From NCBI RefSeq assembly GCF_003970675.1, contig NZ_CP034562.1:3880001-3944000 (forward strand): a stretch of 64,000 nucleotides of DNA, given 5' to 3'. The notes below the pieces were generated by a model, which had not been told where the DNA came from, did not search any database, and worked only from the letters and a program-made list of their open reading frames with translations. Position 1 is the stretch's first letter, and each line of letters begins with the position of its first letter. This DNA comes from Flammeovirga pectinis (lineage in GTDB: Bacteria; Bacteroidota; Bacteroidia; Cytophagales; Flammeovirgaceae). Of this stretch, positions 1 to 64,000 are shown one piece after another. Both the position numbers and the translations under genes were made by a program.

Positions 1-7
1 CTTCATT

Positions 8-1129
8 CTAATGTGCCTTTAAAATCAGGTAATTAAATTTAGCAGAAATTCTAACCATTACCTTTCTAACTATATATAAAGGTTCTGTACTAGATGTATA
101 GACTGCCACCATTCCATTTGCTCCCATTGGTATAGGAGTCTCACTATTCATTTTAAATTTGACAATATATTTCCCCGGTTTTTGCATCTCTTGATCAATC
201 TTAGGAATAATCCCTGAAGGTAAAAGTTGACCTCTACTTGACGCCCAAATCACATTGTCAACTACACCATGTACAATATGTCCAGGTTTTGTTATAAATG
301 TTATTTCAACTTCATCTCCTTTTTCAATTCTATGTAATTCATTCTGATCAAAAGAAGCGACAATATCTTGCCTATCTTCAACAATTGTCATTACTGCCAT
401 TACAGGTAAAGCCATTGTACCTGGTCTTACTTGTAAGTTAATAATGGTACCATCAATAGGTGCTCTTACAATAGTTTGCTCTAATTCCCATTTTGCTTTT
501 TCGGCTTTTGCCATCAATTCAGCTACAGAAACTTGATTACCATCATATTCTGCTTCAATGCCAATTAATAAAGAGGCTGCTTTAGCATTTAACCTTGCTA
601 ATTCTGCTCTTAATTGTTCTACTGTACTTTCAGCATTTTCTAAATCAAATTTATTCCCTGCCCCATAATCAACAAGATCTTTAAATTGTTGCTTCCGCTT
701 TAATGCTAAATCTAATTGTGTTTGAGCTACTTTTCTTTGCTGAAGTAAAGCATCTAATTCTTTACTTTGTCCTTTAATAGATGCTGCGGCTTTTTCTATT
801 GATGCCTTTATCCCCTCTAATTGAGCTATAAAAGGCTTCTGTTCTATAATAAATAATGTATCTCCTACAGATACTTTTTCTAAGGGTTCTACTCTAATAT
901 CCTGAATTCTTCCTCTTACATTAGTTTTTATTTGTACTGTTTTATTAAATACCCTAACATCATTAGAGGTAGGCATAAAAATATTCATCAGTAGAACTAT
1001 AATAACAATAGCAACAACAGGAATAGTGAATACAATAATTTTATTTGTAGTAGACCAAGTAATTAGTTCATATTTAATAAATACAAGCCAAACAGCTAGA
1101 CTGTAGACTATTAATCCTAATTCGAGCAT
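8..1129 (-). CDS. HlyD-family membrane fusion protein, YiaV/AaeA-like
   Basis: This is a periplasmic adaptor (membrane fusion) subunit of 373 aa, anchored in the inner membrane. Two hydrophobic segments lie at about residues 5-20 and 30-50. A split biotinyl-lipoyl-like domain follows: the first half around VRGRIQDIRVEPLEKVSVGD (about 71-90), then a long Ala/Glu/Lys/Gln-rich coiled-coil hairpin (about 100-215), then the second half with APIDGTIINLQVRPG, and a beta-barrel region to the end. Such proteins normally link an inner-membrane pump to an outer-membrane channel, but no pump gene is next to it. It lies 35 bp downstream of a DUF3302 gene, the same pairing as E. coli yiaW-yiaV. The substrate is unknown. 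The family call is secure; the YiaV assignment rests on the pairing. Confidence 0.85.
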   Translation of the reverse strand: MLELGLIVYSLAVWLVFIKYELITWSTTNKIIVFTIPVVAIVIIVLLMNIFMPTSNDVRVFNKTVQIKTNVRGRIQDIRVEPLEKVSVGDTLFIIEQKPFIAQLEGIKASIEKAAASIKGQSKELDALLQQRKVAQTQLDLALKRKQQFKDLVDYGAGNKFDLENAESTVEQLRAELARLNAKAASLLIGIEAEYDGNQVSVAELMAKAEKAKWELEQTIVRAPIDGTIINLQVRPGTMALPVMAVMTIVEDRQDIVASFDQNELHRIEKGDEVEITFITKPGHIVHGVVDNVIWASSRGQLLPSGIIPKIDQEMQKPGKYIVKFKMNSETPIPMGANGMVAVYTSSTEPLYIVRKVMVRISAKFNYLILKAH

Positions 1130-1164
1130 GAGTTAATTTTTTAGAATGTGATGTAAGTTAATTT

Positions 1165-1581
1165 TTAAGTTAAAGAGGCTTCTCCGTCTGAATTTTTTGG
1201 CTTTGCTTTCTCTACATGATCAACAATATGATCTGGGTCTTTTATTGTTGTTACATACATATGGCTTGGTCTTGTATAAGCCCATATTAAGGCAATTGGC
1301 CATAACAAACCTCCAAATAATAATGATAATAAACAGACCATGTGAATGGCATCTGCTTGTGGATGGTTTCTTTCTTTAGCAATCTCTTCTGGTATGACAT
1401 GTAATTTCCAAAATACAGTTAGAAATACTGGCGGCAAAATAATTAATACCACCCAAGACATTACCTCTGCAATGGTATCGGTGTGCCCATGCCCTCCACC
1501 CGATTCTTCATTACCAAAACAAAACGTTGAGAGTAATAAAAAGAGAGATAGAAAATAAAGTGTTAGCTTCTTAATTTTCAT
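1165..1581 (-). CDS. DUF3302 inner-membrane protein, YiaW-like
   Basis: This is a 138-aa membrane protein. It starts with a cleavable-looking signal (residues 1-23, ending TFCFG), followed by a His/Gly-rich GGGHGHTDT stretch and two hydrophobic segments (about 38-60 and 78-102). Between them is a charged loop with IPEEIAKERNHPQADAI, typical of DUF3302 proteins such as E. coli YiaW. It is the first gene of a two-gene unit with the HlyD-type adaptor downstream. The biochemical role is not known; a small partner subunit of the adaptor is a reasonable inference. The His-rich stretch could bind metal, but that is speculation. Confidence 0.8.
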   Translation of the reverse strand: MKIKKLTLYFLSLFLLLSTFCFGNEESGGGHGHTDTIAEVMSWVVLIILPPVFLTVFWKLHVIPEEIAKERNHPQADAIHMVCLLSLLFGGLLWPIALIWAYTRPSHMYVTTIKDPDHIVDHVEKAKPKNSDGEASLT

Positions 1582-1767
1582 AACAATATGATATGTAGAT
1601 TATTTTGTGAGATGTATTTTCTGATACAGTTTTTGGATTAATAAATTATACAAGATGAATGATAGTAGTATTATAACCGAGTTTTATTCTTTAATTAAGT
1701 AAATCATTGCATTTTATAATCCAATCAAAACTTGTTTTGTAAATTGTACGCAGATAAAATACTTAAT

Positions 1768-2505
1768 ATGAAAACATACGGATTAATTGGATACCCATTA
1801 GGGCATTCATTCTCAAAGAAATATTTTACAGAGAAATACCAAAAAGAAGGTATTGAAGGATGTCAATATGAACTATTCGAATTAGAACAAATTGATATTT
1901 TTGCTGACCTCTTATCAAATAAATCATTAAGTGGAATAAATGTAACTATCCCATATAAAGAATTAGTTATACCCTTTTTAGATCGTTTAGATCCAAATAC
2001 AGCTGGCAAAATTGGAGCTGTCAATGTGATTAAATTTGAAGAAGACGGCACTTTAACAGGCTATAATTCAGACTATTTCGGATTTAAAGTATCACTAGAA
2101 AAGTTTATCCCTAATACAAACTTTAAAGCTTTAGTTTTAGGTACAGGTGGAGCTTCGAAAGCAATTAAAGTTGCTTTATCAGATTTAAATATTCCCTTTA
2201 AATCTGTTTCTAGAAATAGTACAGAAAATAGTATTGCCTATTCTGATATTGATGAGGAATTATATGCCTCTCATACCTTAATTATAAATACTACTCCATT
2301 AGGAATGCACCCAAACGAAGGTATTGCACCTAAATTACCTTATGATAAAACAACAGAAAATCATTATTTCTTTGATGTAGTATATAATCCAGAAATAACT
2401 GAATTTATGAAATTAGGGGTTGAAAATGGAGGTAATGCTAAAAATGGGCATGAAATGCTTATTGGACAAGCCGAAGCTTCATGGGAAATTTGGAATCAAA
2501 AGTAA
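1768..2505 (+). CDS. aroE: Shikimate dehydrogenase
   Basis: The enzyme reduces 3-dehydroshikimate to shikimate with NADPH in the aromatic amino-acid pathway (cytosol). Visible motifs are the shikimate-binding SFS (residues 14-16), NVTIPYKE with catalytic Lys64, GYNSD with catalytic Asp102, and the nucleotide-binding turn GTGGA at 125-129. The C-terminal GHEMLIGQAE is the family's closing motif. An in-frame ATG exists 36 bp upstream, but the start at 1768 gives MKTYGLIGYPLGHS, the usual N-terminus, and a normal length of 245 aa. The gene stands alone and ends at a strong hairpin shared with the convergent MazG-type gene. Confidence 0.95.
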   Translation: MKTYGLIGYPLGHSFSKKYFTEKYQKEGIEGCQYELFELEQIDIFADLLSNKSLSGINVTIPYKELVIPFLDRLDPNTAGKIGAVNVIKFEEDGTLTGYNSDYFGFKVSLEKFIPNTNFKALVLGTGGASKAIKVALSDLNIPFKSVSRNSTENSIAYSDIDEELYASHTLIINTTPLGMHPNEGIAPKLPYDKTTENHYFFDVVYNPEITEFMKLGVENGGNAKNGHEMLIGQAEASWEIWNQK

Positions 2506-2524
2506 ATCAACCTTCTTATAATAG

Positions 2525-2566
2525 AATAATCCCCTTTACAGATTAGAATTTGTAAAGGGGATTATT
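2525..2566. terminator. Bidirectional terminator between aroE and mazG-like gene
   Basis: A perfect 16-bp inverted repeat (2525-2540 and 2551-2566, with the core CCCCTTTACA) has a 10-nt loop. It sits 19 bp past the aroE stop and just before the end of the convergent gene, so it can serve both transcripts. There is no long U tract, so it may work partly as a 3'-end stabiliser. Confidence 0.75.
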
Positions 2567-2583
2567 ACGTATTTACGACTGAT

Positions 2584-2910
2584 TTATTTCAGTTTTTCAT
2601 TATTCTTATGCCTATCAGCATCACGAATAGACTTCTTTTCTAAGTTTTTATGTAGTGCTTCTGTTAAATTTATACCCGTTTGATTGGCTAAACATACAAG
2701 TACAAAGAGAACATCTGCCATTTCATCTCCTAAATCTACCTCTTCATCACTTTTCTTAAAGGATTGCTCTCCATATTGTCTTGACATAATACGAGCAACT
2801 TCTCCTACTTCTTCCATTAAAATTGCTGTATTTGTCAGTTCGTTAAAATAACGAACGCCTGTAGTATTGATCCATTTATCAACTACTTTTTGTACTTCGT
2901 CTAGTGTCAT
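2584..2910 (-). CDS. MazG-like nucleotide pyrophosphohydrolase
   Basis: This 108-aa all-helical protein carries the MazG metal-binding signature: EEVGE (Glu33, Glu34, Glu37) and EMADVLF (Glu63, Asp66). Members hydrolyse (d)NTPs to monophosphates and pyrophosphate, often as house-cleaning enzymes. The single-domain length matches the short MazG-like/iMazG group rather than the two-domain E. coli MazG. It lies downstream of the micro-gene array on the same strand, but a terminator (2991-3009) separates them, so it is probably transcribed on its own. The substrate cannot be read from the sequence. Confidence 0.85.
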   Translation of the reverse strand: MTLDEVQKVVDKWINTTGVRYFNELTNTAILMEEVGEVARIMSRQYGEQSFKKSDEEVDLGDEMADVLFVLVCLANQTGINLTEALHKNLEKKSIRDADRHKNNEKLK

Positions 2911-2990
2911 TTGATAAGTTATATTGATTGAAGTAGCAAAGCTATACTTAAATAGGTAATATTTTATATCGTCTAAAAAAATTTGGGCAT

Positions 2991-3009
2991 AAAAAAAGCC
3001 CTCATGGGC
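2991..3009 (-). terminator. Intrinsic terminator of the micro-gene array
   Basis: Read on the minus strand this is GCCCATGAGGGC followed by seven T residues: a 4-bp GC-only stem, a tetraloop and a U tract. A second hairpin with an 8-bp stem (3035-3042 and 3050-3057) lies just upstream. Together they give the micro-gene transcript a clear 3' end before the MazG-like gene. Confidence 0.7.
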
Positions 3010-3066
3010 ATCACTGTCTTAATTTTATATACATGACTTTCTACTTTTTAGAAAGTCGGGAATGTT

Positions 3067-3198
3067 CTAAGCAGAACGCTTAACATTACCCTTTATCTCT
3101 TTTGAGATTACTTCTTTTGTTTTCTTCTGATCTACTGCGATCATAACTGGAAAACCTGTTGCTGTCATTGTGACAATCATTTTTTTATTATTTTTCAT
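3067..3198 (-). CDS. Micro-gene A: 43-aa peptide, divergent last member of the tandem array
   Basis: The reading frame from ATG (3198) to TAG encodes 43 aa. It contains MIVTMTATGFPVMI, clearly homologous to the core of the three 24-aa peptides upstream, then continues with a Lys-rich tail (VDQKKTKEVISKEIKGNVKR). The core aligns with the other copies through synonymous changes (ATT/ATC, GTC/GTA, ACA/ACG, GGT/GGC) and Val/Ile swaps, as expected for a translated sequence. It has no signal peptide and no known domain I recognise. It is the promoter-distal member, followed by a hairpin and terminator. The function is unknown. Confidence 0.6.
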   Translation of the reverse strand: MKNNKKMIVTMTATGFPVMIAVDQKKTKEVISKEIKGNVKRSA

Positions 3199-3208
3199 AT
3201 TTCTTAAT

Positions 3209-3283
3209 TTATTTTGATGTTTTAATTACGATTGGAAAGCCTGTTGCTGTCATCGTTACGATTGTGTTTTCTCTGTTTTTCAT
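3209..3283 (-). CDS. Micro-gene B: 24-aa peptide of the tandem array
   Basis: ATG (3283) to TAA encodes 24 aa: MKNRENT, then the core IVTMTATGFPIVI, then KTSK. The peptide is identical to that of micro-gene C. An A/T-rich leader reading AAATTTAAGACA stands directly before the ATG and recurs before copy D. The peptide has basic ends and a hydrophobic Thr/Ile/Val middle with a central Gly-Phe-Pro. It is too short for a folded enzyme. It could be a signalling peptide, a membrane-active peptide or the precursor of a modified peptide; none can be chosen from the sequence. Confidence 0.6.
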   Translation of the reverse strand: MKNRENTIVTMTATGFPIVIKTSK

Positions 3284-3299
3284 TGTCTTAAATTTTTAA

Positions 3300-3374
3300 T
3301 TATTTTGATGTTTTAATTACGATTGGAAAGCCTGTTGCTGTCATCGTTACGATTGTGTTTTCTCTGTTTTTCAT
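3300..3374 (-). CDS. Micro-gene C: 24-aa peptide of the tandem array
   Basis: ATG (3374) to TAA encodes the same 24-aa peptide as micro-gene B, with core IVTMTATGFPIVI. The start lies 91 bp from that of B and 92 bp from that of D, so the array has a regular period. The leader before the ATG (AAATTTAAGAAATT) is a variant of that before B and D. The three 24-aa copies are nearly identical in DNA, which points to recent duplication or gene conversion. Confidence 0.6.
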   Translation of the reverse strand: MKNRENTIVTMTATGFPIVIKTSK

Positions 3375-3391
3375 AATTTCTTAAATTTTAA

Positions 3392-3466
3392 TTATTTAGT
3401 TGTTTTAATTACAATTGGAAAGCCTGTTGCTGTCATTGTTACGATTGTGTTTTCTTTGTTTTTCAT
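3392..3466 (-). CDS. Micro-gene D: 24-aa peptide, first (promoter-proximal) member of the array
   Basis: ATG (3466) to TAA encodes MKNKENT, the core IVTMTATGFPIVI and KTTK. Compared with B and C the codon differences give Lys for Arg and Thr for Ser, plus silent changes (ACA/ACG, ATT/ATC). This pattern supports real coding rather than chance open frames. The first 43 bp upstream are A/T-rich and contain the repeated leader sequence. No partner enzyme, transporter or immunity gene is visible within several kilobases. Confidence 0.6.
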   Translation of the reverse strand: MKNKENTIVTMTATGFPIVIKTTK

Positions 3467-3772
3467 TGTCTTAAATTTTAATATTTAAATTTTGTTTTCA
3501 TTATTATTACACGACAAAGGTGGGATAAAGTTTCGAATTATTATAGGGCATTTATACAATTAAAGTCAAAATGAACAAAATATTAAAAGAGTACATTTAT
3601 ACACTTTATTATATTTTATTCTGTTTCGACTTTGTTTTTTGATATAAAAGTATGGAAGTGTATTTACATCTTTTCTTAGAACATCATAAGTGTCTAAGGA
3701 TACACTTCTAAAAATCTTTTATATTAAATAATTGTTAAAGATTTTATTTATTTGAATCGGGTATAATTTCAT
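3467..3772. other. Intergenic region upstream of the micro-gene array
   Basis: The 306 bp hold no gene I can support. They are very AT-rich. One structured element is visible: GAAGTGTAT at 3655-3663 pairs with ATACACTTC at 3700-3708, enclosing a second inverted repeat (TTAGA 3676-3680, TCTAA 3693-3697). It could be the 3' end structure of the YbjT-like gene or a control element for the array; there is no U tract on either side. Confidence 0.5.
3515..3522 (-). promoter_or_regulatory. Possible -7 element for the micro-gene array
   Basis: Read on the minus strand this is CACCTTTG, one mismatch from the Bacteroidota -7 consensus TAnnTTTG. It would place transcription start about 40-45 nt upstream of micro-gene D. 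I see no convincing -33 element at the usual spacing, so this is weak. Confidence 0.3.
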
Positions 3773-5227
3773 CTATTTCGTTGATTTAAAAGCCAATATA
3801 TTCTTAGCCATATTAGGGAAAACAAACAAATGAAAAGGAAAAACTATATACCAATACAACCTCCCCCAAATACCCAGAGGTCTGAATGTTGCTTTTTGTT
3901 CTAGCCACTGTACTCCATTCTTATTTTTGATTCGGAATTCTAACCAAGCTTCTCCCGGTAATTTCATTTCGGCAAATAATAATAACCGTTGATGTTTTTT
4001 ATCAGCGAGAATAACTCTCCAAAAATCTAAAGCTTCTCCAGTCTTCAACTCTGTTGGGCTTCTTCGTCCTCTTCTTAAACCAACTCCCCCCACCATCTTA
4101 TCCATTACACCTCTAATTCTCCATAGCCATGTTCCATAATACCAACCTCTATCACCACCAATTGCCCAAATATTATCAATAACCTCAGTAATTGGACGCT
4201 CAAATTTAAAACGTCGGATATCAACAAAGCAGCCATGTTTAGGAACTTGAATTAAATCTAAAAAGTCTTCCCGGATTGGTCCTATTATAGATTCCTTCCA
4301 ACTAGAAACTACTTCATTTTGAGCAATTCGCTGAAAAGCCATATCCAAGGCTTCTTCGTAAGAATATAACTTCACTGGTACGATATCTTGAATATCACTG
4401 TTTTCACAAATTACCTCATTCCCCATACTTTCTACCAAACTTCTAGCTAGAGTATAAGTAGTTGATGTTACAAAATAAAGCCAATAAGAAGATAGGTTTG
4501 GTGTAAATACTGGTACTACAAAAATCTTTCTATATAAATTTCTAGCCTTCGCAAAACGAAGTAGCATCTGTTTATAATCTAAAACATCTTTACCTCCAAT
4601 ATCAAATACTTTATTATAAGCTTCTTCTTTATGAATTACTCCTGTGAGATAATCCATCACATTTCTAATAGAAATTGGCTGACATCTTGTTTTTAGCCAC
4701 TTTGGAGCAATCATTACAGGTAATTTCTCTACTAAATCTCTGATAATCTCAAAAGATGCACTTCCAGAACCAATAATAATTGCTGCTCTTAATACTGTTA
4801 ATGGAACTCCTGACTCTCTTAATCTATCTTCTACAGATAATCTTGATTTTAAATGCCTAGAAAGTTGCTTAGAATTAGCAATTCCCCCAAGATATATGGT
4901 TTGTTGGCAGAGAGTAGTTTTTATATAATCCCTAAAGTTAGTAGCTGCCTTTTCTTCCAGCGTCTCAAAAGAAGAGAACGAATTACTCATGGAATGAACT
5001 AGATAATATGCTAAGTCTATATCTTGAGGCAAATTATTAAGCGATTTACTGTCTAATAAATCCCCTTTTACAACAGTGACATTACTTAGAAAAGATTCAT
5101 CAAAATCTTCATAATCAAATCTTCTTGGATCTCTACATACACAAACTATATGATGCCCCTTTTTAACGAGTAATGGTAATAATCGTCTACCAATATATCC
5201 TGTCGATCCTGTAAGTAAAATTTTCAT
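3773..5227 (-). CDS. SDR-type NAD(P)-binding protein with C-terminal DUF2867, YbjT-like
   Basis: The protein has 484 aa. The N-terminal 300 or so residues form an atypical short-chain dehydrogenase fold: LLTGSTGYIGRRLLPLL with the Gly7-Gly10-Gly13 turn, then acidic CRDPRRFDYED and the strand around DIDLAYYLVHSM. The C-terminal third is a DUF2867 domain with the aromatic RGWYYGTWLWRIRGVMDK and GEALDFWRV. This two-domain layout is that of E. coli YbjT; the substrate is not established. An ATG 36 bp upstream is in frame, but the start at 5227 puts the nucleotide-binding strand at residue 2, as is normal. It is divergent from the MoxR operon. Confidence 0.85.
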   Translation of the reverse strand: MKILLTGSTGYIGRRLLPLLVKKGHHIVCVCRDPRRFDYEDFDESFLSNVTVVKGDLLDSKSLNNLPQDIDLAYYLVHSMSNSFSSFETLEEKAATNFRDYIKTTLCQQTIYLGGIANSKQLSRHLKSRLSVEDRLRESGVPLTVLRAAIIIGSGSASFEIIRDLVEKLPVMIAPKWLKTRCQPISIRNVMDYLTGVIHKEEAYNKVFDIGGKDVLDYKQMLLRFAKARNLYRKIFVVPVFTPNLSSYWLYFVTSTTYTLARSLVESMGNEVICENSDIQDIVPVKLYSYEEALDMAFQRIAQNEVVSSWKESIIGPIREDFLDLIQVPKHGCFVDIRRFKFERPITEVIDNIWAIGGDRGWYYGTWLWRIRGVMDKMVGGVGLRRGRRSPTELKTGEALDFWRVILADKKHQRLLLFAEMKLPGEAWLEFRIKNKNGVQWLEQKATFRPLGIWGRLYWYIVFPFHLFVFPNMAKNILAFKSTK

Positions 5228-5591
5228 AAGATTGCTTTTTGGGTATAAAAGATTGAAGTACAAATAATGAAGACATTAACTTAAAAGTAAAATAACAACA
5301 AATAATAAGCATAAATTGTTACGCTTCTCTTAATTATAGAATATCATTCTATTGTATAACACTACTTTTAAATCTAAATTTATATATATAGGTAAATCTC
5401 TTAGTTATTAAGATTAGGTACTACTCTCATCAATCCACCTAGTTTTATAAATAAATTTATCTTTCAAACATTTATTAAGAGTTTTGAACAAACAAAATTA
5501 GTATAAACGCGTTAATATTGTTTGATAACAAACAAATTAAGAAGTGCAATTTCTATAAAACTCATTTATATATAAAAATAATATTACTACC
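5228..5591. other. Divergent intergenic region between ybjT-like gene and MoxR operon
   Basis: The 364 bp must contain the promoters of both flanking units, but I find no clean TAnnTTTG element. A short perfect inverted repeat, TTGTTTG-ataa-CAAACAA (5518-5535), lies 57 bp before the moxR start and could be an operator or a leader hairpin. Nothing else is recognisable. Confidence 0.4.
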
Positions 5592-6563
5592 GTGTCAGCA
5601 TTAGAATCAATAAAAAAATTACAAGATCAGATCTCTAAATCAATTATAGGTCAAGAACAAGTTGTTAATCGCATTATTGCTTGTCTTATTTCAGATGGTA
5701 ACCTTTTATTAGAAGGGCTTCCTGGATTAGCAAAAACAAGAGCAATTAATAGTTTAGCACAAAATATGGATTTGGGGTTGAGTAGAGTTCAATTTACTCC
5801 CGATCTACTTCCTTCAGATATTACAGGTACAGAAATATATCAAAGTACAGGAGAAGAAAATTTCATTTTTCAGAAAGGACCTATTTTCAATAATTTGATT
5901 TTGGCCGATGAAATTAACCGTGCTCCTGCTAAAGTTCAATCTGCATTATTAGAAGCAATGCAAGAACGCCAAGTTACTGTTGCTGGTACTACGTATAAGT
6001 TACCTCAACCTTTCTTTGTAATGGCTACGCAAAACCCAATAGAGCAAGAAGGTACATATCCTTTACCTGAAGCACAGATGGATAGATTTTTAATGCATGT
6101 TATTGTAAATTATCCATCTGAAGCAGCAGAACTAGAAGTTTTAAGATTGGTTAGAAACGAGGAAAAAGCAGAAAGCAAAAAAGAAAAGAAAGAAGTTCAA
6201 AAGCTTCCTAAAGAAATTGTTTTTGATGCTCGTGCTGAAGTACAAGAAGTTCATGTTTCCGAAGCTATCGAAAAATATATTGTTGCACTTGTTTACGCTA
6301 CAAGAACACCTGAGAAATATAGCGAAGATTTAGCAAAATGGATTGATGTTGGTTGCTCTCCTCGTGCTACCATTGCTCTTGATAAAGTTGCTAGAGTTCA
6401 AGCTTGGTTAAACGGTAGAGATTTTGTAAAACCAGAAGATATTCAAGCAGTAATAAAAGACATTTTTAGACACAGAATTGTAACAAGTTTTGAGGCAAAT
6501 GCTTTAGGTATTACCAAAGAGCAAATTATTGATGAGTTAATTAGTAAAGTAGCTGTAGCTTAA
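5592..6563 (+). CDS. MoxR-family AAA+ ATPase
   Basis: This is a 323-aa cytosolic AAA+ ATPase of the MoxR clade, thought to remodel vWA-domain partner proteins. The Walker A motif is GLPGLAKT (42-49), Walker B is LILADEINRA with Asp106/Glu107, and the sensor region ATQNPIEQEGTYPLPEAQMDRF follows. It starts with GTG, and the N-terminus (MSALESIKKLQDQIS) is of normal length. It is the first gene of a tight six-gene operon (DUF58, DUF4381-like, BatA, BatB/C, BatD), the classic MoxR-Bat arrangement of Bacteroidota. Confidence 0.95.
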   Translation: MSALESIKKLQDQISKSIIGQEQVVNRIIACLISDGNLLLEGLPGLAKTRAINSLAQNMDLGLSRVQFTPDLLPSDITGTEIYQSTGEENFIFQKGPIFNNLILADEINRAPAKVQSALLEAMQERQVTVAGTTYKLPQPFFVMATQNPIEQEGTYPLPEAQMDRFLMHVIVNYPSEAAELEVLRLVRNEEKAESKKEKKEVQKLPKEIVFDARAEVQEVHVSEAIEKYIVALVYATRTPEKYSEDLAKWIDVGCSPRATIALDKVARVQAWLNGRDFVKPEDIQAVIKDIFRHRIVTSFEANALGITKEQIIDELISKVAVA

Positions 6564-6573
6564 TTTCAAGACC

Positions 6574-7506
6574 ATGAGCAATACTAAAAATGAAAATTCT
6601 GAGTCGGCTTATGTTACCTTAAAAGAGTTACACGGTTTACAATTTGAAGCCTCTGGATTTAGCTTCTTACCCAAATATAAAGTACAGTCTTTATTGGCGG
6701 GTAGACATAAGTCTGCCATGAGAGGTAGAGGTTTAGACTTTAAAGAGGTAAGACAATATGTACCTGGAGATGATATCAGAAATATTGACTGGAAAGTTAC
6801 AGCTCGAACTCAAAAGACGCATACAAAGGTTTTTTCTGAAGAAAGAGAACGTCCTGTTTTATTGGTTGTAGATCAGTCTTCCTCTATGTTTTTTGGTACT
6901 CAAGAGTATTTAAAATCAACAATATCAGCTCAATTGGCTGCTTTAGGTGCTTGGAGAACTGTAGATATTGGAGATCGGGTTGGGGCATTTGTATTTAACG
7001 ATACAGAATATAAAAATATTCATCCGCAGAGAAGTACAACAGCTATTTTATCGATGCTAAAAACTATTGAAGTTTTTAATAATCAATTGAATGCTAACCA
7101 ACCTCCTAAATCAAAAAGTCTAATTCTAGATAATGTTTTATCTAAGGTTAGAAGTACTGTAACTCATGATTATTTAGTAATAATTATGTCAGACCTGAGA
7201 GGAATAACAGATAAATCGATACATCACATCTTCAATTTAAAAAGACAAAACGATGTAATCATTTTTCATATTGAAGATGAATGGGAAAAGGAATTACCAT
7301 TAAGAGCTTTATCAATTTCTAATAGTGATAAACAAGTATCAATTGCCTCTGGTATGAAAAAGACACATGCAAAGTTTCAAAAAGTATTTGCTTCAGAAAA
7401 AGAAATGCTAAATGATCAATTTGCTGAGTATGGTATTCCAATGTTGACTTTCAACACCTCTCAAAAAGCAAGTACTCAGATGAGAGACGCATTAAAAGAT
7501 CAATAA
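6574..7506 (+). CDS. DUF58 domain protein (MoxR-associated)
   Basis: This is a 310-aa soluble protein. The DUF58 core lies at about residues 50-95 (GLDFKEVRQYVPGDDIRNID), followed by a vWA-like strand with the metal-site-like DQSSSM beginning at Asp100. DUF58 proteins are regular partners of MoxR ATPases. The gene starts 10 bp after moxR and ends one base before the next start. A paralogue is encoded at 58925-59797 in the second cluster. Confidence 0.9.
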   Translation: MSNTKNENSESAYVTLKELHGLQFEASGFSFLPKYKVQSLLAGRHKSAMRGRGLDFKEVRQYVPGDDIRNIDWKVTARTQKTHTKVFSEERERPVLLVVDQSSSMFFGTQEYLKSTISAQLAALGAWRTVDIGDRVGAFVFNDTEYKNIHPQRSTTAILSMLKTIEVFNNQLNANQPPKSKSLILDNVLSKVRSTVTHDYLVIIMSDLRGITDKSIHHIFNLKRQNDVIIFHIEDEWEKELPLRALSISNSDKQVSIASGMKKTHAKFQKVFASEKEMLNDQFAEYGIPMLTFNTSQKASTQMRDALKDQ

Positions 7507-7507
7507 A

Positions 7508-8011
7508 ATGGCACTTCAAGATTCCCTTCAAATATTAAAAGATTCAACTCAATTAGCTAGTGAGGTTTTAGATTTCATTCCGCCAGAACAAGTTGATATG
7601 AGTCCTTCTGCACCGGGTTGGTATTTACTCGGAGGCACAATAATTTTGGTCTTTATAATAGTAATGATTCGTCAATATGTTCATTATTTACAAAACAAAT
7701 ACAGACGCACAGCTATTCAAGAAATTAATACTGTTTTAAAAGAAAATCCCTCGTTACAAGAGCAAGTATATAAAATAAATATAGCCTTAAAAAGAGTAGC
7801 TATTACAACCTTTGATCGTTCTATAGTTGCTCACTTAAGTGGAGACGAATGGATTAACTTCTTAAACGAACATACAAAGCAAAAATTATTTAAAGATAAA
7901 GAAGCTGATTTACTTATTAATGGTGCTTACATGAAAGCATCAGAAAGCACTAATTCTACGCTATCTTCTTTAGGGCAATTATCAATAAAATGGATTAAAA
8001 ATCATGTATGA
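7508..8011 (+). CDS. DUF4381-like membrane protein of the Bat operon
   Basis: This 167-aa protein has one transmembrane segment (about 37-57, around LLGGTIILVFIIVMIRQY) with a short N-terminal part and a helical cytosolic C-terminal domain containing FDRSIVAHLSGDEWINFLNEH. This is the layout of the small DUF4381 proteins found between DUF58 and BatA genes. It overlaps the next gene by 8 bp, implying translational coupling. Its likely role is to anchor or organise the vWA complex (inference from context). Confidence 0.75.
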   Translation: MALQDSLQILKDSTQLASEVLDFIPPEQVDMSPSAPGWYLLGGTIILVFIIVMIRQYVHYLQNKYRRTAIQEINTVLKENPSLQEQVYKINIALKRVAITTFDRSIVAHLSGDEWINFLNEHTKQKLFKDKEADLLINGAYMKASESTNSTLSSLGQLSIKWIKNHV

Positions 8012-8993
8012 GATAGCTTATCCGTGGATGTTTTTCTTACTTCCACTCCCGTTGTTTGTCTGGTGGCTAATCCCTGCTTTCAAGCAGAAAAAAGACGCTT
8101 TATTTTATCCTAAGTTTGATGAATTAACTCAAGCTACTGGATTAAAACCTCAGAAAAGTGCTACAATATTAAAAAGACGTTGGTTTCAATATGTTATCAA
8201 CTTTATTATTTGGGTCTGTATTGTTGCGGCAATGTCAAACCCTCAATACATTGGTAAACCTGCCAAAAAAGTAAAAAATGCTCGTAATATGTTGGTTGCT
8301 GCTGATATTTCTATGAGTATGAATACTACAGATTGGTATGATAAAGATGGCAACCGTATTACAAGATGGAAGGCTGTTCAGAATGTACTAAACGAATTTG
8401 TAGAAAAAAGAGAAGGTGATCGTATTGGTTTAATGCTTTTTGGAAGTGATGTATTTGCCTTACCATTTACACCAGATTTAGAAATTATAAAACATACAAT
8501 TGATGAAACTGGAATTGGAATGGCTGGACATAAAACAGCTATTGGTAATGCTATAGCTCTATCAACACAAGTTTTTGAAGCTGATTCTATAAAACAAAAA
8601 GTAATGATTCTCCTAACTGATGGTCAGGATAGTGGTAGTGAAATTGTTCCCGTTACAGCAGCTAATATGGCTGCAGATGATAGTATTAAAATTTATACAA
8701 TTGGCATTGGAACAAAAGAGGCTTCGCAATATGAATTAGATGATAAAACACTAATAAAAATTGCCCAAAATACAGGAGGAGAATACTTTAATGCAGGTAA
8801 CGTTGAAGAGTTAAATACTATTTATGATAAACTAAATGAAATGGAACCAATACAATTTGAAGATGAAGGTTACAGACCTACTCGCTTATTGTTTTATATT
8901 CCATTAGAAATTGGGTTAGGTATTGCGCTAGTATTTCAATTTTTAAGTATTGCAGTAAACTTTATCGGGTCCTTAAAAAGAAAGAAATCATGA
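8004..8993 (+). CDS. batA: BatA-type vWA membrane protein
   Basis: The 329-aa protein has two N-terminal membrane segments (about 8-25 and 61-78), a vWA domain with the metal-binding DISMSM motif at Asp101-Met106 and the later TDGQD, and a closing membrane segment at about 296-318. The vWA domain is expected to face the periplasm. Compared with the paralogue at 56940-57974, the loop after the metal motif is replaced by NTTDWYDKDGNRITRWKAVQ. The gene overlaps the next one by 4 bp (ATGA). Confidence 0.88.
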   Translation: MYEIAYPWMFFLLPLPLFVWWLIPAFKQKKDALFYPKFDELTQATGLKPQKSATILKRRWFQYVINFIIWVCIVAAMSNPQYIGKPAKKVKNARNMLVAADISMSMNTTDWYDKDGNRITRWKAVQNVLNEFVEKREGDRIGLMLFGSDVFALPFTPDLEIIKHTIDETGIGMAGHKTAIGNAIALSTQVFEADSIKQKVMILLTDGQDSGSEIVPVTAANMAADDSIKIYTIGIGTKEASQYELDDKTLIKIAQNTGGEYFNAGNVEELNTIYDKLNEMEPIQFEDEGYRPTRLLFYIPLEIGLGIALVFQFLSIAVNFIGSLKRKKS

Positions 8994-10741
8994 AACAGTT
9001 TGATACATTTTTCGAGGGATTCTCTACGAATTTTCATTTCATAAGACCTGAATGGTTATGGGCTTTATTACCAATTGGTTTGTTATTTATCATCTCTTGG
9101 ATTTCCATTAGAGAATCTGATAATTGGAAGAAACTAGTCAACCCTAAATTACTATCCTTGTTATTAATAAAAGGAAATAAGAAAGGAGCTTGGTTACCAA
9201 AAATGCTCATGATTGTTTCTCTTTCTATTATTGTAATTAGTATTGCTGGTCCTTCTTGGAAACGAGTTGATAAGCCTGGTAATCAAACTGAAGCTAAGGT
9301 TGTAGTTATTCTAGATTTATCTCGTTCAATGCTAGCACAAGACATAGGACCTAGTAGATTAGAAAGAGCTAAGATGAAAATCAAAGACTATCTTAAAATA
9401 AATAAGGGAGTAGAAACTTCTTTAATTGTTTATGCTGGTACGGCTCATGAGGCACTGCCTCCAACAAAAGATTATAAAACTTTTGAAACTACTTTAGAGG
9501 CTTTATCACCCTACTCAATGCCTCTTTATGGTTCTAATTTACCAGAAGCATTAAAATTATCTGATAAGATTATTACAAAAACAGAAGCTCCCTGTTTTGT
9601 TTGGGTACTCACTGATGATCTACAAGCAATAGATGTACAGGGTTTAGGACAAAGAGGTGCAACAAAAGATAAGTACAGTTTAACAATACTTGGAACTCCT
9701 CAGGGAGCAAATGTTCCGCTTTATGGTAAACGTTTTTTAAAAGACAAGAAAGGGAAGCTCGTAAAAGTTTCTTTAAACACAGCTCAATTACAAAATGCGT
9801 TAGCTATTCCTAACGTAAACCTTCTTCCATTTACTTTAGATAAAACAGACATTGAATTATTCACGAAAAATATTCAAGACAACTTAGTGTTTACTAAAGA
9901 CAGTAAAAAAGCAGAAGAAGATTGGGTTGATTTTGGATATTATATCAGTTTCTTTGCCGCTTTTCTAATGCTTTTCTGGTTTAGAAAAGGCTTATTAATT
10001 CAGTGGACATGGATATTACTTTTACCTTTATTTTTTATTAGTTGTGATTCTATTGACCAACTACCAAAAGATAAAACAACCGTTGAAGATTTCTTTTGGA
10101 CAAGAGACCAACAAGGACAAAAAGCTTTAGAAAAAGGTGATACATTGGCTGCTGCTGCTACATTTAAAGATAAATCTCAGGCTGGGTATGCTTATAGTGT
10201 TACAGGTGATTATGAAAAAGCTGCAGATGCCTATGCACAAGATATTACCGCAGATAATATGTATAATTTAGGTGTATCTCAAGCTAAACTTGGTAATTGG
10301 GAAGCTGCTCAAAAAGCTTTTCAAATGGCTTTAGATATAAATCCAGATTTTAAGAAAGCTGAAAAAAATCTTTCTATCGCTAAAGAACAAATGCGAATGA
10401 TAAACATCAATATGTCTGATGAAAGTAACATCAATAAAGACAAAGTGATGAAAGGAAAGAAATACGAACCAGAAGCTGGAGAACAAGAACAAAAATCTGC
10501 TCAACATTCTGATAGAAAAGCTGAGGGAGAATCAGAAAAAATTCAAGAAATGGGTAAAAAAGAAATTAACCCATCATTGGAAGAATTACTAAAAATGCAG
10601 TTTTCTGAGACAAAAGAACAATCTAAAGCAAGTATGATCAGACAGGTAAAATTGGACCCTAAGATGTATCTCAAAAAGAAATTCTTATACCAATATCTTA
10701 CTGATGATGATAAACCAAAAAAATCTGATAAGTCATGGTAA
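8990..10741 (+). CDS. BatB-BatC fusion: vWA domain plus TPR domain
   Basis: The 583-aa protein joins two usual Bat components. Residues 1-340 resemble BatB: membrane segments at about 24-40 and 71-87, a vWA domain with DLSRSM at Asp109, and a membrane segment near 315-332. After that comes a second hydrophobic stretch ending LPLFFISCDS around Cys350, which looks like a lipoprotein signal now buried inside the protein. Residues 370-470 contain TPR repeats (NMYNLGVSQAKLGNWEAAQK). The tail is Lys/Glu/Gln-rich. This is most simply read as BatB fused to a former BatC lipoprotein. Confidence 0.85.
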   Translation: MKQFDTFFEGFSTNFHFIRPEWLWALLPIGLLFIISWISIRESDNWKKLVNPKLLSLLLIKGNKKGAWLPKMLMIVSLSIIVISIAGPSWKRVDKPGNQTEAKVVVILDLSRSMLAQDIGPSRLERAKMKIKDYLKINKGVETSLIVYAGTAHEALPPTKDYKTFETTLEALSPYSMPLYGSNLPEALKLSDKIITKTEAPCFVWVLTDDLQAIDVQGLGQRGATKDKYSLTILGTPQGANVPLYGKRFLKDKKGKLVKVSLNTAQLQNALAIPNVNLLPFTLDKTDIELFTKNIQDNLVFTKDSKKAEEDWVDFGYYISFFAAFLMLFWFRKGLLIQWTWILLLPLFFISCDSIDQLPKDKTTVEDFFWTRDQQGQKALEKGDTLAAAATFKDKSQAGYAYSVTGDYEKAADAYAQDITADNMYNLGVSQAKLGNWEAAQKAFQMALDINPDFKKAEKNLSIAKEQMRMININMSDESNINKDKVMKGKKYEPEAGEQEQKSAQHSDRKAEGESEKIQEMGKKEINPSLEELLKMQFSETKEQSKASMIRQVKLDPKMYLKKKFLYQYLTDDDKPKKSDKSW

Positions 10742-12111
10742 AAAAACTATTCTTTGTGTTATTGACTTCTTTTTGGGCATTAAATGTATTTGCTCAAGAA
10801 AGAGCAAACCTATTTACATCTACAATAATTAATAAAAAAGAAGTAGTTGTAGGACAACCCTTCAAAGTTAAATTATCAATTTACACCACTACATGGTTTT
10901 CTGATGGAGTGAACTTCGAAGACTTCCAACTACCAAATGCGTTAATGATAAAAGACGGTAGAGGGGTTCCTAATTCATTAAATATAGGGAAGTATCAATA
11001 TTCTGGAGTTGAACAAACCTATTGGGTATTTCCTTTCACTCCAGGTAAAAATGTATTCCCCTCTTTAGAATTACATGTTTCTACTCCAGACCCAGGTGAT
11101 TTCAAAGGAAAACCTCACACTATTCACACTAAAGAAAAGTCGATTAATGTAACTCCACCTCCTGTTGGTGAGGATCCTAAAACTTGGCTTGTTGCAAGTA
11201 GTGTTAGAATATCAGATCAGTGGAATAAAGACCTATCAAAGGTTCAAGTAGGTGATGTTTTAAAAAGAACAGTTCGTATTACTGCAGGGAATACGTTAGG
11301 TCCTATGATTCCCGTCCGTGAATATGATTCATTAAGTTGGGCAGGTATTTACCCCGAACATCCTATCAATAACAATTATAACCAAGATAATTACATATCG
11401 GGTACACAAAAGCAGGTAATTACCTATTTAATACAAGAAGCTGGAGAGTTTAAAGTTCCTGGAATTACGGTACGATATTATAATCCATACACAAAAAAAT
11501 CTAAGAATATAAAGAGTAAAAACCGCAAAATCTTTATAAAGGAAAATCCTAATTTAAGTATGCTTCAATCGCTACAAGATAGCTTGAATAAATTAAATCA
11601 AGTACCTGAAGAAGTGAATAAAGCACCTCAAAAAACATGGAGAGATTATCTTCCAAAGCAATGGAAAGCTATACTTGCTGGTCTGTTTGCACTTTGGTTA
11701 TGCTATAAAATTAGACCTATAAAACGAATAAAGAAGAAGCTAGATGCTATTCGTTCTACATCAACTTACATAGAAAAACAAGCATTTAATAAATTAGAAT
11801 CTGCAATTAAGAAGGGTAAAGTTGATGTGAGTATCCAACAGTTTTATCAATGGGTAAATACCTTACCAAATCAAAGTGTAAGTGATTATAGAGAATCTTT
11901 ATATCATGTTTTACTCAATTACACATTATGTGACTTGATAGCTGAAATGTCTGATATTAAATATAAAAATGGAGACAATACTATACCAAAACTGCTAATC
12001 AAAAAATTGATAAACCAATTAGTTTGGGATAGAAAAATTATATTACAAGAGAAAAAGAAAGAGGGTTTTAGTAAACGGAAAACTGTTGATTTAAAAGAGT
12101 TAAATCCTTAA
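10735..12111 (+). CDS. BatD-like protein
   Basis: This 458-aa protein has a signal peptide (1-20, ending NVFAQ), an immunoglobulin-like beta-rich periplasmic region (INKKEVVVGQPFKVKLSIY and later repeats), one membrane segment at about 309-326 and a helical cytosolic C-terminus. That is the BatD ('oxygen tolerance') layout. It overlaps batB/C by 7 bp and ends the operon, followed by a strong hairpin. The role is presumably in assembly or sensing with the vWA proteins. Confidence 0.82.
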   Translation: MVKKLFFVLLTSFWALNVFAQERANLFTSTIINKKEVVVGQPFKVKLSIYTTTWFSDGVNFEDFQLPNALMIKDGRGVPNSLNIGKYQYSGVEQTYWVFPFTPGKNVFPSLELHVSTPDPGDFKGKPHTIHTKEKSINVTPPPVGEDPKTWLVASSVRISDQWNKDLSKVQVGDVLKRTVRITAGNTLGPMIPVREYDSLSWAGIYPEHPINNNYNQDNYISGTQKQVITYLIQEAGEFKVPGITVRYYNPYTKKSKNIKSKNRKIFIKENPNLSMLQSLQDSLNKLNQVPEEVNKAPQKTWRDYLPKQWKAILAGLFALWLCYKIRPIKRIKKKLDAIRSTSTYIEKQAFNKLESAIKKGKVDVSIQQFYQWVNTLPNQSVSDYRESLYHVLLNYTLCDLIAEMSDIKYKNGDNTIPKLLIKKLINQLVWDRKIILQEKKKEGFSKRKTVDLKELNP

Positions 12112-12152
12112 AAAAATAGGAGATGTCACATTGAGTAACATCTCCTATTTTT
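12112..12152. terminator. Bidirectional terminator between batD and the OMP gene
   Basis: A perfect 15-bp inverted repeat (12112-12126 and 12138-12152) has A/T tracts at both ends, so the U tract works on either strand. It begins directly after the batD stop and precedes the end of the convergent gene. Confidence 0.85.
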
Positions 12153-12170
12153 CTATTAAAAGTAAACAGA

Positions 12171-12941
12171 CTAACTTCTAGGGAAGGTATGTTTCTTTTC
12201 GTATTCAGAATAATAGAATTTTGTATTTCTGAACAAGCTAAAGTTAAGAGAGATATAAAATACATTACCTGAAATTTGATTATAACTCAAATCAGTCCCC
12301 ACCATATTCTTTTGGTTAGCACCCCAAGATGAATTAAAGTAATCATTTAGATAATACTTAAATTTAAGGTTGGTTCCGTAAGGAAATTGGATTCCTAACA
12401 TTAAACTGTGTTGAAAATTAACACGATCAGTAAACCAAACAGAGAACTTATCTTCTTTACGTTCCGATACAAAAGTTTTTTCTTTGTACTGAAAAGGCAT
12501 TTCAAATTCATAACCAGCATAGAAAAACAATCCATGTAAATTCCCTACTTTTAAACCAATAGGAATACCCAAATTATATGTTCTTACTTTCTTACGTACC
12601 GGGCTTTTAAGTCCGTTAGCATCTGCTGTAATATGCTCTGAAGGTACATCAAATATCATCCCTACGTTTCTAATAGAAAAACCAGAATACAAACCAAAGT
12701 GAGGGCTAAAGTCTGCATTAAAAACGGTCTGCCAGTTAAAGACAGGAGCAAAACGCATCACACCGCTATTAATTTCTTGTCCATCAATTTGTATTCCTGT
12801 AGTTCCAGAAAATATCACTTCTAGACCACCGGTTACATAATAATCAGTCTTTTTCTGTTGTTTATCTTGAGCTGAAACACTTCCAATAAGAGCGAAAAAT
12901 GAGCAGCTAAACAGTATAAAAAATCTTCGTAAATCAAGCAT
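12171..12941 (-). CDS. Predicted outer-membrane beta-barrel protein
   Basis: This 256-aa protein begins with a signal peptide (MLDLRRFFILFSCSFFALIGSVSAQ, split here only by cleavage after SAQ). The rest alternates polar and aromatic residues in beta strands (GLYSGFSIRNVGMIF, LFFYAGYEFEMPFQY, SLMLGIQFPYGTNLKFKYY) and ends in a strand with SLNFSLFRN plus a short basic tail. This suggests a small barrel of the porin-like OMP type. A start 36 bp upstream is possible but would spoil the signal peptide. It is a single gene of unknown function. Confidence 0.65.
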   Translation of the reverse strand: MLDLRRFFILFSCSFFALIGSVSAQDKQQKKTDYYVTGGLEVIFSGTTGIQIDGQEINSGVMRFAPVFNWQTVFNADFSPHFGLYSGFSIRNVGMIFDVPSEHITADANGLKSPVRKKVRTYNLGIPIGLKVGNLHGLFFYAGYEFEMPFQYKEKTFVSERKEDKFSVWFTDRVNFQHSLMLGIQFPYGTNLKFKYYLNDYFNSSWGANQKNMVGTDLSYNQISGNVFYISLNFSLFRNTKFYYSEYEKKHTFPRS

Positions 12942-13286
12942 ATAAATTGGAGAATTAATTTGAGAGTAAAAATGCAAAAATTTATTAAGGAATTGTATTT
13001 ATTATCAAATAGATCCAAAAAACTTTGCACATATACATACATAGACAGAGAAAAAAATGAATAGTTGCACTCCTTTTAAGTTATTTTATTTACCTATATA
13101 TCAACACTATAGTACTAATTAGATAGCGTTAACAGTAAAATTAAACTATGATAACATACTCAGAACAAATTGTTTACATTAAATCAAGGAATTGATGTAA
13201 ATAATTAATACCTTTGCCATCTGTAAAATTTTTGCATTCGAGAATTAATAGTATCGAACATTAGACGCATTTAAATTAATTGGTAA
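12942..13286. other. Divergent intergenic region before rpsL
   Basis: The 345 bp hold the rpsL promoter (see 13209-13216) and presumably the promoter of the divergent OMP gene. No other gene is supported. A TAGCGTTAAC word near 13123 is not repeated in a way that suggests an operator. Confidence 0.5.
13209..13216 (+). promoter_or_regulatory. -7 promoter element of the str operon
   Basis: TACCTTTG matches the Bacteroidota -7 consensus TAnnTTTG exactly, 70 bp before the rpsL start. A TTG at 13192-13194 is the nearest -33-like triplet, but the 14-nt spacing is shorter than usual. Confidence 0.5.
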
Positions 13287-13667
13287 ATGCCTACTATTCA
13301 ACAACTTGTTAGAAAGGGAAGAAAAAAGATTGTTCAAAAATCTAAATCTCCCGCATTAGATTCATGCCCTCAGCGTAGAGGAGTATGTACAAGAGTTTAC
13401 ACTACAACGCCTAAGAAGCCTAACTCGGCTATGCGTAAAGTAGCAAGGGTTCGTTTGACTAACGGTAAGGAAGTCAACGCTTATATCCCAGGTGAAGGAC
13501 ACAACTTGCAAGAGCACTCGATCGTATTGATTCGTGGTGGTCGTATCAAGGATCTTCCTGGTGTGAGATATCACATCGTTCGTGGAGCATTAGATACTGC
13601 TGGTGTAGAAGGTCGTGGTCAACGTCGTTCTAAGTACGGTACTAAACGTCCTAAGGCTGCTAAATAA
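13287..13667 (+). CDS. rpsL: 30S ribosomal protein S12
   Basis: The 126-aa protein is S12, which helps decode at the ribosomal A site. The family motifs are all present: [33 protein letters not shown] (with the conserved Lys of the streptomycin region), [12 protein letters not shown] and KDLPGVRYH. The Asp of KDLPG is the usual methylthiolation site. The length is normal and the Lys residues linked to streptomycin sensitivity are unchanged. It is the first gene of the str operon. Confidence 0.98.
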
Positions 13668-13689
13668 TTTAGCAGTTTAAAATTTAAAA

Positions 13690-13735
13690 AGTCCAAGTCC
13701 TGAAGTAAAGACATTTACTTGTCAGTAAGGACATC
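13690..13735 (+). promoter_or_regulatory. Structured rpsL-rpsG spacer, possible S7 control site
   Basis: The 94-nt spacer folds into a hairpin AAGTAAA-gaca-TTTACTT (13703-13720), flanked by GTCC and GGAC (13697-13700, 13729-13732), which can extend the stem. In E. coli the rpsL-rpsG spacer is where S7 represses its own translation. A comparable role here is inference only. Confidence 0.35.
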
Positions 13736-13761
13736 TCTAAACTTGTTTATCATTTAAAGAA

Positions 13762-14244
13762 ATGAGAAAGGCAAAACCTAAAAAGCGTTACGTATTACCA
13801 GATCCTAAATTTGGTGATACTATGGTAACAAAATTCGTTAACAACTTAATGGTTGACGGAAAGAAAAGTATTGCATATAGCATTTTCTACAACGCGTTAG
13901 AAATTGTTCAGCAAAAGCTATCAAAAGAAGGCGAATCTATTGACGCATTAGATATCTGGAAAAAAGGTCTATCTAATGTAATGCCAACTGTCGAAGTGAA
14001 AGCTCGTCGTGTTGGTGGAGCTACATTCCAAGTGCCAATCGAGGTACGTCCGGACCGTAAGCAGTCTTTAGGTATGAAATGGATGATTACAATGTCTCGT
14101 AAGCGTAACGAACGTACTATGAAAGAACGTTTAGCTAACGAAATCATTGCTGCTTCTCGTGGAGAGGGTGCTGCAGTGAAGAAAAAAGACGATACTCACC
14201 GTATGGCCGAAGCAAACAAAGCATTTTCACACTTTAGATTCTAA
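13762..14244 (+). CDS. rpsG: 30S ribosomal protein S7
   Basis: The 160-aa protein nucleates assembly of the 30S head by binding 16S rRNA. Typical blocks are seen: [54 protein letters not shown] and [14 protein letters not shown]. The start has no alternative. It lies 94 bp after rpsL and 6 bp before fusA. Confidence 0.98.
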
Positions 14245-14250
14245 TAATCC

Positions 14251-16389
14251 GTGGCTAAGAAAATCCATCTTTCGCACCAAAGGAATATCGGTATCATGGC
14301 TCACATTGATGCTGGTAAAACTACGACTACTGAGCGTATCCTTTACTACACTGGTAAATCTCACAAAATTGGTGAGGTACATGACGGAGCTGCAACAATG
14401 GACTGGATGGAGCAAGAGCAAGAACGTGGTATCACTATTACGTCTGCTGCTACAACCACTACATGGAACTACCCTACTGATCAAGGTAAGGTAACTCCAG
14501 CTTCAGAAGAGTACAAAGTAAACATTATTGACACACCTGGTCACGTTGACTTCACTGTAGAAGTTGCGCGTTCATTACGTGTTCTTGATGGTGCTGTTGC
14601 TCTTTTCTGTGCTGTATCTGGTGTTGAACCTCAATCAGAAACTGTATGGCGTCAAGCTGACGATTACAAGGTACCTCGTATCTGTTTCGTTAACAAAATG
14701 GACCGTGCAGGTGCTGACTTCTTGAAAGCTGTTAAGACAATTGAAGAGAAACTTGGTGCTACACCAGTTCCTTTACAATTACCTATCGGTGCTGAAGAAG
14801 GATTCAGAGGTGTTGTTGACTTAATTACAAACGAAGCTATCGTTTGGAATGATGAAGACCAAGGATTTACTTATGAAGTAATCGACATCCCTGCTGATAT
14901 GGTAGACGAAGTTGCTGAGTGGAGAGAAAACCTTATTGAGGCTGTTTCTACTCACAACGAAGAGTTGATGGAGAAATTCTTTGAAGATCCTGATTCAATT
15001 ACTGCTGATGAAGTACGTGTTGCAGTTCGTAAGGCTGTTATGAACATGGAATTCTCTCCAGTAATGTGTGGTTCAGCATTTAAAAACAAAGGTGTTCAAG
15101 CATTGCTTGATGCTGTATGTTCTTACTTGCCATCGCCATTGGATTTACCAGATACAATTGGTACTAATCCTGAAACAGGTGAAGAAGTAACACGTAAAGC
15201 GGATGCTTCAGATAAATTCTCAGCGTTAGCATTTAAGATCGCAACTGACCCATTCGTAGGTCGTTTGTGTTTCATGCGTGCTTACTCTGGTACTTTAGAG
15301 GCTGGTTCGTATGTATTGAACATGCGTACTGGTAAAAAAGAGCGTATCTCTCGTTTGATGCAAATGCACTCTAACAAACAAAACCCAATTCCTTTAGTGG
15401 AAGCAGGTGATATTTGTGCTGGTGTTGGTTTTAAAGACATCAAAACAGGTGATACACTAGTAGAACTTGGTGCTCCAATCGTTCTAGAAGAAATGGTATT
15501 CCCAGAGCCGGTAATCGGTATCTCTATCGAGCCTAAAACTAAGGCCGATGTTGATAAATTGGGTATGTCTATCGCTAAGCTTATCGAAGAAGATCCTACT
15601 TTAACTGTAGAAACTAACCACGAAACTGGTCAGACTATTCTTAAAGGTATGGGAGAACTTCACTTAGAGATCATCATCGACCGTTTGAAGCGTGAATTTG
15701 GCGTGGAAATCAACGAAGGTGCTCCTCAAGTAGCTTACCGTGAGGCAATCAAGACTTCTACTGAACACCGTGAGGTTTACAAGAAACAAACTGGTGGTAA
15801 AGGTAAATTTGGTGATATCCAATTCGAATTAGGCCCAGCTGAGCCAGATGAGGATGGTGTTATTAAGCCAGGTTTACAATTTGTAAATGCAATTAAAGGT
15901 GGTATTATTCCAAGAGAATTTATCCCTGCAGTACAAAAAGGATTCGAAGCTTCAATGGAAAACGGTGCTTTAGCTGGTTACCCAATTGATGCAATGCGTG
16001 TTCGTTTATTCTACGGTTCTTTCCACGATGTCGATTCAGATGCTTTAGCATTCGAATTAGCTGCAAAACTTGGATTCAAAGCTGCGTCTAAACATTGTAC
16101 ACCTATCATCCTTGAGCCAATTATGGATGTTTCTGTAATTACTCCAGATGAATATACTGGTTCGGTTATCGGTGATATCAACAAACGTCGTGGTCTTCCG
16201 AAAGGACAAGAGATCTCTAACGGTGCTGTTGTAATCAAAGCTGATGTACCTTTATCAGAATTATTTGGTTATGTGACTGACCTTCGTACGATCACTTCTG
16301 GTCGTGCATCTGCAACTTTAACGTTCTCTGAGTACAAAGAAGTACCAAGAAACGTTGCTGAAGCAGTTATCGCAGAAGCTAAGAAATAA
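14251..16389 (+). CDS. fusA: Elongation factor G
   Basis: The 712-aa GTPase drives translocation of tRNA and mRNA on the ribosome. The GTP-binding motifs are G1 AHIDAGKTT (17-25), G3 DTPGHVD (94-100) and G4 NKMD (148-151). The GTG start gives the normal N-terminus [18 protein letters not shown]. The gene follows rpsG after 6 bp. Codon use is visibly biased to C-ending and G/C-richer codons compared with neighbouring non-ribosomal genes, as expected for a highly expressed gene. Confidence 0.98.
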
Positions 16390-16407
16390 TTAAATATTGT
16401 CAATAAT

Positions 16408-16478
16408 CATAAACTTCTGAACCTACAACGGTAGGTTTAGGGTTTATGTTATATATAATCAGTTAGTGGACGGCTAAC
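16408..16478 (+). promoter_or_regulatory. Structured leader between fusA and rpsJ
   Basis: The 105-nt spacer contains a nested hairpin: CATAAAC (16408-16414) pairs with GTTTATG (16442-16448), and inside it ACCTAC-aacg-GTAGGT (16421-16436). A second inverted repeat, GTTAG...CTAAC (16462-16478), ends 17 nt before the rpsJ start. There is no U tract, so this is not an ordinary terminator. It could be an RNA processing site or a ribosomal-protein feedback site. Confidence 0.5.
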
Positions 16479-16494
16479 AATCTTAAAAAAAGAT

Positions 16495-16800
16495 ATGACA
16501 CAAAAAATCAGAATCAAGCTTAAGTCTTACGATCACAACTTAGTAGATAAATCTGCTGGTAAAATCGTTGAAGCAGTTAAGAAAACAGATGCTGTAGTTG
16601 CAGGTCCTGTACCTCTTCCTACAAAGAAAGAAAAATTCACAGTTCTTCGTTCTCCACACGTTAACAAGAAAGCTCGTGAGCAATTCCAACTTTGTACTTA
16701 CAAGCGTTTGATTGACATCTTCTCGTCTTCTCCAAAGACTGTTGATGCTTTAATGAAGCTTGACCTTCCAAGTGGTGTTGATGTTGAAATCAAAGTTTGA
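16495..16800 (+). CDS. rpsJ: 30S ribosomal protein S10
   Basis: The 101-aa protein shows the S10 blocks [42 protein letters not shown] (in two parts) and a C-terminus [10 protein letters not shown]10 sits in the 30S head and also acts as NusE in antitermination. In most bacteria it opens the S10 operon (rplC, rplD and others follow). Here a strong terminator lies just downstream and the next gene is an unrelated convergent anti-sigma factor, so rpsJ is the last gene of the str operon and detached from rplC. Confidence 0.97.
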
Positions 16801-16821
16801 TAGAAACTTCTTCATTGGATA

Positions 16822-16859
16822 AAAAAAACTCCTACTTTTAATTAAGTAGGAGTTTTTTT
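16822..16859. terminator. Terminator after rpsJ
   Basis: A perfect 16-bp stem (16822-16837 and 16844-16859) has a 6-nt loop and a run of seven T. It is symmetrical enough to terminate the convergent fecR transcript too. Confidence 0.9.
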
Positions 16860-16923
16860 GTTTTATAACCTGTAGCCAAATAATAAATTATAGTTGATAA
16901 TAACCCTAACGTTAAGTTCTTGA

Positions 16924-17883
16924 CTATTTGATTTCAGAAAGAAGAACTCTTTCACCTGCTAAAACAAAATCTAATTTTAAATAATCACAGATTTCAGTCA
17001 TCGCACTATTAACATTATCATCATGAAATACGCCAGAGAACTCTCTATTTGTAAAATCAATTGAATGTTCAATAGTTATCCCATATTGCTTTTCAAAATC
17101 TGATAAAACCATATCAACTTGCGCTAATTCATATTTAAAAGTCCCTTTAGTCCACAACGTATGATGTAGATGAGTAGCAGTTGGTTCTGAGAAGATTTTA
17201 CCAAATGTTAAAATCATAGATCGTTCATCTAATATTTTTGATAAGTTTGGAGCATCTTTAATACTTCTATAAGTAATACCCTTGGGGCCTATATTTGTAA
17301 GTTGATAAATATATTTATCATCTCTTATATCAAAGCTGCTTGATGGGAGTGCTTTAATTACACTTCTTTTAGTCTTTATTTCAAAGCTTTTACCACCATC
17401 TTCTGCTCCCGATATATTAAACTGAGCATGACCATCTAGATAAATTTGACCGTCAAAAGGAATACTCAAATACTTAATATTAGATCCCTTTTTTAAAAAA
17501 GCAACAGAACCATCTGGAAATGTATATTCTAAAGTACCATCTGAAGGGTTGATACTGTGTATACCATTTGAAAAAAAATATAAGGCATACAACCCTACAA
17601 AAACACCTAATATTGCAGCTGCAATATTAAAGTTCTTTTTTTGAAAGAATTTTATTACTCTATTCGTATCGTTCTTTTTATCAGCTAGTGATTTTTGGAT
17701 TGACTCCCATGCTTGATCAGATGATATTTTAGAATTAGGAATGCTTTTGTTATTAAGTGTTGTAGAAATTTGATTCAATAATATCTCGTCAGGATCAGAA
17801 GTTTTACCACTTAAACCCTTACTTCCATCACTAAATTTACGAGTTCCTTTTTTTATAAAGTCATCGTGTTCCTCTCCAGTCAT
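16924..17883 (-). CDS. FecR-family anti-sigma factor
   Basis: The 319-aa protein has a cytosolic N-terminus of about 90 residues, one membrane segment (about 92-110, AAAILGVFVGLYALYFF), a FecR domain (LEYTFPDGSVAFLKKGSNI, IYLDGHAQFNI) and a C-terminal DUF4974 module (YGITIEHSIDFTNREFSGVF). Such proteins sense a TonB-dependent receptor and control an ECF sigma factor. No sigma factor and no SusC receptor is next to it, so its partners must be elsewhere. The start is the only suitable ATG. Confidence 0.88.
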   Translation of the reverse strand: MTGEEHDDFIKKGTRKFSDGSKGLSGKTSDPDEILLNQISTTLNNKSIPNSKISSDQAWESIQKSLADKKNDTNRVIKFFQKKNFNIAAAILGVFVGLYALYFFSNGIHSINPSDGTLEYTFPDGSVAFLKKGSNIKYLSIPFDGQIYLDGHAQFNISGAEDGGKSFEIKTKRSVIKALPSSSFDIRDDKYIYQLTNIGPKGITYRSIKDAPNLSKILDERSMILTFGKIFSEPTATHLHHTLWTKGTFKYELAQVDMVLSDFEKQYGITIEHSIDFTNREFSGVFHDDNVNSAMTEICDYLKLDFVLAGERVLLSEIK

Positions 17884-18115
17884 GTATAATTCTTTTTTGA
17901 GTGTGTATTATCAACAATAATTATTAACAGTTATTAATAATACAACAGTAATTGATTTAACCCTACCTATAGCGTTAAGTTTTATTTACATTTAGTAAAT
18001 AGATTTTAAATTAAACGAATAATCTCACCCGTCTTTATTTAGTTTAAAATTAATAATTGTAAATTGTAATATCACTTTTTAGTTAAAAAAAGACGCAAAG
18101 AAAACTTATTTTTTT

Positions 18116-18568
18116 ATGAATGATGTATGGTTCCAACTAATCCATAACTTTCAATACTACCTATGGTGGTGGATTGGTGGTTTTTTTATTTTTACAATAT
18201 TATTATGGGTTTATATTTATTTCCCCTTTGAAAAAAAGAAACCAATTAGTGACCAAGAATTAGATGACCTTTTTGATGATTTAAAACAATCTAAAGATAG
18301 TGTCCTTCATGTTCTTGAAAACTATCAAGATATTATTGACAATAAAAATAAGGAACTCAAAGATTTCGATGAAAAAATTGAAGATAGAGAAAACCACCTT
18401 TTATTAATATCTGAATTACCAGAGGAGATTGAATTAGAAATTAAATTAAAAGAAAGAAAACATAATCAAAAAATGCTTCTGATTGGTATTCTTTCCGGAC
18501 TTCTAATAGGAGCACTAGGAATGTGGGCTTTTATTAATTGGGAGCAGATTTTTCAAATAATACTCTAA
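18116..18568 (+). CDS. Coiled-coil protein with two membrane segments, unknown function
   Basis: I do not recognise this 150-aa protein. It has a Trp-rich first membrane segment (about 14-38), a strongly charged coiled coil (about 40-115: DDLFDDLKQSKDSVLH, KNKELKDFDEKIEDREN) and a second membrane segment with a GxxxGxxxG-like pattern (about 119-142, IGILSGLLIGALGMWAF). The layout is a membrane hairpin with a cytosolic or periplasmic coiled coil. It ends about 50 bp before the trehalose gene on the same strand and may be co-transcribed. Confidence 0.7.
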   Translation: MNDVWFQLIHNFQYYLWWWIGGFFIFTILLWVYIYFPFEKKKPISDQELDDLFDDLKQSKDSVLHVLENYQDIIDNKNKELKDFDEKIEDRENHLLLISELPEEIELEIKLKERKHNQKMLLIGILSGLLIGALGMWAFINWEQIFQIIL

Positions 18569-18620
18569 AAATTCTCATTTCAAATTTTTGAGTAAGCAAG
18601 TAATTAAACTAACATTAAAA

Positions 18621-20810
18621 ATGGCGAAAAAAACAATCATTGTCTCAAATCGACTACCTGTAACCGTTAATAAAAATCCTGATGATACGCTTAGCTTCCA
18701 TCCAAGTTCTGGAGGTTTGGCAACTGGTTTAAGTACAACTTATAAACAAGGAGGTAATCTTTGGATTGGCTGGCCAGGAACTTATGATCATAGTAAAAAA
18801 GAGCAAGAACACATTTCTAATGAGCTTAAAAAAGATAATATGGCTCCTGTGTTTCTTACTAAAAACGAAGTTAAAAAATTCTACGAAGGGTATTCAAATA
18901 AAACACTTTGGCCACTCTTTCATTATTTTACAGAATACGCATCTTATGAGTTAGATCTTTGGGATGCTTATGTTCATGTAAATCAATTGTTCTGTAACGC
19001 CATATTAGATCACGCTGAACCAGAAGATACTATTTGGGTACACGATTATCAGTTGTTACTCCTTCCAGGAATGTTAAGAGAAGCACTACCTGATGCTACA
19101 ATAGGGTTCTTTCAACATATACCTTTCCCTTCTTATGAAATTTTCCGTCTCTTACCTTGGAGAAAAGAAACATTAGAGGGTGTATTAGGAGCAGACTTAA
19201 TCGGTTTCCATACATATGATGATATGAGGCACTTCTTGAGTTCTATAAATAGATTATTAGGCTATGATAGCTCTCTTGGACTGGTAAAGGTTAAGAACCG
19301 TCTTGTTTCTGTAGATGCCTTTCCTATGGGAATTGATTATGATAAATTTGAACAAGCTGCTGACTCTGAAAAAACAAAACAAAAAATCATTGCCTATAGC
19401 GATCTACTTAGTAAAAATAAATCAATTCTTTCTATTGACAGGTTAGACTATAGTAAAGGAATTAAACATAGATTATTAAGTTTTGATAAATTCTTATCAC
19501 GCTATCCAGAATACCAAGGAGTAGTTTCTTTAATACTACTAGTAGTTCCTTCTAGGGATAAAGTAGATCAATATCAACACTTAAAAGAAGAAATTGACAC
19601 CCTTGTTGGTAAGATAAACGGTAAGTATAGTAGAATGAACTGGTCTCCTATTCATTACTTCTATAGATCTTTCAGCTTTGAAGGTTTATCGGCACTTTAT
19701 AAAACTTCTGACGTTGCTCTAGTTACTCCATTAAGAGATGGAATGAACTTAGTATGTAAAGAGTATGTAGCTAGTAAGACAGACCAACAAGGAGTACTTA
19801 TATTAAGTGAAATGGCTGGTGCAGCTAAAGAACTTTCTGAAGCTATTCTTATTAATCCAAATGATGAAAATCAAATTGTAGATGCACTTTATACTGCCCT
19901 TACTATGCCCGAAGAGGAGCAGCGTATTCGTATGAAGGAAATGCAGAAGAAAGTAAGGCGTTACAATGTTCATAGATGGGTTGAAATATTTATGAATCAA
20001 TTAGACAATATCAAAGAAAGACAAACTGCAATGAACATGCGTTTATTGCCTGCAAAATCACAAAAAAGAATGTTAGAAAAATATACCAACGCTCAAAATA
20101 GAATCATATTTTTAGATTATGATGGTACGTTAAAAGGCTTTGCAGCTGATCCACAATCAGTATCTCCAGATCAAGAACTGAAAGAGATAATGACTAATTT
20201 AACTTCTGATCCTAAAAATAGAGTTGTTATTATTAGTGGTAGAGATAAAGAAACTTTAGAGGCTTGGTTTGAAGGCTTTAAAGTAGACATAATAGCAGAG
20301 CATGGTATTTGGCTTAGAAGAGGGACTACTGACTTTGAAATGATTGAAAACCTGAACTCAGATTGGAAGTCAAAAATTAGTAGAATGTTAGATCGTTATG
20401 TAGATCGTACACCCGGATCTTTTGTTGAAGAGAAGGCTTTTTCTATTGCATGGCATTACAGAAAAGCAGATGCAGATTTCGGAGATTTAAGAGCTAGAGA
20501 ACTAGTAGGTAACTTAAACTACCTTGTCTCTAACATGAATCTACAAGTAATGCATGGAAATAAAGTTGTAGAAGTGAAGAGTCAGGAGGTAAATAAAGGG
20601 AAAGCTGCCTTAAAATTCCTCTCGGATGATACATATGATTTTGTATTTGCTGCTGGTGATGATGTTACAGATGAAGATACATTCCTTGCTTTACCTAAGA
20701 AATCTTACACTATTAAAGTAGGCTTAGGAGCGTCGGCTGCTAGATATAACTTAAAAACAGTTTCTGATGTAAGACAATTACTCACTGACTTTAATAATAC
20801 AGACAAATAA
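18621..20810 (+). CDS. Bifunctional trehalose-6-phosphate synthase/phosphatase
   Basis: The protein (729 aa) carries out both steps of trehalose synthesis. The N-terminal OtsA-type GT20 domain (about 1-465) shows [39 protein letters not shown] and [16 protein letters not shown]. The C-terminal OtsB-type HAD phosphatase starts at [10 protein letters not shown] with the nucleophile Asp, followed by VVIISGRD and [14 protein letters not shown] 33 bp upstream could start translation, but the ATG at 18621 gives [14 protein letters not shown], the usual start. Trehalose is an osmoprotectant, which suits a marine or salt-exposed habitat. Confidence 0.95.
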
Positions 20811-20828
20811 CCTTTGTTTTCTACATAC

Positions 20829-20869
20829 AAAAAGAGCCTCTTCTAAATATTTCAGAAGAGGCTCTTTTT
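20829..20869. terminator. Terminator after the trehalose gene
   Basis: A perfect 16-bp stem (20829-20844 and 20854-20869) containing GAGCCTCTTCT and ending in five T follows the stop codon by 18 bp. Confidence 0.9.
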
Positions 20870-20979
20870 ATTTAATTAAAATTGTTAAAAACCATATTTA
20901 TAAATTGACTTCTAACCTATTGATAAATTAAGAGAATAAATAGCCTAATTATATCAAAAAATGTATTATTGTACTTTTC

Positions 20980-21366
20980 TAAGATTAAAAAACAAACTCG
21001 AATGATAAAAAAGAGTTCATAAAAAAAAGAAAAATACGTTAATTAAATGTGATAATCATAACCTTAAACAGGGGACCCCGTTTAGTTATAATGTAATCAA
21101 CATAAAGATAATGTCAGATGAATAGATGATAATATCAGATGAATAGAAGAAAAGAGAAGAGGAGTTGATTAGGTAGTAATTCAGTTAATCAATGTCAGAT
21201 GAATAGATTGAAAAGACTGTTTACAAATAGAGATAAAAAATATTTTACTAAAAAATTCTATTTATATAGGTGATAGTAAATATTCAAAATATAAGTTTAG
21301 CGAAATGAACAGATTGAAGAGGAGTTGGAGTAACCCTTTGTCTTATAGACAAAGGGTTCTTTGTTT
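20980..21366 (+). ncRNA. Candidate repeat-containing small RNA
   Basis: No protein-coding frame of useful size is visible in this part of the 649-bp gene-free region 20811-21459. Instead there are three copies of ATGTCAGATGAATAGAT (21111, 21132 with ATA, 21192) and a degenerate fourth near 21303, two copies of GAAGAGGAGTTG (21156 and 21316), and a GGGGACCCC palindrome (21071-21079) inside AAAC...GTTT. The plus strand ends in an 11-bp hairpin (21332-21342, 21348-21358) followed by CTTTGTTTT, a good intrinsic terminator. The 5' end is unknown; 20980 is only a guess. Confidence 0.4.
21332..21366 (+). terminator. Terminator of the candidate RNA at 21 kb
   Basis: AACCCTTTGTC pairs perfectly with GACAAAGGGTT around a 5-nt loop and is followed by a T-rich tail on the plus strand. 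The minus-strand side lacks a T run, so it belongs to a rightward transcript although no protein gene precedes it. Confidence 0.75.
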
Positions 21367-21459
21367 TCTTCAATCTTTCGATGACTCAAAGTAAATACTA
21401 AAATTTCAATATTCCAAGATTCATTAACAAAAAAAAGTAAACAAATATAAATACTAGTA

Positions 21460-22497
21460 CTATTTATAAGTGATTTTAACATTTTCAGTCAATGGATGAC
21501 TAATACATGTTAATATATAACCATCTTTCTTTTCTTGTTCTGATAACACTGTAGTGTCGCCCATTTCAACATCTCCAGAAGTACATTGCCCCATACATGC
21601 AGTACATACTCCATTTTGGCAAGAATAAGGAACGTCTAAACCTGCATCTAAGGCTGCTTCTAATATTGTTGTATCTGGTTTTACCTGAATTAAATGTTCT
21701 TCTCCGTCTACCGTTATCGATACATTTTGTTCATTAACGTCACTACTATGTTCATCTCCTGCTACAGGAACAAAACTCTCATTAAAAACTTTATTTCCAG
21801 GAACTTTAAAACGTTGTAAAGCACTTTTTACCGAAGTCATCATTCCTTCTGGACCACACAGATAATGTACTGTATTTCCTAAAGAGAGTCTATTTAAAAT
21901 ATTTACAGAAACTACATCATCAATTCTCCCTGCAAAACCACCCCAAGATGTAGATGGTTTACTTAAAACATGAACAATTTCTAATCTGTCTTCAAATTTC
22001 TTTTTTAACTCATCTAATTGCTCTTTAAATATTATAGAATTTTCATTTCTATTTCCATAAACTAAAGTTACTTTAGATGTGCTTTCAAAAAATAATGCAC
22101 TTTTAATCATAGAGAATAAAGGTGTTATTCCAGACCCTGCCCCCCAAAAAATTAAATTTCTAGAAACTTCTTTATCGGGCTCAAATGCAAATTGGCCTAA
22201 AGGTTCAGAAACTTCTAAAGCATCGCCATTTTTTACATTATCATTCAAAAAGTTAGATACTAAGCCTCCTTCAATCCTTTTTACAGTAATATCTACAGTA
22301 GTATCTAATAATGGCGTAGAAGACATCGAGTACGATCTTCTTACTTTTTTATCGTTTATAGTACTTACTACTGTTAAAAATTGACCAGATTGATATTGTA
22401 CTTTTTTAAATAAAGGCTGTTTAAATTTTATAGTAACTGTATCAGCAGTTTCATTAACTACTTCTTTTACTTTTAAAGTATATTGATTCATGTTCAA
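21460..22497 (-). CDS. Ferredoxin-NAD(P)H reductase with C-terminal 2Fe-2S domain, PaaE/Hcr-like
   Basis: The 345-aa flavoprotein passes electrons between NAD(P)H, FAD and a 2Fe-2S centre. The FAD-binding motif is RRSYSMSS, the nucleotide-binding part starts at WGAGSGITPLFSMIK, and the C-terminal plant-type ferredoxin has Cys293, Cys298, Cys301 and Cys331 (C-x4-C-x2-C-x29-C). This order matches PaaE, the reductase of phenylacetyl-CoA oxygenase, and related reductases. No oxygenase or hydroxylase gene is adjacent, so the acceptor cannot be named. Confidence 0.9.
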   Translation of the reverse strand: MNMNQYTLKVKEVVNETADTVTIKFKQPLFKKVQYQSGQFLTVVSTINDKKVRRSYSMSSTPLLDTTVDITVKRIEGGLVSNFLNDNVKNGDALEVSEPLGQFAFEPDKEVSRNLIFWGAGSGITPLFSMIKSALFFESTSKVTLVYGNRNENSIIFKEQLDELKKKFEDRLEIVHVLSKPSTSWGGFAGRIDDVVSVNILNRLSLGNTVHYLCGPEGMMTSVKSALQRFKVPGNKVFNESFVPVAGDEHSSDVNEQNVSITVDGEEHLIQVKPDTTILEAALDAGLDVPYSCQNGVCTACMGQCTSGDVEMGDTTVLSEQEKKDGYILTCISHPLTENVKITYK

Positions 22498-22630
22498 AGT
22501 TTTAACTGATCTATAATATTTATGAAGAGTAACAACTATTATATACTCTTTTGATCGTCTAAATTTTTAGAAACTACGATTTTAGTTAATTTTACAATGT
22601 ATTACTACACTTACAAGATTATTTCGCAAA

Positions 22631-23245
22631 ATGCGTGCATTAATTACTACTACAATTTTCTTTTTATTATCTCTAGAGTTAATTGCTCAAAATAGAAGTG
22701 ATAATATTCCTACAAAATATATTCTAGAAGTTATTCCAGACTCTAGTATGGTGATAGATGGTAAAACAAATATCAACTCATTTAACTGCGTGTATAAAGA
22801 AACTATACAGAGCGAGTTAAAACTGACACAAAATATTTTTAAAGAATCTTCTCCTGTTCAACATACAGGGTTAGATTTTGCAGTAGCATGTTTTGACTGT
22901 GGAATTTCTTTAATGACTAAAGAGTTTAGTGATTTACTCTATGAAGAACAGTACCCTAAAATCTCTATGAAATTACTTTCTATGTTCATTTCTCAAGACA
23001 ACAAGAGTAAAGTTATTAATGGCAAAGGGAAAGCAAGTATGACCATTGCCGGTACTGAAAGAATTGAGAAAATAACTTATGTAGTTACACATAAAGAAGG
23101 TAAAAACTTTCAGATTAAGGGTTCTAAAGTAATAAATATTTTAGACTACAATATTACACCTCCCAAAAAGATGATGGGAATGGTTAGAGTAGACCAAAGT
23201 ATTGTTGTGAACTTTAATTTCAATTTTATTGTAGACGATCATTAG
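22631..23245 (+). CDS. YceI-like secreted protein
   Basis: The 204-aa protein has a signal peptide (1-19, ending LELIAQ). The mature part has the YceI pattern: SSMVIDGKTNINSFNC, LDFAVACFDCGISLMTKEF, YPKISMKLLSM and MTIAGTERIEKITYVV. YceI proteins are lipocalin-like beta barrels that bind isoprenoid or fatty ligands. Three cysteines are present in the mature part. The gene is alone on its strand and its last four bases overlap the end of the convergent lipoprotein gene. Confidence 0.75.
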   Translation: MRALITTTIFFLLSLELIAQNRSDNIPTKYILEVIPDSSMVIDGKTNINSFNCVYKETIQSELKLTQNIFKESSPVQHTGLDFAVACFDCGISLMTKEFSDLLYEEQYPKISMKLLSMFISQDNKSKVINGKGKASMTIAGTERIEKITYVVTHKEGKNFQIKGSKVINILDYNITPPKKMMGMVRVDQSIVVNFNFNFIVDDH

Positions 23246-24063
23246 TATATATACATAGATTTACTGGCAGCCACAGTAGCAGGTTCATTCTCGTTGTATA
23301 TAAACCTATACCCTAGGCTTCCTTTGCCAAAAAAGATAACTCTTACAGCTTCTAACTTATTTTTTGCTGTAACCGATTCAGATTTTAATTTCTTAATATT
23401 TGAATAATTCAAGTCTTGATCAAAAGCTACTTTTGCTTTAAAACTATAAGCTCTTCTTTTTGCAAAAACTCCAAACTTACCATTTGATACACCTTTAGAG
23501 TTTTCATAAAACCCCTGCCCAAATTCAGCAAAGTTTCCTGCCCCACTCCAATTTATTGCTTTCGTGATGTCATAAACATCAAAATAAGAATGTTCTGTTT
23601 TATACCTATGCAATAAACCTCTAGCTCTCTCTTTATCAGAAATTTCTATCTTTCTAATTCTTAATTCTTTTGACAAAACTACTCTTAACGAAAATTCCTG
23701 AAAATCAACTTCCTGTAAGCCGTGATCAAAATTTAAATCTCTTACTTCACCAGATTTAATAACAATTACTTCTGGAACTGTAATGATAACTTCATCTTTC
23801 TCCGTTTCTACTTCAATTTCTTCTTTAGGTTCAACAATTACTTCTTCTTTTTTTACTTCTACCTCTTGTTTAGGTAAAACTTCTATCTCTGGTACTTTAC
23901 GGTCTATTTCTGGTACCTCTTTCACTATTATTTCCTCTTCGTCATCAAAGAAATCAAAAATACTTTCTGTTTCTGTATTCTCTGTCTTTTGTTCATTTTC
24001 TGAGGGTGTTCCACAGGCTATTAAAAATAATAAAAGGAATATTGAGGTTATTAATCTTTTCAT
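23242..24063 (-). CDS. Lipoprotein with a Val/Glu/Lys repeat region, unknown function
   Basis: The 273-aa protein has a lipoprotein signal with Cys17 (LLLFLIACGTPS). Residues about 45-105 form a low-complexity Val/Glu/Lys stretch (VEVKKEEVIVEPKEEIEVE) that probably spans the periplasm or forms an extended stalk. The C-terminal 150 residues look folded (DLNFDHGLQEVDFQEFSLRV, YFDVYDITKAINWSGAGNFA). I do not recognise the domain. The gene is convergent and overlaps its neighbour by 4 bp. Confidence 0.7.
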   Translation of the reverse strand: MKRLITSIFLLLFLIACGTPSENEQKTENTETESIFDFFDDEEEIIVKEVPEIDRKVPEIEVLPKQEVEVKKEEVIVEPKEEIEVETEKDEVIITVPEVIVIKSGEVRDLNFDHGLQEVDFQEFSLRVVLSKELRIRKIEISDKERARGLLHRYKTEHSYFDVYDITKAINWSGAGNFAEFGQGFYENSKGVSNGKFGVFAKRRAYSFKAKVAFDQDLNYSNIKKLKSESVTAKNKLEAVRVIFFGKGSLGYRFIYNENEPATVAASKSMYIY

Positions 24064-24183
24064 GTTCAGTTAGAAATAAATATGTTTGTGACTCAAAAAT
24101 AGATAGTGTTTTGATTTATTGCACCACTTTTTCTTATAAATCAAAGATTACAGCTAACTAGAACTAATTATTTCTTAACGATC

Positions 24184-26124
24184 ATGATTAACAACGCTCC
24201 CTTTTTTAAGGTAAGTATTCCATTAATTCTTGGGATATTATTCACTTGGTATGTACTCAATACTACTTTTTCTGTTTACTATATTACTCTATTTCTATGG
24301 GTAGGAATGGTCATCTTTTATCAATTTGGTAAACAGATAAAAGGATATTTTTTATGGACTACTTTAATAATGTATCTATTCATTTTTACTATTGGAATAG
24401 GTATTACCCAACCTTATAAGTTTGCTACCCCAATAGATCAAACAGCTTCTAGCATTAGTATATTAATTACTTCTGGGCTGAAAAATCATAATAAATCAAA
24501 TAGTTTTTTTGGCGAAATTACATCTAACTCCTATCAAAAAATATATTTTCAAGTTCAGAAAGACTGCCTATCTATACATCAAAATGATATTATAATTATC
24601 TCACCTTCTAATCTTACAAAAGTTTATCCCTCAAATAATCCAGAAGCTTTTGATTTTAATAAAAATCTAATCAATAAAGGCATAACCTATAAAGCTTACC
24701 TCAAAAAATATAAGGTGATCCATATTGCTCAGAAAGAAAAGGTAAATACATTCAGAGATAAAATTAATGCTTTGATAGACCAACATTTTACATCTACTAC
24801 AAAAGGAATTGCTTATTCTTTACTACTGGGAAACAAGTCTGAAATGACCTCTGAAGAAGATCTTATTTTTAAAAAATCAGGAAATATGCATATGCTTGCA
24901 TTATCAGGAATGCATATTGGAATTATTATATTCTTATTAAATATTCTGATGAGTTGGAAAAAATTCTTCGGAAAAAAAGTGCATACATTTATGTTACTCT
25001 TGCAGATAATAATTATTTGGATGTATGCTTTTTTAGTAGGTAGTTCTCCGTCTATACTTAGAGCTGCTAGTATGTTTTCTTTACTAACAATAAGTTATTT
25101 ATTAAGAAAGAAATCAAACCCCTTAAATACAATTGGATTTACCTGTTTCTGTTTATTAATTTATAATCCTCTCTTCATATTTTCTATTGGTTTTCAGTTA
25201 TCTTTTTTTGCTGTAATAAGTATTGCTCTATTTCCTTATTGGGACGATATTCTGCAATTCCCTATTTTTCTGAGAGTATTCATATCTTTACTAACCATAT
25301 CGGTATTAGCACAATTAGGTACACTTCCTGTAGTGGCTTATCATTTTCATTTTATACCAATTTACAGTCTTTTCTCTGGTTTATTAAGTGGTTTTCTAAT
25401 CAGTCTTTTAATGTATATAGGGATAATGATTATACTATGTAGTTTTATTATCCCAGTAATTGTTCCCTATATACATTTTTTATTTTCAGCTACTTTCAAA
25501 ATATTATTAGCATGGCTAGGTATTTTTTCTCAGTTACCTCAGTTACCTAACATGTACTTATCAACCCTTGCTACGATAAGTCTTTCTTTCGGTATTTTTT
25601 GTTTGTTATATAGCATCTATTATCAAAAGAAGAACTTAAACTATGTAGGTTTCTTCTGTTTATTGTGTTGTATTTTTTCACAGGTTTCACATCAATTTTA
25701 TATCAGGAAAAAATGCATAACCATTTATCAATCCCCGGTACCAATAATTAGTTTCTCCCAAGAAAACACTATTACTACTTTTACTGCAGATACGAATCAA
25801 TTTCAGTTCGAAACTGTTATACAGCCTCATCAATCTTTATACGAAAAGAAAAAAACAACTTTTTTAACTATAGATCAAGGACTATATACGCGTTTTGATC
25901 AGAAACACTTCCTTTGGGTAAATCAATTTATAAATGATGAAATACCTTCTGATTCTATAGATATATTATTCTATTCAGTCAGACAAAAGCCAAATAGAAC
26001 CCTTAAAACAGACTATTTAATACTACCAAATAAAAATTATCTTGATTTAATAGAAAATAAAATCACTTACAATAAAGTACACCTACTTGATAATCAAGGT
26101 GCTTGTCAATATATTTTTGAATGA
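24184..26124 (+). CDS. ComEC/Rec2-family DNA uptake channel
   Basis: The 646-aa inner-membrane protein has about ten hydrophobic segments. The N-terminal soluble OB-like part (about 70-190, DUF4131) includes SNNPEAFDFNKNLINKGI, and the competence core begins with MLALSGMHIGIIIFLL, the diagnostic ComEC motif. ComEC forms the channel for single-stranded DNA in natural transformation. The C-terminal metallo-beta-lactamase domain of the Bacillus protein is missing, as is common in this phylum. No other competence gene is nearby. Confidence 0.88.
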   Translation: MINNAPFFKVSIPLILGILFTWYVLNTTFSVYYITLFLWVGMVIFYQFGKQIKGYFLWTTLIMYLFIFTIGIGITQPYKFATPIDQTASSISILITSGLKNHNKSNSFFGEITSNSYQKIYFQVQKDCLSIHQNDIIIISPSNLTKVYPSNNPEAFDFNKNLINKGITYKAYLKKYKVIHIAQKEKVNTFRDKINALIDQHFTSTTKGIAYSLLLGNKSEMTSEEDLIFKKSGNMHMLALSGMHIGIIIFLLNILMSWKKFFGKKVHTFMLLLQIIIIWMYAFLVGSSPSILRAASMFSLLTISYLLRKKSNPLNTIGFTCFCLLIYNPLFIFSIGFQLSFFAVISIALFPYWDDILQFPIFLRVFISLLTISVLAQLGTLPVVAYHFHFIPIYSLFSGLLSGFLISLLMYIGIMIILCSFIIPVIVPYIHFLFSATFKILLAWLGIFSQLPQLPNMYLSTLATISLSFGIFCLLYSIYYQKKNLNYVGFFCLLCCIFSQVSHQFYIRKKCITIYQSPVPIISFSQENTITTFTADTNQFQFETVIQPHQSLYEKKKTTFLTIDQGLYTRFDQKHFLWVNQFINDEIPSDSIDILFYSVRQKPNRTLKTDYLILPNKNYLDLIENKITYNKVHLLDNQGACQYIFE

Positions 26125-26172
26125 CATTTGAAATAAGTGTGTTAATTATCTAGATCGTATCATTAATTAGTT

Positions 26173-26180
26173 TATTTTTG
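26173..26180 (+). promoter_or_regulatory. -7 promoter element before glmM
   Basis: TATTTTTG fits TAnnTTTG exactly and stands 25 bp before the TTG start. A -33 TTTG at normal spacing is not seen, so the evidence is moderate. Confidence 0.35.
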
Positions 26181-26204
26181 TCTCCTAATCAAATTTTTTG
26201 AGCC

Positions 26205-27686
26205 TTGACCTTAATTAAGTCTATTTCTGGCATTAGAGGAACAATTGGTGGTTCTACTGAAGAATCATTAAATCCTGTTGATGCCGCAAAATTTTCGTCT
26301 ACTTATGCAAAGTGGATCTTAGAAAATTCGGAAAACAGTAAAAAAGTTGTACTTGGTAGAGACGCTCGCGTTTCTGGCGGATGGCTTTCTGATATCGTTT
26401 CAGGTACGCTTCAAGCTATGGGTGTTCATGTTATAGACCTTGGTTTATCAACAACACCAACTGTAGAACTTGCTGTAGAGCTTGAGGAAGCTGCAGGAGG
26501 AATTATCCTTACTGCTAGTCATAACCCTGCTAACTGGAATGCCCTTAAATTACTAGATTCTAAAGGAGAGTTTATCTCTGCAGAAGCTATGCAAGAAATC
26601 TTGACAAACGCTGACGAAGGAAACTTCGAGTTTGCAGATTATAAACAAACTGGTTCTGTAACTACGGATGATACCTACATCGACAAACATATTGAGAAGA
26701 TCTTAGAACTTCCTTTAGTTGATGTTGAAGCAATTAAAGCTAAAGATTTTAAAGTAGTTATTGATTGTGTTAACTCTACTGGTGGTATTGCCGTACCTAA
26801 GCTTTTAAAAGCTCTAGGTGTAAATACTGTTGAGGAGTTATACTGTGAGCCAAACGGGAAATTCCCTCACAACCCAGAACCTCTTCCTGAAAATATTAAT
26901 GAGATTTGTAGAACACTAGAAAATGGTAATTTCAATCTAGGAATTATTGTTGACCCTGATGTTGACAGGTTAGCATTAGTAACAGAAGACGGTACTCCTT
27001 TTGGTGAAGAATATACACTAGTAGCTGTTGCTGATTACGTTTTAGAAAAAACGAAAGGCAATACAGTTTCTAATATGTCTTCTACACGTGCACTTCGTGA
27101 TGTTACTGAAAAACATGGCGGTTCTTATACAGCTTCTGCTGTTGGAGAGGTGAACGTTGTAAAAATGATGAAAGAAACCAATGCAATTATTGGCGGAGAA
27201 GGTAACGGAGGTGTTATTTTACCAGAATTACATTACGGTAGAGACGCTTTAGTTGGTATTGCTTTGATTTTATCGAAACTTGCTAATTATAATGGTACAG
27301 CAAATATGCTTCGTAAATCATTCCCTGATTACCATATCTCTAAAAATAAAATTGAATTAACACCTGAGATTGATGTTGATAATATCTTAGTTAAAATTCA
27401 AGAACGTTACGTAAACCAACCAATTAACACTTTAGATGGTGTAAAAATTGAATTTGGTAAAGAGTGGGTTCATTTGAGAAAATCAAATACTGAACCTATT
27501 ATCCGTATTTACTCTGAATCTGATTCTGAAAGAACTGCTGAGCATTTAGCTCAAAAAATAATTTCAGATATCAAAGAAATTATCTCTTTCAAAGCAGATG
27601 ATGAGGAAGAACTTCCTGTAGTTGATCAAAAGGCTACTGAAGAAACTTCTGATAATGTTAAAGGAGATACATCTACAAGTGAATAA
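26205..27686 (+). CDS. glmM: Phosphoglucosamine mutase (phosphohexomutase family)
   Basis: The 493-aa enzyme should convert glucosamine-6-phosphate to glucosamine-1-phosphate for cell-wall precursors. It shows the phosphoserine loop TASHNP (Ser105), the Mg site DPDVDR (Asp250, Asp252, Asp254), the sugar loop GEGNGG and the phosphate loop LRKSNTEPIIRIY. The TTG start gives MTLIKSISGIRGTIGG, the normal N-terminus. The family also includes phosphomannomutases, so substrate choice is likely but not proven. An acidic extension of about 30 residues follows the domain at the C-terminus. Confidence 0.78.
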   Translation: MTLIKSISGIRGTIGGSTEESLNPVDAAKFSSTYAKWILENSENSKKVVLGRDARVSGGWLSDIVSGTLQAMGVHVIDLGLSTTPTVELAVELEEAAGGIILTASHNPANWNALKLLDSKGEFISAEAMQEILTNADEGNFEFADYKQTGSVTTDDTYIDKHIEKILELPLVDVEAIKAKDFKVVIDCVNSTGGIAVPKLLKALGVNTVEELYCEPNGKFPHNPEPLPENINEICRTLENGNFNLGIIVDPDVDRLALVTEDGTPFGEEYTLVAVADYVLEKTKGNTVSNMSSTRALRDVTEKHGGSYTASAVGEVNVVKMMKETNAIIGGEGNGGVILPELHYGRDALVGIALILSKLANYNGTANMLRKSFPDYHISKNKIELTPEIDVDNILVKIQERYVNQPINTLDGVKIEFGKEWVHLRKSNTEPIIRIYSESDSERTAEHLAQKIISDIKEIISFKADDEEELPVVDQKATEETSDNVKGDTSTSE

Positions 27687-27754
27687 TTAAATTAATTACT
27701 TTGATTTAACACAACATAAATCACTGATAATCAATTTCATAATATATTCTAATC

Positions 27755-27788
27755 AAACGGACAATCTCTTATGATTGTCCGTTTTTTT
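27755..27788 (+). terminator. Terminator after glmM
   Basis: AAACGGACAATC pairs with GATTGTCCGTTT across a 6-nt loop and is followed by T residues. It ends 70 bp before the desulfurase start. Confidence 0.85.
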
Positions 27789-27857
27789 ATATACTTTGCA
27801 TTCTTTGGAATGTCTAAAACTTTCGCATACCAACCACCAATTCTAAATAAAACATAT

Positions 27858-29006
27858 ATGAGCATTTATCTTGATAGTGCTGCTAGCACGTCTTTAGATC
27901 CTGTAGTTAAGGAAGTTATGATCGAAGTAATGGATTCTGTTTACGGTAATCCATCTTCTACCCATACACACGGTAGAGCTTCTAAAGCAATGTTAGAAAG
28001 CGCCCGAAAACAAATAGCAAAAGCAATTAATGCATTACCTTCTGAAATTATTTTCACTTCTGGGGGTACTGAATCTGATAATATAGCCATTAAAGGCTTG
28101 GTTAAAGCTTACGGACTTAAAAGAATTATTACTTCTAAGTTAGAGCACCATGCTGTTTTACATATTACTGAACATCTTTCTAAAGACCTTGACTTAGAAT
28201 TGATATTCTTAGATTGTGATAAAGAAGGAAATTTAGACTTATCACAATTAGAAAATCTTTTAGAAGAAAAAGGAGAAGAAACTCTTGTTACTTTAATGCA
28301 TGCCAATAATGAAATTGGTAATATCCTTGATATAAAGAAAGTAGGTTTACTTTGTAAAAATTCAGGAGCATATTTCCATTCAGATACCGTTCAAAGTATT
28401 GGTCATTTTCCTGTTGATGTAAAAGATCTTCATGTTCATTCAATGGCTGGAGCTGCTCATAAATTCCATGGTCCTAAAGGAAGTGGGTTTTTATATGTAA
28501 AGAAAGGCACACAAATGCCTGCTTTAATAGAAGGTGGTGGACAAGAAAGAGAAGTTCGTTCTGGTACTGAAAATGTATGGGGTATTGTTGGTTTGGCAAA
28601 AGCTTTAGATATCGCTACAGAACAAATGGACAGTCATACTGCTCACATTAAGGAAGTGAAGCAATACATGAAAGAACAATTAATTGAACATATTGACGAT
28701 GTTCAATTTAATGGTATGAGTGCTGATTTAGAGAATAGTTTATATACTGTACTAAATGTAAGTTTCCCTCCTTCAGAAAAAAATAGTATGCTACTATTTG
28801 CTTTAGATTTACAAAAAATCTCTGTTTCTGGTGGTAGTGCTTGTAGTAGTGGAGCCTCTCAAGGATCTCATGTAATTGCTGGTATTGATGGAGATTCTTC
28901 CCGTACTAGTGTTCGTTTTTCTTTCTCTAAAGAAAATAAGAAAGACGAAATTGATATTACTATTGGTAAGTTAAAAGAAATTTTAGGTCTTAATGTTCCT
29001 GTTTAA
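27858..29006 (+). CDS. Cysteine desulfurase (NifS/IscS family)
   Basis: The 382-aa PLP enzyme removes sulfur from cysteine for Fe-S clusters and thiolated cofactors. The PLP lysine is Lys202 in AAHKFHGPKG, and the catalytic Cys329 lies in GGSACSSGA. The N-terminus IYLDSAASTSLDP is standard. A start 87 bp upstream is in frame, but that stretch overlaps the glmM terminator and is not conserved-looking, so the ATG at 27858 is preferred. No iscU or sufU is adjacent, so the pathway it serves cannot be named. Confidence 0.9.
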   Translation: MSIYLDSAASTSLDPVVKEVMIEVMDSVYGNPSSTHTHGRASKAMLESARKQIAKAINALPSEIIFTSGGTESDNIAIKGLVKAYGLKRIITSKLEHHAVLHITEHLSKDLDLELIFLDCDKEGNLDLSQLENLLEEKGEETLVTLMHANNEIGNILDIKKVGLLCKNSGAYFHSDTVQSIGHFPVDVKDLHVHSMAGAAHKFHGPKGSGFLYVKKGTQMPALIEGGGQEREVRSGTENVWGIVGLAKALDIATEQMDSHTAHIKEVKQYMKEQLIEHIDDVQFNGMSADLENSLYTVLNVSFPPSEKNSMLLFALDLQKISVSGGSACSSGASQGSHVIAGIDGDSSRTSVRFSFSKENKKDEIDITIGKLKEILGLNVPV

Positions 29007-29018
29007 TAACCTATCATT

Positions 29019-29070
29019 CTGATACAAAAACGTCCAACATATTAAATTATGTTGGACGTTTTTGTATCAG
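29019..29070. terminator. Bidirectional terminator between desulfurase and enolase
   Basis: A perfect 22-bp inverted repeat (29019-29040 and 29049-29070) with an 8-nt loop contains AAAAACGTCCAACAT on one arm. A and T tracts at the two sides let it act for both convergent genes. Confidence 0.92.
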
Positions 29071-29077
29071 TACAATT

Positions 29078-30346
29078 TTACCATCTATATTCTGAACGAC
29101 CATCTAGTTCGTGTTCGATTTCTAGTAAGCGATTATATTTTGCAATCCGTTCTCCTCTACATGCTGAGCCCGTTTTTAAATGACCTCCATCCATTGCTAC
29201 TGCAAAATCTGCTAAGAAAGTATCTTCTGTCTCTCCAGATCTATGAGACAAAAAGTAACGCCAACCTGCTTCTCTACACATTCGAACAGCCTCAATAGTT
29301 TCTGTTACAGAACCAATTTGATTTAATTTAATAAGACAAGAATTAGCTGCCTTTTTATCGATCCCTTCCTTTATATATTTAGTATTTGTTACAAAGATAT
29401 CATCTCCAACAACCTCTATTTTATCACCGTATTTCTCTGTGAATTTAGTAAACCCATCCCAATCTTTTTCTGCTAATGGATCTTCCCATAATATTATAGG
29501 ATACTTTTCTAACCACTCTCCTGCTAAATTTATTAAATCATCAGAAGTTACTTTTCCTCTTCCAGACCAAGATAAATTATAATCATCTTTTAAGTTTGGG
29601 CAAAATGAATTTGCAGCATTATCTATAGCAATTGATAAATCTTTTCCAGGTGTATAACCTGCTTTATTAATTGCCTCAATAATTAATTCTATTGCTGCCT
29701 CATTACTTTCACAATCAGGAGCAAATCCACCCTCATCTCCAACGCTTGTTGCTAAACCTCTCTCCTTTAATATACCTTTTAAAATATGAAACGTTTCTGC
29801 CACATAACGTAGACCTTCTCTAAAAGTAGGTGCACCATCTGGTACCAGCATAAATTCTTGAAAATCTACACTATTATCAGCATGTTCTCCTCCATTTAAG
29901 ATATTCATACATGGTACAGGAATACGTACTGCATTTGTACCTCCTAAGTATTGATAAAGAGGTAAATTAAGTGATTTAGCAGCAGCCTTTGCTACTGCCA
30001 TAGACACTCCTAAAATTGCATTTGCTCCTAGTTTAGATTTGTTTTCTGTACCATCTAGCTCTATCATGGTATAGTCAATATCTTTTTGTTTAGTAGCATC
30101 CATACCAATTAAAGCATTAGCAATAAGTGTATTTACATTTTCGACAGCTTTTTCGACTCCCTTTCCTCCATACCTACTATCATTATCTCTTAATTCTAAC
30201 GCTTCGTTCTGACCTGTTGAAGCTCCAGATGGTACTGATGAAAACTCTTTTGTTCCATCAAAAAGCTCTACATAGACTCTTACTGTTGGGTTACCTCTTG
30301 AGTCTAAAATTTCAAGAGCATAAATTGATTCAATAAATGTTTCCAT
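29078..30346 (-). CDS. eno: Enolase
   Basis: The enzyme (422 aa) converts 2-phosphoglycerate to phosphoenolpyruvate in glycolysis. Diagnostic blocks are [72 protein letters not shown] (catalytic Lys) and [17 protein letters not shown]. An ATG 9 bp upstream is possible, but [18 protein letters not shown] is the usual N-terminus. The gene is monocistronic. Confidence 0.97.
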
Positions 30347-30413
30347 TATTAGCATTGGGTTTTATGTTATTATTAACAATAAGATACTAATATTTTTCTA
30401 CATATAAACAAAA

Positions 30414-30450
30414 AAAGTGTAGCTCTCTTTAAATAAGAAAACTACACTTT
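30414..30450 (-). terminator. Terminator-like hairpin after bshA
   Basis: AAAGTGTAG and CTACACTTT form a 9-bp stem with an inner TCTT/AAGA pair. It lies 21 bp past the bshA stop, and the minus-strand side is followed by T-rich sequence. Confidence 0.6.
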
Positions 30451-30470
30451 AGTATGATTAATATGTTCTA

Positions 30471-31610
30471 TCAAATACGCTGTTTTGATTTCTTTATTGC
30501 TTCTTTATACACTTCTTCATATTGCGGACAAATCTCTACAATATTAAAACGTTGAGCTTGTTTTAGTGCATTTTCTTTAAATCGAGGAAGGTTTTCGTCA
30601 TCTAAGATATATAACGCATTTTTTGCCATATCTTTAACATCTCCAACGTTACTCATCATACCTGTTACCCCTTCAATATTTACTTCTGGTATACCTCCTG
30701 CATTAGAAGAAACCACAGGAACTTCGCAAGCCATTGCTTCTAAAGCTGCAAGTCCAAAGCTCTCCTTTTCTGATGGCATAAGGAACAGGTCGGCAACAGA
30801 TAAAATTTCTTCTACTTCTGCTAACTTACCTAAGAAACGAACATCATTACAGGTACGTAATTCATAGCATTTCTCTTCCAAACGAGCACGTTCAGGTCCA
30901 TCACCAACCATTAAAAGTTTACATGGAATTTTTTCTCTTACCCTTTTAAAAATCTCTAAAGCATCATCTGCTCTTTTTACTTCTCGCATGTTAGATACGT
31001 GAATCAAAAGTTTTTCTCCTTCAGGGCAAATTGCTTTTTTAAAATGATCTTTTTTATGTTTTGTAAATCTATTTAGATCTACAAAGTTGGGTACTACTTT
31101 AATATCAGTAGTAAGATCAAAGTATTGATATGTCTCTTCTCTTAAACTTTCTGATACAGATGTTACACAATCAGATTCATCTATAGAAAAAGCGACAACA
31201 GGGCCTAAACTATCATCTTTACCTACTAAAGTAACATCTGTACCGTGTAGCGTTGTAACTACAGGCATATTTATTCCTTTTTTGGCCAAGATTTTCTTTG
31301 CTGTATATGCTGCAGATGCATGCGGAATAGCATAATGAGCATGTAATACATCTAGTTGTTCAGATTCAGCTACTTCAACCATCTTACTGGTTAATGCTAA
31401 CTCATAAGGAGGGTATTTAAATAATGGATAGGTTTTAATGTCAACCTTATGATAATAGATATTTTCATCAAAAAAATCTAATCTTGTTGGTTGATCATAT
31501 GTTATGAAATGTACCTCATGCCCCAATTGTGAAGCCAAGCACTTTCCTAACTCTGTTGCTACTACCCCACTACCTCCGTATGTAGGATAACAAATTATAC
31601 CAATTTTCAC
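30471..31610 (-). CDS. bshA: N-acetyl-alpha-D-glucosaminyl L-malate synthase
   Basis: This 379-aa GT4 glycosyltransferase joins GlcNAc from UDP-GlcNAc to L-malate, the first step of bacillithiol synthesis. The N-terminus KIGIICYPTYGGSGVVATEL and the block VLHAHYAIPHASAAY are specific to BshA, and MPSEKESFGLAALEAMA is the GT4 nucleotide-sugar motif. It is followed by a short gap on the same strand from the ytxJ gene (24 bp upstream), which links it to bacillithiol use. bshB and bshC are not in the window. Confidence 0.93.
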   Translation of the reverse strand: MKIGIICYPTYGGSGVVATELGKCLASQLGHEVHFITYDQPTRLDFFDENIYYHKVDIKTYPLFKYPPYELALTSKMVEVAESEQLDVLHAHYAIPHASAAYTAKKILAKKGINMPVVTTLHGTDVTLVGKDDSLGPVVAFSIDESDCVTSVSESLREETYQYFDLTTDIKVVPNFVDLNRFTKHKKDHFKKAICPEGEKLLIHVSNMREVKRADDALEIFKRVREKIPCKLLMVGDGPERARLEEKCYELRTCNDVRFLGKLAEVEEILSVADLFLMPSEKESFGLAALEAMACEVPVVSSNAGGIPEVNIEGVTGMMSNVGDVKDMAKNALYILDDENLPRFKENALKQAQRFNIVEICPQYEEVYKEAIKKSKQRI

Positions 31611-31634
31611 GTTTATATATGCTGAAGTTGAAAA

Positions 31635-31958
31635 TTAAGCTACGATATCTGCATAAGAGATCCCCATATGAGATCCTGTATAAGTTACTTTTCCATTTTC
31701 TAGAACAATAACCTGAGGTGATTGATGCTCTACTCCAAATTTTGAAGCAATTGCATTAGATACATCTCTATGTTTGATCAAATCTAAATAATAAGGTGCT
31801 ACACCGTTATCTTCTTTCCAAGCTCTCTCTAATCTATTTAGTGCCATAGAACTTATAGAACAGCGTGTTGAGTGCTTAAGTATTGCTACTTTTTGTTTTT
31901 TTGAAAGTTCTAATAAATGATCGAGTTCTGAGACTTCTGTTAATTGATTCCAATTCAT
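31635..31958 (-). CDS. ytxJ: YtxJ-type bacillithiol system thioredoxin-like protein
   Basis: The 107-aa thioredoxin-fold protein matches the DUF2847/YtxJ family: a single active-site Cys33 in KHSTRCSISSMAL, and the cis-Pro region HQSPQVIVLENGKVTYTGSH. YtxJ proteins (monothiol bacilliredoxin-like) are thought to reduce bacillithiolated proteins. Being 24 bp upstream of bshA on the same strand, it is very probably co-transcribed with it. Confidence 0.85.
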   Translation of the reverse strand: MNWNQLTEVSELDHLLELSKKQKVAILKHSTRCSISSMALNRLERAWKEDNGVAPYYLDLIKHRDVSNAIASKFGVEHQSPQVIVLENGKVTYTGSHMGISYADIVA

Positions 31959-32008
31959 GATATAAAATTCGTTTAAACAACTTTCGCAAATTAGTAAAAT
32001 AAATTAGA

Positions 32009-33133
32009 TTATTTCAAAGAGTCTTTAGATTGCACTTGATTTTGTTGTGTTATCTGTTCTCTATGCTTCCTCTTTTCTTCTAAATCTTTTTGCTTTTCAT
32101 CTTCCCACATCTTCTCTCTCATTTGCCATTGTTTTACACCAACTCTAGAAATGACTGCATCAAGAATAGTACTTCCTAATTCTTGAACAAGTTGACCATT
32201 TTCATCTTTAGTTTTAGAAAACAACATTCCTTCCATTACTTCATAGACAACTTCTTTTAGTACGTCTTCGTTCCGTTCGGAAGCAATATCTTCGAATAAG
32301 TCATTTATTACTTTATATACGATATCTGATATAGCATCTTCCAAACGCGATGAAGCATAATCACCCACAATTGGTACCTTCTTGATATCTTTCATTTCAT
32401 CATTCTGTTTTACAGCATCTTCTATCAATACAGAAACATATTGTTCCAGTACCTCTTGTCTATTAGAATATGTTTCTTGCATAGCATGCATTACTTTTCT
32501 CGATATCCATATAGATAGATTTTCTTGATAAGGCTTTACAACATCAGACATAAATTTCTGATTTGCATACCCTCCAGAACTCAATTCATCTTTTGCACTT
32601 TCTAGAACATTAATAACAACTGCATCAGAAATCTCTTCTACTACAACTTCTTTAACATGCAAAGCTGTTCTTACTAGCCCTAAATTTTCTAGGTTAATAA
32701 CCTCTAGTTTATGCCATCTTGCTAATAGGGCAAAAACCCTAAATAAACGGAAAACATGCATACCTGGAAAACTACCAATAAAATCATAAAAATAAACAAA
32801 GGGATAGAAATACCACTTTGCAAATTGCTTGTCTTTGTAGGATTCATACCAAGATTGAAAGAACTCCAAAAGGTAAAAAGTAGTAAAAACTAATTCTACA
32901 ATTTCGAAGTTATCGTAGATGTATTTCCCATATAATCTGGTAAAATCTACGGATATTAAATCTAGAAATTCTTTGAATATTTGTGTTGAATAGAGAGAAT
33001 TAAATGCTAACCAAAGCATCTGAAATAAAATAATGTTTAGTACGACAATATCTCGAACTAAACGCATTCTTTCTTCCTTGGTATTCAGCTTATCTATATC
33101 AAAGTCTTTTTTATTTATAAAGAATAATCTCAT
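32009..33133 (-). CDS. Membrane protein with voltage-sensor-like N-terminus, unknown function
   Basis: I cannot name this 374-aa protein. The first 145 residues hold hydrophobic segments at about 24-48, 73-97 and 103-125, and then an arginine-bearing helix FRLFRVFALLARWHKL. The order (acidic residue in helix 2, YDF in helix 3, repeated Arg in helix 4) resembles a voltage-sensing domain, but no pore helix or selectivity filter follows. The remaining 220 residues are helical and highly charged (EEISDAVVINVLESAKDELS, repeated SDIVYKVINDLFEDIASER) and end in a Lys/Glu/Gln tail. It is a single gene upstream of ytxJ. Confidence 0.65.
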   Translation of the reverse strand: MRLFFINKKDFDIDKLNTKEERMRLVRDIVVLNIILFQMLWLAFNSLYSTQIFKEFLDLISVDFTRLYGKYIYDNFEIVELVFTTFYLLEFFQSWYESYKDKQFAKWYFYPFVYFYDFIGSFPGMHVFRLFRVFALLARWHKLEVINLENLGLVRTALHVKEVVVEEISDAVVINVLESAKDELSSGGYANQKFMSDVVKPYQENLSIWISRKVMHAMQETYSNRQEVLEQYVSVLIEDAVKQNDEMKDIKKVPIVGDYASSRLEDAISDIVYKVINDLFEDIASERNEDVLKEVVYEVMEGMLFSKTKDENGQLVQELGSTILDAVISRVGVKQWQMREKMWEDEKQKDLEEKRKHREQITQQNQVQSKDSLK

Positions 33134-33291
33134 TACTTATTGATCTGATAAAGGAAACATGATAAATGTAAGCATAATCTTTTATAGAGATAACTCTTTA
33201 TTATAATTTAAATAAGTGATTTAGTATTCATTATATCAAAACTCATTACTATATTAGTTCTACCAATTTATAACACACAAACCAATAAAGC

Positions 33292-34170
33292 ATGTACAAT
33301 AAACCAATGCTTAGAGACGATGCTCTTTCTGGTAAAACATATATTGTTACTGGAGGAGCTACAGGCCTAGGAAAGTCTATGACAAAATATTTCCTAGAAC
33401 TTGGAGCAAATGTTACAATTTGTTCTAGAAAAGAAGAAAACCTTGAGGCTACAGCCAATGAGCTAGAGGAAGTAACTGGTAAAAGACCTTTTTATGTTGT
33501 TTGCGATGTAAGAAAGTATGATCAGATTGAAAACGTAATTGCAGAAACTGCTAAAAAGTTTGGTAAAATTGATGGTCTACTAAATAATGCTGCAGGTAAT
33601 TTTATTAGTCCTACAGAACGTTTGAGTCATAAAGCTTTTGATACAATAGTGGATATAGTTTTACAAGGAACTTACTATTTTACTTTAGCAATTGGTAAAC
33701 ATTGGATTGCTAATGGCGATAATGGCGTAATGCTAAACATTGTAACTACCTATGCTTCTACTGGATCAGGATATGTTGTGCCTTCTGCTGTGTCTAAAGC
33801 TGGAGTTTTAGCACTCACTAGATCTTTAGCGGTAGAATGGGCCAAGTATGGTATTCGTTCCAATGCAATTGCTCCAGGACCTTTTCCTACTAAAGGTGCA
33901 TGGGACCGTTTATTTCCAGAAAATCTTAGAAAACAATTTGACGAAGCTGGTAAAGTACCGATTGGTAGAGTTGGCGAACATCAAGAACTTGCTAATCTAG
34001 CTGCTTATTTAATGTCAGATTTTTCTGCTTATGTAAATGGTGAAGTGGTTACTATTGATGGTGGAGAATGGCTTAAAGGCGCTGGAGAATTTAATCATTT
34101 AGATACAATACCGAGCCCTGTTTGGGATGATATTGCTGCTACAATAAAAAGTAACACAAAGAAAAAATAA
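33292..34170 (+). CDS. 2,4-dienoyl-CoA reductase (SDR family, DECR-like)
   Basis: The 292-aa enzyme of the short-chain dehydrogenase family shows the cofactor motif TGGATGLGKSM, NNAAGNFISPTERLS, and YASTGSGYVVPSAVSKAGV. The last two blocks match mitochondrial DECR1 closely, including a Ser in place of the usual catalytic Tyr before the conserved Lys. DECR-type enzymes reduce 2,4-dienoyl-CoA with NADPH during oxidation of unsaturated fatty acids. It stands alone; other beta-oxidation genes are not in the window. A later Met (residue 6) is an alternative start. Confidence 0.85.
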   Translation: MYNKPMLRDDALSGKTYIVTGGATGLGKSMTKYFLELGANVTICSRKEENLEATANELEEVTGKRPFYVVCDVRKYDQIENVIAETAKKFGKIDGLLNNAAGNFISPTERLSHKAFDTIVDIVLQGTYYFTLAIGKHWIANGDNGVMLNIVTTYASTGSGYVVPSAVSKAGVLALTRSLAVEWAKYGIRSNAIAPGPFPTKGAWDRLFPENLRKQFDEAGKVPIGRVGEHQELANLAAYLMSDFSAYVNGEVVTIDGGEWLKGAGEFNHLDTIPSPVWDDIAATIKSNTKKK

Positions 34171-34177
34171 AATAAAA

Positions 34178-34210
34178 AAGAGCGATAAAGTGGTAAACCT
34201 TATCGCTCTT
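34178..34210. terminator. Terminator between dienoyl-CoA reductase and SPOR lipoprotein
   Basis: AAGAGCGATAA pairs with TTATCGCTCTT across an 11-nt loop, with T-rich and A-rich flanks. It serves both convergent genes. Confidence 0.8.
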
Positions 34211-34230
34211 CTTTTACAGTAAAATAATTA

Positions 34231-34812
34231 CTATTTGTTATCTTCATCAAGAGACCCTAAAGCTGCTTCTTTTGCATCATTAGCTCTTTTTATTCTTCTA
34301 GAGATTTCATCAACATTCATTTTTTCTTGAATTAAGAATGCCGATTTATATTTCTTTTTAATAGATGTATGTACACCATGTGCAGTTAATCTATCAAAAT
34401 AGTATCCTGCTCTTACTTTATAATTTGGTTGTTCAAAAGTTAATTCAACTTCGTAGTTACCAAATTGATGTCTAAGATTATACACTATATCTTCTGCTCT
34501 GCTTCTATCTCTTCCAGAGTAAACTAAAATTCTATAGACTGGAATACCTCCTAAATCTCTTGCAGATAGATGTGCTAATACTGAATCAACTTCAGAGTTT
34601 ACATAACCATCAGGTAAATCATTATCATCAGATATTACAACGTCTTGGGGAGTTGATGTAGTATCTTCTTTATTATCTGCCTTTGGCATATACGCAGACA
34701 AATCTGAATCAATTAACTCTACAGATGTTTTTGTACTTGCTGTTTGCGAAGGCTTACAAGCAAATGTACTCATCAAAACAACTAGAAGAGCGTACTTTAT
34801 TAATAGTTTCAT
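34231..34812 (-). CDS. SPOR-domain lipoprotein
   Basis: The 193-aa protein has a lipoprotein signal with Cys19 (VLMSTFACKPSQ), a low-complexity Ser/Thr/Asp linker and a C-terminal SPOR-like domain (about 105-180: VYRILVYSGRDRSRAED, YKVRAGYYFDRLTAHGVHT). SPOR domains bind denuded peptidoglycan glycan strands, often at the division site. It ends with a charged helix. It lies downstream of secA on the same strand order (secA ends at 34935 in the opposite direction of reading), that is, it is the next minus-strand gene upstream of nothing else in the unit. Confidence 0.75.
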   Translation of the reverse strand: MKLLIKYALLVVLMSTFACKPSQTASTKTSVELIDSDLSAYMPKADNKEDTTSTPQDVVISDDNDLPDGYVNSEVDSVLAHLSARDLGGIPVYRILVYSGRDRSRAEDIVYNLRHQFGNYEVELTFEQPNYKVRAGYYFDRLTAHGVHTSIKKKYKSAFLIQEKMNVDEISRRIKRANDAKEAALGSLDEDNK

Positions 34813-34934
34813 TTTTATTTAAATGTTATGAACCCCAAAGTTAAGCATTTTATTAAAAAGTAAAATAATGAAAAGAGGATACCTTAAATGATTTTAAGAT
34901 ACCCTCCTTAATTATTTTCAAAACTTACTTTCGA

Positions 34935-37900
34935 TTAACCTTCGATAATCACGCAAGCTCCATTTAAAACGTCGTTTTCAACAGATTTGAATTTTACGTC
35001 TTTTTTAACTGTACCGTCTTTATATTTAGCAGTAACTCTATCATTACGCTGATAACTTTTATCGCTATGACGAGGTTTTACTACTTCTACAGGAGCTTTT
35101 GGAGCTTCAGGAATATCTCCACCTTGAGGTGAAGCTGCTTGACCTAGTGAAGAACCTGCTTCTGCTTTGTTTGCCGTTACTTTTGGTTCTGGGCGTTTAG
35201 GCATTGTAGGAGGTGCTGGCATAGGAGGTTGCTCCTGAACAGGAATACGTCCTTTTGACAAGAAAGTAATAATCTCATCGTTTACCTCTGCTAAGAATGA
35301 CTTAAACAACTCAAAAGATTCGAACTTATAGATCAATAAAGGATCTTTTTGTTCGTGAACAGCATTTTGAACTTGTTGTTTCAACTCGTCCATTTCACGC
35401 AAATGATCTTTCCATAAATGGTCAATCACTGCTAAAGTTACACTTTGCTCTAATGCAGATACTACTGTTTCTCCATTAGTTTCTAAAGCTTTTTCAAGAT
35501 TTACATGTACTTGGAACATTTTATGACCATCTGTAAATGGAATCACAATATTCTCAACCACACCACCTCTCTCTGCTTTTACTTTTTCGAAAACAGGTTT
35601 TGCTTTCTCCCAAAGTAATGCATTCTTTTCTTTATAATGCGTTAATGCCTCTTTGTATAATTCTTGTGTTAAATGCTCTTCATTTAATTGGTGGAAACCA
35701 TCTTCTGCAATCGAAGTTGAGATTCCAAGTACTTTTAAAGCATCTAATTTAAACCCTTCGTAATTACCTACGTGAGTTTCTGAAATTACTGTAGCAACAT
35801 CATAGAAAGAGTTCATTACATCTACTTGTAAACGCTCTCCGAAAAGTGCATTTCTACGACGACGGTAAATTACCTCTCTTTGGTAATTCATAACATCATC
35901 ATATTCTAATAGACGTTTACGAATAGCAAAGTTATTTTCCTCTACTTTTCGTTGTGCTCTTTCGATAGATTTTGTAATCATAGAGTGCTGAATTACTTCG
36001 CCCTCTTGTAAACCTAATCTATCCATGATACCTGCAATACGTTCTGAACCGAACAAACGCATCAAGTTATCTTCTAATGAAACGAAGAATTGAGTAGATC
36101 CTGGATCACCTTGACGACCAGAACGACCTCTTAACTGACGGTCTACACGACGAGATTCGTGACGTGCTGTACCGATAATTGCTAAACCACCTGCATCTTT
36201 TACTTCTACGGGTAATTTAATATCTGTACCACGACCGGCCATGTTTGTTGCAATTGTTACTGTACCAGGCTGACCTGCTGTAGCAACAACATCTGCTTCA
36301 CGACCGTGTTGTTTTGCATTTAAAACTTGATGTTCAATGCCTCTCATTTTTAACATACGAGACATGATTTCAGAGTTTTCTACAGAAGTTGTACCTACAA
36401 GTACTGGGCGTTTTAATTCCACTAGTTTTTGTACTTCCTCTGCAACAGCATTAAATTTCTCTCTTACTGTTTTATATACGTAATCTTCTCTATCATCACG
36501 AACAATCGGACGATGAGTAGGTACTGTTACTACATCTAATTCATAGATTTCCCAGAATTCACCTGCTTCCGTTTCGGCTGTACCTGTCATACCTGTTAGT
36601 TTGTGGTACATACGGAAGTAGTTTTGCAATGTAACTGTAGCATAAGTCTGTGTAGCATCTTCGATCTTCACATTCTCTTTTGCTTCTAGTGCTTGGTGTA
36701 AACCGTCTGAATAACGACGACCTTCCATTACACGACCAGTTTGCTCATCTACAATTTTAACCTTGTTATCTACTAAGATGTAGTCTACATCTTTTTCGAA
36801 TAACGTATAGGCTTTTAATAATTGCTTCATTAAGTGAATACGCTGAGATTTAGTATCAAAATCTGCTATAAGAGCATCTTTTTCTTCTACTTTCTCATCG
36901 TCAGACTTTTGAGGGTCTTGCTCAATTTTGCCAATACCTGTAGCTAAGTCAGGAAGAATAAAGAAATCTGGTGTATTTGCTCCTGTTACAGATGCAATAC
37001 CTTTTTCTGTTAATTCTACACTATTATTCTTTTCTTCAATTACAAACAATAAAGGTTCGTCTGCTTCTGGCATTCTACGGTTGTTGTCCGCCATGTATTC
37101 CCCTTCAACTTTTTGAAGTAATTGCTTCATTCCCTCTTCACCCAAGAATTTAATCAAAGGTTTATATTTAGGAAGAGATCTATGTGCTCTAAGAAGTTGA
37201 AGACCACCTTCAGCCTTACTTCCTTCTTTGACTAACCTCTTCGCTTCATTCAACATTTTCTGAGTTTGCTTGCGCTGCTCATCTACTAAATGCTGAACCT
37301 TTGGTCTTAATTCTCCAAATTCTTCTTGTTGATCACCTTTAGGTACAGGTCCGGAGATAATTAATGGTGTTCTTGCATCATCAATTAATACAGAATCGAC
37401 CTCATCAATCATGGCAAAGTGATGTTCCCTTTGAACTAAATCATCTTTATCACGAGCCATGTTATCACGTAGGTAGTCAAAACCGAATTCGTTATTTGTA
37501 CCATAAGTAATATCAGCTCTGTATGCTAATCTACGTTCTTCTGAGTTTGGTTGATGTTTATCAATACAATCTACAGAAAGACCATGGAACTGGAATAACG
37601 GAGCATTCCATTCTGAATCACGCTTAGCTAAGTAGTCGTTTACTGTTACAACGTGTACGCCTCTTTTTGCTAAAGCATTAAGGTATGCAGGTAATGTACC
37701 AACTAAAGTTTTACCTTCACCTGTCATCATTTCACCTACTTTACCTTGATGTAAGAAAATACCACCAAGTAACTGAACATCGTAATGGATCATGTTCCAC
37801 TCTACTTCAACTCCTGCAGCAAGCCAAACGTTTGCCCAAGTTGCTGTATCTCCTTCGATAGTGATATTGCCATATTTCACGGCCATCTCACGATCGAGAT

Positions 37901-38312
37901 CAGAAGCAGTTACACTTAATTCTTTATTTTCAGTAAATCTTCTACCTGTTTCTTTTACCACAGCAAAAGCTTGAGGCAGAAGATCCATTAAGATTTCTTC
38001 TAGTTTATCGTTACGATCATTTTTAAGCTTATCAATATCTTTGAAAGCTTTATCTTTAAATGCAAGATCTAATTTTGGATCGTTATCAACTGACTCTTGT
38101 AAAGACGTAATTTCTTCGTCTATGCTAGCAAGTCCTTTTTCGATATAATCGATAAAGTACGCTGTTTTTGCTCTCAGGTCGTTGTCTGAAATTGATGAAA
38201 GTTTTTTGTACTCTGCATCAATTTTAGCTAAATATGGTCTAATTTCTTTTAAATCTCTATCCGATTTCGTTCCGAAAATCTTAGAGAATGCCTTGGTTAT
38301 TGAACCTAACAT
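34935..38312 (-). CDS. secA: Protein translocase ATPase SecA
   Basis: The 1125-aa motor drives preproteins through SecYEG. Walker A is MTGEGKT (196-202), Walker B lies in MIDEVDSVLIDDARTPLI, and the second motor domain has TNMAGRGTDIKLP and RRVDRQLRGRSGRQGDPG. The length is above the 900 aa of E. coli SecA because of insertions, normal in Bacteroidota. The C-terminus ends with KFKSVENDVLNGACVIIEG and lacks the zinc-binding Cys/His tail used for SecB contact in E. coli. The start codon gives MLGSITKAFSKIFG, the expected membrane-binding N-terminus. Confidence 0.97.
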   Translation of the reverse strand: MLGSITKAFSKIFGTKSDRDLKEIRPYLAKIDAEYKKLSSISDNDLRAKTAYFIDYIEKGLASIDEEITSLQESVDNDPKLDLAFKDKAFKDIDKLKNDRNDKLEEILMDLLPQAFAVVKETGRRFTENKELSVTASDLDREMAVKYGNITIEGDTATWANVWLAAGVEVEWNMIHYDVQLLGGIFLHQGKVGEMMTGEGKTLVGTLPAYLNALAKRGVHVVTVNDYLAKRDSEWNAPLFQFHGLSVDCIDKHQPNSEERRLAYRADITYGTNNEFGFDYLRDNMARDKDDLVQREHHFAMIDEVDSVLIDDARTPLIISGPVPKGDQQEEFGELRPKVQHLVDEQRKQTQKMLNEAKRLVKEGSKAEGGLQLLRAHRSLPKYKPLIKFLGEEGMKQLLQKVEGEYMADNNRRMPEADEPLLFVIEEKNNSVELTEKGIASVTGANTPDFFILPDLATGIGKIEQDPQKSDDEKVEEKDALIADFDTKSQRIHLMKQLLKAYTLFEKDVDYILVDNKVKIVDEQTGRVMEGRRYSDGLHQALEAKENVKIEDATQTYATVTLQNYFRMYHKLTGMTGTAETEAGEFWEIYELDVVTVPTHRPIVRDDREDYVYKTVREKFNAVAEEVQKLVELKRPVLVGTTSVENSEIMSRMLKMRGIEHQVLNAKQHGREADVVATAGQPGTVTIATNMAGRGTDIKLPVEVKDAGGLAIIGTARHESRRVDRQLRGRSGRQGDPGSTQFFVSLEDNLMRLFGSERIAGIMDRLGLQEGEVIQHSMITKSIERAQRKVEENNFAIRKRLLEYDDVMNYQREVIYRRRRNALFGERLQVDVMNSFYDVATVISETHVGNYEGFKLDALKVLGISTSIAEDGFHQLNEEHLTQELYKEALTHYKEKNALLWEKAKPVFEKVKAERGGVVENIVIPFTDGHKMFQVHVNLEKALETNGETVVSALEQSVTLAVIDHLWKDHLREMDELKQQVQNAVHEQKDPLLIYKFESFELFKSFLAEVNDEIITFLSKGRIPVQEQPPMPAPPTMPKRPEPKVTANKAEAGSSLGQAASPQGGDIPEAPKAPVEVVKPRHSDKSYQRNDRVTAKYKDGTVKKDVKFKSVENDVLNGACVIIEG

Positions 38313-38385
38313 ATATATTATTTTGTTTTTTTGCTGAAATACAATCAGTTACACTACCAATGGAGTTCATCTAGTGCAATACGTA

Positions 38386-38393
38386 CAAATTTA
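38386..38393 (-). promoter_or_regulatory. Possible -7 element of secA
   Basis: On the minus strand this reads TAAATTTG, an exact match to TAnnTTTG, about 75 bp before the secA start. I do not see a -33 partner at the usual spacing. Confidence 0.35.
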
Positions 38394-38467
38394 ATGTAAT
38401 TAAACGACTTTATATAGTCAGTTGATAGAAGTTATACGGCATTGTTCACATTTTTTTTAATTGTACA

Positions 38468-38509
38468 AAAAAAGCCAAGGATCATACTTAAATAATCCTT
38501 GGCTTTTTT
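38468..38509 (-). terminator. Terminator after the FKBP gene cluster
   Basis: A perfect 15-bp stem (38468-38482 and 38495-38509) has the core GCCAAGGAT and a T run on the minus strand. It separates the FKBP transcript from secA. Confidence 0.88.
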
Positions 38510-38532
38510 AATAAAAAGTTTATTTCAATAAT

Positions 38533-39084
38533 CTACTGTTCATCAGTAGTCCATAAACTATCTATCTGAATATCAAATATCAATGATGCATTTGGAGGGA
38601 TACTAGTTCCATTACCAGATGTACCATATCCATATTTTGAAGGAATTACTACACGAGCAATTTCGTGTTCATGCATTTCAAATAATGCAATATTCCATCC
38701 TTCTATTACACTTGTTTTACCTAAAACAACCGGGAAAGGTTGATCAGTTAATACGTTACTGTCAAAAATATTTCCATACATCACCCAACCTGTATATGTT
38801 ACATGCATTGAGTCACCATAAGATATATTTCTGTCTGTTTCTACAGGCTTACCATTAGTAGTACCAATTGTAGTCATGTAAACTCCGTATTTATAATACT
38901 TGTCTACTACTTCTTGTTCCGTATTTGCTTCGAATGTTGTATCAGCCATTATAAACTGTCTGATAAGGTAATCCTCTGCTGCGTCTGGATCTACTTCTTT
39001 AAGTACTTCGCTTGATTGTGTACAAGCAAAAGTTGAAAAAACTGTAAAAATAAACAGTAAAAAGTGTTTAATGCGATATTGCAT
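38533..39084 (-). CDS. FKBP-type peptidyl-prolyl isomerase lipoprotein
   Basis: The 183-aa protein has a lipoprotein signal with Cys21 (FTVFSTFACTQSS). The C-terminal two thirds form an FKBP domain: SYGDSMHVTYTGWVMYGNIFDSN, VIEGWNIALFEMHEHEIARVVIPSKYGYG, IPPNASLIFDIQIDSL. The catalytic-pocket residues (Tyr, Phe/Asp, Val-Ile-Gly-Trp, Tyr) are in place. It probably helps fold outer-envelope proteins; the layout resembles the gliding protein GldI, but that identity is not established. It is 16 bp downstream of another FKBP-like gene. Confidence 0.82.
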   Translation of the reverse strand: MQYRIKHFLLFIFTVFSTFACTQSSEVLKEVDPDAAEDYLIRQFIMADTTFEANTEQEVVDKYYKYGVYMTTIGTTNGKPVETDRNISYGDSMHVTYTGWVMYGNIFDSNVLTDQPFPVVLGKTSVIEGWNIALFEMHEHEIARVVIPSKYGYGTSGNGTSIPPNASLIFDIQIDSLWTTDEQ

Positions 39085-39100
39085 ATTCTATTTTAAAAAA

Positions 39101-40249
39101 TTATTTATTCGACCTTTTCACTTCAACAACTTCAATTTCGAAAGCTAAAGGTTTGAAAGGACGGATTGTTTTAAACATATCAGAAACCTGAGCATTATCT
39201 CCGATTTCCCAATAACATACTTGAGAAGGCATTACAAATGTTGCTTTTTCTCCTTCTTCCATTGTTAAGATTGATTTATACCAACCATCTATAACAGTTT
39301 CAAAAGCGTTATTTTCTTGAGCATCAGCTAAAGATTTGTACATAATCACTTGGAATGGTGTTGCAATATACTCTCCTTTATTATCTTTTGCTGTATTTGA
39401 ATCAAATAATACTGGCCCTGTTGCTGAATTTCTTAAAGTCCATTCTTGTATTAGGAATTTACCCTCGTAGCGAACTTTAACTGTATCTCCTGCTTGAATC
39501 TTTCCAGCGCCATCACCTGCTGTGATAAGGTCTTTAAAAATATAATCAGGACCTTTACCGTCTTCTAATGATTTAGTAAATAAATCTTCGTCGTCTGGAT
39601 CTGTAGTACCTAAAGTATCTTTTGCATATTTTAATACTAAAGAATCTTTTTCGTATCTAACACGTTGAGTTGAATCGTAACTAACATGTGTAATAAACAT
39701 ATTTTCTGCAGTTACAATATCATTAAATTCTAGACCAATTCCTGAAGATGCTGTACCACCAAATGCAAGATAAGATGGAATATAAGTTCTAGGGAATGTG
39801 TCTACTTTTGTTTGTAGGTTTTGAAGCATCATGTTTAATACTTCATCGTAAAAACCAATACAAATTGCACCTCTATTCATAGAGTATGCATAGTTTGGAT
39901 CCTTAAGGAATACAGTTGTAACTAAATCATCAGGATCATCAAATCTTTCATCGCTCATTAATTCTTGAGCAAATCTTCTCATATCTAGGTTTACCTCTAC
40001 AATTCTAGATTCATTTTCACTAGGAGTGTATTGACCTGGGTAACCTATGATTTCTGGAGTGATATAAACTCCTCCAGATGGTAAAGTTTTAGTTTTCCAA
40101 TAATCGATATCGTTTGCTGCAAAATAATCTTCTAGTGTCTGATTATCCTTTGATGCATAATCAACAATCTCGTCGTGCATACAACCAGATAAGCCAATTA
40201 GCATTGATAATATGACTGCAAGATTTAAAAATTTGTAAGTATTGTTCAT
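39101..40249 (-). CDS. Divergent FKBP-like lipoprotein
   Basis: The 382-aa protein has a lipoprotein signal with Cys23 (LIGLSGCMHDE). The C-terminal 140 residues follow an FKBP pattern (GDTVKVRYEGKFL, LFDSN, VIDGWYKSILTMEEGEKATFVMPSQ, FKPLAFEIEVVEV), interrupted by insertions. The pocket tyrosine region reads CYWEIGDNAQ instead of KYGYG, so isomerase activity is doubtful. The N-terminal 220 residues are unlike any domain I know. It is the middle gene of three on one strand. Confidence 0.72.
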   Translation of the reverse strand: MNNTYKFLNLAVILSMLIGLSGCMHDEIVDYASKDNQTLEDYFAANDIDYWKTKTLPSGGVYITPEIIGYPGQYTPSENESRIVEVNLDMRRFAQELMSDERFDDPDDLVTTVFLKDPNYAYSMNRGAICIGFYDEVLNMMLQNLQTKVDTFPRTYIPSYLAFGGTASSGIGLEFNDIVTAENMFITHVSYDSTQRVRYEKDSLVLKYAKDTLGTTDPDDEDLFTKSLEDGKGPDYIFKDLITAGDGAGKIQAGDTVKVRYEGKFLIQEWTLRNSATGPVLFDSNTAKDNKGEYIATPFQVIMYKSLADAQENNAFETVIDGWYKSILTMEEGEKATFVMPSQVCYWEIGDNAQVSDMFKTIRPFKPLAFEIEVVEVKRSNK

Positions 40250-40318
40250 ATGATAAGTAGGTTTATTTATTAGATTTTTAATTCACAAGGAGAAAGATAA
40301 GCATAAAAAAAAGCATAT

Positions 40319-40368
40319 CTAATACAGTAAATTTACACCTAAAAAATAAGGTAAACTCACTGTATTAG
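40319..40368 (-). terminator. Terminator-like hairpin after the first FKBP gene
   Basis: CTAATACAGT pairs with ACTGTATTAG, enclosing a second stem TTTAC/GTAAA. It lies 12 bp past the stop at 40380. It may end transcription or let some read-through into the next FKBP gene. Confidence 0.55.
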
Positions 40369-40379
40369 AATATATTATA

Positions 40380-41306
40380 TTATTTTGAAGGATTTACAAA
40401 ATCAATCAACTCAACATCAAATTTCAATACTGCGTTAGCTGGAATGTCTCCACCTGCACCTCTTGGACCATAACCTAATTTAGAAGGGATATATAAAGTA
40501 GCTTTTGCTCCTTTATTTAACAAAGCAATACCTTCGTCCCAACCTGCGATTACTCTTTGTTGACCCAATGGGAACTCAAATGGTTGTCCTCTATCTACAG
40601 AACTATCGAATTTTTTACCATCCAATAGAGTACCTGTATAATGAACTTTTACACTTGATCCTACTGCTGGGTTGGCTCCAGAACCTTTTTGAGTAACTAC
40701 ATAGTATAATCCAGATTCAGTTCTTTCTGCATTAGTAATGTTATTCTCTTTTAAGAATTCTTTGATTAAATCATCATCAATAGTAACAAATTTTTCAGCA
40801 TCAGCTTCCATTGCAGCCATTGCTTCTTTTTGTTTTTCTTCCATTGCAGCACGGTATGCTTCTTCGTCAGCAAAAACATTTTTTGCACAAACACCAATAA
40901 CTACTTTTTGAGTAGGATCTTTGATGAAAGGAGGAGCCATTTTTCCGAAGAAATCTGATGCTATGATAGTCATTTGAGCACTATCACCTTCACTCATTAA
41001 ACCAAACATTTCAGATAAAGGATCAACTTGCTGACCTTTTTCTTGTGCTTGTTTATTTACAGAATCTGGGAATACTTTAGTTGCTGCAAACTCTCTTCCT
41101 GTTTCAGTAATATTGAACAATGTAGAGTCTGATTCAGTTGAGATACTTAAAGTAAATTCAACAATATTGTTATCGTTAATATCAGCACCACCATTACTTT
41201 CAACAATAGTGAATTTCTTTCCTGATGGAGTTTCTTTTTCAGTTTTTCCACAAGCAACAGCACCTAACATTAAGGCTCCGATTGCTAATTTTTTTGTGAT
41301 TTGCAT
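40380..41306 (-). CDS. FKBP-type peptidyl-prolyl isomerase lipoprotein with two FKBP-like regions
   Basis: The 308-aa protein has a lipoprotein signal with Cys19 (LMLGAVACGKTEK). The C-terminal domain is a canonical FKBP: GSSVKVHYTGTLLDGKKFDSS, FEFPLGQQRVIAGWDEGIALL, LYIPSKLGYGPRGAGGDIP and NAVLKFDVELIDF. The N-terminal half has an FKBP-like strand order (IVEFTLSISTESDSTLFNIT, MLSEGDSAQMTIIASDFFG in essence) and may be a degenerate domain. A dimerising helix rich in Ala/Glu/Lys connects them, as in FkpA/Mip-type proteins. Expected location is the envelope. Confidence 0.85.
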   Translation of the reverse strand: MQITKKLAIGALMLGAVACGKTEKETPSGKKFTIVESNGGADINDNNIVEFTLSISTESDSTLFNITETGREFAATKVFPDSVNKQAQEKGQQVDPLSEMFGLMSEGDSAQMTIIASDFFGKMAPPFIKDPTQKVVIGVCAKNVFADEEAYRAAMEEKQKEAMAAMEADAEKFVTIDDDLIKEFLKENNITNAERTESGLYYVVTQKGSGANPAVGSSVKVHYTGTLLDGKKFDSSVDRGQPFEFPLGQQRVIAGWDEGIALLNKGAKATLYIPSKLGYGPRGAGGDIPANAVLKFDVELIDFVNPSK

Positions 41307-41334
41307 ATTCAGTTTATAAATAAATAATTCTATT

Positions 41335-42348
41335 TTATTTCAATTTTTCTTCTAATACTTTTTTAAATCGAGCTACAGCTTCATCTACTGTAATTCCATC
41401 CACTCTACCTCCTGCAGCATTTTTATGTCCTCCACCACCAAAGTGTTCAGAAGAAAGGTCAGCTACAGAAAAGTCTCCTATAGATCTAAACGATACTTTA
41501 ATTCCGTCTCGTTCGTCTTTTTCTTTAAATAAAGCAGCGATTTTAATACCATTTACAGATAAAGCATAATTTACTAACCCTTCAGTATCTCCAGATTGTA
41601 AATTAAATCTCTCACGGTCATCTTGTGTAACAGTAAAGAAACCTGTATTTAGTTCTGGCCAAAAAGTAAGATTCTCTCCTAAGGCATGACCTAAGAAGCG
41701 TAGTCTTTTTTCCGTATTATTATCATAGATTAAATTATATAATCTTGATGTATCTAAACCAGTATCTTTTAGTTCCGCAGCTATTCTTAATGTTCTACTA
41801 GAAACACTTGGGTATTTAAACGAACCAGTATCTGTTACAATACCTGCATATAAACAAGCGGCAATTCTCTGATCAATTCTATGAGTTCCTTTATCTAAAG
41901 CGATAAACTCATAAATTAATTGAGCTGCTGCTGCTGCATCAATATCCCATAATTCGTAATCTGCAAAATCTTCTTTTCCTCTGTGATGATCAATCATTAC
42001 AATCATCTTCTTACTCATATTCTGACGAACTAGAGGTCCTAGTTCTTCAATCCTATTTAAAGAAGAAAAATCTACACAGAAGATAACATCTGCTTCTTCA
42101 ATAATTTTTTCTGAAGGAGATGGATTTTTTTTATCGTAAACAACTACTTCTTCATGACCGGGCATCCAATGTAAAAAAGATGGATAATCATTCGGAGAAA
42201 GCACTGTTGTTGTATGTTCAAATTTTCTTAGATACCAAGATAAACCCAATGCTGATCCTAGTGCATCTGCATCTGGCTTTGTATGTGGTATTATTACCAC
42301 TTTACGAGGCTCTTCTAAAAATTCTTTTAACGTATTAAAGTTGTGCAT
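41335..42348 (-). CDS. DHH/DHHA1 phosphoesterase, NrnA-like
   Basis: The 337-aa enzyme has the DHH metal motifs HTKPDADALGSALG (His22, Asp26, Asp28), VDFSS, and DHHRGKED, and the C-terminal DHHA1 motif FGGGGHKNAAGG. This is the layout of NrnA, which degrades short oligoribonucleotides (nanoRNA) and dephosphorylates pAp. Substrate preference cannot be read from sequence. It is 28 bp upstream of the FKBP gene on the same strand and likely co-transcribed. Confidence 0.88.
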   Translation of the reverse strand: MHNFNTLKEFLEEPRKVVIIPHTKPDADALGSALGLSWYLRKFEHTTTVLSPNDYPSFLHWMPGHEEVVVYDKKNPSPSEKIIEEADVIFCVDFSSLNRIEELGPLVRQNMSKKMIVMIDHHRGKEDFADYELWDIDAAAAAQLIYEFIALDKGTHRIDQRIAACLYAGIVTDTGSFKYPSVSSRTLRIAAELKDTGLDTSRLYNLIYDNNTEKRLRFLGHALGENLTFWPELNTGFFTVTQDDRERFNLQSGDTEGLVNYALSVNGIKIAALFKEKDERDGIKVSFRSIGDFSVADLSSEHFGGGGHKNAAGGRVDGITVDEAVARFKKVLEEKLK

Positions 42349-42659
42349 ATCATTTTTTTGCTATTGAGAATGATTTTCAAAAAACTTTCAGATCAATCTC
42401 TCAACTGTTTTTATCGTTGTCATCGACAAAACGAATGCACAAAAGTCTTAAAAAATGTAGTCTTAATCAATTTATTCTCAATTATCTAAACCTATAAATA
42501 CTCCCCTCAACACCAGTAAGTATATTATATATTGATTATCAGGTAATTAACTTTTTATTTTATAAGATTTCAATACGTTAAAATAACTTTCTTTTTACTG
42601 TTAATCTTAAAAAAGTACAGTTTTTACGTAAAATTATGACTTCGGTCACAATACTTAAA

Positions 42660-42805
42660 ATGTTAAATAAATAAAATTACTAAACCTTTTATTTAGTCAA
42701 TCGTTCGACTAAATAAGATAATGATAAAAATTGATTAGGTAGTAGATTAGTTAAGATCGTGCGTTAATGGAAAAGGGATTTCTAGTTTAGAAGTCCCTTT
42801 TTTTG
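42660..42805 (+). ncRNA. Candidate small RNA sharing a core with the 21 kb locus
   Basis: A perfect 10-bp hairpin TTATTTAGTC-n8-GACTAAATAA (42689-42716 or so) is followed by the core TTGATTAGGTAGTAGATTAG (42731-42750) and then by an intrinsic terminator, GGGATTTCT-agttt-AGAAGTCCC plus seven T (42776-42804). No open frame of useful length lies between. The core is nearly identical to 21165-21189 in the other candidate RNA. The 5' end is not defined. Confidence 0.45.
42774..42805 (+). terminator. Terminator of the candidate RNA at 42.7 kb
   Basis: A 9-bp stem with one G-T pair and a five-base loop is followed by TTTTTTT on the plus strand. No plus-strand protein gene precedes it, so it must belong to a small non-coding transcript. 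Confidence 0.8.
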
Positions 42806-42863
42806 TTATTGTTTGTAATATATAAGTATAAAGAACAGTAATAAGCTGAATTATTAATTCTTA

Positions 42864-42897
42864 TTGCTTTATACATTCCACTAATTATTTAAATTTG
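42864..42897 (+). promoter_or_regulatory. Promoter of mutS
   Basis: TAAATTTG at 42890-42897 matches the -7 consensus, and TTG at 42864-42866 lies 23 nt upstream, within the accepted spacing. Transcription would begin about 30-35 nt before the TTG start codon. Confidence 0.45.
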
Positions 42898-42937
42898 TTG
42901 CTTTAAGAAGGATATCATTTTTAATTCTATTAATACT

Positions 42938-45550
42938 TTGGCAAAAGCAACAACAAAAGCGAAGAAAGAAACTCCTATGATGAAGCAGTTTAATGCTATA
43001 AAGGCGAAACATCCTACAGCAATGCTTCTTTTTAGAGTAGGTGATTTTTATGAGACGTTTGGTGACGATGCCGTTACAGCAAGTAAAATCTTAGACATCG
43101 TTTTAACGAAAAGATCTAATGGTTCTGCATCTGAAACTCAATTGGCAGGTTTTCCACATCATTCTTTAGATACTTACTTACCTAAATTGGTTAAGGCGGG
43201 TCAGAGAGTTGCTATTGTCGATCAATTAGAAGATCCTAAAACTGCAAAAGGTGTTGTTAAAAGAGGTATCACGGAGTTAGTGACTCCTGGTGTTTCTATG
43301 AACGACAATGTTTTGAGTGTTAAACAGAACAACTATTTAGCAGCAATTCATATTTCTAAAAAAGAATTAGGTATTTCTTTTCTTGATATTTCTACTGGAG
43401 AATTTTTTGTTGCGCAAGGAAATCAGAATTATATAGATAAACTACTTCAAGGTTTTGCCCCTTCTGAAGTATTGTATTGTAGAAATGATCAGGAACATTA
43501 TAAAGAGTTATTTGGTGATACTTACCCTACATTTAGACAAGATGATTGGGTATATACATCAGAATATGGGTATGAAAAATTAACTACGCATTTTGGTACT
43601 AAAAACTTAAAAGGTTTTGGTATAGAAAATATGCCTTCAGCAATTATTGCGGCTGGTGCTGTACTGAATTATTTGGAGTTAACAGAGCACCATCATATCG
43701 ACCATATTCATCATATTAGTAGAATACAAGAAGATAAATATGTTTGGCTAGATAAATTTACGGCTAGAAGTCTTGAACTTATCTTTCCTCAGAACGATGG
43801 TGGAGTTCCTTTAATAGATATTCTTGATAAATGTGTTACTCCAATGGGAGCACGTCTATTAAAAAAGTGGACCGTTCTTCCTTTAAAAGATTTAGCAAGT
43901 ATTAATACTCGACTTAATATTGTCGATTTCTTTACTAAAGATGAAGATATTGCGGATGATGTATTAGCACACCTCCGCCAGATCAACGATATTGAACGCC
44001 TTATTTCTAAGGTAGCTGTTGGGAGAGTAAACCCAAGGGAAATAGTTTATATCAAAAAAGCACTTCAACACGCTGCTCCAATCAAGGTACTTTTAAGTAA
44101 AGCAAATGATAAAGAGGTTAAAGTGATCGCTGATCATATAAACACTTGTGATATCCTTGTGGAACGTATTGAGAAGGAAATGCAAGAAATGCCACCTATC
44201 AACCCTGCCCAAGGAAATATAATTAAAGAAGGTGTAAATGCAGAATTAGATGAATTAAGAGCGATTTCTCATTCAGGAAAAGACTTTTTACGTCAAATTC
44301 AAGAAAGAGAAAGCGACAGAACGGGAATTCCTTCTTTAAAAATTGGTTACAACAAAGTATTCGGCTATTACCTAGAGGTAAGAAATACACACAAAGATAA
44401 AGTACCTGCAGAGTGGATTAGAAAATCTACTTTAGTAAATGCAGAAAGATATATTACTGAGGAGTTAAAGCAGTACGAAGAAAAAATTCTTACCGCAGAA
44501 TCTCAGATTGGTATAATAGAAAATAAGTTGTTTATGGATTTGATTCAGATGGCAACAGAATATATTACTCCAATTCAGCAAACAGCGGCAACATTAGCTA
44601 AGCTAGATTGTTTGGTTTCGTTTTCTACAAATGCAATTGATTACAATTATGTTAAACCTATTATTTCTGATGATAAAGCATTGGATATAAAAGAAGGTAG
44701 ACATCCTGTAATTGAACGCCAACTTTCTGTGGACGATCCTTATATTCCTAACGATGTTTATTTAGACAACGAGGAACAACAAATTATGGTGATTACTGGA
44801 CCGAACATGTCTGGTAAATCTGCCTTATTACGCCAAACTGCTTTAATTGTATTGATGGCTCAAATGGGTTCTTTTGTTCCTGCAGCAGCAGCACATATTG
44901 GGCTAGTTGATAAAGTATTTACAAGAGTAGGTGCTTCTGATAACTTGTCTAAAGGTGAATCTACTTTTATGGTAGAAATGACGGAAACTGCGAGTATCTT
45001 AAATAATATATCAGATAGAAGTTTGGTATTGATGGATGAGATTGGTCGTGGTACAAGTACATACGATGGTGTATCAATTGCTTGGGCTATTGTAGAGTAT
45101 CTTCACAATCATAAAAAATCTAGAGCAAAAACATTATTCGCAACGCACTATCACGAATTAAATGAATTAGCTGAAGATTTCCCTAGAATTAAAAACTTTA
45201 GTGTATCTGTAAAGGAACATCAGAAAAAAATCATCTTCTTAAGAAAATTAAAAGAGGGTGGTAGTGAACATAGTTTTGGTATTCATGTAGCTCAACTTGC
45301 TGGGATGCCTGGATCAGTAGTGCGCAGATCTGAAGATATCTTAGAACATTTAGAGCAAGATAAACGAAAAGAAAAAAATACTGAACGCATTAAAGAGATG
45401 CCTAAAGACAATTACCAACTTTCTATTTTTGATTCTGTAGATCCTATCGCTAAAGAATTGAAAGAGCAATTAGAACAGCTTGATGTAAATACTATGACAC
45501 CTTTAGATGCAATGTTAAAACTAAATGAGTTAAAAAAACTACTCTCGTAA
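42938..45550 (+). CDS. mutS: DNA mismatch repair protein MutS
   Basis: The 870-aa ATPase recognises mismatches. The mismatch-binding Phe-x-Glu is Phe37-Tyr38-Glu39 in [10 protein letters not shown]. The ATPase has Walker A GPNMSGKS (621-628), Walker [16 protein letters not shown] and the helix-turn-helix tail region with [17 protein letters not shown]. The start codon is TTG, giving [18 protein letters not shown]; a later ATG at MMKQF is an alternative. All domains are present, so mismatch repair should be active. Confidence 0.97.
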
Positions 45551-45587
45551 ATAGAGTTTTTGATTAACTTTAGATAAAATTTGAATA

Positions 45588-46115
45588 ATGGATAAAGAAA
45601 CTTCGATAAAACCATACGCCTTTAAATATGGAGCTATTACAGGTGTGTTTGCATTTGGTTATAGTGTTCTACTTACCTCTTTAGGTAAATCTCAAGATAC
45701 TTTTTTTCAATATCTAAGTGTACTTGTAGTATTAACTGCTACAATTTTTGCCTACAGAGAGTTTAAAGAGTATAACGAAGGCTTTCTTAAATACCGTACA
45801 GGTGTAAAACTTGGTACTTTGCTTGGTTTTATCTCTGCAACTATCTCAGCATTTTTTAATTACTTATATATTCAATTTATTGATGATAGTATTATAGATC
45901 AGGCTGTAGAAGTAGCAAGTAAAGCTATTGAAGGAAACCCTCAGATTACAGACGAACAGTATGAACAATCTATCGAAATAGTAAGATGGGTAGCAGGAAC
46001 ACCAATTCCACAGCTTATTAATATCTTATTTATGACATTTTTTGGCTTTTTATTGGCTTTGGTTATTTCACATTTTATGAAAAATGAACCAACTAAAGAC
46101 GGCTATAATTTTTAA
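45588..46115 (+). CDS. DUF4199 membrane protein
   Basis: The 175-aa protein has four hydrophobic segments (about 12-30, 38-55, 72-95, 140-165). The block FLKYRTGVKLGTLLGFISATISAFFNYLY is characteristic of DUF4199. In Bacteroidota, DUF4199 genes are commonly placed directly before a family 2 glycosyltransferase gene, exactly as here. The function is unknown; a link to lipid-linked sugar transfer is inferred from the pairing. Confidence 0.82.
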   Translation: MDKETSIKPYAFKYGAITGVFAFGYSVLLTSLGKSQDTFFQYLSVLVVLTATIFAYREFKEYNEGFLKYRTGVKLGTLLGFISATISAFFNYLYIQFIDDSIIDQAVEVASKAIEGNPQITDEQYEQSIEIVRWVAGTPIPQLINILFMTFFGFLLALVISHFMKNEPTKDGYNF

Positions 46116-46139
46116 CGATAATTACAAGAGTATCCTTAA

Positions 46140-47114
46140 GTGAATATGGAAGCTAAAAATATAGATGTATCTGTTGTAATCCCTTTACTCAACGAGGCAG
46201 AATCGCTTCCTGAATTGGTAAATTGGATTGCAAAAGTTTTTACTGAAGAAAAAATAAACGGAGAAGTTTACCTTATTGATGATGGTAGTACTGATGAATC
46301 TTGGGATGTAATCTTAGATTTAAAGAAAAAATTTGATTGGGTACATGGTATTCAATTCCTAAGAAACTATGGTAAGTCTGCTGCATTGCAAGTAGGTTTT
46401 CAGGAGGTTAAAGGTGATGTTATCATTACCATGGATGCTGACCTTCAAGATAGCCCAGATGAAATTCCTGGTTTAAGGAAAATGATTATTGAGGATGGTT
46501 ATGATTTAGTTTCTGGTTGGAAAGAAAAACGTTACGACCCGATTACAAAAACTATCCCAACAAAATTATTTAATGCAGCAACAAGAGCTGTATCTGGTAT
46601 ACATTTAAATGATTTTAATTGCGGATTAAAAGCCTATAAAAAGGATGTTGTTAAAATTATTGAGGTCTATGGCGAAATGCATCGTTACATTCCTGTAATA
46701 GCTAAATGGAATGGTTTTGCTAAAATTGGTGAGAAACCCGTTCAGCATAGAGCTAGAAAATATGGAACAACTAAGTTTGGTTTAGAACGATTTGTAAACG
46801 GCTTTTTAGATCTAATGTCTATCACATTTGTTTCTAAGTTTAAAAAAGCTCCAATGCATTTCTTTGGTTTGCTTGGGTCAATCTCTTTTTTACTTGGTTC
46901 TGCAGGTGCATTTTGGTTATTAATTGAAAAGGTCTACTTATCTATGAATCATTTACATATTCAAAGAGAAGTTACAGACCAACCATTATTCTATTTATCT
47001 TTAACAGCTGTAATTATTGGTTCACAGATGTTCATGACCGGCTTTATTGCAGAAATGGTATCACTTAATCAATCCAATAGAAACGATTACCATATAAAAG
47101 GAAAAACGGATTAA
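46140..47114 (+). CDS. Family 2 glycosyltransferase, dolichyl-phosphate-sugar synthase (GtrB/DPM)-like
   Basis: The 324-aa membrane enzyme has a GT2 catalytic domain: VVIPLLNEAESLPELV, LIDDGSTDESW, and TMDADLQDSPDEIP with the DxD-like motif. Two C-terminal membrane helices follow (about 235-260 and 280-305), as in GtrB/ArnC-type transferases that load a sugar onto undecaprenyl phosphate. The frame opens with GTG at 46140; the ATG at 46146 is an equally good start. The sugar is unknown. Confidence 0.87.
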   Translation: MNMEAKNIDVSVVIPLLNEAESLPELVNWIAKVFTEEKINGEVYLIDDGSTDESWDVILDLKKKFDWVHGIQFLRNYGKSAALQVGFQEVKGDVIITMDADLQDSPDEIPGLRKMIIEDGYDLVSGWKEKRYDPITKTIPTKLFNAATRAVSGIHLNDFNCGLKAYKKDVVKIIEVYGEMHRYIPVIAKWNGFAKIGEKPVQHRARKYGTTKFGLERFVNGFLDLMSITFVSKFKKAPMHFFGLLGSISFLLGSAGAFWLLIEKVYLSMNHLHIQREVTDQPLFYLSLTAVIIGSQMFMTGFIAEMVSLNQSNRNDYHIKGKTD

Positions 47115-47134
47115 GGATAAAAAAAATCAAAATA

Positions 47135-47175
47135 AAAAAGAGATCATGGACATTTAAAATCCATGATCTCTTTTT
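47135..47175. terminator. Bidirectional terminator between glycosyltransferase and DUF4136 gene
   Basis: A perfect 16-bp stem (47135-47150 and 47160-47175, core GAGATCATGGA) has A and T tracts on the two sides. Confidence 0.9.
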
Positions 47176-47194
47176 GCTTTAATACTTTTACAGA

Positions 47195-47749
47195 TTACTT
47201 AGTAGGGTATTTATTAAAAATACTCTTCACAAATCTATTGATATTTCTTTCTCTCACAACAGGGCTTTCTTGTTTTTCAGAAAGTGTACTTACTGCTGCT
47301 GCTTCCCAAAGAAGTTTCTTTGCTTGCGTATCGAAAATATCTACAACAAAAGTTCCCTCAGTATATTCGTACTCAGAATAATGAGTAGCACCCATACCAT
47401 AAGGGCCGTACCATCCGCCATAACCAGCGTTATAAGATGTTACACTTTTCTTTTCTTTTGTAGTGAATACCATCCCTACTTGCAAATCAGCAGTTGTATC
47501 ATTTTCAGAATACGTATAACCAAGACCTTGCATGTTTTCAATTACAGCATTTTTTACTCTAGCTCTATCAAATTCATTGATTTTAGCATTTTGAGCTTGC
47601 CAAGGTAAAATACTGAAAGATGTATATTGACTGAAATTTGTACCTGGATTGTAATCAGTTGTAATTTTTGTTGAAGAACAAGATGTTACAACAAATGCAA
47701 CGCCAATCAACATACTGATTGTTAAGAAGATATTTTTTATATTTTTCAT
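47195..47749 (-). CDS. DUF4136 lipoprotein
   Basis: The 184-aa protein has a lipoprotein signal with Cys24 (AFVVTSCSSTK). The DUF4136 pattern is clear: DYNPGTNFSQYTSFSILPW, RVKNAVIENMQGLGYTYSE, ADLQVGMVFTT, a Gly/Tyr-rich YGGWYGPYGMG, and GTFVVDIFDTQAKKLLWEAA. The function is not known. An in-frame ATG 78 bp upstream would add a non-signal extension, so 47749 is chosen. Confidence 0.85.
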   Translation of the reverse strand: MKNIKNIFLTISMLIGVAFVVTSCSSTKITTDYNPGTNFSQYTSFSILPWQAQNAKINEFDRARVKNAVIENMQGLGYTYSENDTTADLQVGMVFTTKEKKSVTSYNAGYGGWYGPYGMGATHYSEYEYTEGTFVVDIFDTQAKKLLWEAAAVSTLSEKQESPVVRERNINRFVKSIFNKYPTK

Positions 47750-48066
47750 ATGAATAATAATTTGATGTTTAGTCGAAAGATGTAAAGGTTCTTTATTCTT
47801 TCTGTAAAGATTACAAATACTCTTCAATTGTTGATAGTATAAACTGATTTTATTTTATAAAGATCATTTGATTAATAAAGATTAAGAGGTTATAGTCTTT
47901 TTTAACGATTTAAATAAACGCAGAAAAGCCCCAGACAACTGGAGCTTTTCACTATATTTTCAAGAAAAATACAACTTTAAAGAAGTAATAAAACAGGCAG
48001 AGGAAGATATCCTCTGCTTGTTATCAATTCATTGTCCGTTATATTATTATTCACCTAAATTACTAT
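47750..48066. other. Intergenic region upstream of DUF4136 gene and downstream of susD
   Basis: The 317 bp hold two hairpins: GAAAAGC-cCAG/CTGG-aGCTTTTC (47923-47950) and GCAGAGGA/TCCTCTGC (47997-48017). Either could end the susCD transcript. No gene is seen. Confidence 0.55.
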
Positions 48067-49665
48067 TTAGTCAACGTCCCACCATAAAGGTGATCCACCG
48101 TTATCGCCTGTAGCTCTTGAGTTTTCAGACTTAAGGTTGGCAACACCAGCATTATATGCTTCCACGTTGTTTACTGCCTCACCGTCAGGGTATCCTAAAC
48201 GTTTGATATATTCTCCGTCAGGAACTCCACCGTTACTCTTATTGAATTTTACAGGGAAGATATGAGGATAACCAGTTCTTCTAAATTCAGACCAAGCTTC
48301 CATTCCTTCTGGGAACATTGCAATCCACTTTTGAGTAATGATTTGTTCCATAGCTTTAGAAGCATCATACTTAATCGTTACATCACTTACTGCTGCAGTA
48401 CTATAATCTGTATTATAAGTTCCATCAGATGGATCAACATAATCTGCAGGAACACTAGTAGCATCCATTAAATATGTATCAACATCTTTTAAACCATGCT
48501 GAGCAAAAGATTGCTTAACACCTTCTTCATAAAGTGCTTGAGCAGATCCACCTGCGTTCCATCCTTTTAAAGCAGCTTCAGCTCTTAAGAAATAAACCTC
48601 AGCAGAAGTCATTAAAACAATTGGAGTTGTTTGATTAATGAAAGAAGGATTAATTCTAGAGTAATATTGGTAATCACCTCTACCCTCTGGTAAATCAATA
48701 CCTGCGCGAACACCAGCAAAACCAGTTTTAATAACATTTCCATCTTCAGGACCAGATGCTTCAGTAAAATAAACTGCTTGACGAGGATCATTTAAACCTG
48801 TTAAGATAGATTCCATATCAGCACCCATTTTAATATCACCCCATCCTTCAGAAATTGTTGCCAATGGATGAACAATTGGAGATACACCTGCTCCTACTTG
48901 AGCAATATCAGCACCTTCAAATACACCAGAAGCAATTGCTTCTTCAGCATATTTTTTAGCATTTGCTGGGTCTATATTTGAGATTCTCATTGCTAATCTC
49001 AATTTTAATGAGGCAGCTAATTTTTTCCACATCCCTAAATCACCTTGGTATAAATCATCTACCGCAGAGAATGTAGGAATTACTTCAGTACTTTGATCTA
49101 AGTTTGAAATTGCTAAATCTAACTCAGCAAAGAACTTATCATAAATAGCAGCTTGCTTATCGTAAGTTACTTCAGTAGTACCATAATCTACATATGGAAT
49201 TGGTCCATATATATCTGTCATTCTATGCATTCCTAGTACTTTTAATACTAAGGCTGGAGAATACAAACGAGGAGTTAAATCTGCACTGATTAAGTCAATT
49301 GCATTAGCAGGAGACATTACATTCTCATATCCTAAAGACCAAGGCCAGTAGTTCCAAATTAAGTTATAATGAGATGCATTTGAGTTACCTGCAAACGGAG
49401 TTGGAGGAGCCATATAACCAGAGAAGATATCTCCGTTAAGGTTTTGTTGTACCTGCCATTTCCAGTTAGAGTTATCAAAGTTAAAGTAAATTGAACGTGA
49501 TAACTGAGGGAAGAAACCATTAACTAGGTTACCATCCGCCAACAAATTTTCATTTGTTGGACGGTTTGGATCATTATTAATTTCTTCGAAGTTACTTGTA
49601 CAAGCTGTGAACATGCCTGCAGCAAGCACAGTTGGTAAGATATATTTTTTTATTATTGATTTCAT
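48067..49665 (-). CDS. SusD/RagB-family nutrient-binding lipoprotein
   Basis: The 532-aa surface lipoprotein has Cys22 (AAGMFTACTSNF) followed by EEINNDPNRPTNENLL, the start typical of the SusD-like_2 group. Later blocks include TPRLYSPALVLKVLGMHRMTDIYGP, KLRLAMRISNID and FPEGMEAWSEFRRTGYP. It caps the SusC channel encoded 19 bp upstream and delivers a bound nutrient. The group often occurs without glycoside hydrolases, and none is seen here, so the ligand may be a peptide or small molecule rather than a glycan. Confidence 0.93.
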   Translation of the reverse strand: MKSIIKKYILPTVLAAGMFTACTSNFEEINNDPNRPTNENLLADGNLVNGFFPQLSRSIYFNFDNSNWKWQVQQNLNGDIFSGYMAPPTPFAGNSNASHYNLIWNYWPWSLGYENVMSPANAIDLISADLTPRLYSPALVLKVLGMHRMTDIYGPIPYVDYGTTEVTYDKQAAIYDKFFAELDLAISNLDQSTEVIPTFSAVDDLYQGDLGMWKKLAASLKLRLAMRISNIDPANAKKYAEEAIASGVFEGADIAQVGAGVSPIVHPLATISEGWGDIKMGADMESILTGLNDPRQAVYFTEASGPEDGNVIKTGFAGVRAGIDLPEGRGDYQYYSRINPSFINQTTPIVLMTSAEVYFLRAEAALKGWNAGGSAQALYEEGVKQSFAQHGLKDVDTYLMDATSVPADYVDPSDGTYNTDYSTAAVSDVTIKYDASKAMEQIITQKWIAMFPEGMEAWSEFRRTGYPHIFPVKFNKSNGGVPDGEYIKRLGYPDGEAVNNVEAYNAGVANLKSENSRATGDNGGSPLWWDVD

Positions 49666-49684
49666 ATTATTCCAATGTTTAGAA

Positions 49685-52600
49685 TTAGAAGTTAACTCTT
49701 AAGTTTAAACCTACGCTTCTTGTAGCTGGTAAACTGAAGAAGTTAAGACCTTGAACACCTGCACCAGTTGACATTACTACGTCTGGATCGAATGGAGCAG
49801 CATTATAGAAGAAGAATAAGTTTCTTCCGATTGCTGATAATGTTACGTTTTCTAAAGGACCTATAGAATCAAAAGTATATCCAATTGATAATTCTCTTAA
49901 TCTAATGTTTGTTTGGTCATATAAGTATTGAGAAGTAACATTTGATCTACCAGCAGTTGCAGCCATATATCCAACAGGATCGAAAGCAATACCTTCTACT
50001 GTTACATTACCGTTGTTATCAATTGCTTCAGCAAATTCTTTCGATGTTCCTTCAGAATCCATGTAAGAGTTAGTTAATGATAAAGTCTTACCACCAAATC
50101 TACCATCAATCACCATGTTCATTACAAAACCTTTGTATTTTAATGTGTTTGTCCAACCTGCAAGAAAGTCAGGGTTAGAGTTAGTTTTCACCGCAGTTTC
50201 TGGGTCTAAGCTTGCAGAACCAGCAGGAACTGTTTTACCATCTGCATCTACTGTAGAAATTTTACCATCTGCATCTCTTAAGAAATCAGCAGTCCATATT
50301 TCTCCAATTGCACCACCTTTTCTTAATACTTGCATATACTTGATGTTTCCACCATTTGTTACAATATCAAAGTCAGCTTCTGTTCCGTCTGCACGAGTAT
50401 AAAGTTCCTTGATTTCGTTTACGTTTCTAGCAAGGTTTACAGTAGTACTCCATGTTAAATCACCTGAAGAAACTGGCATTGCTGAGATAGATAATTCAAA
50501 ACCTCTATTTTCAACATCACCTGCATTTACATAGCTATATCTAAACCCTGAGCTACCTGTTGGATTTTCCACTCTAAATAACTGGTTTACAGTATTTGTT
50601 TTGTAGAAGTTGGCATCCATATAAAGTAAACCATTGAAGAATTCTAATTCAGCACCAAATTCAATTGATGTAGATAATTCTGGTTTTAAATCAGAAGCTG
50701 GTTGAGTATCAGCAAATTTTAAATTACCATTAAAATCTACTTCATGTTGTAAAGTTGTTACACCTGGTTGAGCATCATTACCTAATACAGTATAGTTACC
50801 TCTAATTTTTGCTAAAGAGATTACATCTGGCATTTCAACCATTTTGTTTAATACTGCTGTTAAACCAACTGATGGATAGAAATAAGAGTTATTGTTTACT
50901 GGTAAAGTTGAAGACCAGTCATTACGACCTGCAACATCTAAGTATAACATTTCTTTGTATCCTACTGTTGCACTTGCAAATACAGATTGAACTTGACGAC
51001 GATCTAAAGTTTCCGTTGGTACCATTCCTTCAGGTAAACCTGCTGGAGTAAATATGTTTGTATATCTAATAGAACGTTTGTCTGAAGTAATTTTTTGTAA
51101 ATGAGCAGCCTCATCTCTAATTGCAGTACCTAATAATGTTGTTACATTAAAATCGTTAAACTGCTTGTTGAAGTTTAAGATCGCATCTGCATAAATCTGA
51201 GTATTATTGAAATCATCTCTGAAATAACCACCGTTAGACAATCCTGTCACAGGATCTGCTGCAATGTTAATTGGGTTAGTAGTAGCGTGTGCTTTTCTTT
51301 CCCAAACATCTTGAGTTGCATCAATGTTTGCACGTCCTTGAAGTGATAAGTTCTCGTTGAATTTATACTTTGCAGAACCTGAAACCATAAAACGGTGACG
51401 AGTATCTTCTGTTTGAGCTTGGTTTAATAACCAATAAGGGTTTTCATTACCAATTTCAGATTTTACGTTTGCAGGGTAATTTTGCTCGTAAATATTTCTG
51501 CTATCATTCCAAGATTGGTAGTTGTTTGTTAACTCATCGTTTGAAATTGACCTAGATGATAAGTATGAACTATAAATAGGGTTCATATAAGCACCTGCTG
51601 ATGGTCTATTTATACCTTCTTGTTGGATGTAGTTTGCCGAAGCTCTTAACTCTAATTTATCATCAAATGCTTTTGATGTAGTATTAAAAGAGAAGTTATT
51701 TTTATTGAAAGTGTTTGATGGCATTACACCATTTGCAGTTGTGTTTGCATATGAAACATAAAACTGTGAGTTTTCATTTCCTTGAGAATAAGAAATTGAA
51801 TTTACCCAAGTAGTACCAGTTTTATAAAAGTCTTCTGCTGTATGAGCTTTGTGATTAATTCCGTTACCCTCTGCATCATATTTAGATTGCATTTCTGGGT
51901 ACATATAAGCTTGTTCTGCTGTAAAGTTTGATGAGAAACTTACACTAGAATGACCAGGACGTCCTTTTTTGGTAGTAATCATGATTACACCATTTGCCGC
52001 TTGAGAACCATAAAGAACTGAAGCTGCTGCACCTTTTAAGATGTTAATTGATTCAATGTCTTCTGAGTTGATGTTCGAGATACCATCACCACCATCACGA
52101 CCAGGGTTTTCAATTTCACCAGGTTGGCCAGAACCTTGACCTGCCATAGGTACACCATCAATAACATATAAAGGAGAACTATCACCTTTAGCTGAACGGT
52201 TACCTCTTAGATTAATCTTTACAGATCCACCTGCACCAGAACCACTTCTAGATAGTTGCAAACCTGCAACACGACCAGATAATGAGTTCATTACGTTAGG
52301 ATCTTTTGCTGTAACTAGATCTTCAGATGATACTGATTGCGTAGAGTAAGTTAAACTCTCAGCAGATCTTTCAATACCTAAAGCTGTTACTACAACTTCT
52401 TCTAATTGTTCTGCATCAACTTCTAAAGAAACGTTGATTACAGATTGGTTACCAACAACAACATCTTGTGCCATGTATCCTACATAAGAAAATACTAATG
52501 TACTTCCTTCTGGAATTGACAGAGAAAATTCTCCATTGAAATCGGTTGTTGAACCAGTAGATGTACCTTGTATTAATACGTTAACACCTGGTAAAGGCTC

Positions 52601-52708
52601 TTCTGAGCCTGACTCTTTTACTATACCCTTCACTACACGGTCTTGTGCTTGAAGTACGTTTGTCATTAGTAATAAGCTAATGACTAAAGTTAGTAGTCTG
52701 AATTTCAT
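49685..52708 (-). CDS. SusC/RagA-family TonB-dependent outer-membrane transporter
   Basis: The protein (1007 aa) has a signal peptide (1-22, ending NVLQAQ), an N-terminal carboxypeptidase-like regulatory domain (VVKGIVKESGSEEPLPGVNV), the EEVVVTALGIER TonB-box region, a plug domain with the SusC signature SPLYVIDGVPM and the block GAAASVLYGSQAANGVIMI, and a long beta barrel ending in RSVGLNLRVNF. There is no N-terminal FecR-signalling (STN) domain, so it is not a sigma/anti-sigma-linked receptor. An upstream ATG at 52768 is in frame but would precede the signal peptide, so 52708 is used. Confidence 0.94.
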   Translation of the reverse strand: MKFRLLTLVISLLLMTNVLQAQDRVVKGIVKESGSEEPLPGVNVLIQGTSTGSTTDFNGEFSLSIPEGSTLVFSYVGYMAQDVVVGNQSVINVSLEVDAEQLEEVVVTALGIERSAESLTYSTQSVSSEDLVTAKDPNVMNSLSGRVAGLQLSRSGSGAGGSVKINLRGNRSAKGDSSPLYVIDGVPMAGQGSGQPGEIENPGRDGGDGISNINSEDIESINILKGAAASVLYGSQAANGVIMITTKKGRPGHSSVSFSSNFTAEQAYMYPEMQSKYDAEGNGINHKAHTAEDFYKTGTTWVNSISYSQGNENSQFYVSYANTTANGVMPSNTFNKNNFSFNTTSKAFDDKLELRASANYIQQEGINRPSAGAYMNPIYSSYLSSRSISNDELTNNYQSWNDSRNIYEQNYPANVKSEIGNENPYWLLNQAQTEDTRHRFMVSGSAKYKFNENLSLQGRANIDATQDVWERKAHATTNPINIAADPVTGLSNGGYFRDDFNNTQIYADAILNFNKQFNDFNVTTLLGTAIRDEAAHLQKITSDKRSIRYTNIFTPAGLPEGMVPTETLDRRQVQSVFASATVGYKEMLYLDVAGRNDWSSTLPVNNNSYFYPSVGLTAVLNKMVEMPDVISLAKIRGNYTVLGNDAQPGVTTLQHEVDFNGNLKFADTQPASDLKPELSTSIEFGAELEFFNGLLYMDANFYKTNTVNQLFRVENPTGSSGFRYSYVNAGDVENRGFELSISAMPVSSGDLTWSTTVNLARNVNEIKELYTRADGTEADFDIVTNGGNIKYMQVLRKGGAIGEIWTADFLRDADGKISTVDADGKTVPAGSASLDPETAVKTNSNPDFLAGWTNTLKYKGFVMNMVIDGRFGGKTLSLTNSYMDSEGTSKEFAEAIDNNGNVTVEGIAFDPVGYMAATAGRSNVTSQYLYDQTNIRLRELSIGYTFDSIGPLENVTLSAIGRNLFFFYNAAPFDPDVVMSTGAGVQGLNFFSLPATRSVGLNLRVNF

Positions 52709-53011
52709 ATTGAACTGAAGGTTAGATGAACAGACGATGCGAACAGAGAGTAATAAGTTTGTTCGCAAGGCGAAGGAAACACTCCTCCGCGGATTCTTGA
52801 TATCGTAAATGTATAAGGAACACTTAAGGAATTTTAAAAAAATAGATTAACAGTGATTAACTTATGCTAGACGACACTATTTAAAGGATAAACTGCATTC
52901 AACTATGGATAAACGTCATAAAATCCTATATTTACTGCATTAAATCTAATTTAATTGTTCTATCGACGCTTAACTGTTATTTAGCATCTATTAATAAAAA
53001 TAAGTTAATAA
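52709..53011. other. Divergent region between susC and the sensor kinase gene
   Basis: The susC leader contains the inverted repeat TGCGAACA...TGTTCGCA (52738-52745 and 52760-52767) and a GC-rich patch CTCCGCGGATTC just beyond. These are unusual in this AT-rich sequence and may form a leader hairpin or an operator. The rest is AT-rich with no gene. Confidence 0.5.
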
Positions 53012-54166
53012 ATGACTACGACAGCAAAAGATAAGCTATTCGATGAACCTGTGAACATTTTTGATCATATTCCAAAATCGATGCGTTTAAAACTCAGCAA
53101 GCCGATAATATATCATGTAATCTTTTGGGTAATCTATTTTGTTTTAAATGGATTGCGCTGGGGAAGCTACTATGACGACTATTTATATTCCTTCCAATCT
53201 AACTTGATTGGTTTCTCGATACATATACCGTTATCGTATTATCATGCTTATTATTTACTACCAAAGTATATTCCTTCTAAAAAATATTCTCTCTACTTAT
53301 TAAACTTAGGAATATCGCTAGTAGTAATGATGTACTTAAAAGTATTTCTAACACAACAGTTTCTATTGCCTGTTTGGCCTGAAGCTGGTACACAAGCAGA
53401 AATTTTTAGTACAAACCATGTAATAGCAATTATTACAGGAGAATTATATGTATTAGGTTTAACTACTTCTATTAGTTTAACACGTAATTGGATTCTTAAT
53501 CAAAAGAAAACAAGAGAGCTAGAAAAACAAAACATGATGACTGAGCTGAATTTATTAAAATCTCAAATTCAACCTCATTTCTTGTTTAATACGCTTAATA
53601 ATATTTATTCATTAACACTAGATAAAAGTGACCAAGCATCTGATGCTGTTATGAAATTATCTGAATTAATGAGTTATATGCTCTATCAAAAAGAATCTAG
53701 AGTTAATCTTGCTGATGAACTCTATTATATGAATAACTACTTAGACTTAGAGAAACTTAGGTTTGGTAATAGGTTAGATCTAACTTTTGATATAGAAGGC
53801 AAAGCGGAAGATGTAAGAGTTCCACAACTTTTATTTCTTCCTTTTATAGAGAATACATTTAAACATGGAGTAAAAAACAAATTGAACTCTATCGAAATTA
53901 GTTTAAATTTGAAGATATCTGAAGATTTTATCACTTTTGAAGTAGAAAATCCAAATATTGATCAAACTCCTTTACCATTTATTCTACCTGTTCAAACGTC
54001 TACTCAGAAGACTAAAACAGGTGGGTTCGGTCTCTCAAATGCAAGAAGACGTTTAAGACTTCTTTATGGAGACAATTACACATTGAATATTAATGATGGT
54101 GAAGAAATATTTAGAGTAACATTAAAAATACCAAGAAATGAGCACAATAAAATGCCTAATAGTTGA
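53012..54166 (+). CDS. LytS-type sensor histidine kinase
   Basis: The 384-aa membrane kinase has four N-terminal hydrophobic segments (about 32-48, 64-82, 93-113, 135-157), a short coiled coil and a His_kinase domain with the phospho-acceptor His189 in SQIQPHFLFNTLNNIYS. The ATP-binding part ends with KTGGFGLSNARRRLRLLYG. There is no periplasmic ligand domain, so the signal is probably sensed within the membrane. It overlaps the response-regulator gene by 29 bp. Confidence 0.92.
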   Translation: MTTTAKDKLFDEPVNIFDHIPKSMRLKLSKPIIYHVIFWVIYFVLNGLRWGSYYDDYLYSFQSNLIGFSIHIPLSYYHAYYLLPKYIPSKKYSLYLLNLGISLVVMMYLKVFLTQQFLLPVWPEAGTQAEIFSTNHVIAIITGELYVLGLTTSISLTRNWILNQKKTRELEKQNMMTELNLLKSQIQPHFLFNTLNNIYSLTLDKSDQASDAVMKLSELMSYMLYQKESRVNLADELYYMNNYLDLEKLRFGNRLDLTFDIEGKAEDVRVPQLLFLPFIENTFKHGVKNKLNSIEISLNLKISEDFITFEVENPNIDQTPLPFILPVQTSTQKTKTGGFGLSNARRRLRLLYGDNYTLNINDGEEIFRVTLKIPRNEHNKMPNS

Positions 54167-54917
54167 TGATGAGCCACTGGCAATTAAGGTAATTGAAAAT
54201 TATCTTCAGCGCCTTAGTGAATTTGAAATTGTGGCAAAATGTGAAAGTGCAATAGACGCTTTCAACGTGCTACAAAATGAGAAAGTTGATTTGATGTTCT
54301 TGGATATTAATATGCCTATGCTAACAGGTATCGACTTTGTTAAATCTTTAGAAAAGAAGCCTGAAGTAATATTAACAACGGCTTATCGTGAGTATGCTTT
54401 AGAAGGATTTGAGATTTCTGCTTTAGATTATTTATTAAAGCCTATTTCATTTCAACGCTTTTTAAAAGCTGCTAATAAAGCTTCTCAACTAATTCACACA
54501 AAAGAAGCTGCTAATAATAAAACTGTAAATAAAGCCCCTCAAGCTGTTATAAATACAGGTAGTGCATCTAATAATTCTGAAGAACCTCCTTACATTTTCT
54601 TGAAAGTAGAAAAGAAAATGGTGAAGATTGCCTTAGAAGATATTATATACATGGAGAGTTTAAAAGACTACTTACGTGTCTATACTTCTAATGGAGAGAT
54701 GGTAGTACATTATACACTAACCAAAATTCTTGAAAATCTCCCAGAAGATGAGTTTATTAGAATTCATAGATCATATGCTATCTCTTTAAAGAAAGTAAAT
54801 GCAATTGAGGGTAATCAGGTAGAGCTTAAAAATGGCAAAATGCTTCCTATTGGACGTTTGTATCAACAAATAGTAAAAGATACTATATATAGTAAAGGAA
54901 TTATGCCTAATTCTTAA
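54138..54917 (+). CDS. LytTR-family response regulator
   Basis: The 259-aa regulator has a receiver domain with the acidic pocket Asp10/Asp11, phospho-acceptor Asp56 in LMFLDINMPML, and the Lys in DYLLKPI. A Ser/Asn-rich linker leads to a LytTR DNA-binding domain (about 155-255: IIYMESLKDYLRVYT, LPEDEFIRIHRSYAISL, GRLYQQIV). It is coupled to the sensor kinase by overlap. The divergent susC gene is a possible target, but no LytTR site could be confirmed. Confidence 0.93.
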   Translation: MSTIKCLIVDDEPLAIKVIENYLQRLSEFEIVAKCESAIDAFNVLQNEKVDLMFLDINMPMLTGIDFVKSLEKKPEVILTTAYREYALEGFEISALDYLLKPISFQRFLKAANKASQLIHTKEAANNKTVNKAPQAVINTGSASNNSEEPPYIFLKVEKKMVKIALEDIIYMESLKDYLRVYTSNGEMVVHYTLTKILENLPEDEFIRIHRSYAISLKKVNAIEGNQVELKNGKMLPIGRLYQQIVKDTIYSKGIMPNS

Positions 54918-54934
54918 GGCAATTTTAAATAAAT

Positions 54935-54971
54935 AAAAAGGGAAATACACGTTAAATGTATTTCCCTTTTT
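54935..54971. terminator. Bidirectional terminator between response regulator and PBP2 gene
   Basis: A perfect 15-bp stem (54935-54949 and 54957-54971) with core GGGAAATACA and a 7-nt loop abuts the PBP2 stop codon. T tracts lie on both sides. Confidence 0.88.
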
Positions 54972-56918
54972 TTATGATTCTGAAGAGGTTGTTACTGCAA
55001 TTGAATCTCTTTTTTGCCTCAGCCTTTGCTGTGCTTTTAGACGTTCCTTTGCTTTTTCTCTACGCTCTTTTAATATTCTTTCTTTTTCTTTTCGTTCCTT
55101 TTCTCTCTGAATTAGATTCACGCTATTTACATATTTTTCTAAATATGGACGTTTCACTACTCCATTTACATATTTTTCCATCATTAAACTTGCTATTGGT
55201 GCTGCCCAAGTACCTCCAAATCCTGCATTCTCTACATAAACTGCAATAGCAATTTTAGGATTATACAATGGAGCAAAACCCATAAAAATAGAATGGTCTT
55301 CTCCATGTGGGTTCTGAGCCGTACCTGTTTTTCCACAAATAACAATATCCGGACTATATGCTCTACGTGCCGTACCTATTCTTGGTACATCTGCCATTCC
55401 TCTAGCAATATGATCTACATATTCTGGTTTTACATCTACCTTATGTTTCTCTTTATATTGCTTTAAAGGCCCTTGACCTCCAACACTTTTTATAATATGA
55501 GGTGAATAATAGTATCCTCTATTGGCTATAATTGCTCCTAAATTAGCTAATTGAATAGGCATTGCTAATACTTCACCCTGCCCAATACTGATAGAATGGA
55601 TTGTACTAATTTTCCATCCACCCCCTTTGTAAATACGATCATATAATTTTGAACTAGGTACTAACCCCCCTTTTTCATAAGGCATATCAACCCCTAATTT
55701 TCGTCCTAAACCATATCCCTGTACATCAATTTTCCATTCATCTAATGTTTTTCTTAGAAGATCTGAAGTCTCATACCTCTTTCCTTCATCATTTAGCATT
55801 CTACGAATTTCTTGATAGTACCATGGATTACAAGAGTTAATTATAGACCCTTTTACATTTAATGGAGAATCATGATTATGACAACCAACTAAACGTTTAT
55901 TACAACTAAAGTAGGTTGTTAAAGTATCAATAGCTCCTGTTTGTAAGCCAATCATTGCCATTACAGTTTTAAAGGTTGATCCCGGAGGATACCTTGACTG
56001 CATTGCTCTATTAAAAAGTGGCTTATTTGTATCTCTAGATAAATCTCCATAACGTTTAGAAAGTCTTTTTCCCTCTCCTGTTAATTCATTAGGATCATAA
56101 GAAGGAGCAGAAATCATTGCTAATATTTCTCCAGTACTTGGATCTATTGCTACAATTGCTCCTTTTTTATCTTTCATTAAAAGTTCTCCATATGCTTGGA
56201 GATCAAGATCTATAGATGATGTTAACGTTGCTCCTACTTGAGGAATTGTATCTAATTTTCCATCTTCAAATTTCCCTTTCGTTACTCCCTTTACGTTTTT
56301 CATGATGTAGCTAACACCACGTTGTCCACGCAATTCTTTTTCATAGAATTTCTCTACTCCACTTTTACCAATAAGGTCACCACTTTGATAATAATTGGCA
56401 GTATCTTTTTTAAGAAAATCTCTAGTAACTTCTTTTACATACCCTAAGGCATTTGCTAAACTTTTATGAGGATAAGAACGTATTGTTCTTGCTTGTATTG
56501 ATAGTCCTTTGTAACGAATAATTTTATCTTGAATTCTAGCGTATTCAGATTCTATCAATTGTTTTTTAAATACCGAAGGTTTATACCAAGAATAACCTTT
56601 TGCTTTTTTGATATTATAGCGGAGTTCTTCCATTGTATAATCAAGCATTCCCGCTAATTCTATAGAATCTTGAGGTGCTAACTTGAATACCTTAGGTACA
56701 ATCATTACATCAAATACAGCCGCATTCGACGCCAATAATTTTCCATTTCGATCATAGATCATACCTCTTAAAGGGTACTCTACAACACGTTCTACAATAT
56801 TTGCCTCTGCACGCATTTTATAGTTCTTACTAAATACCTGAATATTCAATAAGACTAAAGCATATGTTACAAATAGAATTGTAAATCCAATAATAATGTG
56901 CCAGCGCCTAACCTCCAT
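54972..56918 (-). CDS. mrdA: Penicillin-binding protein 2 (peptidoglycan transpeptidase)
   Basis: The 648-aa class B PBP cross-links peptidoglycan during side-wall growth. It has one N-terminal membrane segment (about 8-29), a dimerisation/pedestal region and a transpeptidase domain with the catalytic STFK (Ser314-Lys317), SCN (Ser362-Asn364) and KTG (Lys530-Gly532) motifs. The block GLSIQARTIRSYPHKSLANALGY is typical of PBP2. An unusual Lys/Arg/Glu-rich helical tail of about 45 residues (REKERKEKERILKERREKAK) follows. It lies 21 bp downstream of a BatA gene; mreCD and rodA are not in the window. Confidence 0.9.
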   Translation of the reverse strand: MEVRRWHIIIGFTILFVTYALVLLNIQVFSKNYKMRAEANIVERVVEYPLRGMIYDRNGKLLASNAAVFDVMIVPKVFKLAPQDSIELAGMLDYTMEELRYNIKKAKGYSWYKPSVFKKQLIESEYARIQDKIIRYKGLSIQARTIRSYPHKSLANALGYVKEVTRDFLKKDTANYYQSGDLIGKSGVEKFYEKELRGQRGVSYIMKNVKGVTKGKFEDGKLDTIPQVGATLTSSIDLDLQAYGELLMKDKKGAIVAIDPSTGEILAMISAPSYDPNELTGEGKRLSKRYGDLSRDTNKPLFNRAMQSRYPPGSTFKTVMAMIGLQTGAIDTLTTYFSCNKRLVGCHNHDSPLNVKGSIINSCNPWYYQEIRRMLNDEGKRYETSDLLRKTLDEWKIDVQGYGLGRKLGVDMPYEKGGLVPSSKLYDRIYKGGGWKISTIHSISIGQGEVLAMPIQLANLGAIIANRGYYYSPHIIKSVGGQGPLKQYKEKHKVDVKPEYVDHIARGMADVPRIGTARRAYSPDIVICGKTGTAQNPHGEDHSIFMGFAPLYNPKIAIAVYVENAGFGGTWAAPIASLMMEKYVNGVVKRPYLEKYVNSVNLIQREKERKEKERILKERREKAKERLKAQQRLRQKRDSIAVTTSSES

Positions 56919-56939
56919 GCTCTTTCTCTCCTTCTTTTC

Positions 56940-57974
56940 TTAGTCTTCTAAAGCGTTCGTTAAGAATGTACTTTTCAGTAACATCCAAATAAGTAGGAAA
57001 AACATTCCCCAAACAAGATATATCTGATAATAATCTTTTGTATCCTTATATCTAGTTTCTTTAATTTCAGCTTTTTCGTACTTATCAATTGTATCAAAAA
57101 TAGCTGTTAAAGCCTTATTGTTTGTTGCTCTAAAATATTTACCCTGACCAATTCTAGCAATATCTCTTAAAGCTGTCTCGTCTAGATGTTGTTCCATATA
57201 TTTTGGTCGTCCAAACATATCTGTACCATATGGTACTCTACCTTCTTTACCAACACCAATTGTATATACTTTTACACCGTAACCGTAAGCCAATTCTGCT
57301 GCAGTTTTAGGTGCTAAATTACCTGCTGTATTTTCTCCATCAGAAAGTAAGATTGCTACTTTAGATTTAGCATCAGATTCTGTCATTCTATTAATTGCAA
57401 CACCTAACGCAGAACCAATTGCGGTACCAGGCTTCTCGATCATACTAAAATCAATATCTTTAACTAAAGATTTTAATAGGCTGTAATCTGTTGTTAGAGG
57501 TGCATAAGAAATTGCCTCTCCAGAGAAAATTACGAGTCCAATTCTATCTTGAATACGACCATCAATAAATCTTGCAGCTACCTTTTTAGCAGCTTCCATT
57601 CTATTGGGAACAAAATCTTCTATTTTCATAGAATGAGAAATATCTAGAATAAGCATAATATCTATACCTTCTGTCCATTGCTCTACTTGTTCGTTTGTTT
57701 TCTGAGGTCTTGCCAACGCTATTAACATTAAAGTAATTGATATACTCAATATAAAGGGTGGTATAAACCTCAAAAATGTACTCCAATCGGCTTTTAGTCT
57801 ACCTTCTGGTAAAGCCACATCTAATTTTTGGCGTACTCTATAACGCAATAACCATCTTAAAATAAATAAGACTGGAATGCCTATAATTAAATACAAAAAC
57901 ACTTCTTCTCCCCAATCAAAGCCTTTTAAAACTGCTGGAGTAAACCATCGTGTTGATAATATATCTTCGTACAT
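56940..57974 (-). CDS. BatA-type vWA membrane protein, second cluster
   Basis: The 344-aa protein has two N-terminal membrane segments (about 26-42 and 70-88), a vWA domain with the complete metal-site motif DISHSM (Asp111-Met116) and LLSDGENTAG, and a C-terminal membrane segment (about 315-335). It is a closer match to the standard BatA than the protein at 8004-8993, keeping KIEDFVPNRMEAAK after the metal motif. It is followed by PBP2 on the same strand. Confidence 0.9.
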   Translation of the reverse strand: MYEDILSTRWFTPAVLKGFDWGEEVFLYLIIGIPVLFILRWLLRYRVRQKLDVALPEGRLKADWSTFLRFIPPFILSISITLMLIALARPQKTNEQVEQWTEGIDIMLILDISHSMKIEDFVPNRMEAAKKVAARFIDGRIQDRIGLVIFSGEAISYAPLTTDYSLLKSLVKDIDFSMIEKPGTAIGSALGVAINRMTESDAKSKVAILLSDGENTAGNLAPKTAAELAYGYGVKVYTIGVGKEGRVPYGTDMFGRPKYMEQHLDETALRDIARIGQGKYFRATNNKALTAIFDTIDKYEKAEIKETRYKDTKDYYQIYLVWGMFFLLIWMLLKSTFLTNALED

Positions 57975-57985
57975 AGTTCTTTGTA

Positions 57986-58924
57986 CTAATCTTTACTACT
58001 CTTAAACTCAAACGATTCTTTAGAATTAGACAGTGCAAAATCTTGCCCTTGTTTTGCCCATTCTTTTAAATCTTCTAAAACTTGTTTTGCTTCATCTATT
58101 CCCTGACCAGCATAAATTACTCTGTCAAGTACTTTTAAACGAGCTTCCAATTCTGTTGAATTCAATGCCCTGCCTGCTTCTTTAGAAGTCATGGCTTGAA
58201 TTTGAATTGATGTAACAGAGGCTATAAATGCTTTCCAAATCACTGTTGATTCTTCTACATTTACAACTGTCATATCTTCCTTTAAATGATCCGAATAATT
58301 TTTGACAAACGAGATGTATTTTTTCTCTAAAGATTTTCTTCTAAAATACTCTCTGATTTTACCGCCAAAGCCTATTAGTACAATCAAGAAGATTACTACT
58401 ACTATACCTAAAAAGATTAATAAGTAAGGATAATTAAATTCTTGCTCTACATCTAGATAATCTACATTAGCATAAAGCTGTGCAGAATCTGGTAGAACAG
58501 GAATCATGTCCTTAAAGAAAATCCCATCTAGGTTAGCAAATATAGAATCTGTTCCGTCTAAACTCTCTACCCAAATTGGTAAACCTAGTTCGTAAACAGA
58601 ATCAATTTCGTACGTAGATAAAGTATAAACTACACAATCTACACTTACATTGCTTTCTGTTCTTGTTGGAAAGTATTCTTTTCTTAAAAGTTCAAAAGGT
58701 GTAAAATTATACGTAGAATCTGGAAATAACACTTCTTGATTGTTAGCATGTTCGTAACGCAAAGTGTAGTTTATTTCCTGACCTAGCATAATACTATCCG
58801 TATTAAACCTTCCATAAGGTGGCGTCTGCTTTTCTTCTTGTGCAAATGTGGCACTTGAAAAAATTAAAAAAGCGACTAAAAATAAATTTCTATATCGATT
58901 GTTCATCAGTTCTATTGAGCTCAT
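57986..58924 (-). CDS. BatD/DUF4381-like membrane protein of the second cluster
   Basis: The 312-aa protein has a signal peptide (best seen from Met8: NLFLVAFLIFSSATFAQ), a beta-rich periplasmic domain (LGQEINYTLRYEHANNQEV), a membrane segment at about 170-190 (YPYLLIFLGIVVVIFLIV) and a helical cytosolic C-terminus (IWKAFIASVTSIQIQAMTSK). It thus combines features of BatD and DUF4381 proteins. The first ATG (58924) directly abuts the DUF58 stop; the ATG at 58903 would be better for the signal peptide. Confidence 0.72.
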   Translation of the reverse strand: MSSIELMNNRYRNLFLVAFLIFSSATFAQEEKQTPPYGRFNTDSIMLGQEINYTLRYEHANNQEVLFPDSTYNFTPFELLRKEYFPTRTESNVSVDCVVYTLSTYEIDSVYELGLPIWVESLDGTDSIFANLDGIFFKDMIPVLPDSAQLYANVDYLDVEQEFNYPYLLIFLGIVVVIFLIVLIGFGGKIREYFRRKSLEKKYISFVKNYSDHLKEDMTVVNVEESTVIWKAFIASVTSIQIQAMTSKEAGRALNSTELEARLKVLDRVIYAGQGIDEAKQVLEDLKEWAKQGQDFALSNSKESFEFKSSKD

Positions 58925-59797
58925 CTATTTACGGGCTGAATTTCTGATCTTAAATAATTTTACTAATTGAGGTACATAATCTTCTGCAGCATTTACAAAA
59001 AGATAGTTTCCACCATTTCGTCTCACAAGATCGCTTAAAATTACTCTATTTTTTGCATAGAACTGATCTAAACGGTCTCTAAATTTTCTAGAAGATGTAT
59101 TTACCCAAATTGTTTTACCTGCTTCTTTGTCAAATAGTGGTGCAATTCCAATTCTTGGGAAAGATGTTTCTCTATCATCTCCTACATGAATTACAATTAA
59201 ATCGTGCTTACGACAAAGTGCTTTTAGGTGACGCTCGTATTCTTCGTCTACAAAATCAGATATTACAATAATGATACTTTTACGCTTTACCATTGCCAAA
59301 GTCTGACCTAAAGCTCTACTTATATTCGTTTTAGGCGATTTTGGCTTTAAACGAAACAGTTCACCAAATAACTGATAAGCATGCTTAACTCCTTTATTTG
59401 GTTTAATGTAACGTTCTTTATCATCAGAAAAACATAAAAGACCTACAGAACTTGCTTCTTTAATAGCAGACATAGCAAGCACACCACATATCTCTTTAGA
59501 AATATCGATTTTCTTTCTACCCTGTTTCCCAATTTCTTGAGAAGCACTTACATCTACTACAAAAAAGACACTTTGTTCTTTTTCTTCTTTAAATGTCTTT
59601 ATAAAAGTACCATGTCCTTTGGCACTTACATTCCAATCTATATGCCTAATGTCATCGCCGTACTGATACAAGCGGACATCGTCAAATTCCAATCCAGAGC
59701 CTTTAAACACAGAATGGTAATCTCCCTGCATGTGCGAGTTAATAGCCTTTCTGATACGAATTTCGTAGCGTCTTAGCTTTTTAAGAAGTTCTTTCAT
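58925..59797 (-). CDS. DUF58 domain protein, second cluster
   Basis: The 290-aa protein has the DUF58 core FKGSGLEFDDVRLYQYGDDI (31-50) followed by DVSASQ at Asp82. It opens a minus-strand unit of DUF58, membrane protein, BatA and PBP2 with abutting or nearly abutting genes. No MoxR gene lies beside it: upstream is a divergent lipoprotein gene. It may therefore rely on a MoxR ATPase encoded elsewhere, such as the one at 5592. Confidence 0.9.
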   Translation of the reverse strand: MKELLKKLRRYEIRIRKAINSHMQGDYHSVFKGSGLEFDDVRLYQYGDDIRHIDWNVSAKGHGTFIKTFKEEKEQSVFFVVDVSASQEIGKQGRKKIDISKEICGVLAMSAIKEASSVGLLCFSDDKERYIKPNKGVKHAYQLFGELFRLKPKSPKTNISRALGQTLAMVKRKSIIIVISDFVDEEYERHLKALCRKHDLIVIHVGDDRETSFPRIGIAPLFDKEAGKTIWVNTSSRKFRDRLDQFYAKNRVILSDLVRRNGGNYLFVNAAEDYVPQLVKLFKIRNSARK

Positions 59798-59969
59798 CTT
59801 AATTCGTCTGTTTCTACTTCACTTTTTCTCCTGTCTGAGTTACCAAATTTAATTCAACCATATTGTTGTGAGCAAATTGAACGCTCATTTAACACTATTT
59901 AACCACATTTTTTAATACTCATAACATATTATGATTCATGCATACAAACTCTTTAGGTATTTTTGCCCT

Positions 59970-60347
59970 ATGAAAAGAATATTGAATCTACTCGCATTAG
60001 GATTATTGTTGGTAAGTTGTGGTCCTGAAAAACCTCAAGCACCAGCAAATTTACTGTCTAAAGATGTCATGGTGAATGTCTTGATCGATCTTTATAAAGC
60101 AGAAGCAACAATCTCAACGCAGCATCTTCCTAAAGATGAAGCTATGAATGCTTACACTAAATTAGAGAAAGATATTTATACTAAGAATTCTACAGACTCT
60201 ACAACTTTTAATAAAAGCTACGAATTTTATTTAAAAGACAATGTTGATGAGGCTGCGGCAATTCAAAAAGAAGTTGTTGAAAAATTGAAAGCAGAAAAAG
60301 AAGAGCTTACAACTGCTGATGGAAATGCTCCAAATATTAAAAAGTAA
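59970..60347 (+). CDS. DUF4296 lipoprotein
   Basis: The 125-aa protein has a lipoprotein signal with Cys17 (LALGLLLVSCGPEK). The DUF4296 pattern LLSKDVMVNVLIDLYKAEATIS and NKSYEFYLKDN follow, with a helical tail. A start 39 bp upstream is in frame but would extend the signal, so 59970 is chosen. The function is unknown. It is followed by a short hairpin with T residues. Confidence 0.82.
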   Translation: MKRILNLLALGLLLVSCGPEKPQAPANLLSKDVMVNVLIDLYKAEATISTQHLPKDEAMNAYTKLEKDIYTKNSTDSTTFNKSYEFYLKDNVDEAAAIQKEVVEKLKAEKEELTTADGNAPNIKK

Positions 60348-60372
60348 TTTCTTTTTCGGAAAGATATAATTG

Positions 60373-60394
60373 AGGCACCTTTGGGTGCCTTTTC
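60373..60394 (+). terminator. Terminator after the DUF4296 gene
   Basis: AGGCACC-tttg-GGTGCCT followed by TTTTC is a compact GC-rich intrinsic terminator 26 bp past the stop. Confidence 0.85.
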
Positions 60395-60495
60395 TTGTTT
60401 TAAGTAGTAAACCATAAGTAATTGGATAGTTTTAGTAAAATATCCTCTTTTACAATTCTGCTTCGTTTAGCATCAAAAAATATAGACCTCTACGC

Positions 60496-62688
60496 ATGAG
60501 CTCCATCAAAACATTATTAGTTACACCTCCGCTTACGCAATTAAATACGCCTTATCCTGCTACAGCCTATTTAAAAGGATTTCTAAGAGAAAAGAATATT
60601 CCGGCATATCAAGTTGATTTAGGATTAGAACTTGTATTAAAAATATTTAGCACAGAGGGATTAACTGCTCTTTTTGATACTGCAGAAGAGGTTATTGAAG
60701 ATTGTTCTGCTAATGTTCAAAGAATATTTATGCTTCAGGATGATTATTTAGAAACTATTGATCCTGTAATTCAATTTCTTCAAAATAAAGACAATACACT
60801 TGCACATAGTATTTGCCAAGATAACTTCTTGCCAAGAGCCAACCGTTTTAACCAGGTACAAAATGTAGATTGGACCTTTGGTACTATGGGTTTAAATGAT
60901 AAAGCCCGATACCTTGCCACATTATTTCTAGAAGATATTGGTGATTTTATTATTGAAGCAATTACTGAAGACTTTGGTTTTAGCCGTTATGCTGAAAAAA
61001 TAGCTATGTCTGCTACCAATTTTGCTCCAATAGACGATATCTTACAACAGCCCTCTCATATTTTAGATGAATGGTTACTTGATATACTAAATCAAAAGAT
61101 TGAAGATATAGCACCAGATTTAATTGCCTTAACTGTTCCATTTCCTGGAAATTTATACGGTGCACTAAAATGTGGAAAATTCATTAAAGAAAATTACCCA
61201 GATATAGCAGTGGCTATGGGTGGTGGCTACCCAAATACAGAATTAAGATCACTTCAAGATCCGAAGGTATTTCAATATTTAGATTTTATTACTTTAGATG
61301 ATGGAGAAGGTCCTCTTTTAAATCTAATGAAGCACCTTGAAGGTGAAATTCCAGCAAACCGACTTCAAAGAACTTATTTATTAGATAGTGGCGAAGTACA
61401 TTATATAGATCAAAAAATACAAGATGTAATTAAACACAGTGATGTTGGTACGCCAGATTATAGTGATTTATTACTCGATCAATATTTATCTGTAATTGAT
61501 GTTGCCAATCCAATGCACAGATTATGGAATGATGGGCGATGGAATAAATTAACCGTTGCACATGGCTGTTATTGGAAAAAATGTACTTTCTGCGATATAT
61601 CACTTGATTATATAGGAAGATACGATCCCGCTCCTGCAAAAATGATTGTAGATCGGATTGAGCAAATTGTAAAAGAAACAGGACAATCTGGATTCCACTT
61701 TGTAGACGAGGCTGCTCCTCCTTTAGCTTTAAGAGATATTGCAGTTGAATTAATAAAAAGAGGAACAAAGATTACGTGGTGGGGAAATATCAGATTTGAA
61801 AAAACATTTACACCAGATTTATGTAAACTTTTAGAAGTTTCTGGGTGCGTTGCTGTTTCTGGCGGAATAGAGGTTGCTTCTGATAGACTTTTAAAATTAA
61901 TGAAAAAAGGGGTATCGGTTAGTCAAGCTGCTCAAGTAACTAGAGCATTTAGTGAAGCTGGTATAATGGTACATGCCTATTTAATGTATGGTTTTCCTAC
62001 TCAGACTACACAAGAAACAATAGATTCTTTAGAAGTAGTTAGACAAATGTTTGCAACCCATTGTATACATTCTGGGTTCTGGCATCGTTTCTCAATGACT
62101 GCACATGCACCCGTAGGTTTAAACCCTGAAGAATATAAAGTTGAACAAGATAATTTTGAATTTGAAGGTTTTGCTTGGAATGATTTACCACACAAAGATC
62201 CTACGGGAGCAAAACACGAACGCTTTGGTGAAGGGTTACGCAAATCAATCTTTAATTATATGCATGGACTAGAGCTTGATTTACCTGTTCAAAAATGGTT
62301 TGATTTTGCTACATCTTCCGCTAGTTTACCACCTACTTTAATAGAAGATAGTCTACTTGAAAATAAAAAACTAGATAAAGACCTTTTAAAACATTCATTA
62401 GTATGGCTTGGAAAAACTCCAATGCTAGAACTTGATGAAGATGATGATTGGGCTAAACTGATTTTTATTAATAAAAAAGAAGATTTAGAAATAGAGACAT
62501 CTCCAATTTTAGGAGAATGGATTGCAGAACATATTTCTGATTTCAGTATTTATGAAGATGAATATCCAATAGTGGAAGAAATTAAACTCTTATTCGAAGA
62601 GGAAACAGGTTTTGAGTTTTCTGAATTAATAGAAAGTGATACTTGGAAAAAATTAAGAGAAAATGGGTTATTAATTATTCGGTTTTAA
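60496..62688 (+). CDS. B12-binding-type radical SAM protein with C-x4-C-x2-C motif
   Basis: The 730-aa protein has an N-terminal B12-binding-like Rossmann part (LLVTPPLTQLNTPYPATAYL, VALTVPFPGNLYGALKC essentially, MGGGYPNTELRSLQDPKVF, LDDGEGPLLNLMKHL) and a radical SAM barrel. The [4Fe-4S] cysteines are in HGCYWKKCTFCD: Cys358, Cys363, Cys366, spaced C-x4-C-x2-C rather than the usual C-x3-C-x2-C. The B12 motif DxHxxG is not visible. Downstream features (WGNIRFEKTFTPDLCKLL, VSGGIEVASDRLLKLMKKG, HAYLMYGFPTQTTQET) are typical of the family. The substrate is unknown. Confidence 0.82.
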   Translation: MSSIKTLLVTPPLTQLNTPYPATAYLKGFLREKNIPAYQVDLGLELVLKIFSTEGLTALFDTAEEVIEDCSANVQRIFMLQDDYLETIDPVIQFLQNKDNTLAHSICQDNFLPRANRFNQVQNVDWTFGTMGLNDKARYLATLFLEDIGDFIIEAITEDFGFSRYAEKIAMSATNFAPIDDILQQPSHILDEWLLDILNQKIEDIAPDLIALTVPFPGNLYGALKCGKFIKENYPDIAVAMGGGYPNTELRSLQDPKVFQYLDFITLDDGEGPLLNLMKHLEGEIPANRLQRTYLLDSGEVHYIDQKIQDVIKHSDVGTPDYSDLLLDQYLSVIDVANPMHRLWNDGRWNKLTVAHGCYWKKCTFCDISLDYIGRYDPAPAKMIVDRIEQIVKETGQSGFHFVDEAAPPLALRDIAVELIKRGTKITWWGNIRFEKTFTPDLCKLLEVSGCVAVSGGIEVASDRLLKLMKKGVSVSQAAQVTRAFSEAGIMVHAYLMYGFPTQTTQETIDSLEVVRQMFATHCIHSGFWHRFSMTAHAPVGLNPEEYKVEQDNFEFEGFAWNDLPHKDPTGAKHERFGEGLRKSIFNYMHGLELDLPVQKWFDFATSSASLPPTLIEDSLLENKKLDKDLLKHSLVWLGKTPMLELDEDDDWAKLIFINKKEDLEIETSPILGEWIAEHISDFSIYEDEYPIVEEIKLLFEEETGFEFSELIESDTWKKLRENGLLIIRF

Positions 62689-62696
62689 ATTTTTAA

Positions 62697-63629
62697 ATGA
62701 ATAGTGCTACTATTGATATCAGCATAATTGTCCTCACTTTTAATCATGAGAAGTACATTGAAAAATGTATTTCCTCTATTCTTAATCAGCAACACAGTCT
62801 GACAATAGAAATAATTATTGGTGATGATGGCTCTTCAGACAAAACAATTGAAATATTAAAGACCTATGCTTTAAAAGAAAATTCTATTAGAGTACTTTTT
62901 AAAGGTAATGACAAAGAGTTTTTTAGAAATTCAAAAAGAACACCCGGAGGAAATTTATTACGTTGTTTAAAAGATACAAATGGAAAATTTATAGCTTTAT
63001 GTGATGGAGACGATTATTGGACTGATACTAACAAAATTAATAAAGCCATTAATTTTATAAATTCAGATAAAAATCTAGTTGGTTATTTTCATCATGTTTC
63101 TTCAACTGTAAATACATCTCCTCATCAATTAGGTTCTAAGTTATACGACTTGACTACTTTTCTTGTAGATGAAAATAGACTACAAAGTTCAAGTGCTCTC
63201 CTTTTTAAAAATATTTTTTCGAAAGCGGACTATCAAGATCTTGAGTTTCTATTTAGAGAAAGCTATAAAGTTGATGATGATTTACTATTAATTCTTCTTA
63301 AGAAAGGCACTGTTTATTTTGATGCCAAAGTAATGACATATTATAGAAAGCATAATTCAACTCTTTGGAGCTCCAATTCTCTAATTGATCAAGTACAAAG
63401 TGAAATAGATCATTTAAAGAAATGTTTAATCTTTTTTTCTGAAAATGTTCTTCTTCTAAAGGTTATCAAAAAGAAATTAGAAGATACTTATTTACTAGGT
63501 ATCCTTATTACTTTAAAATTAAGGAAATATAAAATGCTCCCTTTTTTTTATAAAGGAGCACCTATAAACATTACTTCAATTAAAAAAATATTTAAATACT
63601 TTTTAAAAGGACTTTTATTTAGACATTAA
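62697..63629 (+). CDS. Family 2 glycosyltransferase
   Basis: The 310-aa protein has a GT2 domain: ISIIVLTFNHEKYIEKCISSI, IIIGDDGSSDKTIEIL, and IALCDGDDYWTDTNK with the DxD-type metal motif. The C-terminal half is helical and basic with a hydrophobic end (ILITLKLRKYKMLPFFYKG). It starts 8 bp after the radical SAM gene and is probably co-transcribed. The acceptor is unknown; surface polysaccharide synthesis is the usual role. Confidence 0.85.
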   Translation: MNSATIDISIIVLTFNHEKYIEKCISSILNQQHSLTIEIIIGDDGSSDKTIEILKTYALKENSIRVLFKGNDKEFFRNSKRTPGGNLLRCLKDTNGKFIALCDGDDYWTDTNKINKAINFINSDKNLVGYFHHVSSTVNTSPHQLGSKLYDLTTFLVDENRLQSSSALLFKNIFSKADYQDLEFLFRESYKVDDDLLLILLKKGTVYFDAKVMTYYRKHNSTLWSSNSLIDQVQSEIDHLKKCLIFFSENVLLLKVIKKKLEDTYLLGILITLKLRKYKMLPFFYKGAPINITSIKKIFKYFLKGLLFRH

Positions 63630-63630
63630 G

Positions 63631-64000
63631 CTACATCTGCAAATACGGATTTAGAATATATCCTGCTTCACCAGTTATGAGTTCATAATTTATTATTCTC
63701 TCACCTCCTGTTGGTTTACTATTAGAATCCTCTTCTTTGTAAATTGGAAATACTAATTCAATATCTGAATCTGAAAAAGTAACCTCTTCATGACCCATAT
63801 ATCCTTGTGCTAGATCATCATTTTCTGCAATAGATTGGATATAAATTTTACCATAACTTTCATCTGTAAAAGAGGCTATTCCAATTAAGTTTACATAACT
63901 ACCAGATCCTGCAGATCGTTCTGCTATATACAGCTCTTCATAGCCATCTTTATTAAGATCCAATACGTAAAATTGTTCTATTGGATCTCCTTTGAAAATT
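63631..64000 (-). CDS. Partial protein with Asp/Gly repeat, PliI-like (tentative)
   Basis: The gene is cut by the window end: the frame stays open upstream of 63963, giving FKGDPIEQFYVLDLNKDGYEELYI before the visible part (the Ca-binding-like DLNKDGYEELYI and SAGSGSYVNL). The pairing of DxNxDG with SAGSGSY recalls lysozyme-inhibitor PliI-type and FG-GAP-like domains. About 122 residues are present and the N-terminus is missing, so the family call is tentative. It abuts the glycosyltransferase tail to tail with one base between. Confidence 0.45.
   Translation of the reverse strand, partial: IFKGDPIEQFYVLDLNKDGYEELYIAERSAGSGSYVNLIGIASFTDESYGKIYIQSIAENDDLAQGYMGHEEVTFSDSDIELVFPIYKEEDSNSKPTGGERIINYELITGEAGYILNPYLQM

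What the first reader, a model, noticed from the sequence alone, without database searches (positions are those of the whole stretch)
3067..3466. Tandem array of four micro-genes with a shared IVTMTATGFPIVI core
Four ATG-to-stop frames of 24, 24, 24 and 43 codons lie head to tail on the minus strand with a period of about 91-92 bp for the three short ones. All share MxxxENT-like starts (A differs) and the core IVTMTATGFPIVI or a close variant. The differences between copies are largely synonymous or conservative (Arg/Lys, Ser/Thr, Ile/Val), each ATG has the same A/T-rich leader, and a terminator ends the unit. I know of no family with this core. This looks like a small translated gene array, possibly signalling, membrane-active or modified peptides. 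It is the strongest candidate for an undescribed system here.
Basis: partly seen in the sequence, partly recalled or inferred. Interest (0 to 1): 0.8.

Follow-up and report, generated by a model that had tools for sequence, protein, structure and literature searches.

The report
Translated micro-peptide array in Flammeovirga
Four very short genes in a row make tiny related peptides that appear in all nine Flammeovirga genomes examined, are kept by natural selection, and seem to be switched on together with a secreted protein and small-RNA-like genes; what the peptides do is not yet known.

Summary
Minus-strand ORFs of 24, 24, 24 and 43 codons lie at 3067-3466, with 91-92 bp between the short ones. 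They behave as real genes. The array stands at the same place in 9 of 9 held Flammeovirga genomes, as 35 copies with no stop inside. Within-clade dN/dS is 0.205 over 15 pairs. No convincing relative was found outside the genus, and no Pfam, NCBIfam, PHROGs or PADLOC family fits.

New here: the array's promoter carries a box code, AAGTGT-N8-ACACTT plus half-sites. The palindrome also stands before 19 of 19 close DUF3244 secreted-protein genes and 8 inferred sRNA-like genes. Together these make 36 of the 42 such palindromes in nine genomes. A conserved 3' element follows 23 of 27 DUF3244 genes and ends the sRNA-like transcripts. So the array looks like one arm of a genus-wide regulon, built rather like CpxP/CpxQ.

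The 43-aa peptide is predicted, at modest confidence, as a beta-hairpin plus helix. Membrane-toxin and RiPP readings are disfavoured. My best guess is cytosolic hairpin effector peptides with one shared partner. Selection on the peptides and the shared promoter code are well supported; peptide function is inference.

The parts
3392..3466 (-). micro-gene 1, 24 aa
3300..3374 (-). micro-gene 2, 24 aa
3209..3283 (-). micro-gene 3, 24 aa, same peptide as gene 2; G005 has one short gene fewer
3067..3198 (-). micro-gene 4, 43 aa, same hairpin core plus a conserved C-terminal tail (KE-IKG-VK-A in this genome)
3515..3522 (-). promoter-like CACCTTTG block, in 9 of 9 arrays; 437-549 nt from here to the terminator
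   Evidence: the Bacteroidota-type -7 reading (TAnnTTTG) is recalled
3540..3569 (-). alternative sigma-70-like site TTGACT-18-TATAAT (11 of 12); 7 such sites in the region against 5.3 (sd 2.1) in shuffles
3688..3707 (-). palindrome AAGTGT-N8-ACACTT
3656..3661 (-). third half-site, ACACTT on the minus strand
3600..3620 (-). AATAAAATATAATAAAGTGTA block with the fourth half-site; the pattern has one other perfect match in the genome, before a DUF3244 gene
3723..3739 (-). TTAACAATT..TTAA block about 32 nt upstream of the palindrome
3035..3057 (-). hairpin after the last stop codon (GACTTTCT..AGAAAGTC); a hairpin of differing sequence is predicted here in 9 of 9
2991..3009 (-). terminator-like hairpin GCCC-AUGA-GGGC and U-run

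Best explanation
This is a polycistronic mRNA of about 0.45-0.55 kb that encodes three or four micro-proteins, specific to Flammeovirga as far as searched. Shown by comparison: the ORFs are under purifying selection as proteins, and the promoter region carries the same palindrome-and-half-site code as the secreted DUF3244 genes and sRNA-like genes of the genus. Inferred: one activator binding AAGTGT/ACACTT switches on the three classes together, as in an envelope or surface stress regulon, and the peptides are its cytosolic protein arm. Each peptide would form a short beta-hairpin with a T-x-T-G-[FY]-P turn and bind one common partner. The tandem copies would raise the dose, and the fourth gene's C-terminal tail would add a second contact. 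The signal, the activator and the partner are unknown.
For: Array at the same locus in 9 of 9 Flammeovirga genomes. 35 copies, none with a stop inside in a search that reads through stops; starts, stops and core in one frame while spacers vary from 5 to 35 nt. dN/dS 0.205 over 15 within-clade pairs; synonymous share 57% against 23% under uniform change, binomial P about 7e-11. Boxes at identical positions (-187, -173, -141, -86) in 9 of 9 arrays, against 0.27 half-sites expected per 420 nt of the window. 36 of 42 genus-wide palindromes lie before arrays (9), DUF3244 genes (19) or sRNA-like genes (8). In the own genome only the array and one DUF3244 promoter match AATAAAATATAATNAAGTGTA without mismatch. 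AlphaFold hairpin 5-11/17-23 with mean pLDDT 90 for residues 11-20. Core positions T-3, G0 and P+2 invariant in 35 of 35 peptides.
Against: No expression data. The regulator is unknown, and the stress reading rests on analogy with Cpx. The array box spacing (-187, -173, -141, -86) differs from that of the DUF3244 genes (near -198, -184, -121, -97, -53). The tool's backward-read control of the palindrome also gives 27 sites in nine genomes. The TTAACA block is at 30-32 nt in only 14 of 27 non-array promoters, and in neither DUF3244 promoter of the own genome. The structure model has pTM 0.31 and rests on six sequences, with no PDB fold match at E<=0.001. The sRNA-like element shows no preferential pairing with the array mRNA.
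Confidence: 0.5

Rival explanations
1. The RNA is the functional product (a regulatory or sponge RNA) and the ORFs are incidental.
For: Shared promoter code with sRNA-like genes; a hairpin is predicted between the last stop and the terminator in 9 of 9, with differing sequence.
Against: dN/dS about 0.2 and frame kept in 35 copies; AT-rich RNA (GC 0.27-0.29); no preferential pairing with the sRNA-like element.
Confidence: 0.08
2. Secreted or exported signalling or antimicrobial peptides.
For: Short, cationic (net charge +2 to +8), multi-copy.
Against: I see no signal sequence by eye; I recognised no exporter or modification gene near the array (ORFs of at least 90 aa; only those matching window genes were identified). 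No immunity gene was searched for.
Confidence: 0.12
3. Tandem type I toxins like Ibs/Ldr.
For: Tandem tiny ORFs, known for that class (recalled).
Against: Maximum 19-residue Kyte-Doolittle mean is -0.01 to 1.27 over 35 peptides, low for a membrane helix (usual cut-off near 1.6, recalled). The polycistronic layout with 5-35 nt spacers leaves little room for an antisense gene per copy; antisense transcripts were not tested for.
Confidence: 0.05
4. Leader peptides of an attenuator for the downstream mazG-like gene.
For: A mazG-like gene is the next same-strand ORF of at least 90 aa in 9 of 9 genomes; Thr/Ile/Val-rich ORFs stand before two predicted hairpins.
Against: Distance from terminator to mazG runs from about 80 nt (G000) to about 1 kb (G010), and in G010 an opposite-strand ORF of 263 aa lies between. 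Four leader peptides with a conserved C-terminal tail are not needed for attenuation. Alternative RNA folds were not tested.
Confidence: 0.1

Closest known systems
Cpx regulon of E. coli: cpxP mRNA and its 3'-UTR sRNA CpxQ (PMC4817254; abstract and section list seen)
   Same: An envelope protein gene whose mRNA 3' end yields an sRNA; here DUF3244 genes have a conserved 3' element and share a promoter palindrome with the array.
   Different: No homology is claimed and none was tested. Here there are several DUF3244 genes, free-standing copies of the 3' element and a micro-peptide array. No signal or regulator is known and no sRNA has been shown to exist.
Tandem type I toxin genes Ibs/Ldr (search listing seen; details recalled)
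   Same: Several tiny homologous ORFs in one place.
   Different: These peptides are not strongly hydrophobic, sit in one polycistronic unit, and no antitoxin RNA is known.
Lineage-restricted bacterial small-protein families (recalled)
   Same: Orphan proteins under 50 aa, conserved in one genus.
   Different: Three or four tandem copies with a shared core and a candidate box regulon.

Membership tests
protein-coding gene array | selection on encoded amino acids | tested here: met
   dN/dS 0.205 within clades (15 pairs), 0.300 among G000, G003, G006, G009 (24 pairs), 0.239 short paralogs (25 pairs)
protein-coding gene array | peptide is produced | not testable with these tools
   needs ribosome profiling or mass spectrometry
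AAGTGT/ACACTT box regulon (defined here) | N8 palindrome plus half-sites at a set distance from a CACCTTTG-like block | tested here: met
   9 of 9 arrays; 19 of 19 DUF3244 genes at 63% identity or more (near-fixed set, other spacing than the array); 0 of 8 more distant DUF3244 genes
AAGTGT/ACACTT box regulon (defined here) | same transcription factor and co-expression | not testable with these tools
   no RNA-seq or binding data held
type I toxins (Ibs/Ldr kind) | strongly hydrophobic membrane-spanning peptide | tested here: not met
   maximum 19-residue KD mean -0.01 to 1.27 in 35 peptides; cut-off recalled
type I toxins (Ibs/Ldr kind) | antisense RNA antitoxin | not tested
   no transcript data; promoter-like sites in the region, both strands, 7 against 5.3 (sd 2.1) in shuffles
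RiPP precursor array | modification or export enzymes next to the precursors | tested here: inconclusive
   none recognised among ORFs of at least 90 aa in nine 7-9 kb loci; only ORFs matching window genes were identified and the rest were not profile-searched; a distant enzyme is not excluded
Pfam / NCBIfam / PHROGs / PADLOC families | score above curated cut-off (Pfam, NCBIfam) or a significant E-value | tested here: not met
   best DUF460 E 0.034, 14.3 bits against cut-off 28; phrog_17945 E 0.051 and phrog_9273 E 0.21; none in NCBIfam or PADLOC

The most novel reading that the evidence does not exclude
A new three-part bacterial response module, found so far only in Flammeovirga: one box code drives (1) secreted DUF3244 proteins whose mRNA tails are small RNAs, (2) free copies of that small RNA, and (3) a tandem array of interchangeable beta-hairpin micro-peptides that act as multi-copy cytosolic effectors through a T-x-T-G-[FY]-P turn.
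Probability: 0.35. Interest if true: 0.8.

Novelty: new variant of a known kind. Interest (0 to 1): 0.58.

Why it matters
It is a clear case of proteins of 19-44 residues, under selection across a genus, in a phylum where small proteins and sRNAs are little studied (recalled). The shared box code gives a way in: whatever induces the DUF3244 genes should induce the peptides, so conditions, regulator and partner become findable. The sRNA-like tails suggest that the protein, RNA and micro-peptide outputs of one response evolved together.

Tried and rejected
Relatives outside the genus. In the family, 10 of 18 genomes matched at E<=1: the 9 Flammeovirga and G016 at E 0.64, one match beside what reads like an SDR gene, no array. 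In the order, 27 of 291 matched at E<=0.1: 9 Flammeovirga and 18 others at E 0.0016-0.096, each with one match. I fetched 9 of those 18 and read all nine. Two are out-of-frame stretches inside a long gene (TPR-like by eye) and the rest are single matches; none is an array. In the class, 2 of 395 matched at E<=0.01: the own genome and G582 at E 0.005 inside a 539-aa frame. In genome contigs, 33 stretches matched a pattern and 5 were confirmed, all Flammeovirga. Phage and plasmid collections, searched with the 43-aa peptide only, gave none.

Other paths that gave nothing. The sRNA-like element does not pair with the array better than with other genes: array -6.6 to -10.7 kcal/mol, 45 background genes -8.0 to -18.3. 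Rfam gave no hit. PDB sequence and fold searches gave nothing significant (152 matches at E<=10, 0 at E<=0.001). The promoter pattern with up to 3 mismatches gave 17 hits against 10 in the control, so only the two perfect hits were used. One search scanned DUF3244 upstream regions without turning minus-strand loci; it was replaced, and only its window background count is used.

Literature, one library of open papers. No paper held both 'Flammeovirga' and 'sRNA'. One held 'Flammeovirga' and 'small proteins', four held 'Flammeovirga', 'transcriptome' and 'promoter', two held the four terms on Bacteroidetes small ORFs; by their listings none concerns this locus. 'DUF3244' occurs in two papers. 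In PMC10434189 I read two passages: as I read the table, one B. thetaiotaomicron DUF3244 gene is listed at 3.6-fold (p 0.437) and another locus at -14.6 to -10.0 (p 0.002-0.084) with iron. One search listed 6 of 35 papers and one search listed 6 of 16; of these I opened only PMC4817254 (abstract and section list).

Full report
Observation. The minus strand of 3067-3466 carries ORFs of 24, 24, 24 and 43 codons. The DNA repeat has copies 85, 91 and 92 nt apart; these are not multiples of three, so each copy is its own gene. The own genome has these four matches and no others at E<=10.

Where it occurs. The window belongs to Flammeovirga. All 9 held genomes of the genus have the array at the same place. 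It stands after a DUF2867/NmrA-type gene and before a mazG-like gene, the next same-strand ORF of at least 90 aa in 9 of 9. Eight genomes have three short ORFs plus one long one; G005 has two plus one. No array was found outside the genus among 18 family, 291 order or 395 class genomes (these sets overlap), in genome contigs (one genome for each of 84,980 species), or in the phage and plasmid collections (weak hits are told under Tried and rejected).

It is coding. A profile search that reads through stops found 35 copies in the 9 genomes, all with no stop inside. Start, core and stop lie in one frame in all 35, with lengths of 19-24 and 40-44 codons, while spacers vary from 5 to 35 nt (that script picks ORFs by the core, so it alone would not show a broken copy). 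In 15 within-clade ortholog pairs there are 43.5 synonymous and 32.5 non-synonymous changes, giving dN/dS 0.205 (genes 1-3: 0.09-0.16; gene 4: 0.29). The synonymous share is 57% against 23% expected, P about 7e-11, and 41 of 76 differences fall at third positions. These pairs leave out G003, which has no near partner, and gene 3 of the G000-G005 pair. Among G000, G003, G006 and G009 dN/dS is 0.300 (24 pairs) and among short paralogs 0.239 (25 pairs); these pairs are not independent. Codon choice in the own array is nearer to ribosomal genes than expected from background (-0.05 against a simulated -0.30, 2 of 2000 simulations as high), though single background genes reach -0.056. In clade C (G004, G007-G009; -0.20 to -0.26) it is within background. 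Thr, Val, Pro and Ala codons end mostly in A, unlike ribosomal genes.

The peptides. Anchored on G[FY]P, the Thr at -3, the Gly and the Pro are invariant in 35 of 35; Thr at -5 in 31, Thr/Ser at -1 in 34, Phe/Tyr always, Ile/Val at +3 and +5 always. Position -2 is Ala (17) or Val (2) in the 19 peptides of clades A and B (G000, G005; G003, G006, G010) and Pro in all 16 of clade C, the long ones included, although the surrounding codons differ between copies. Paralogs within a genome are on average slightly more alike (67% aa, 51 pairs) than orthologs between clades (61%, 97 pairs). This points to old homogenisation or to co-evolution with one partner. Gene 4 has a tail with invariant KE, KG, VK and A. 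AlphaFold gives a hairpin (5-11, 17-23) and a helix (24-41), mean pLDDT 66.9, pTM 0.31, and no PDB fold match at E<=0.001. Net charge is +2 to +8, and the maximum 19-residue hydropathy is -0.01 to 1.27. The 24-aa peptides were not modelled (the tool needs 30).

The regulon. The region upstream of the array holds conserved blocks in 9 of 9 genomes: TTAACAATT, the palindrome AAGTGT-N8-ACACTT, two more half-sites and a CACCTTTG block. A sigma-70-like TTGACT-18-TATAAT site at 3569-3540 is an alternative promoter. In the own genome the palindrome occurs four times: at the array, before two DUF3244 genes and before one gene that reads like a sulfatase. The pattern AATAAAATATAATNAAGTGTA has two perfect matches, the array and one DUF3244 promoter. 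DUF3244 relatives were found at 27 places in 9 genomes. All 19 with 63% identity or more carry the palindrome with a near-fixed box set; none of the 8 others has a half-site within 450 nt (mis-read two contig-end loci, L103 and L105, which one search corrects). In clade C eight more palindromes precede inferred short transcripts without long ORFs. In all, 36 of 42 palindromes belong to these three classes. The six left are near what base composition predicts (about one per genome, my estimate), although the tool's backward-read control gives 27. That control resembles a CRP site (recalled), so it may not be neutral. The TTAACA block stands 32-33 nt before the palindrome in 9 of 9 arrays, and at 30-32 nt in 14 of the 27 other promoters, but not in the two of the own genome. 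Array and DUF3244 spacing patterns are not identical.

The RNA side. AAGTAATAATTCATTTCATTTCATAC or a variant (up to 3 differences) follows the stop of 23 of 27 DUF3244 genes within 200 nt: all 19 close ones and 4 of the 8 others; a terminator-like hairpin comes next. The free clade-C transcripts end in the same element. G003, G006 and G010 each have one further copy near a DUF3244 gene that I did not study. With up to one mismatch the 26-mer is in 9 of 9 Flammeovirga and 0 of 9 other family genomes, with 0 control hits. Rfam has no match. It does not pair preferentially with the array mRNA. The array mRNA itself has a predicted hairpin between last stop and terminator in 9 of 9.

How it may work. 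Shown by comparison: selection on the peptides and a shared promoter code. Inferred: one activator, an envelope or surface signal, and cytosolic hairpin peptides with a common partner. The nearest precedent in design is cpxP/CpxQ, where one stress-induced transcript gives a periplasmic protein and an sRNA (PMC4817254, abstract). No homology to it is claimed.

Verdict. The membrane-toxin and RiPP readings are weak, and function remains open.

Noticed in passing
L065:2580-2660, L066:2700-2790, L129:1880-2470: Conserved 3' element AAGTAATAATTCATTTCATTTCATACTT with a terminator-like hairpin after 23 of 27 DUF3244 genes and at the end of free-standing short transcripts: an sRNA-like family, absent from Rfam and, among the 18 family genomes searched, found only in Flammeovirga.
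   Followed up: partly
L129:1480-2460; L130:1150-2200; L131 and L132 (minus strand): Two tandem box-controlled short transcripts (inferred) without long ORFs in each of four clade-C genomes; the first of each pair has a variant start block (ATATTTG in G007, G008 and G009).
   Followed up: partly
G000:C2:1049730, G003:C3:172768, G004:C222:50183, G009:C96:13125, G009:C127:212275, G009:C160:219462: Six palindromes outside the three classes; the G000 one lies just before a gene that reads like a sulfatase, the G009:C160 one lies near a DUF3244 gene; the others were not examined.
   Followed up: partly
G000:C2:219318-219851 (L108): A third DUF3244 paralog of the own genome matches with one TGA inside and has no boxes upstream.
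   Followed up: no
window 2525-2566: Near-perfect 20-nt inverted repeat between two convergent genes (shikimate-dehydrogenase-like, name recalled, and mazG-like), probably a two-way terminator.
   Followed up: no
window 3067-3466: Unusual codon choice in the nine arrays taken together: 82% ACA for Thr, 79% GTA for Val, 81% CCA for Pro, yet 45% ATC for Ile; not matched by the first 24 codons of 45 window genes.
   Followed up: partly
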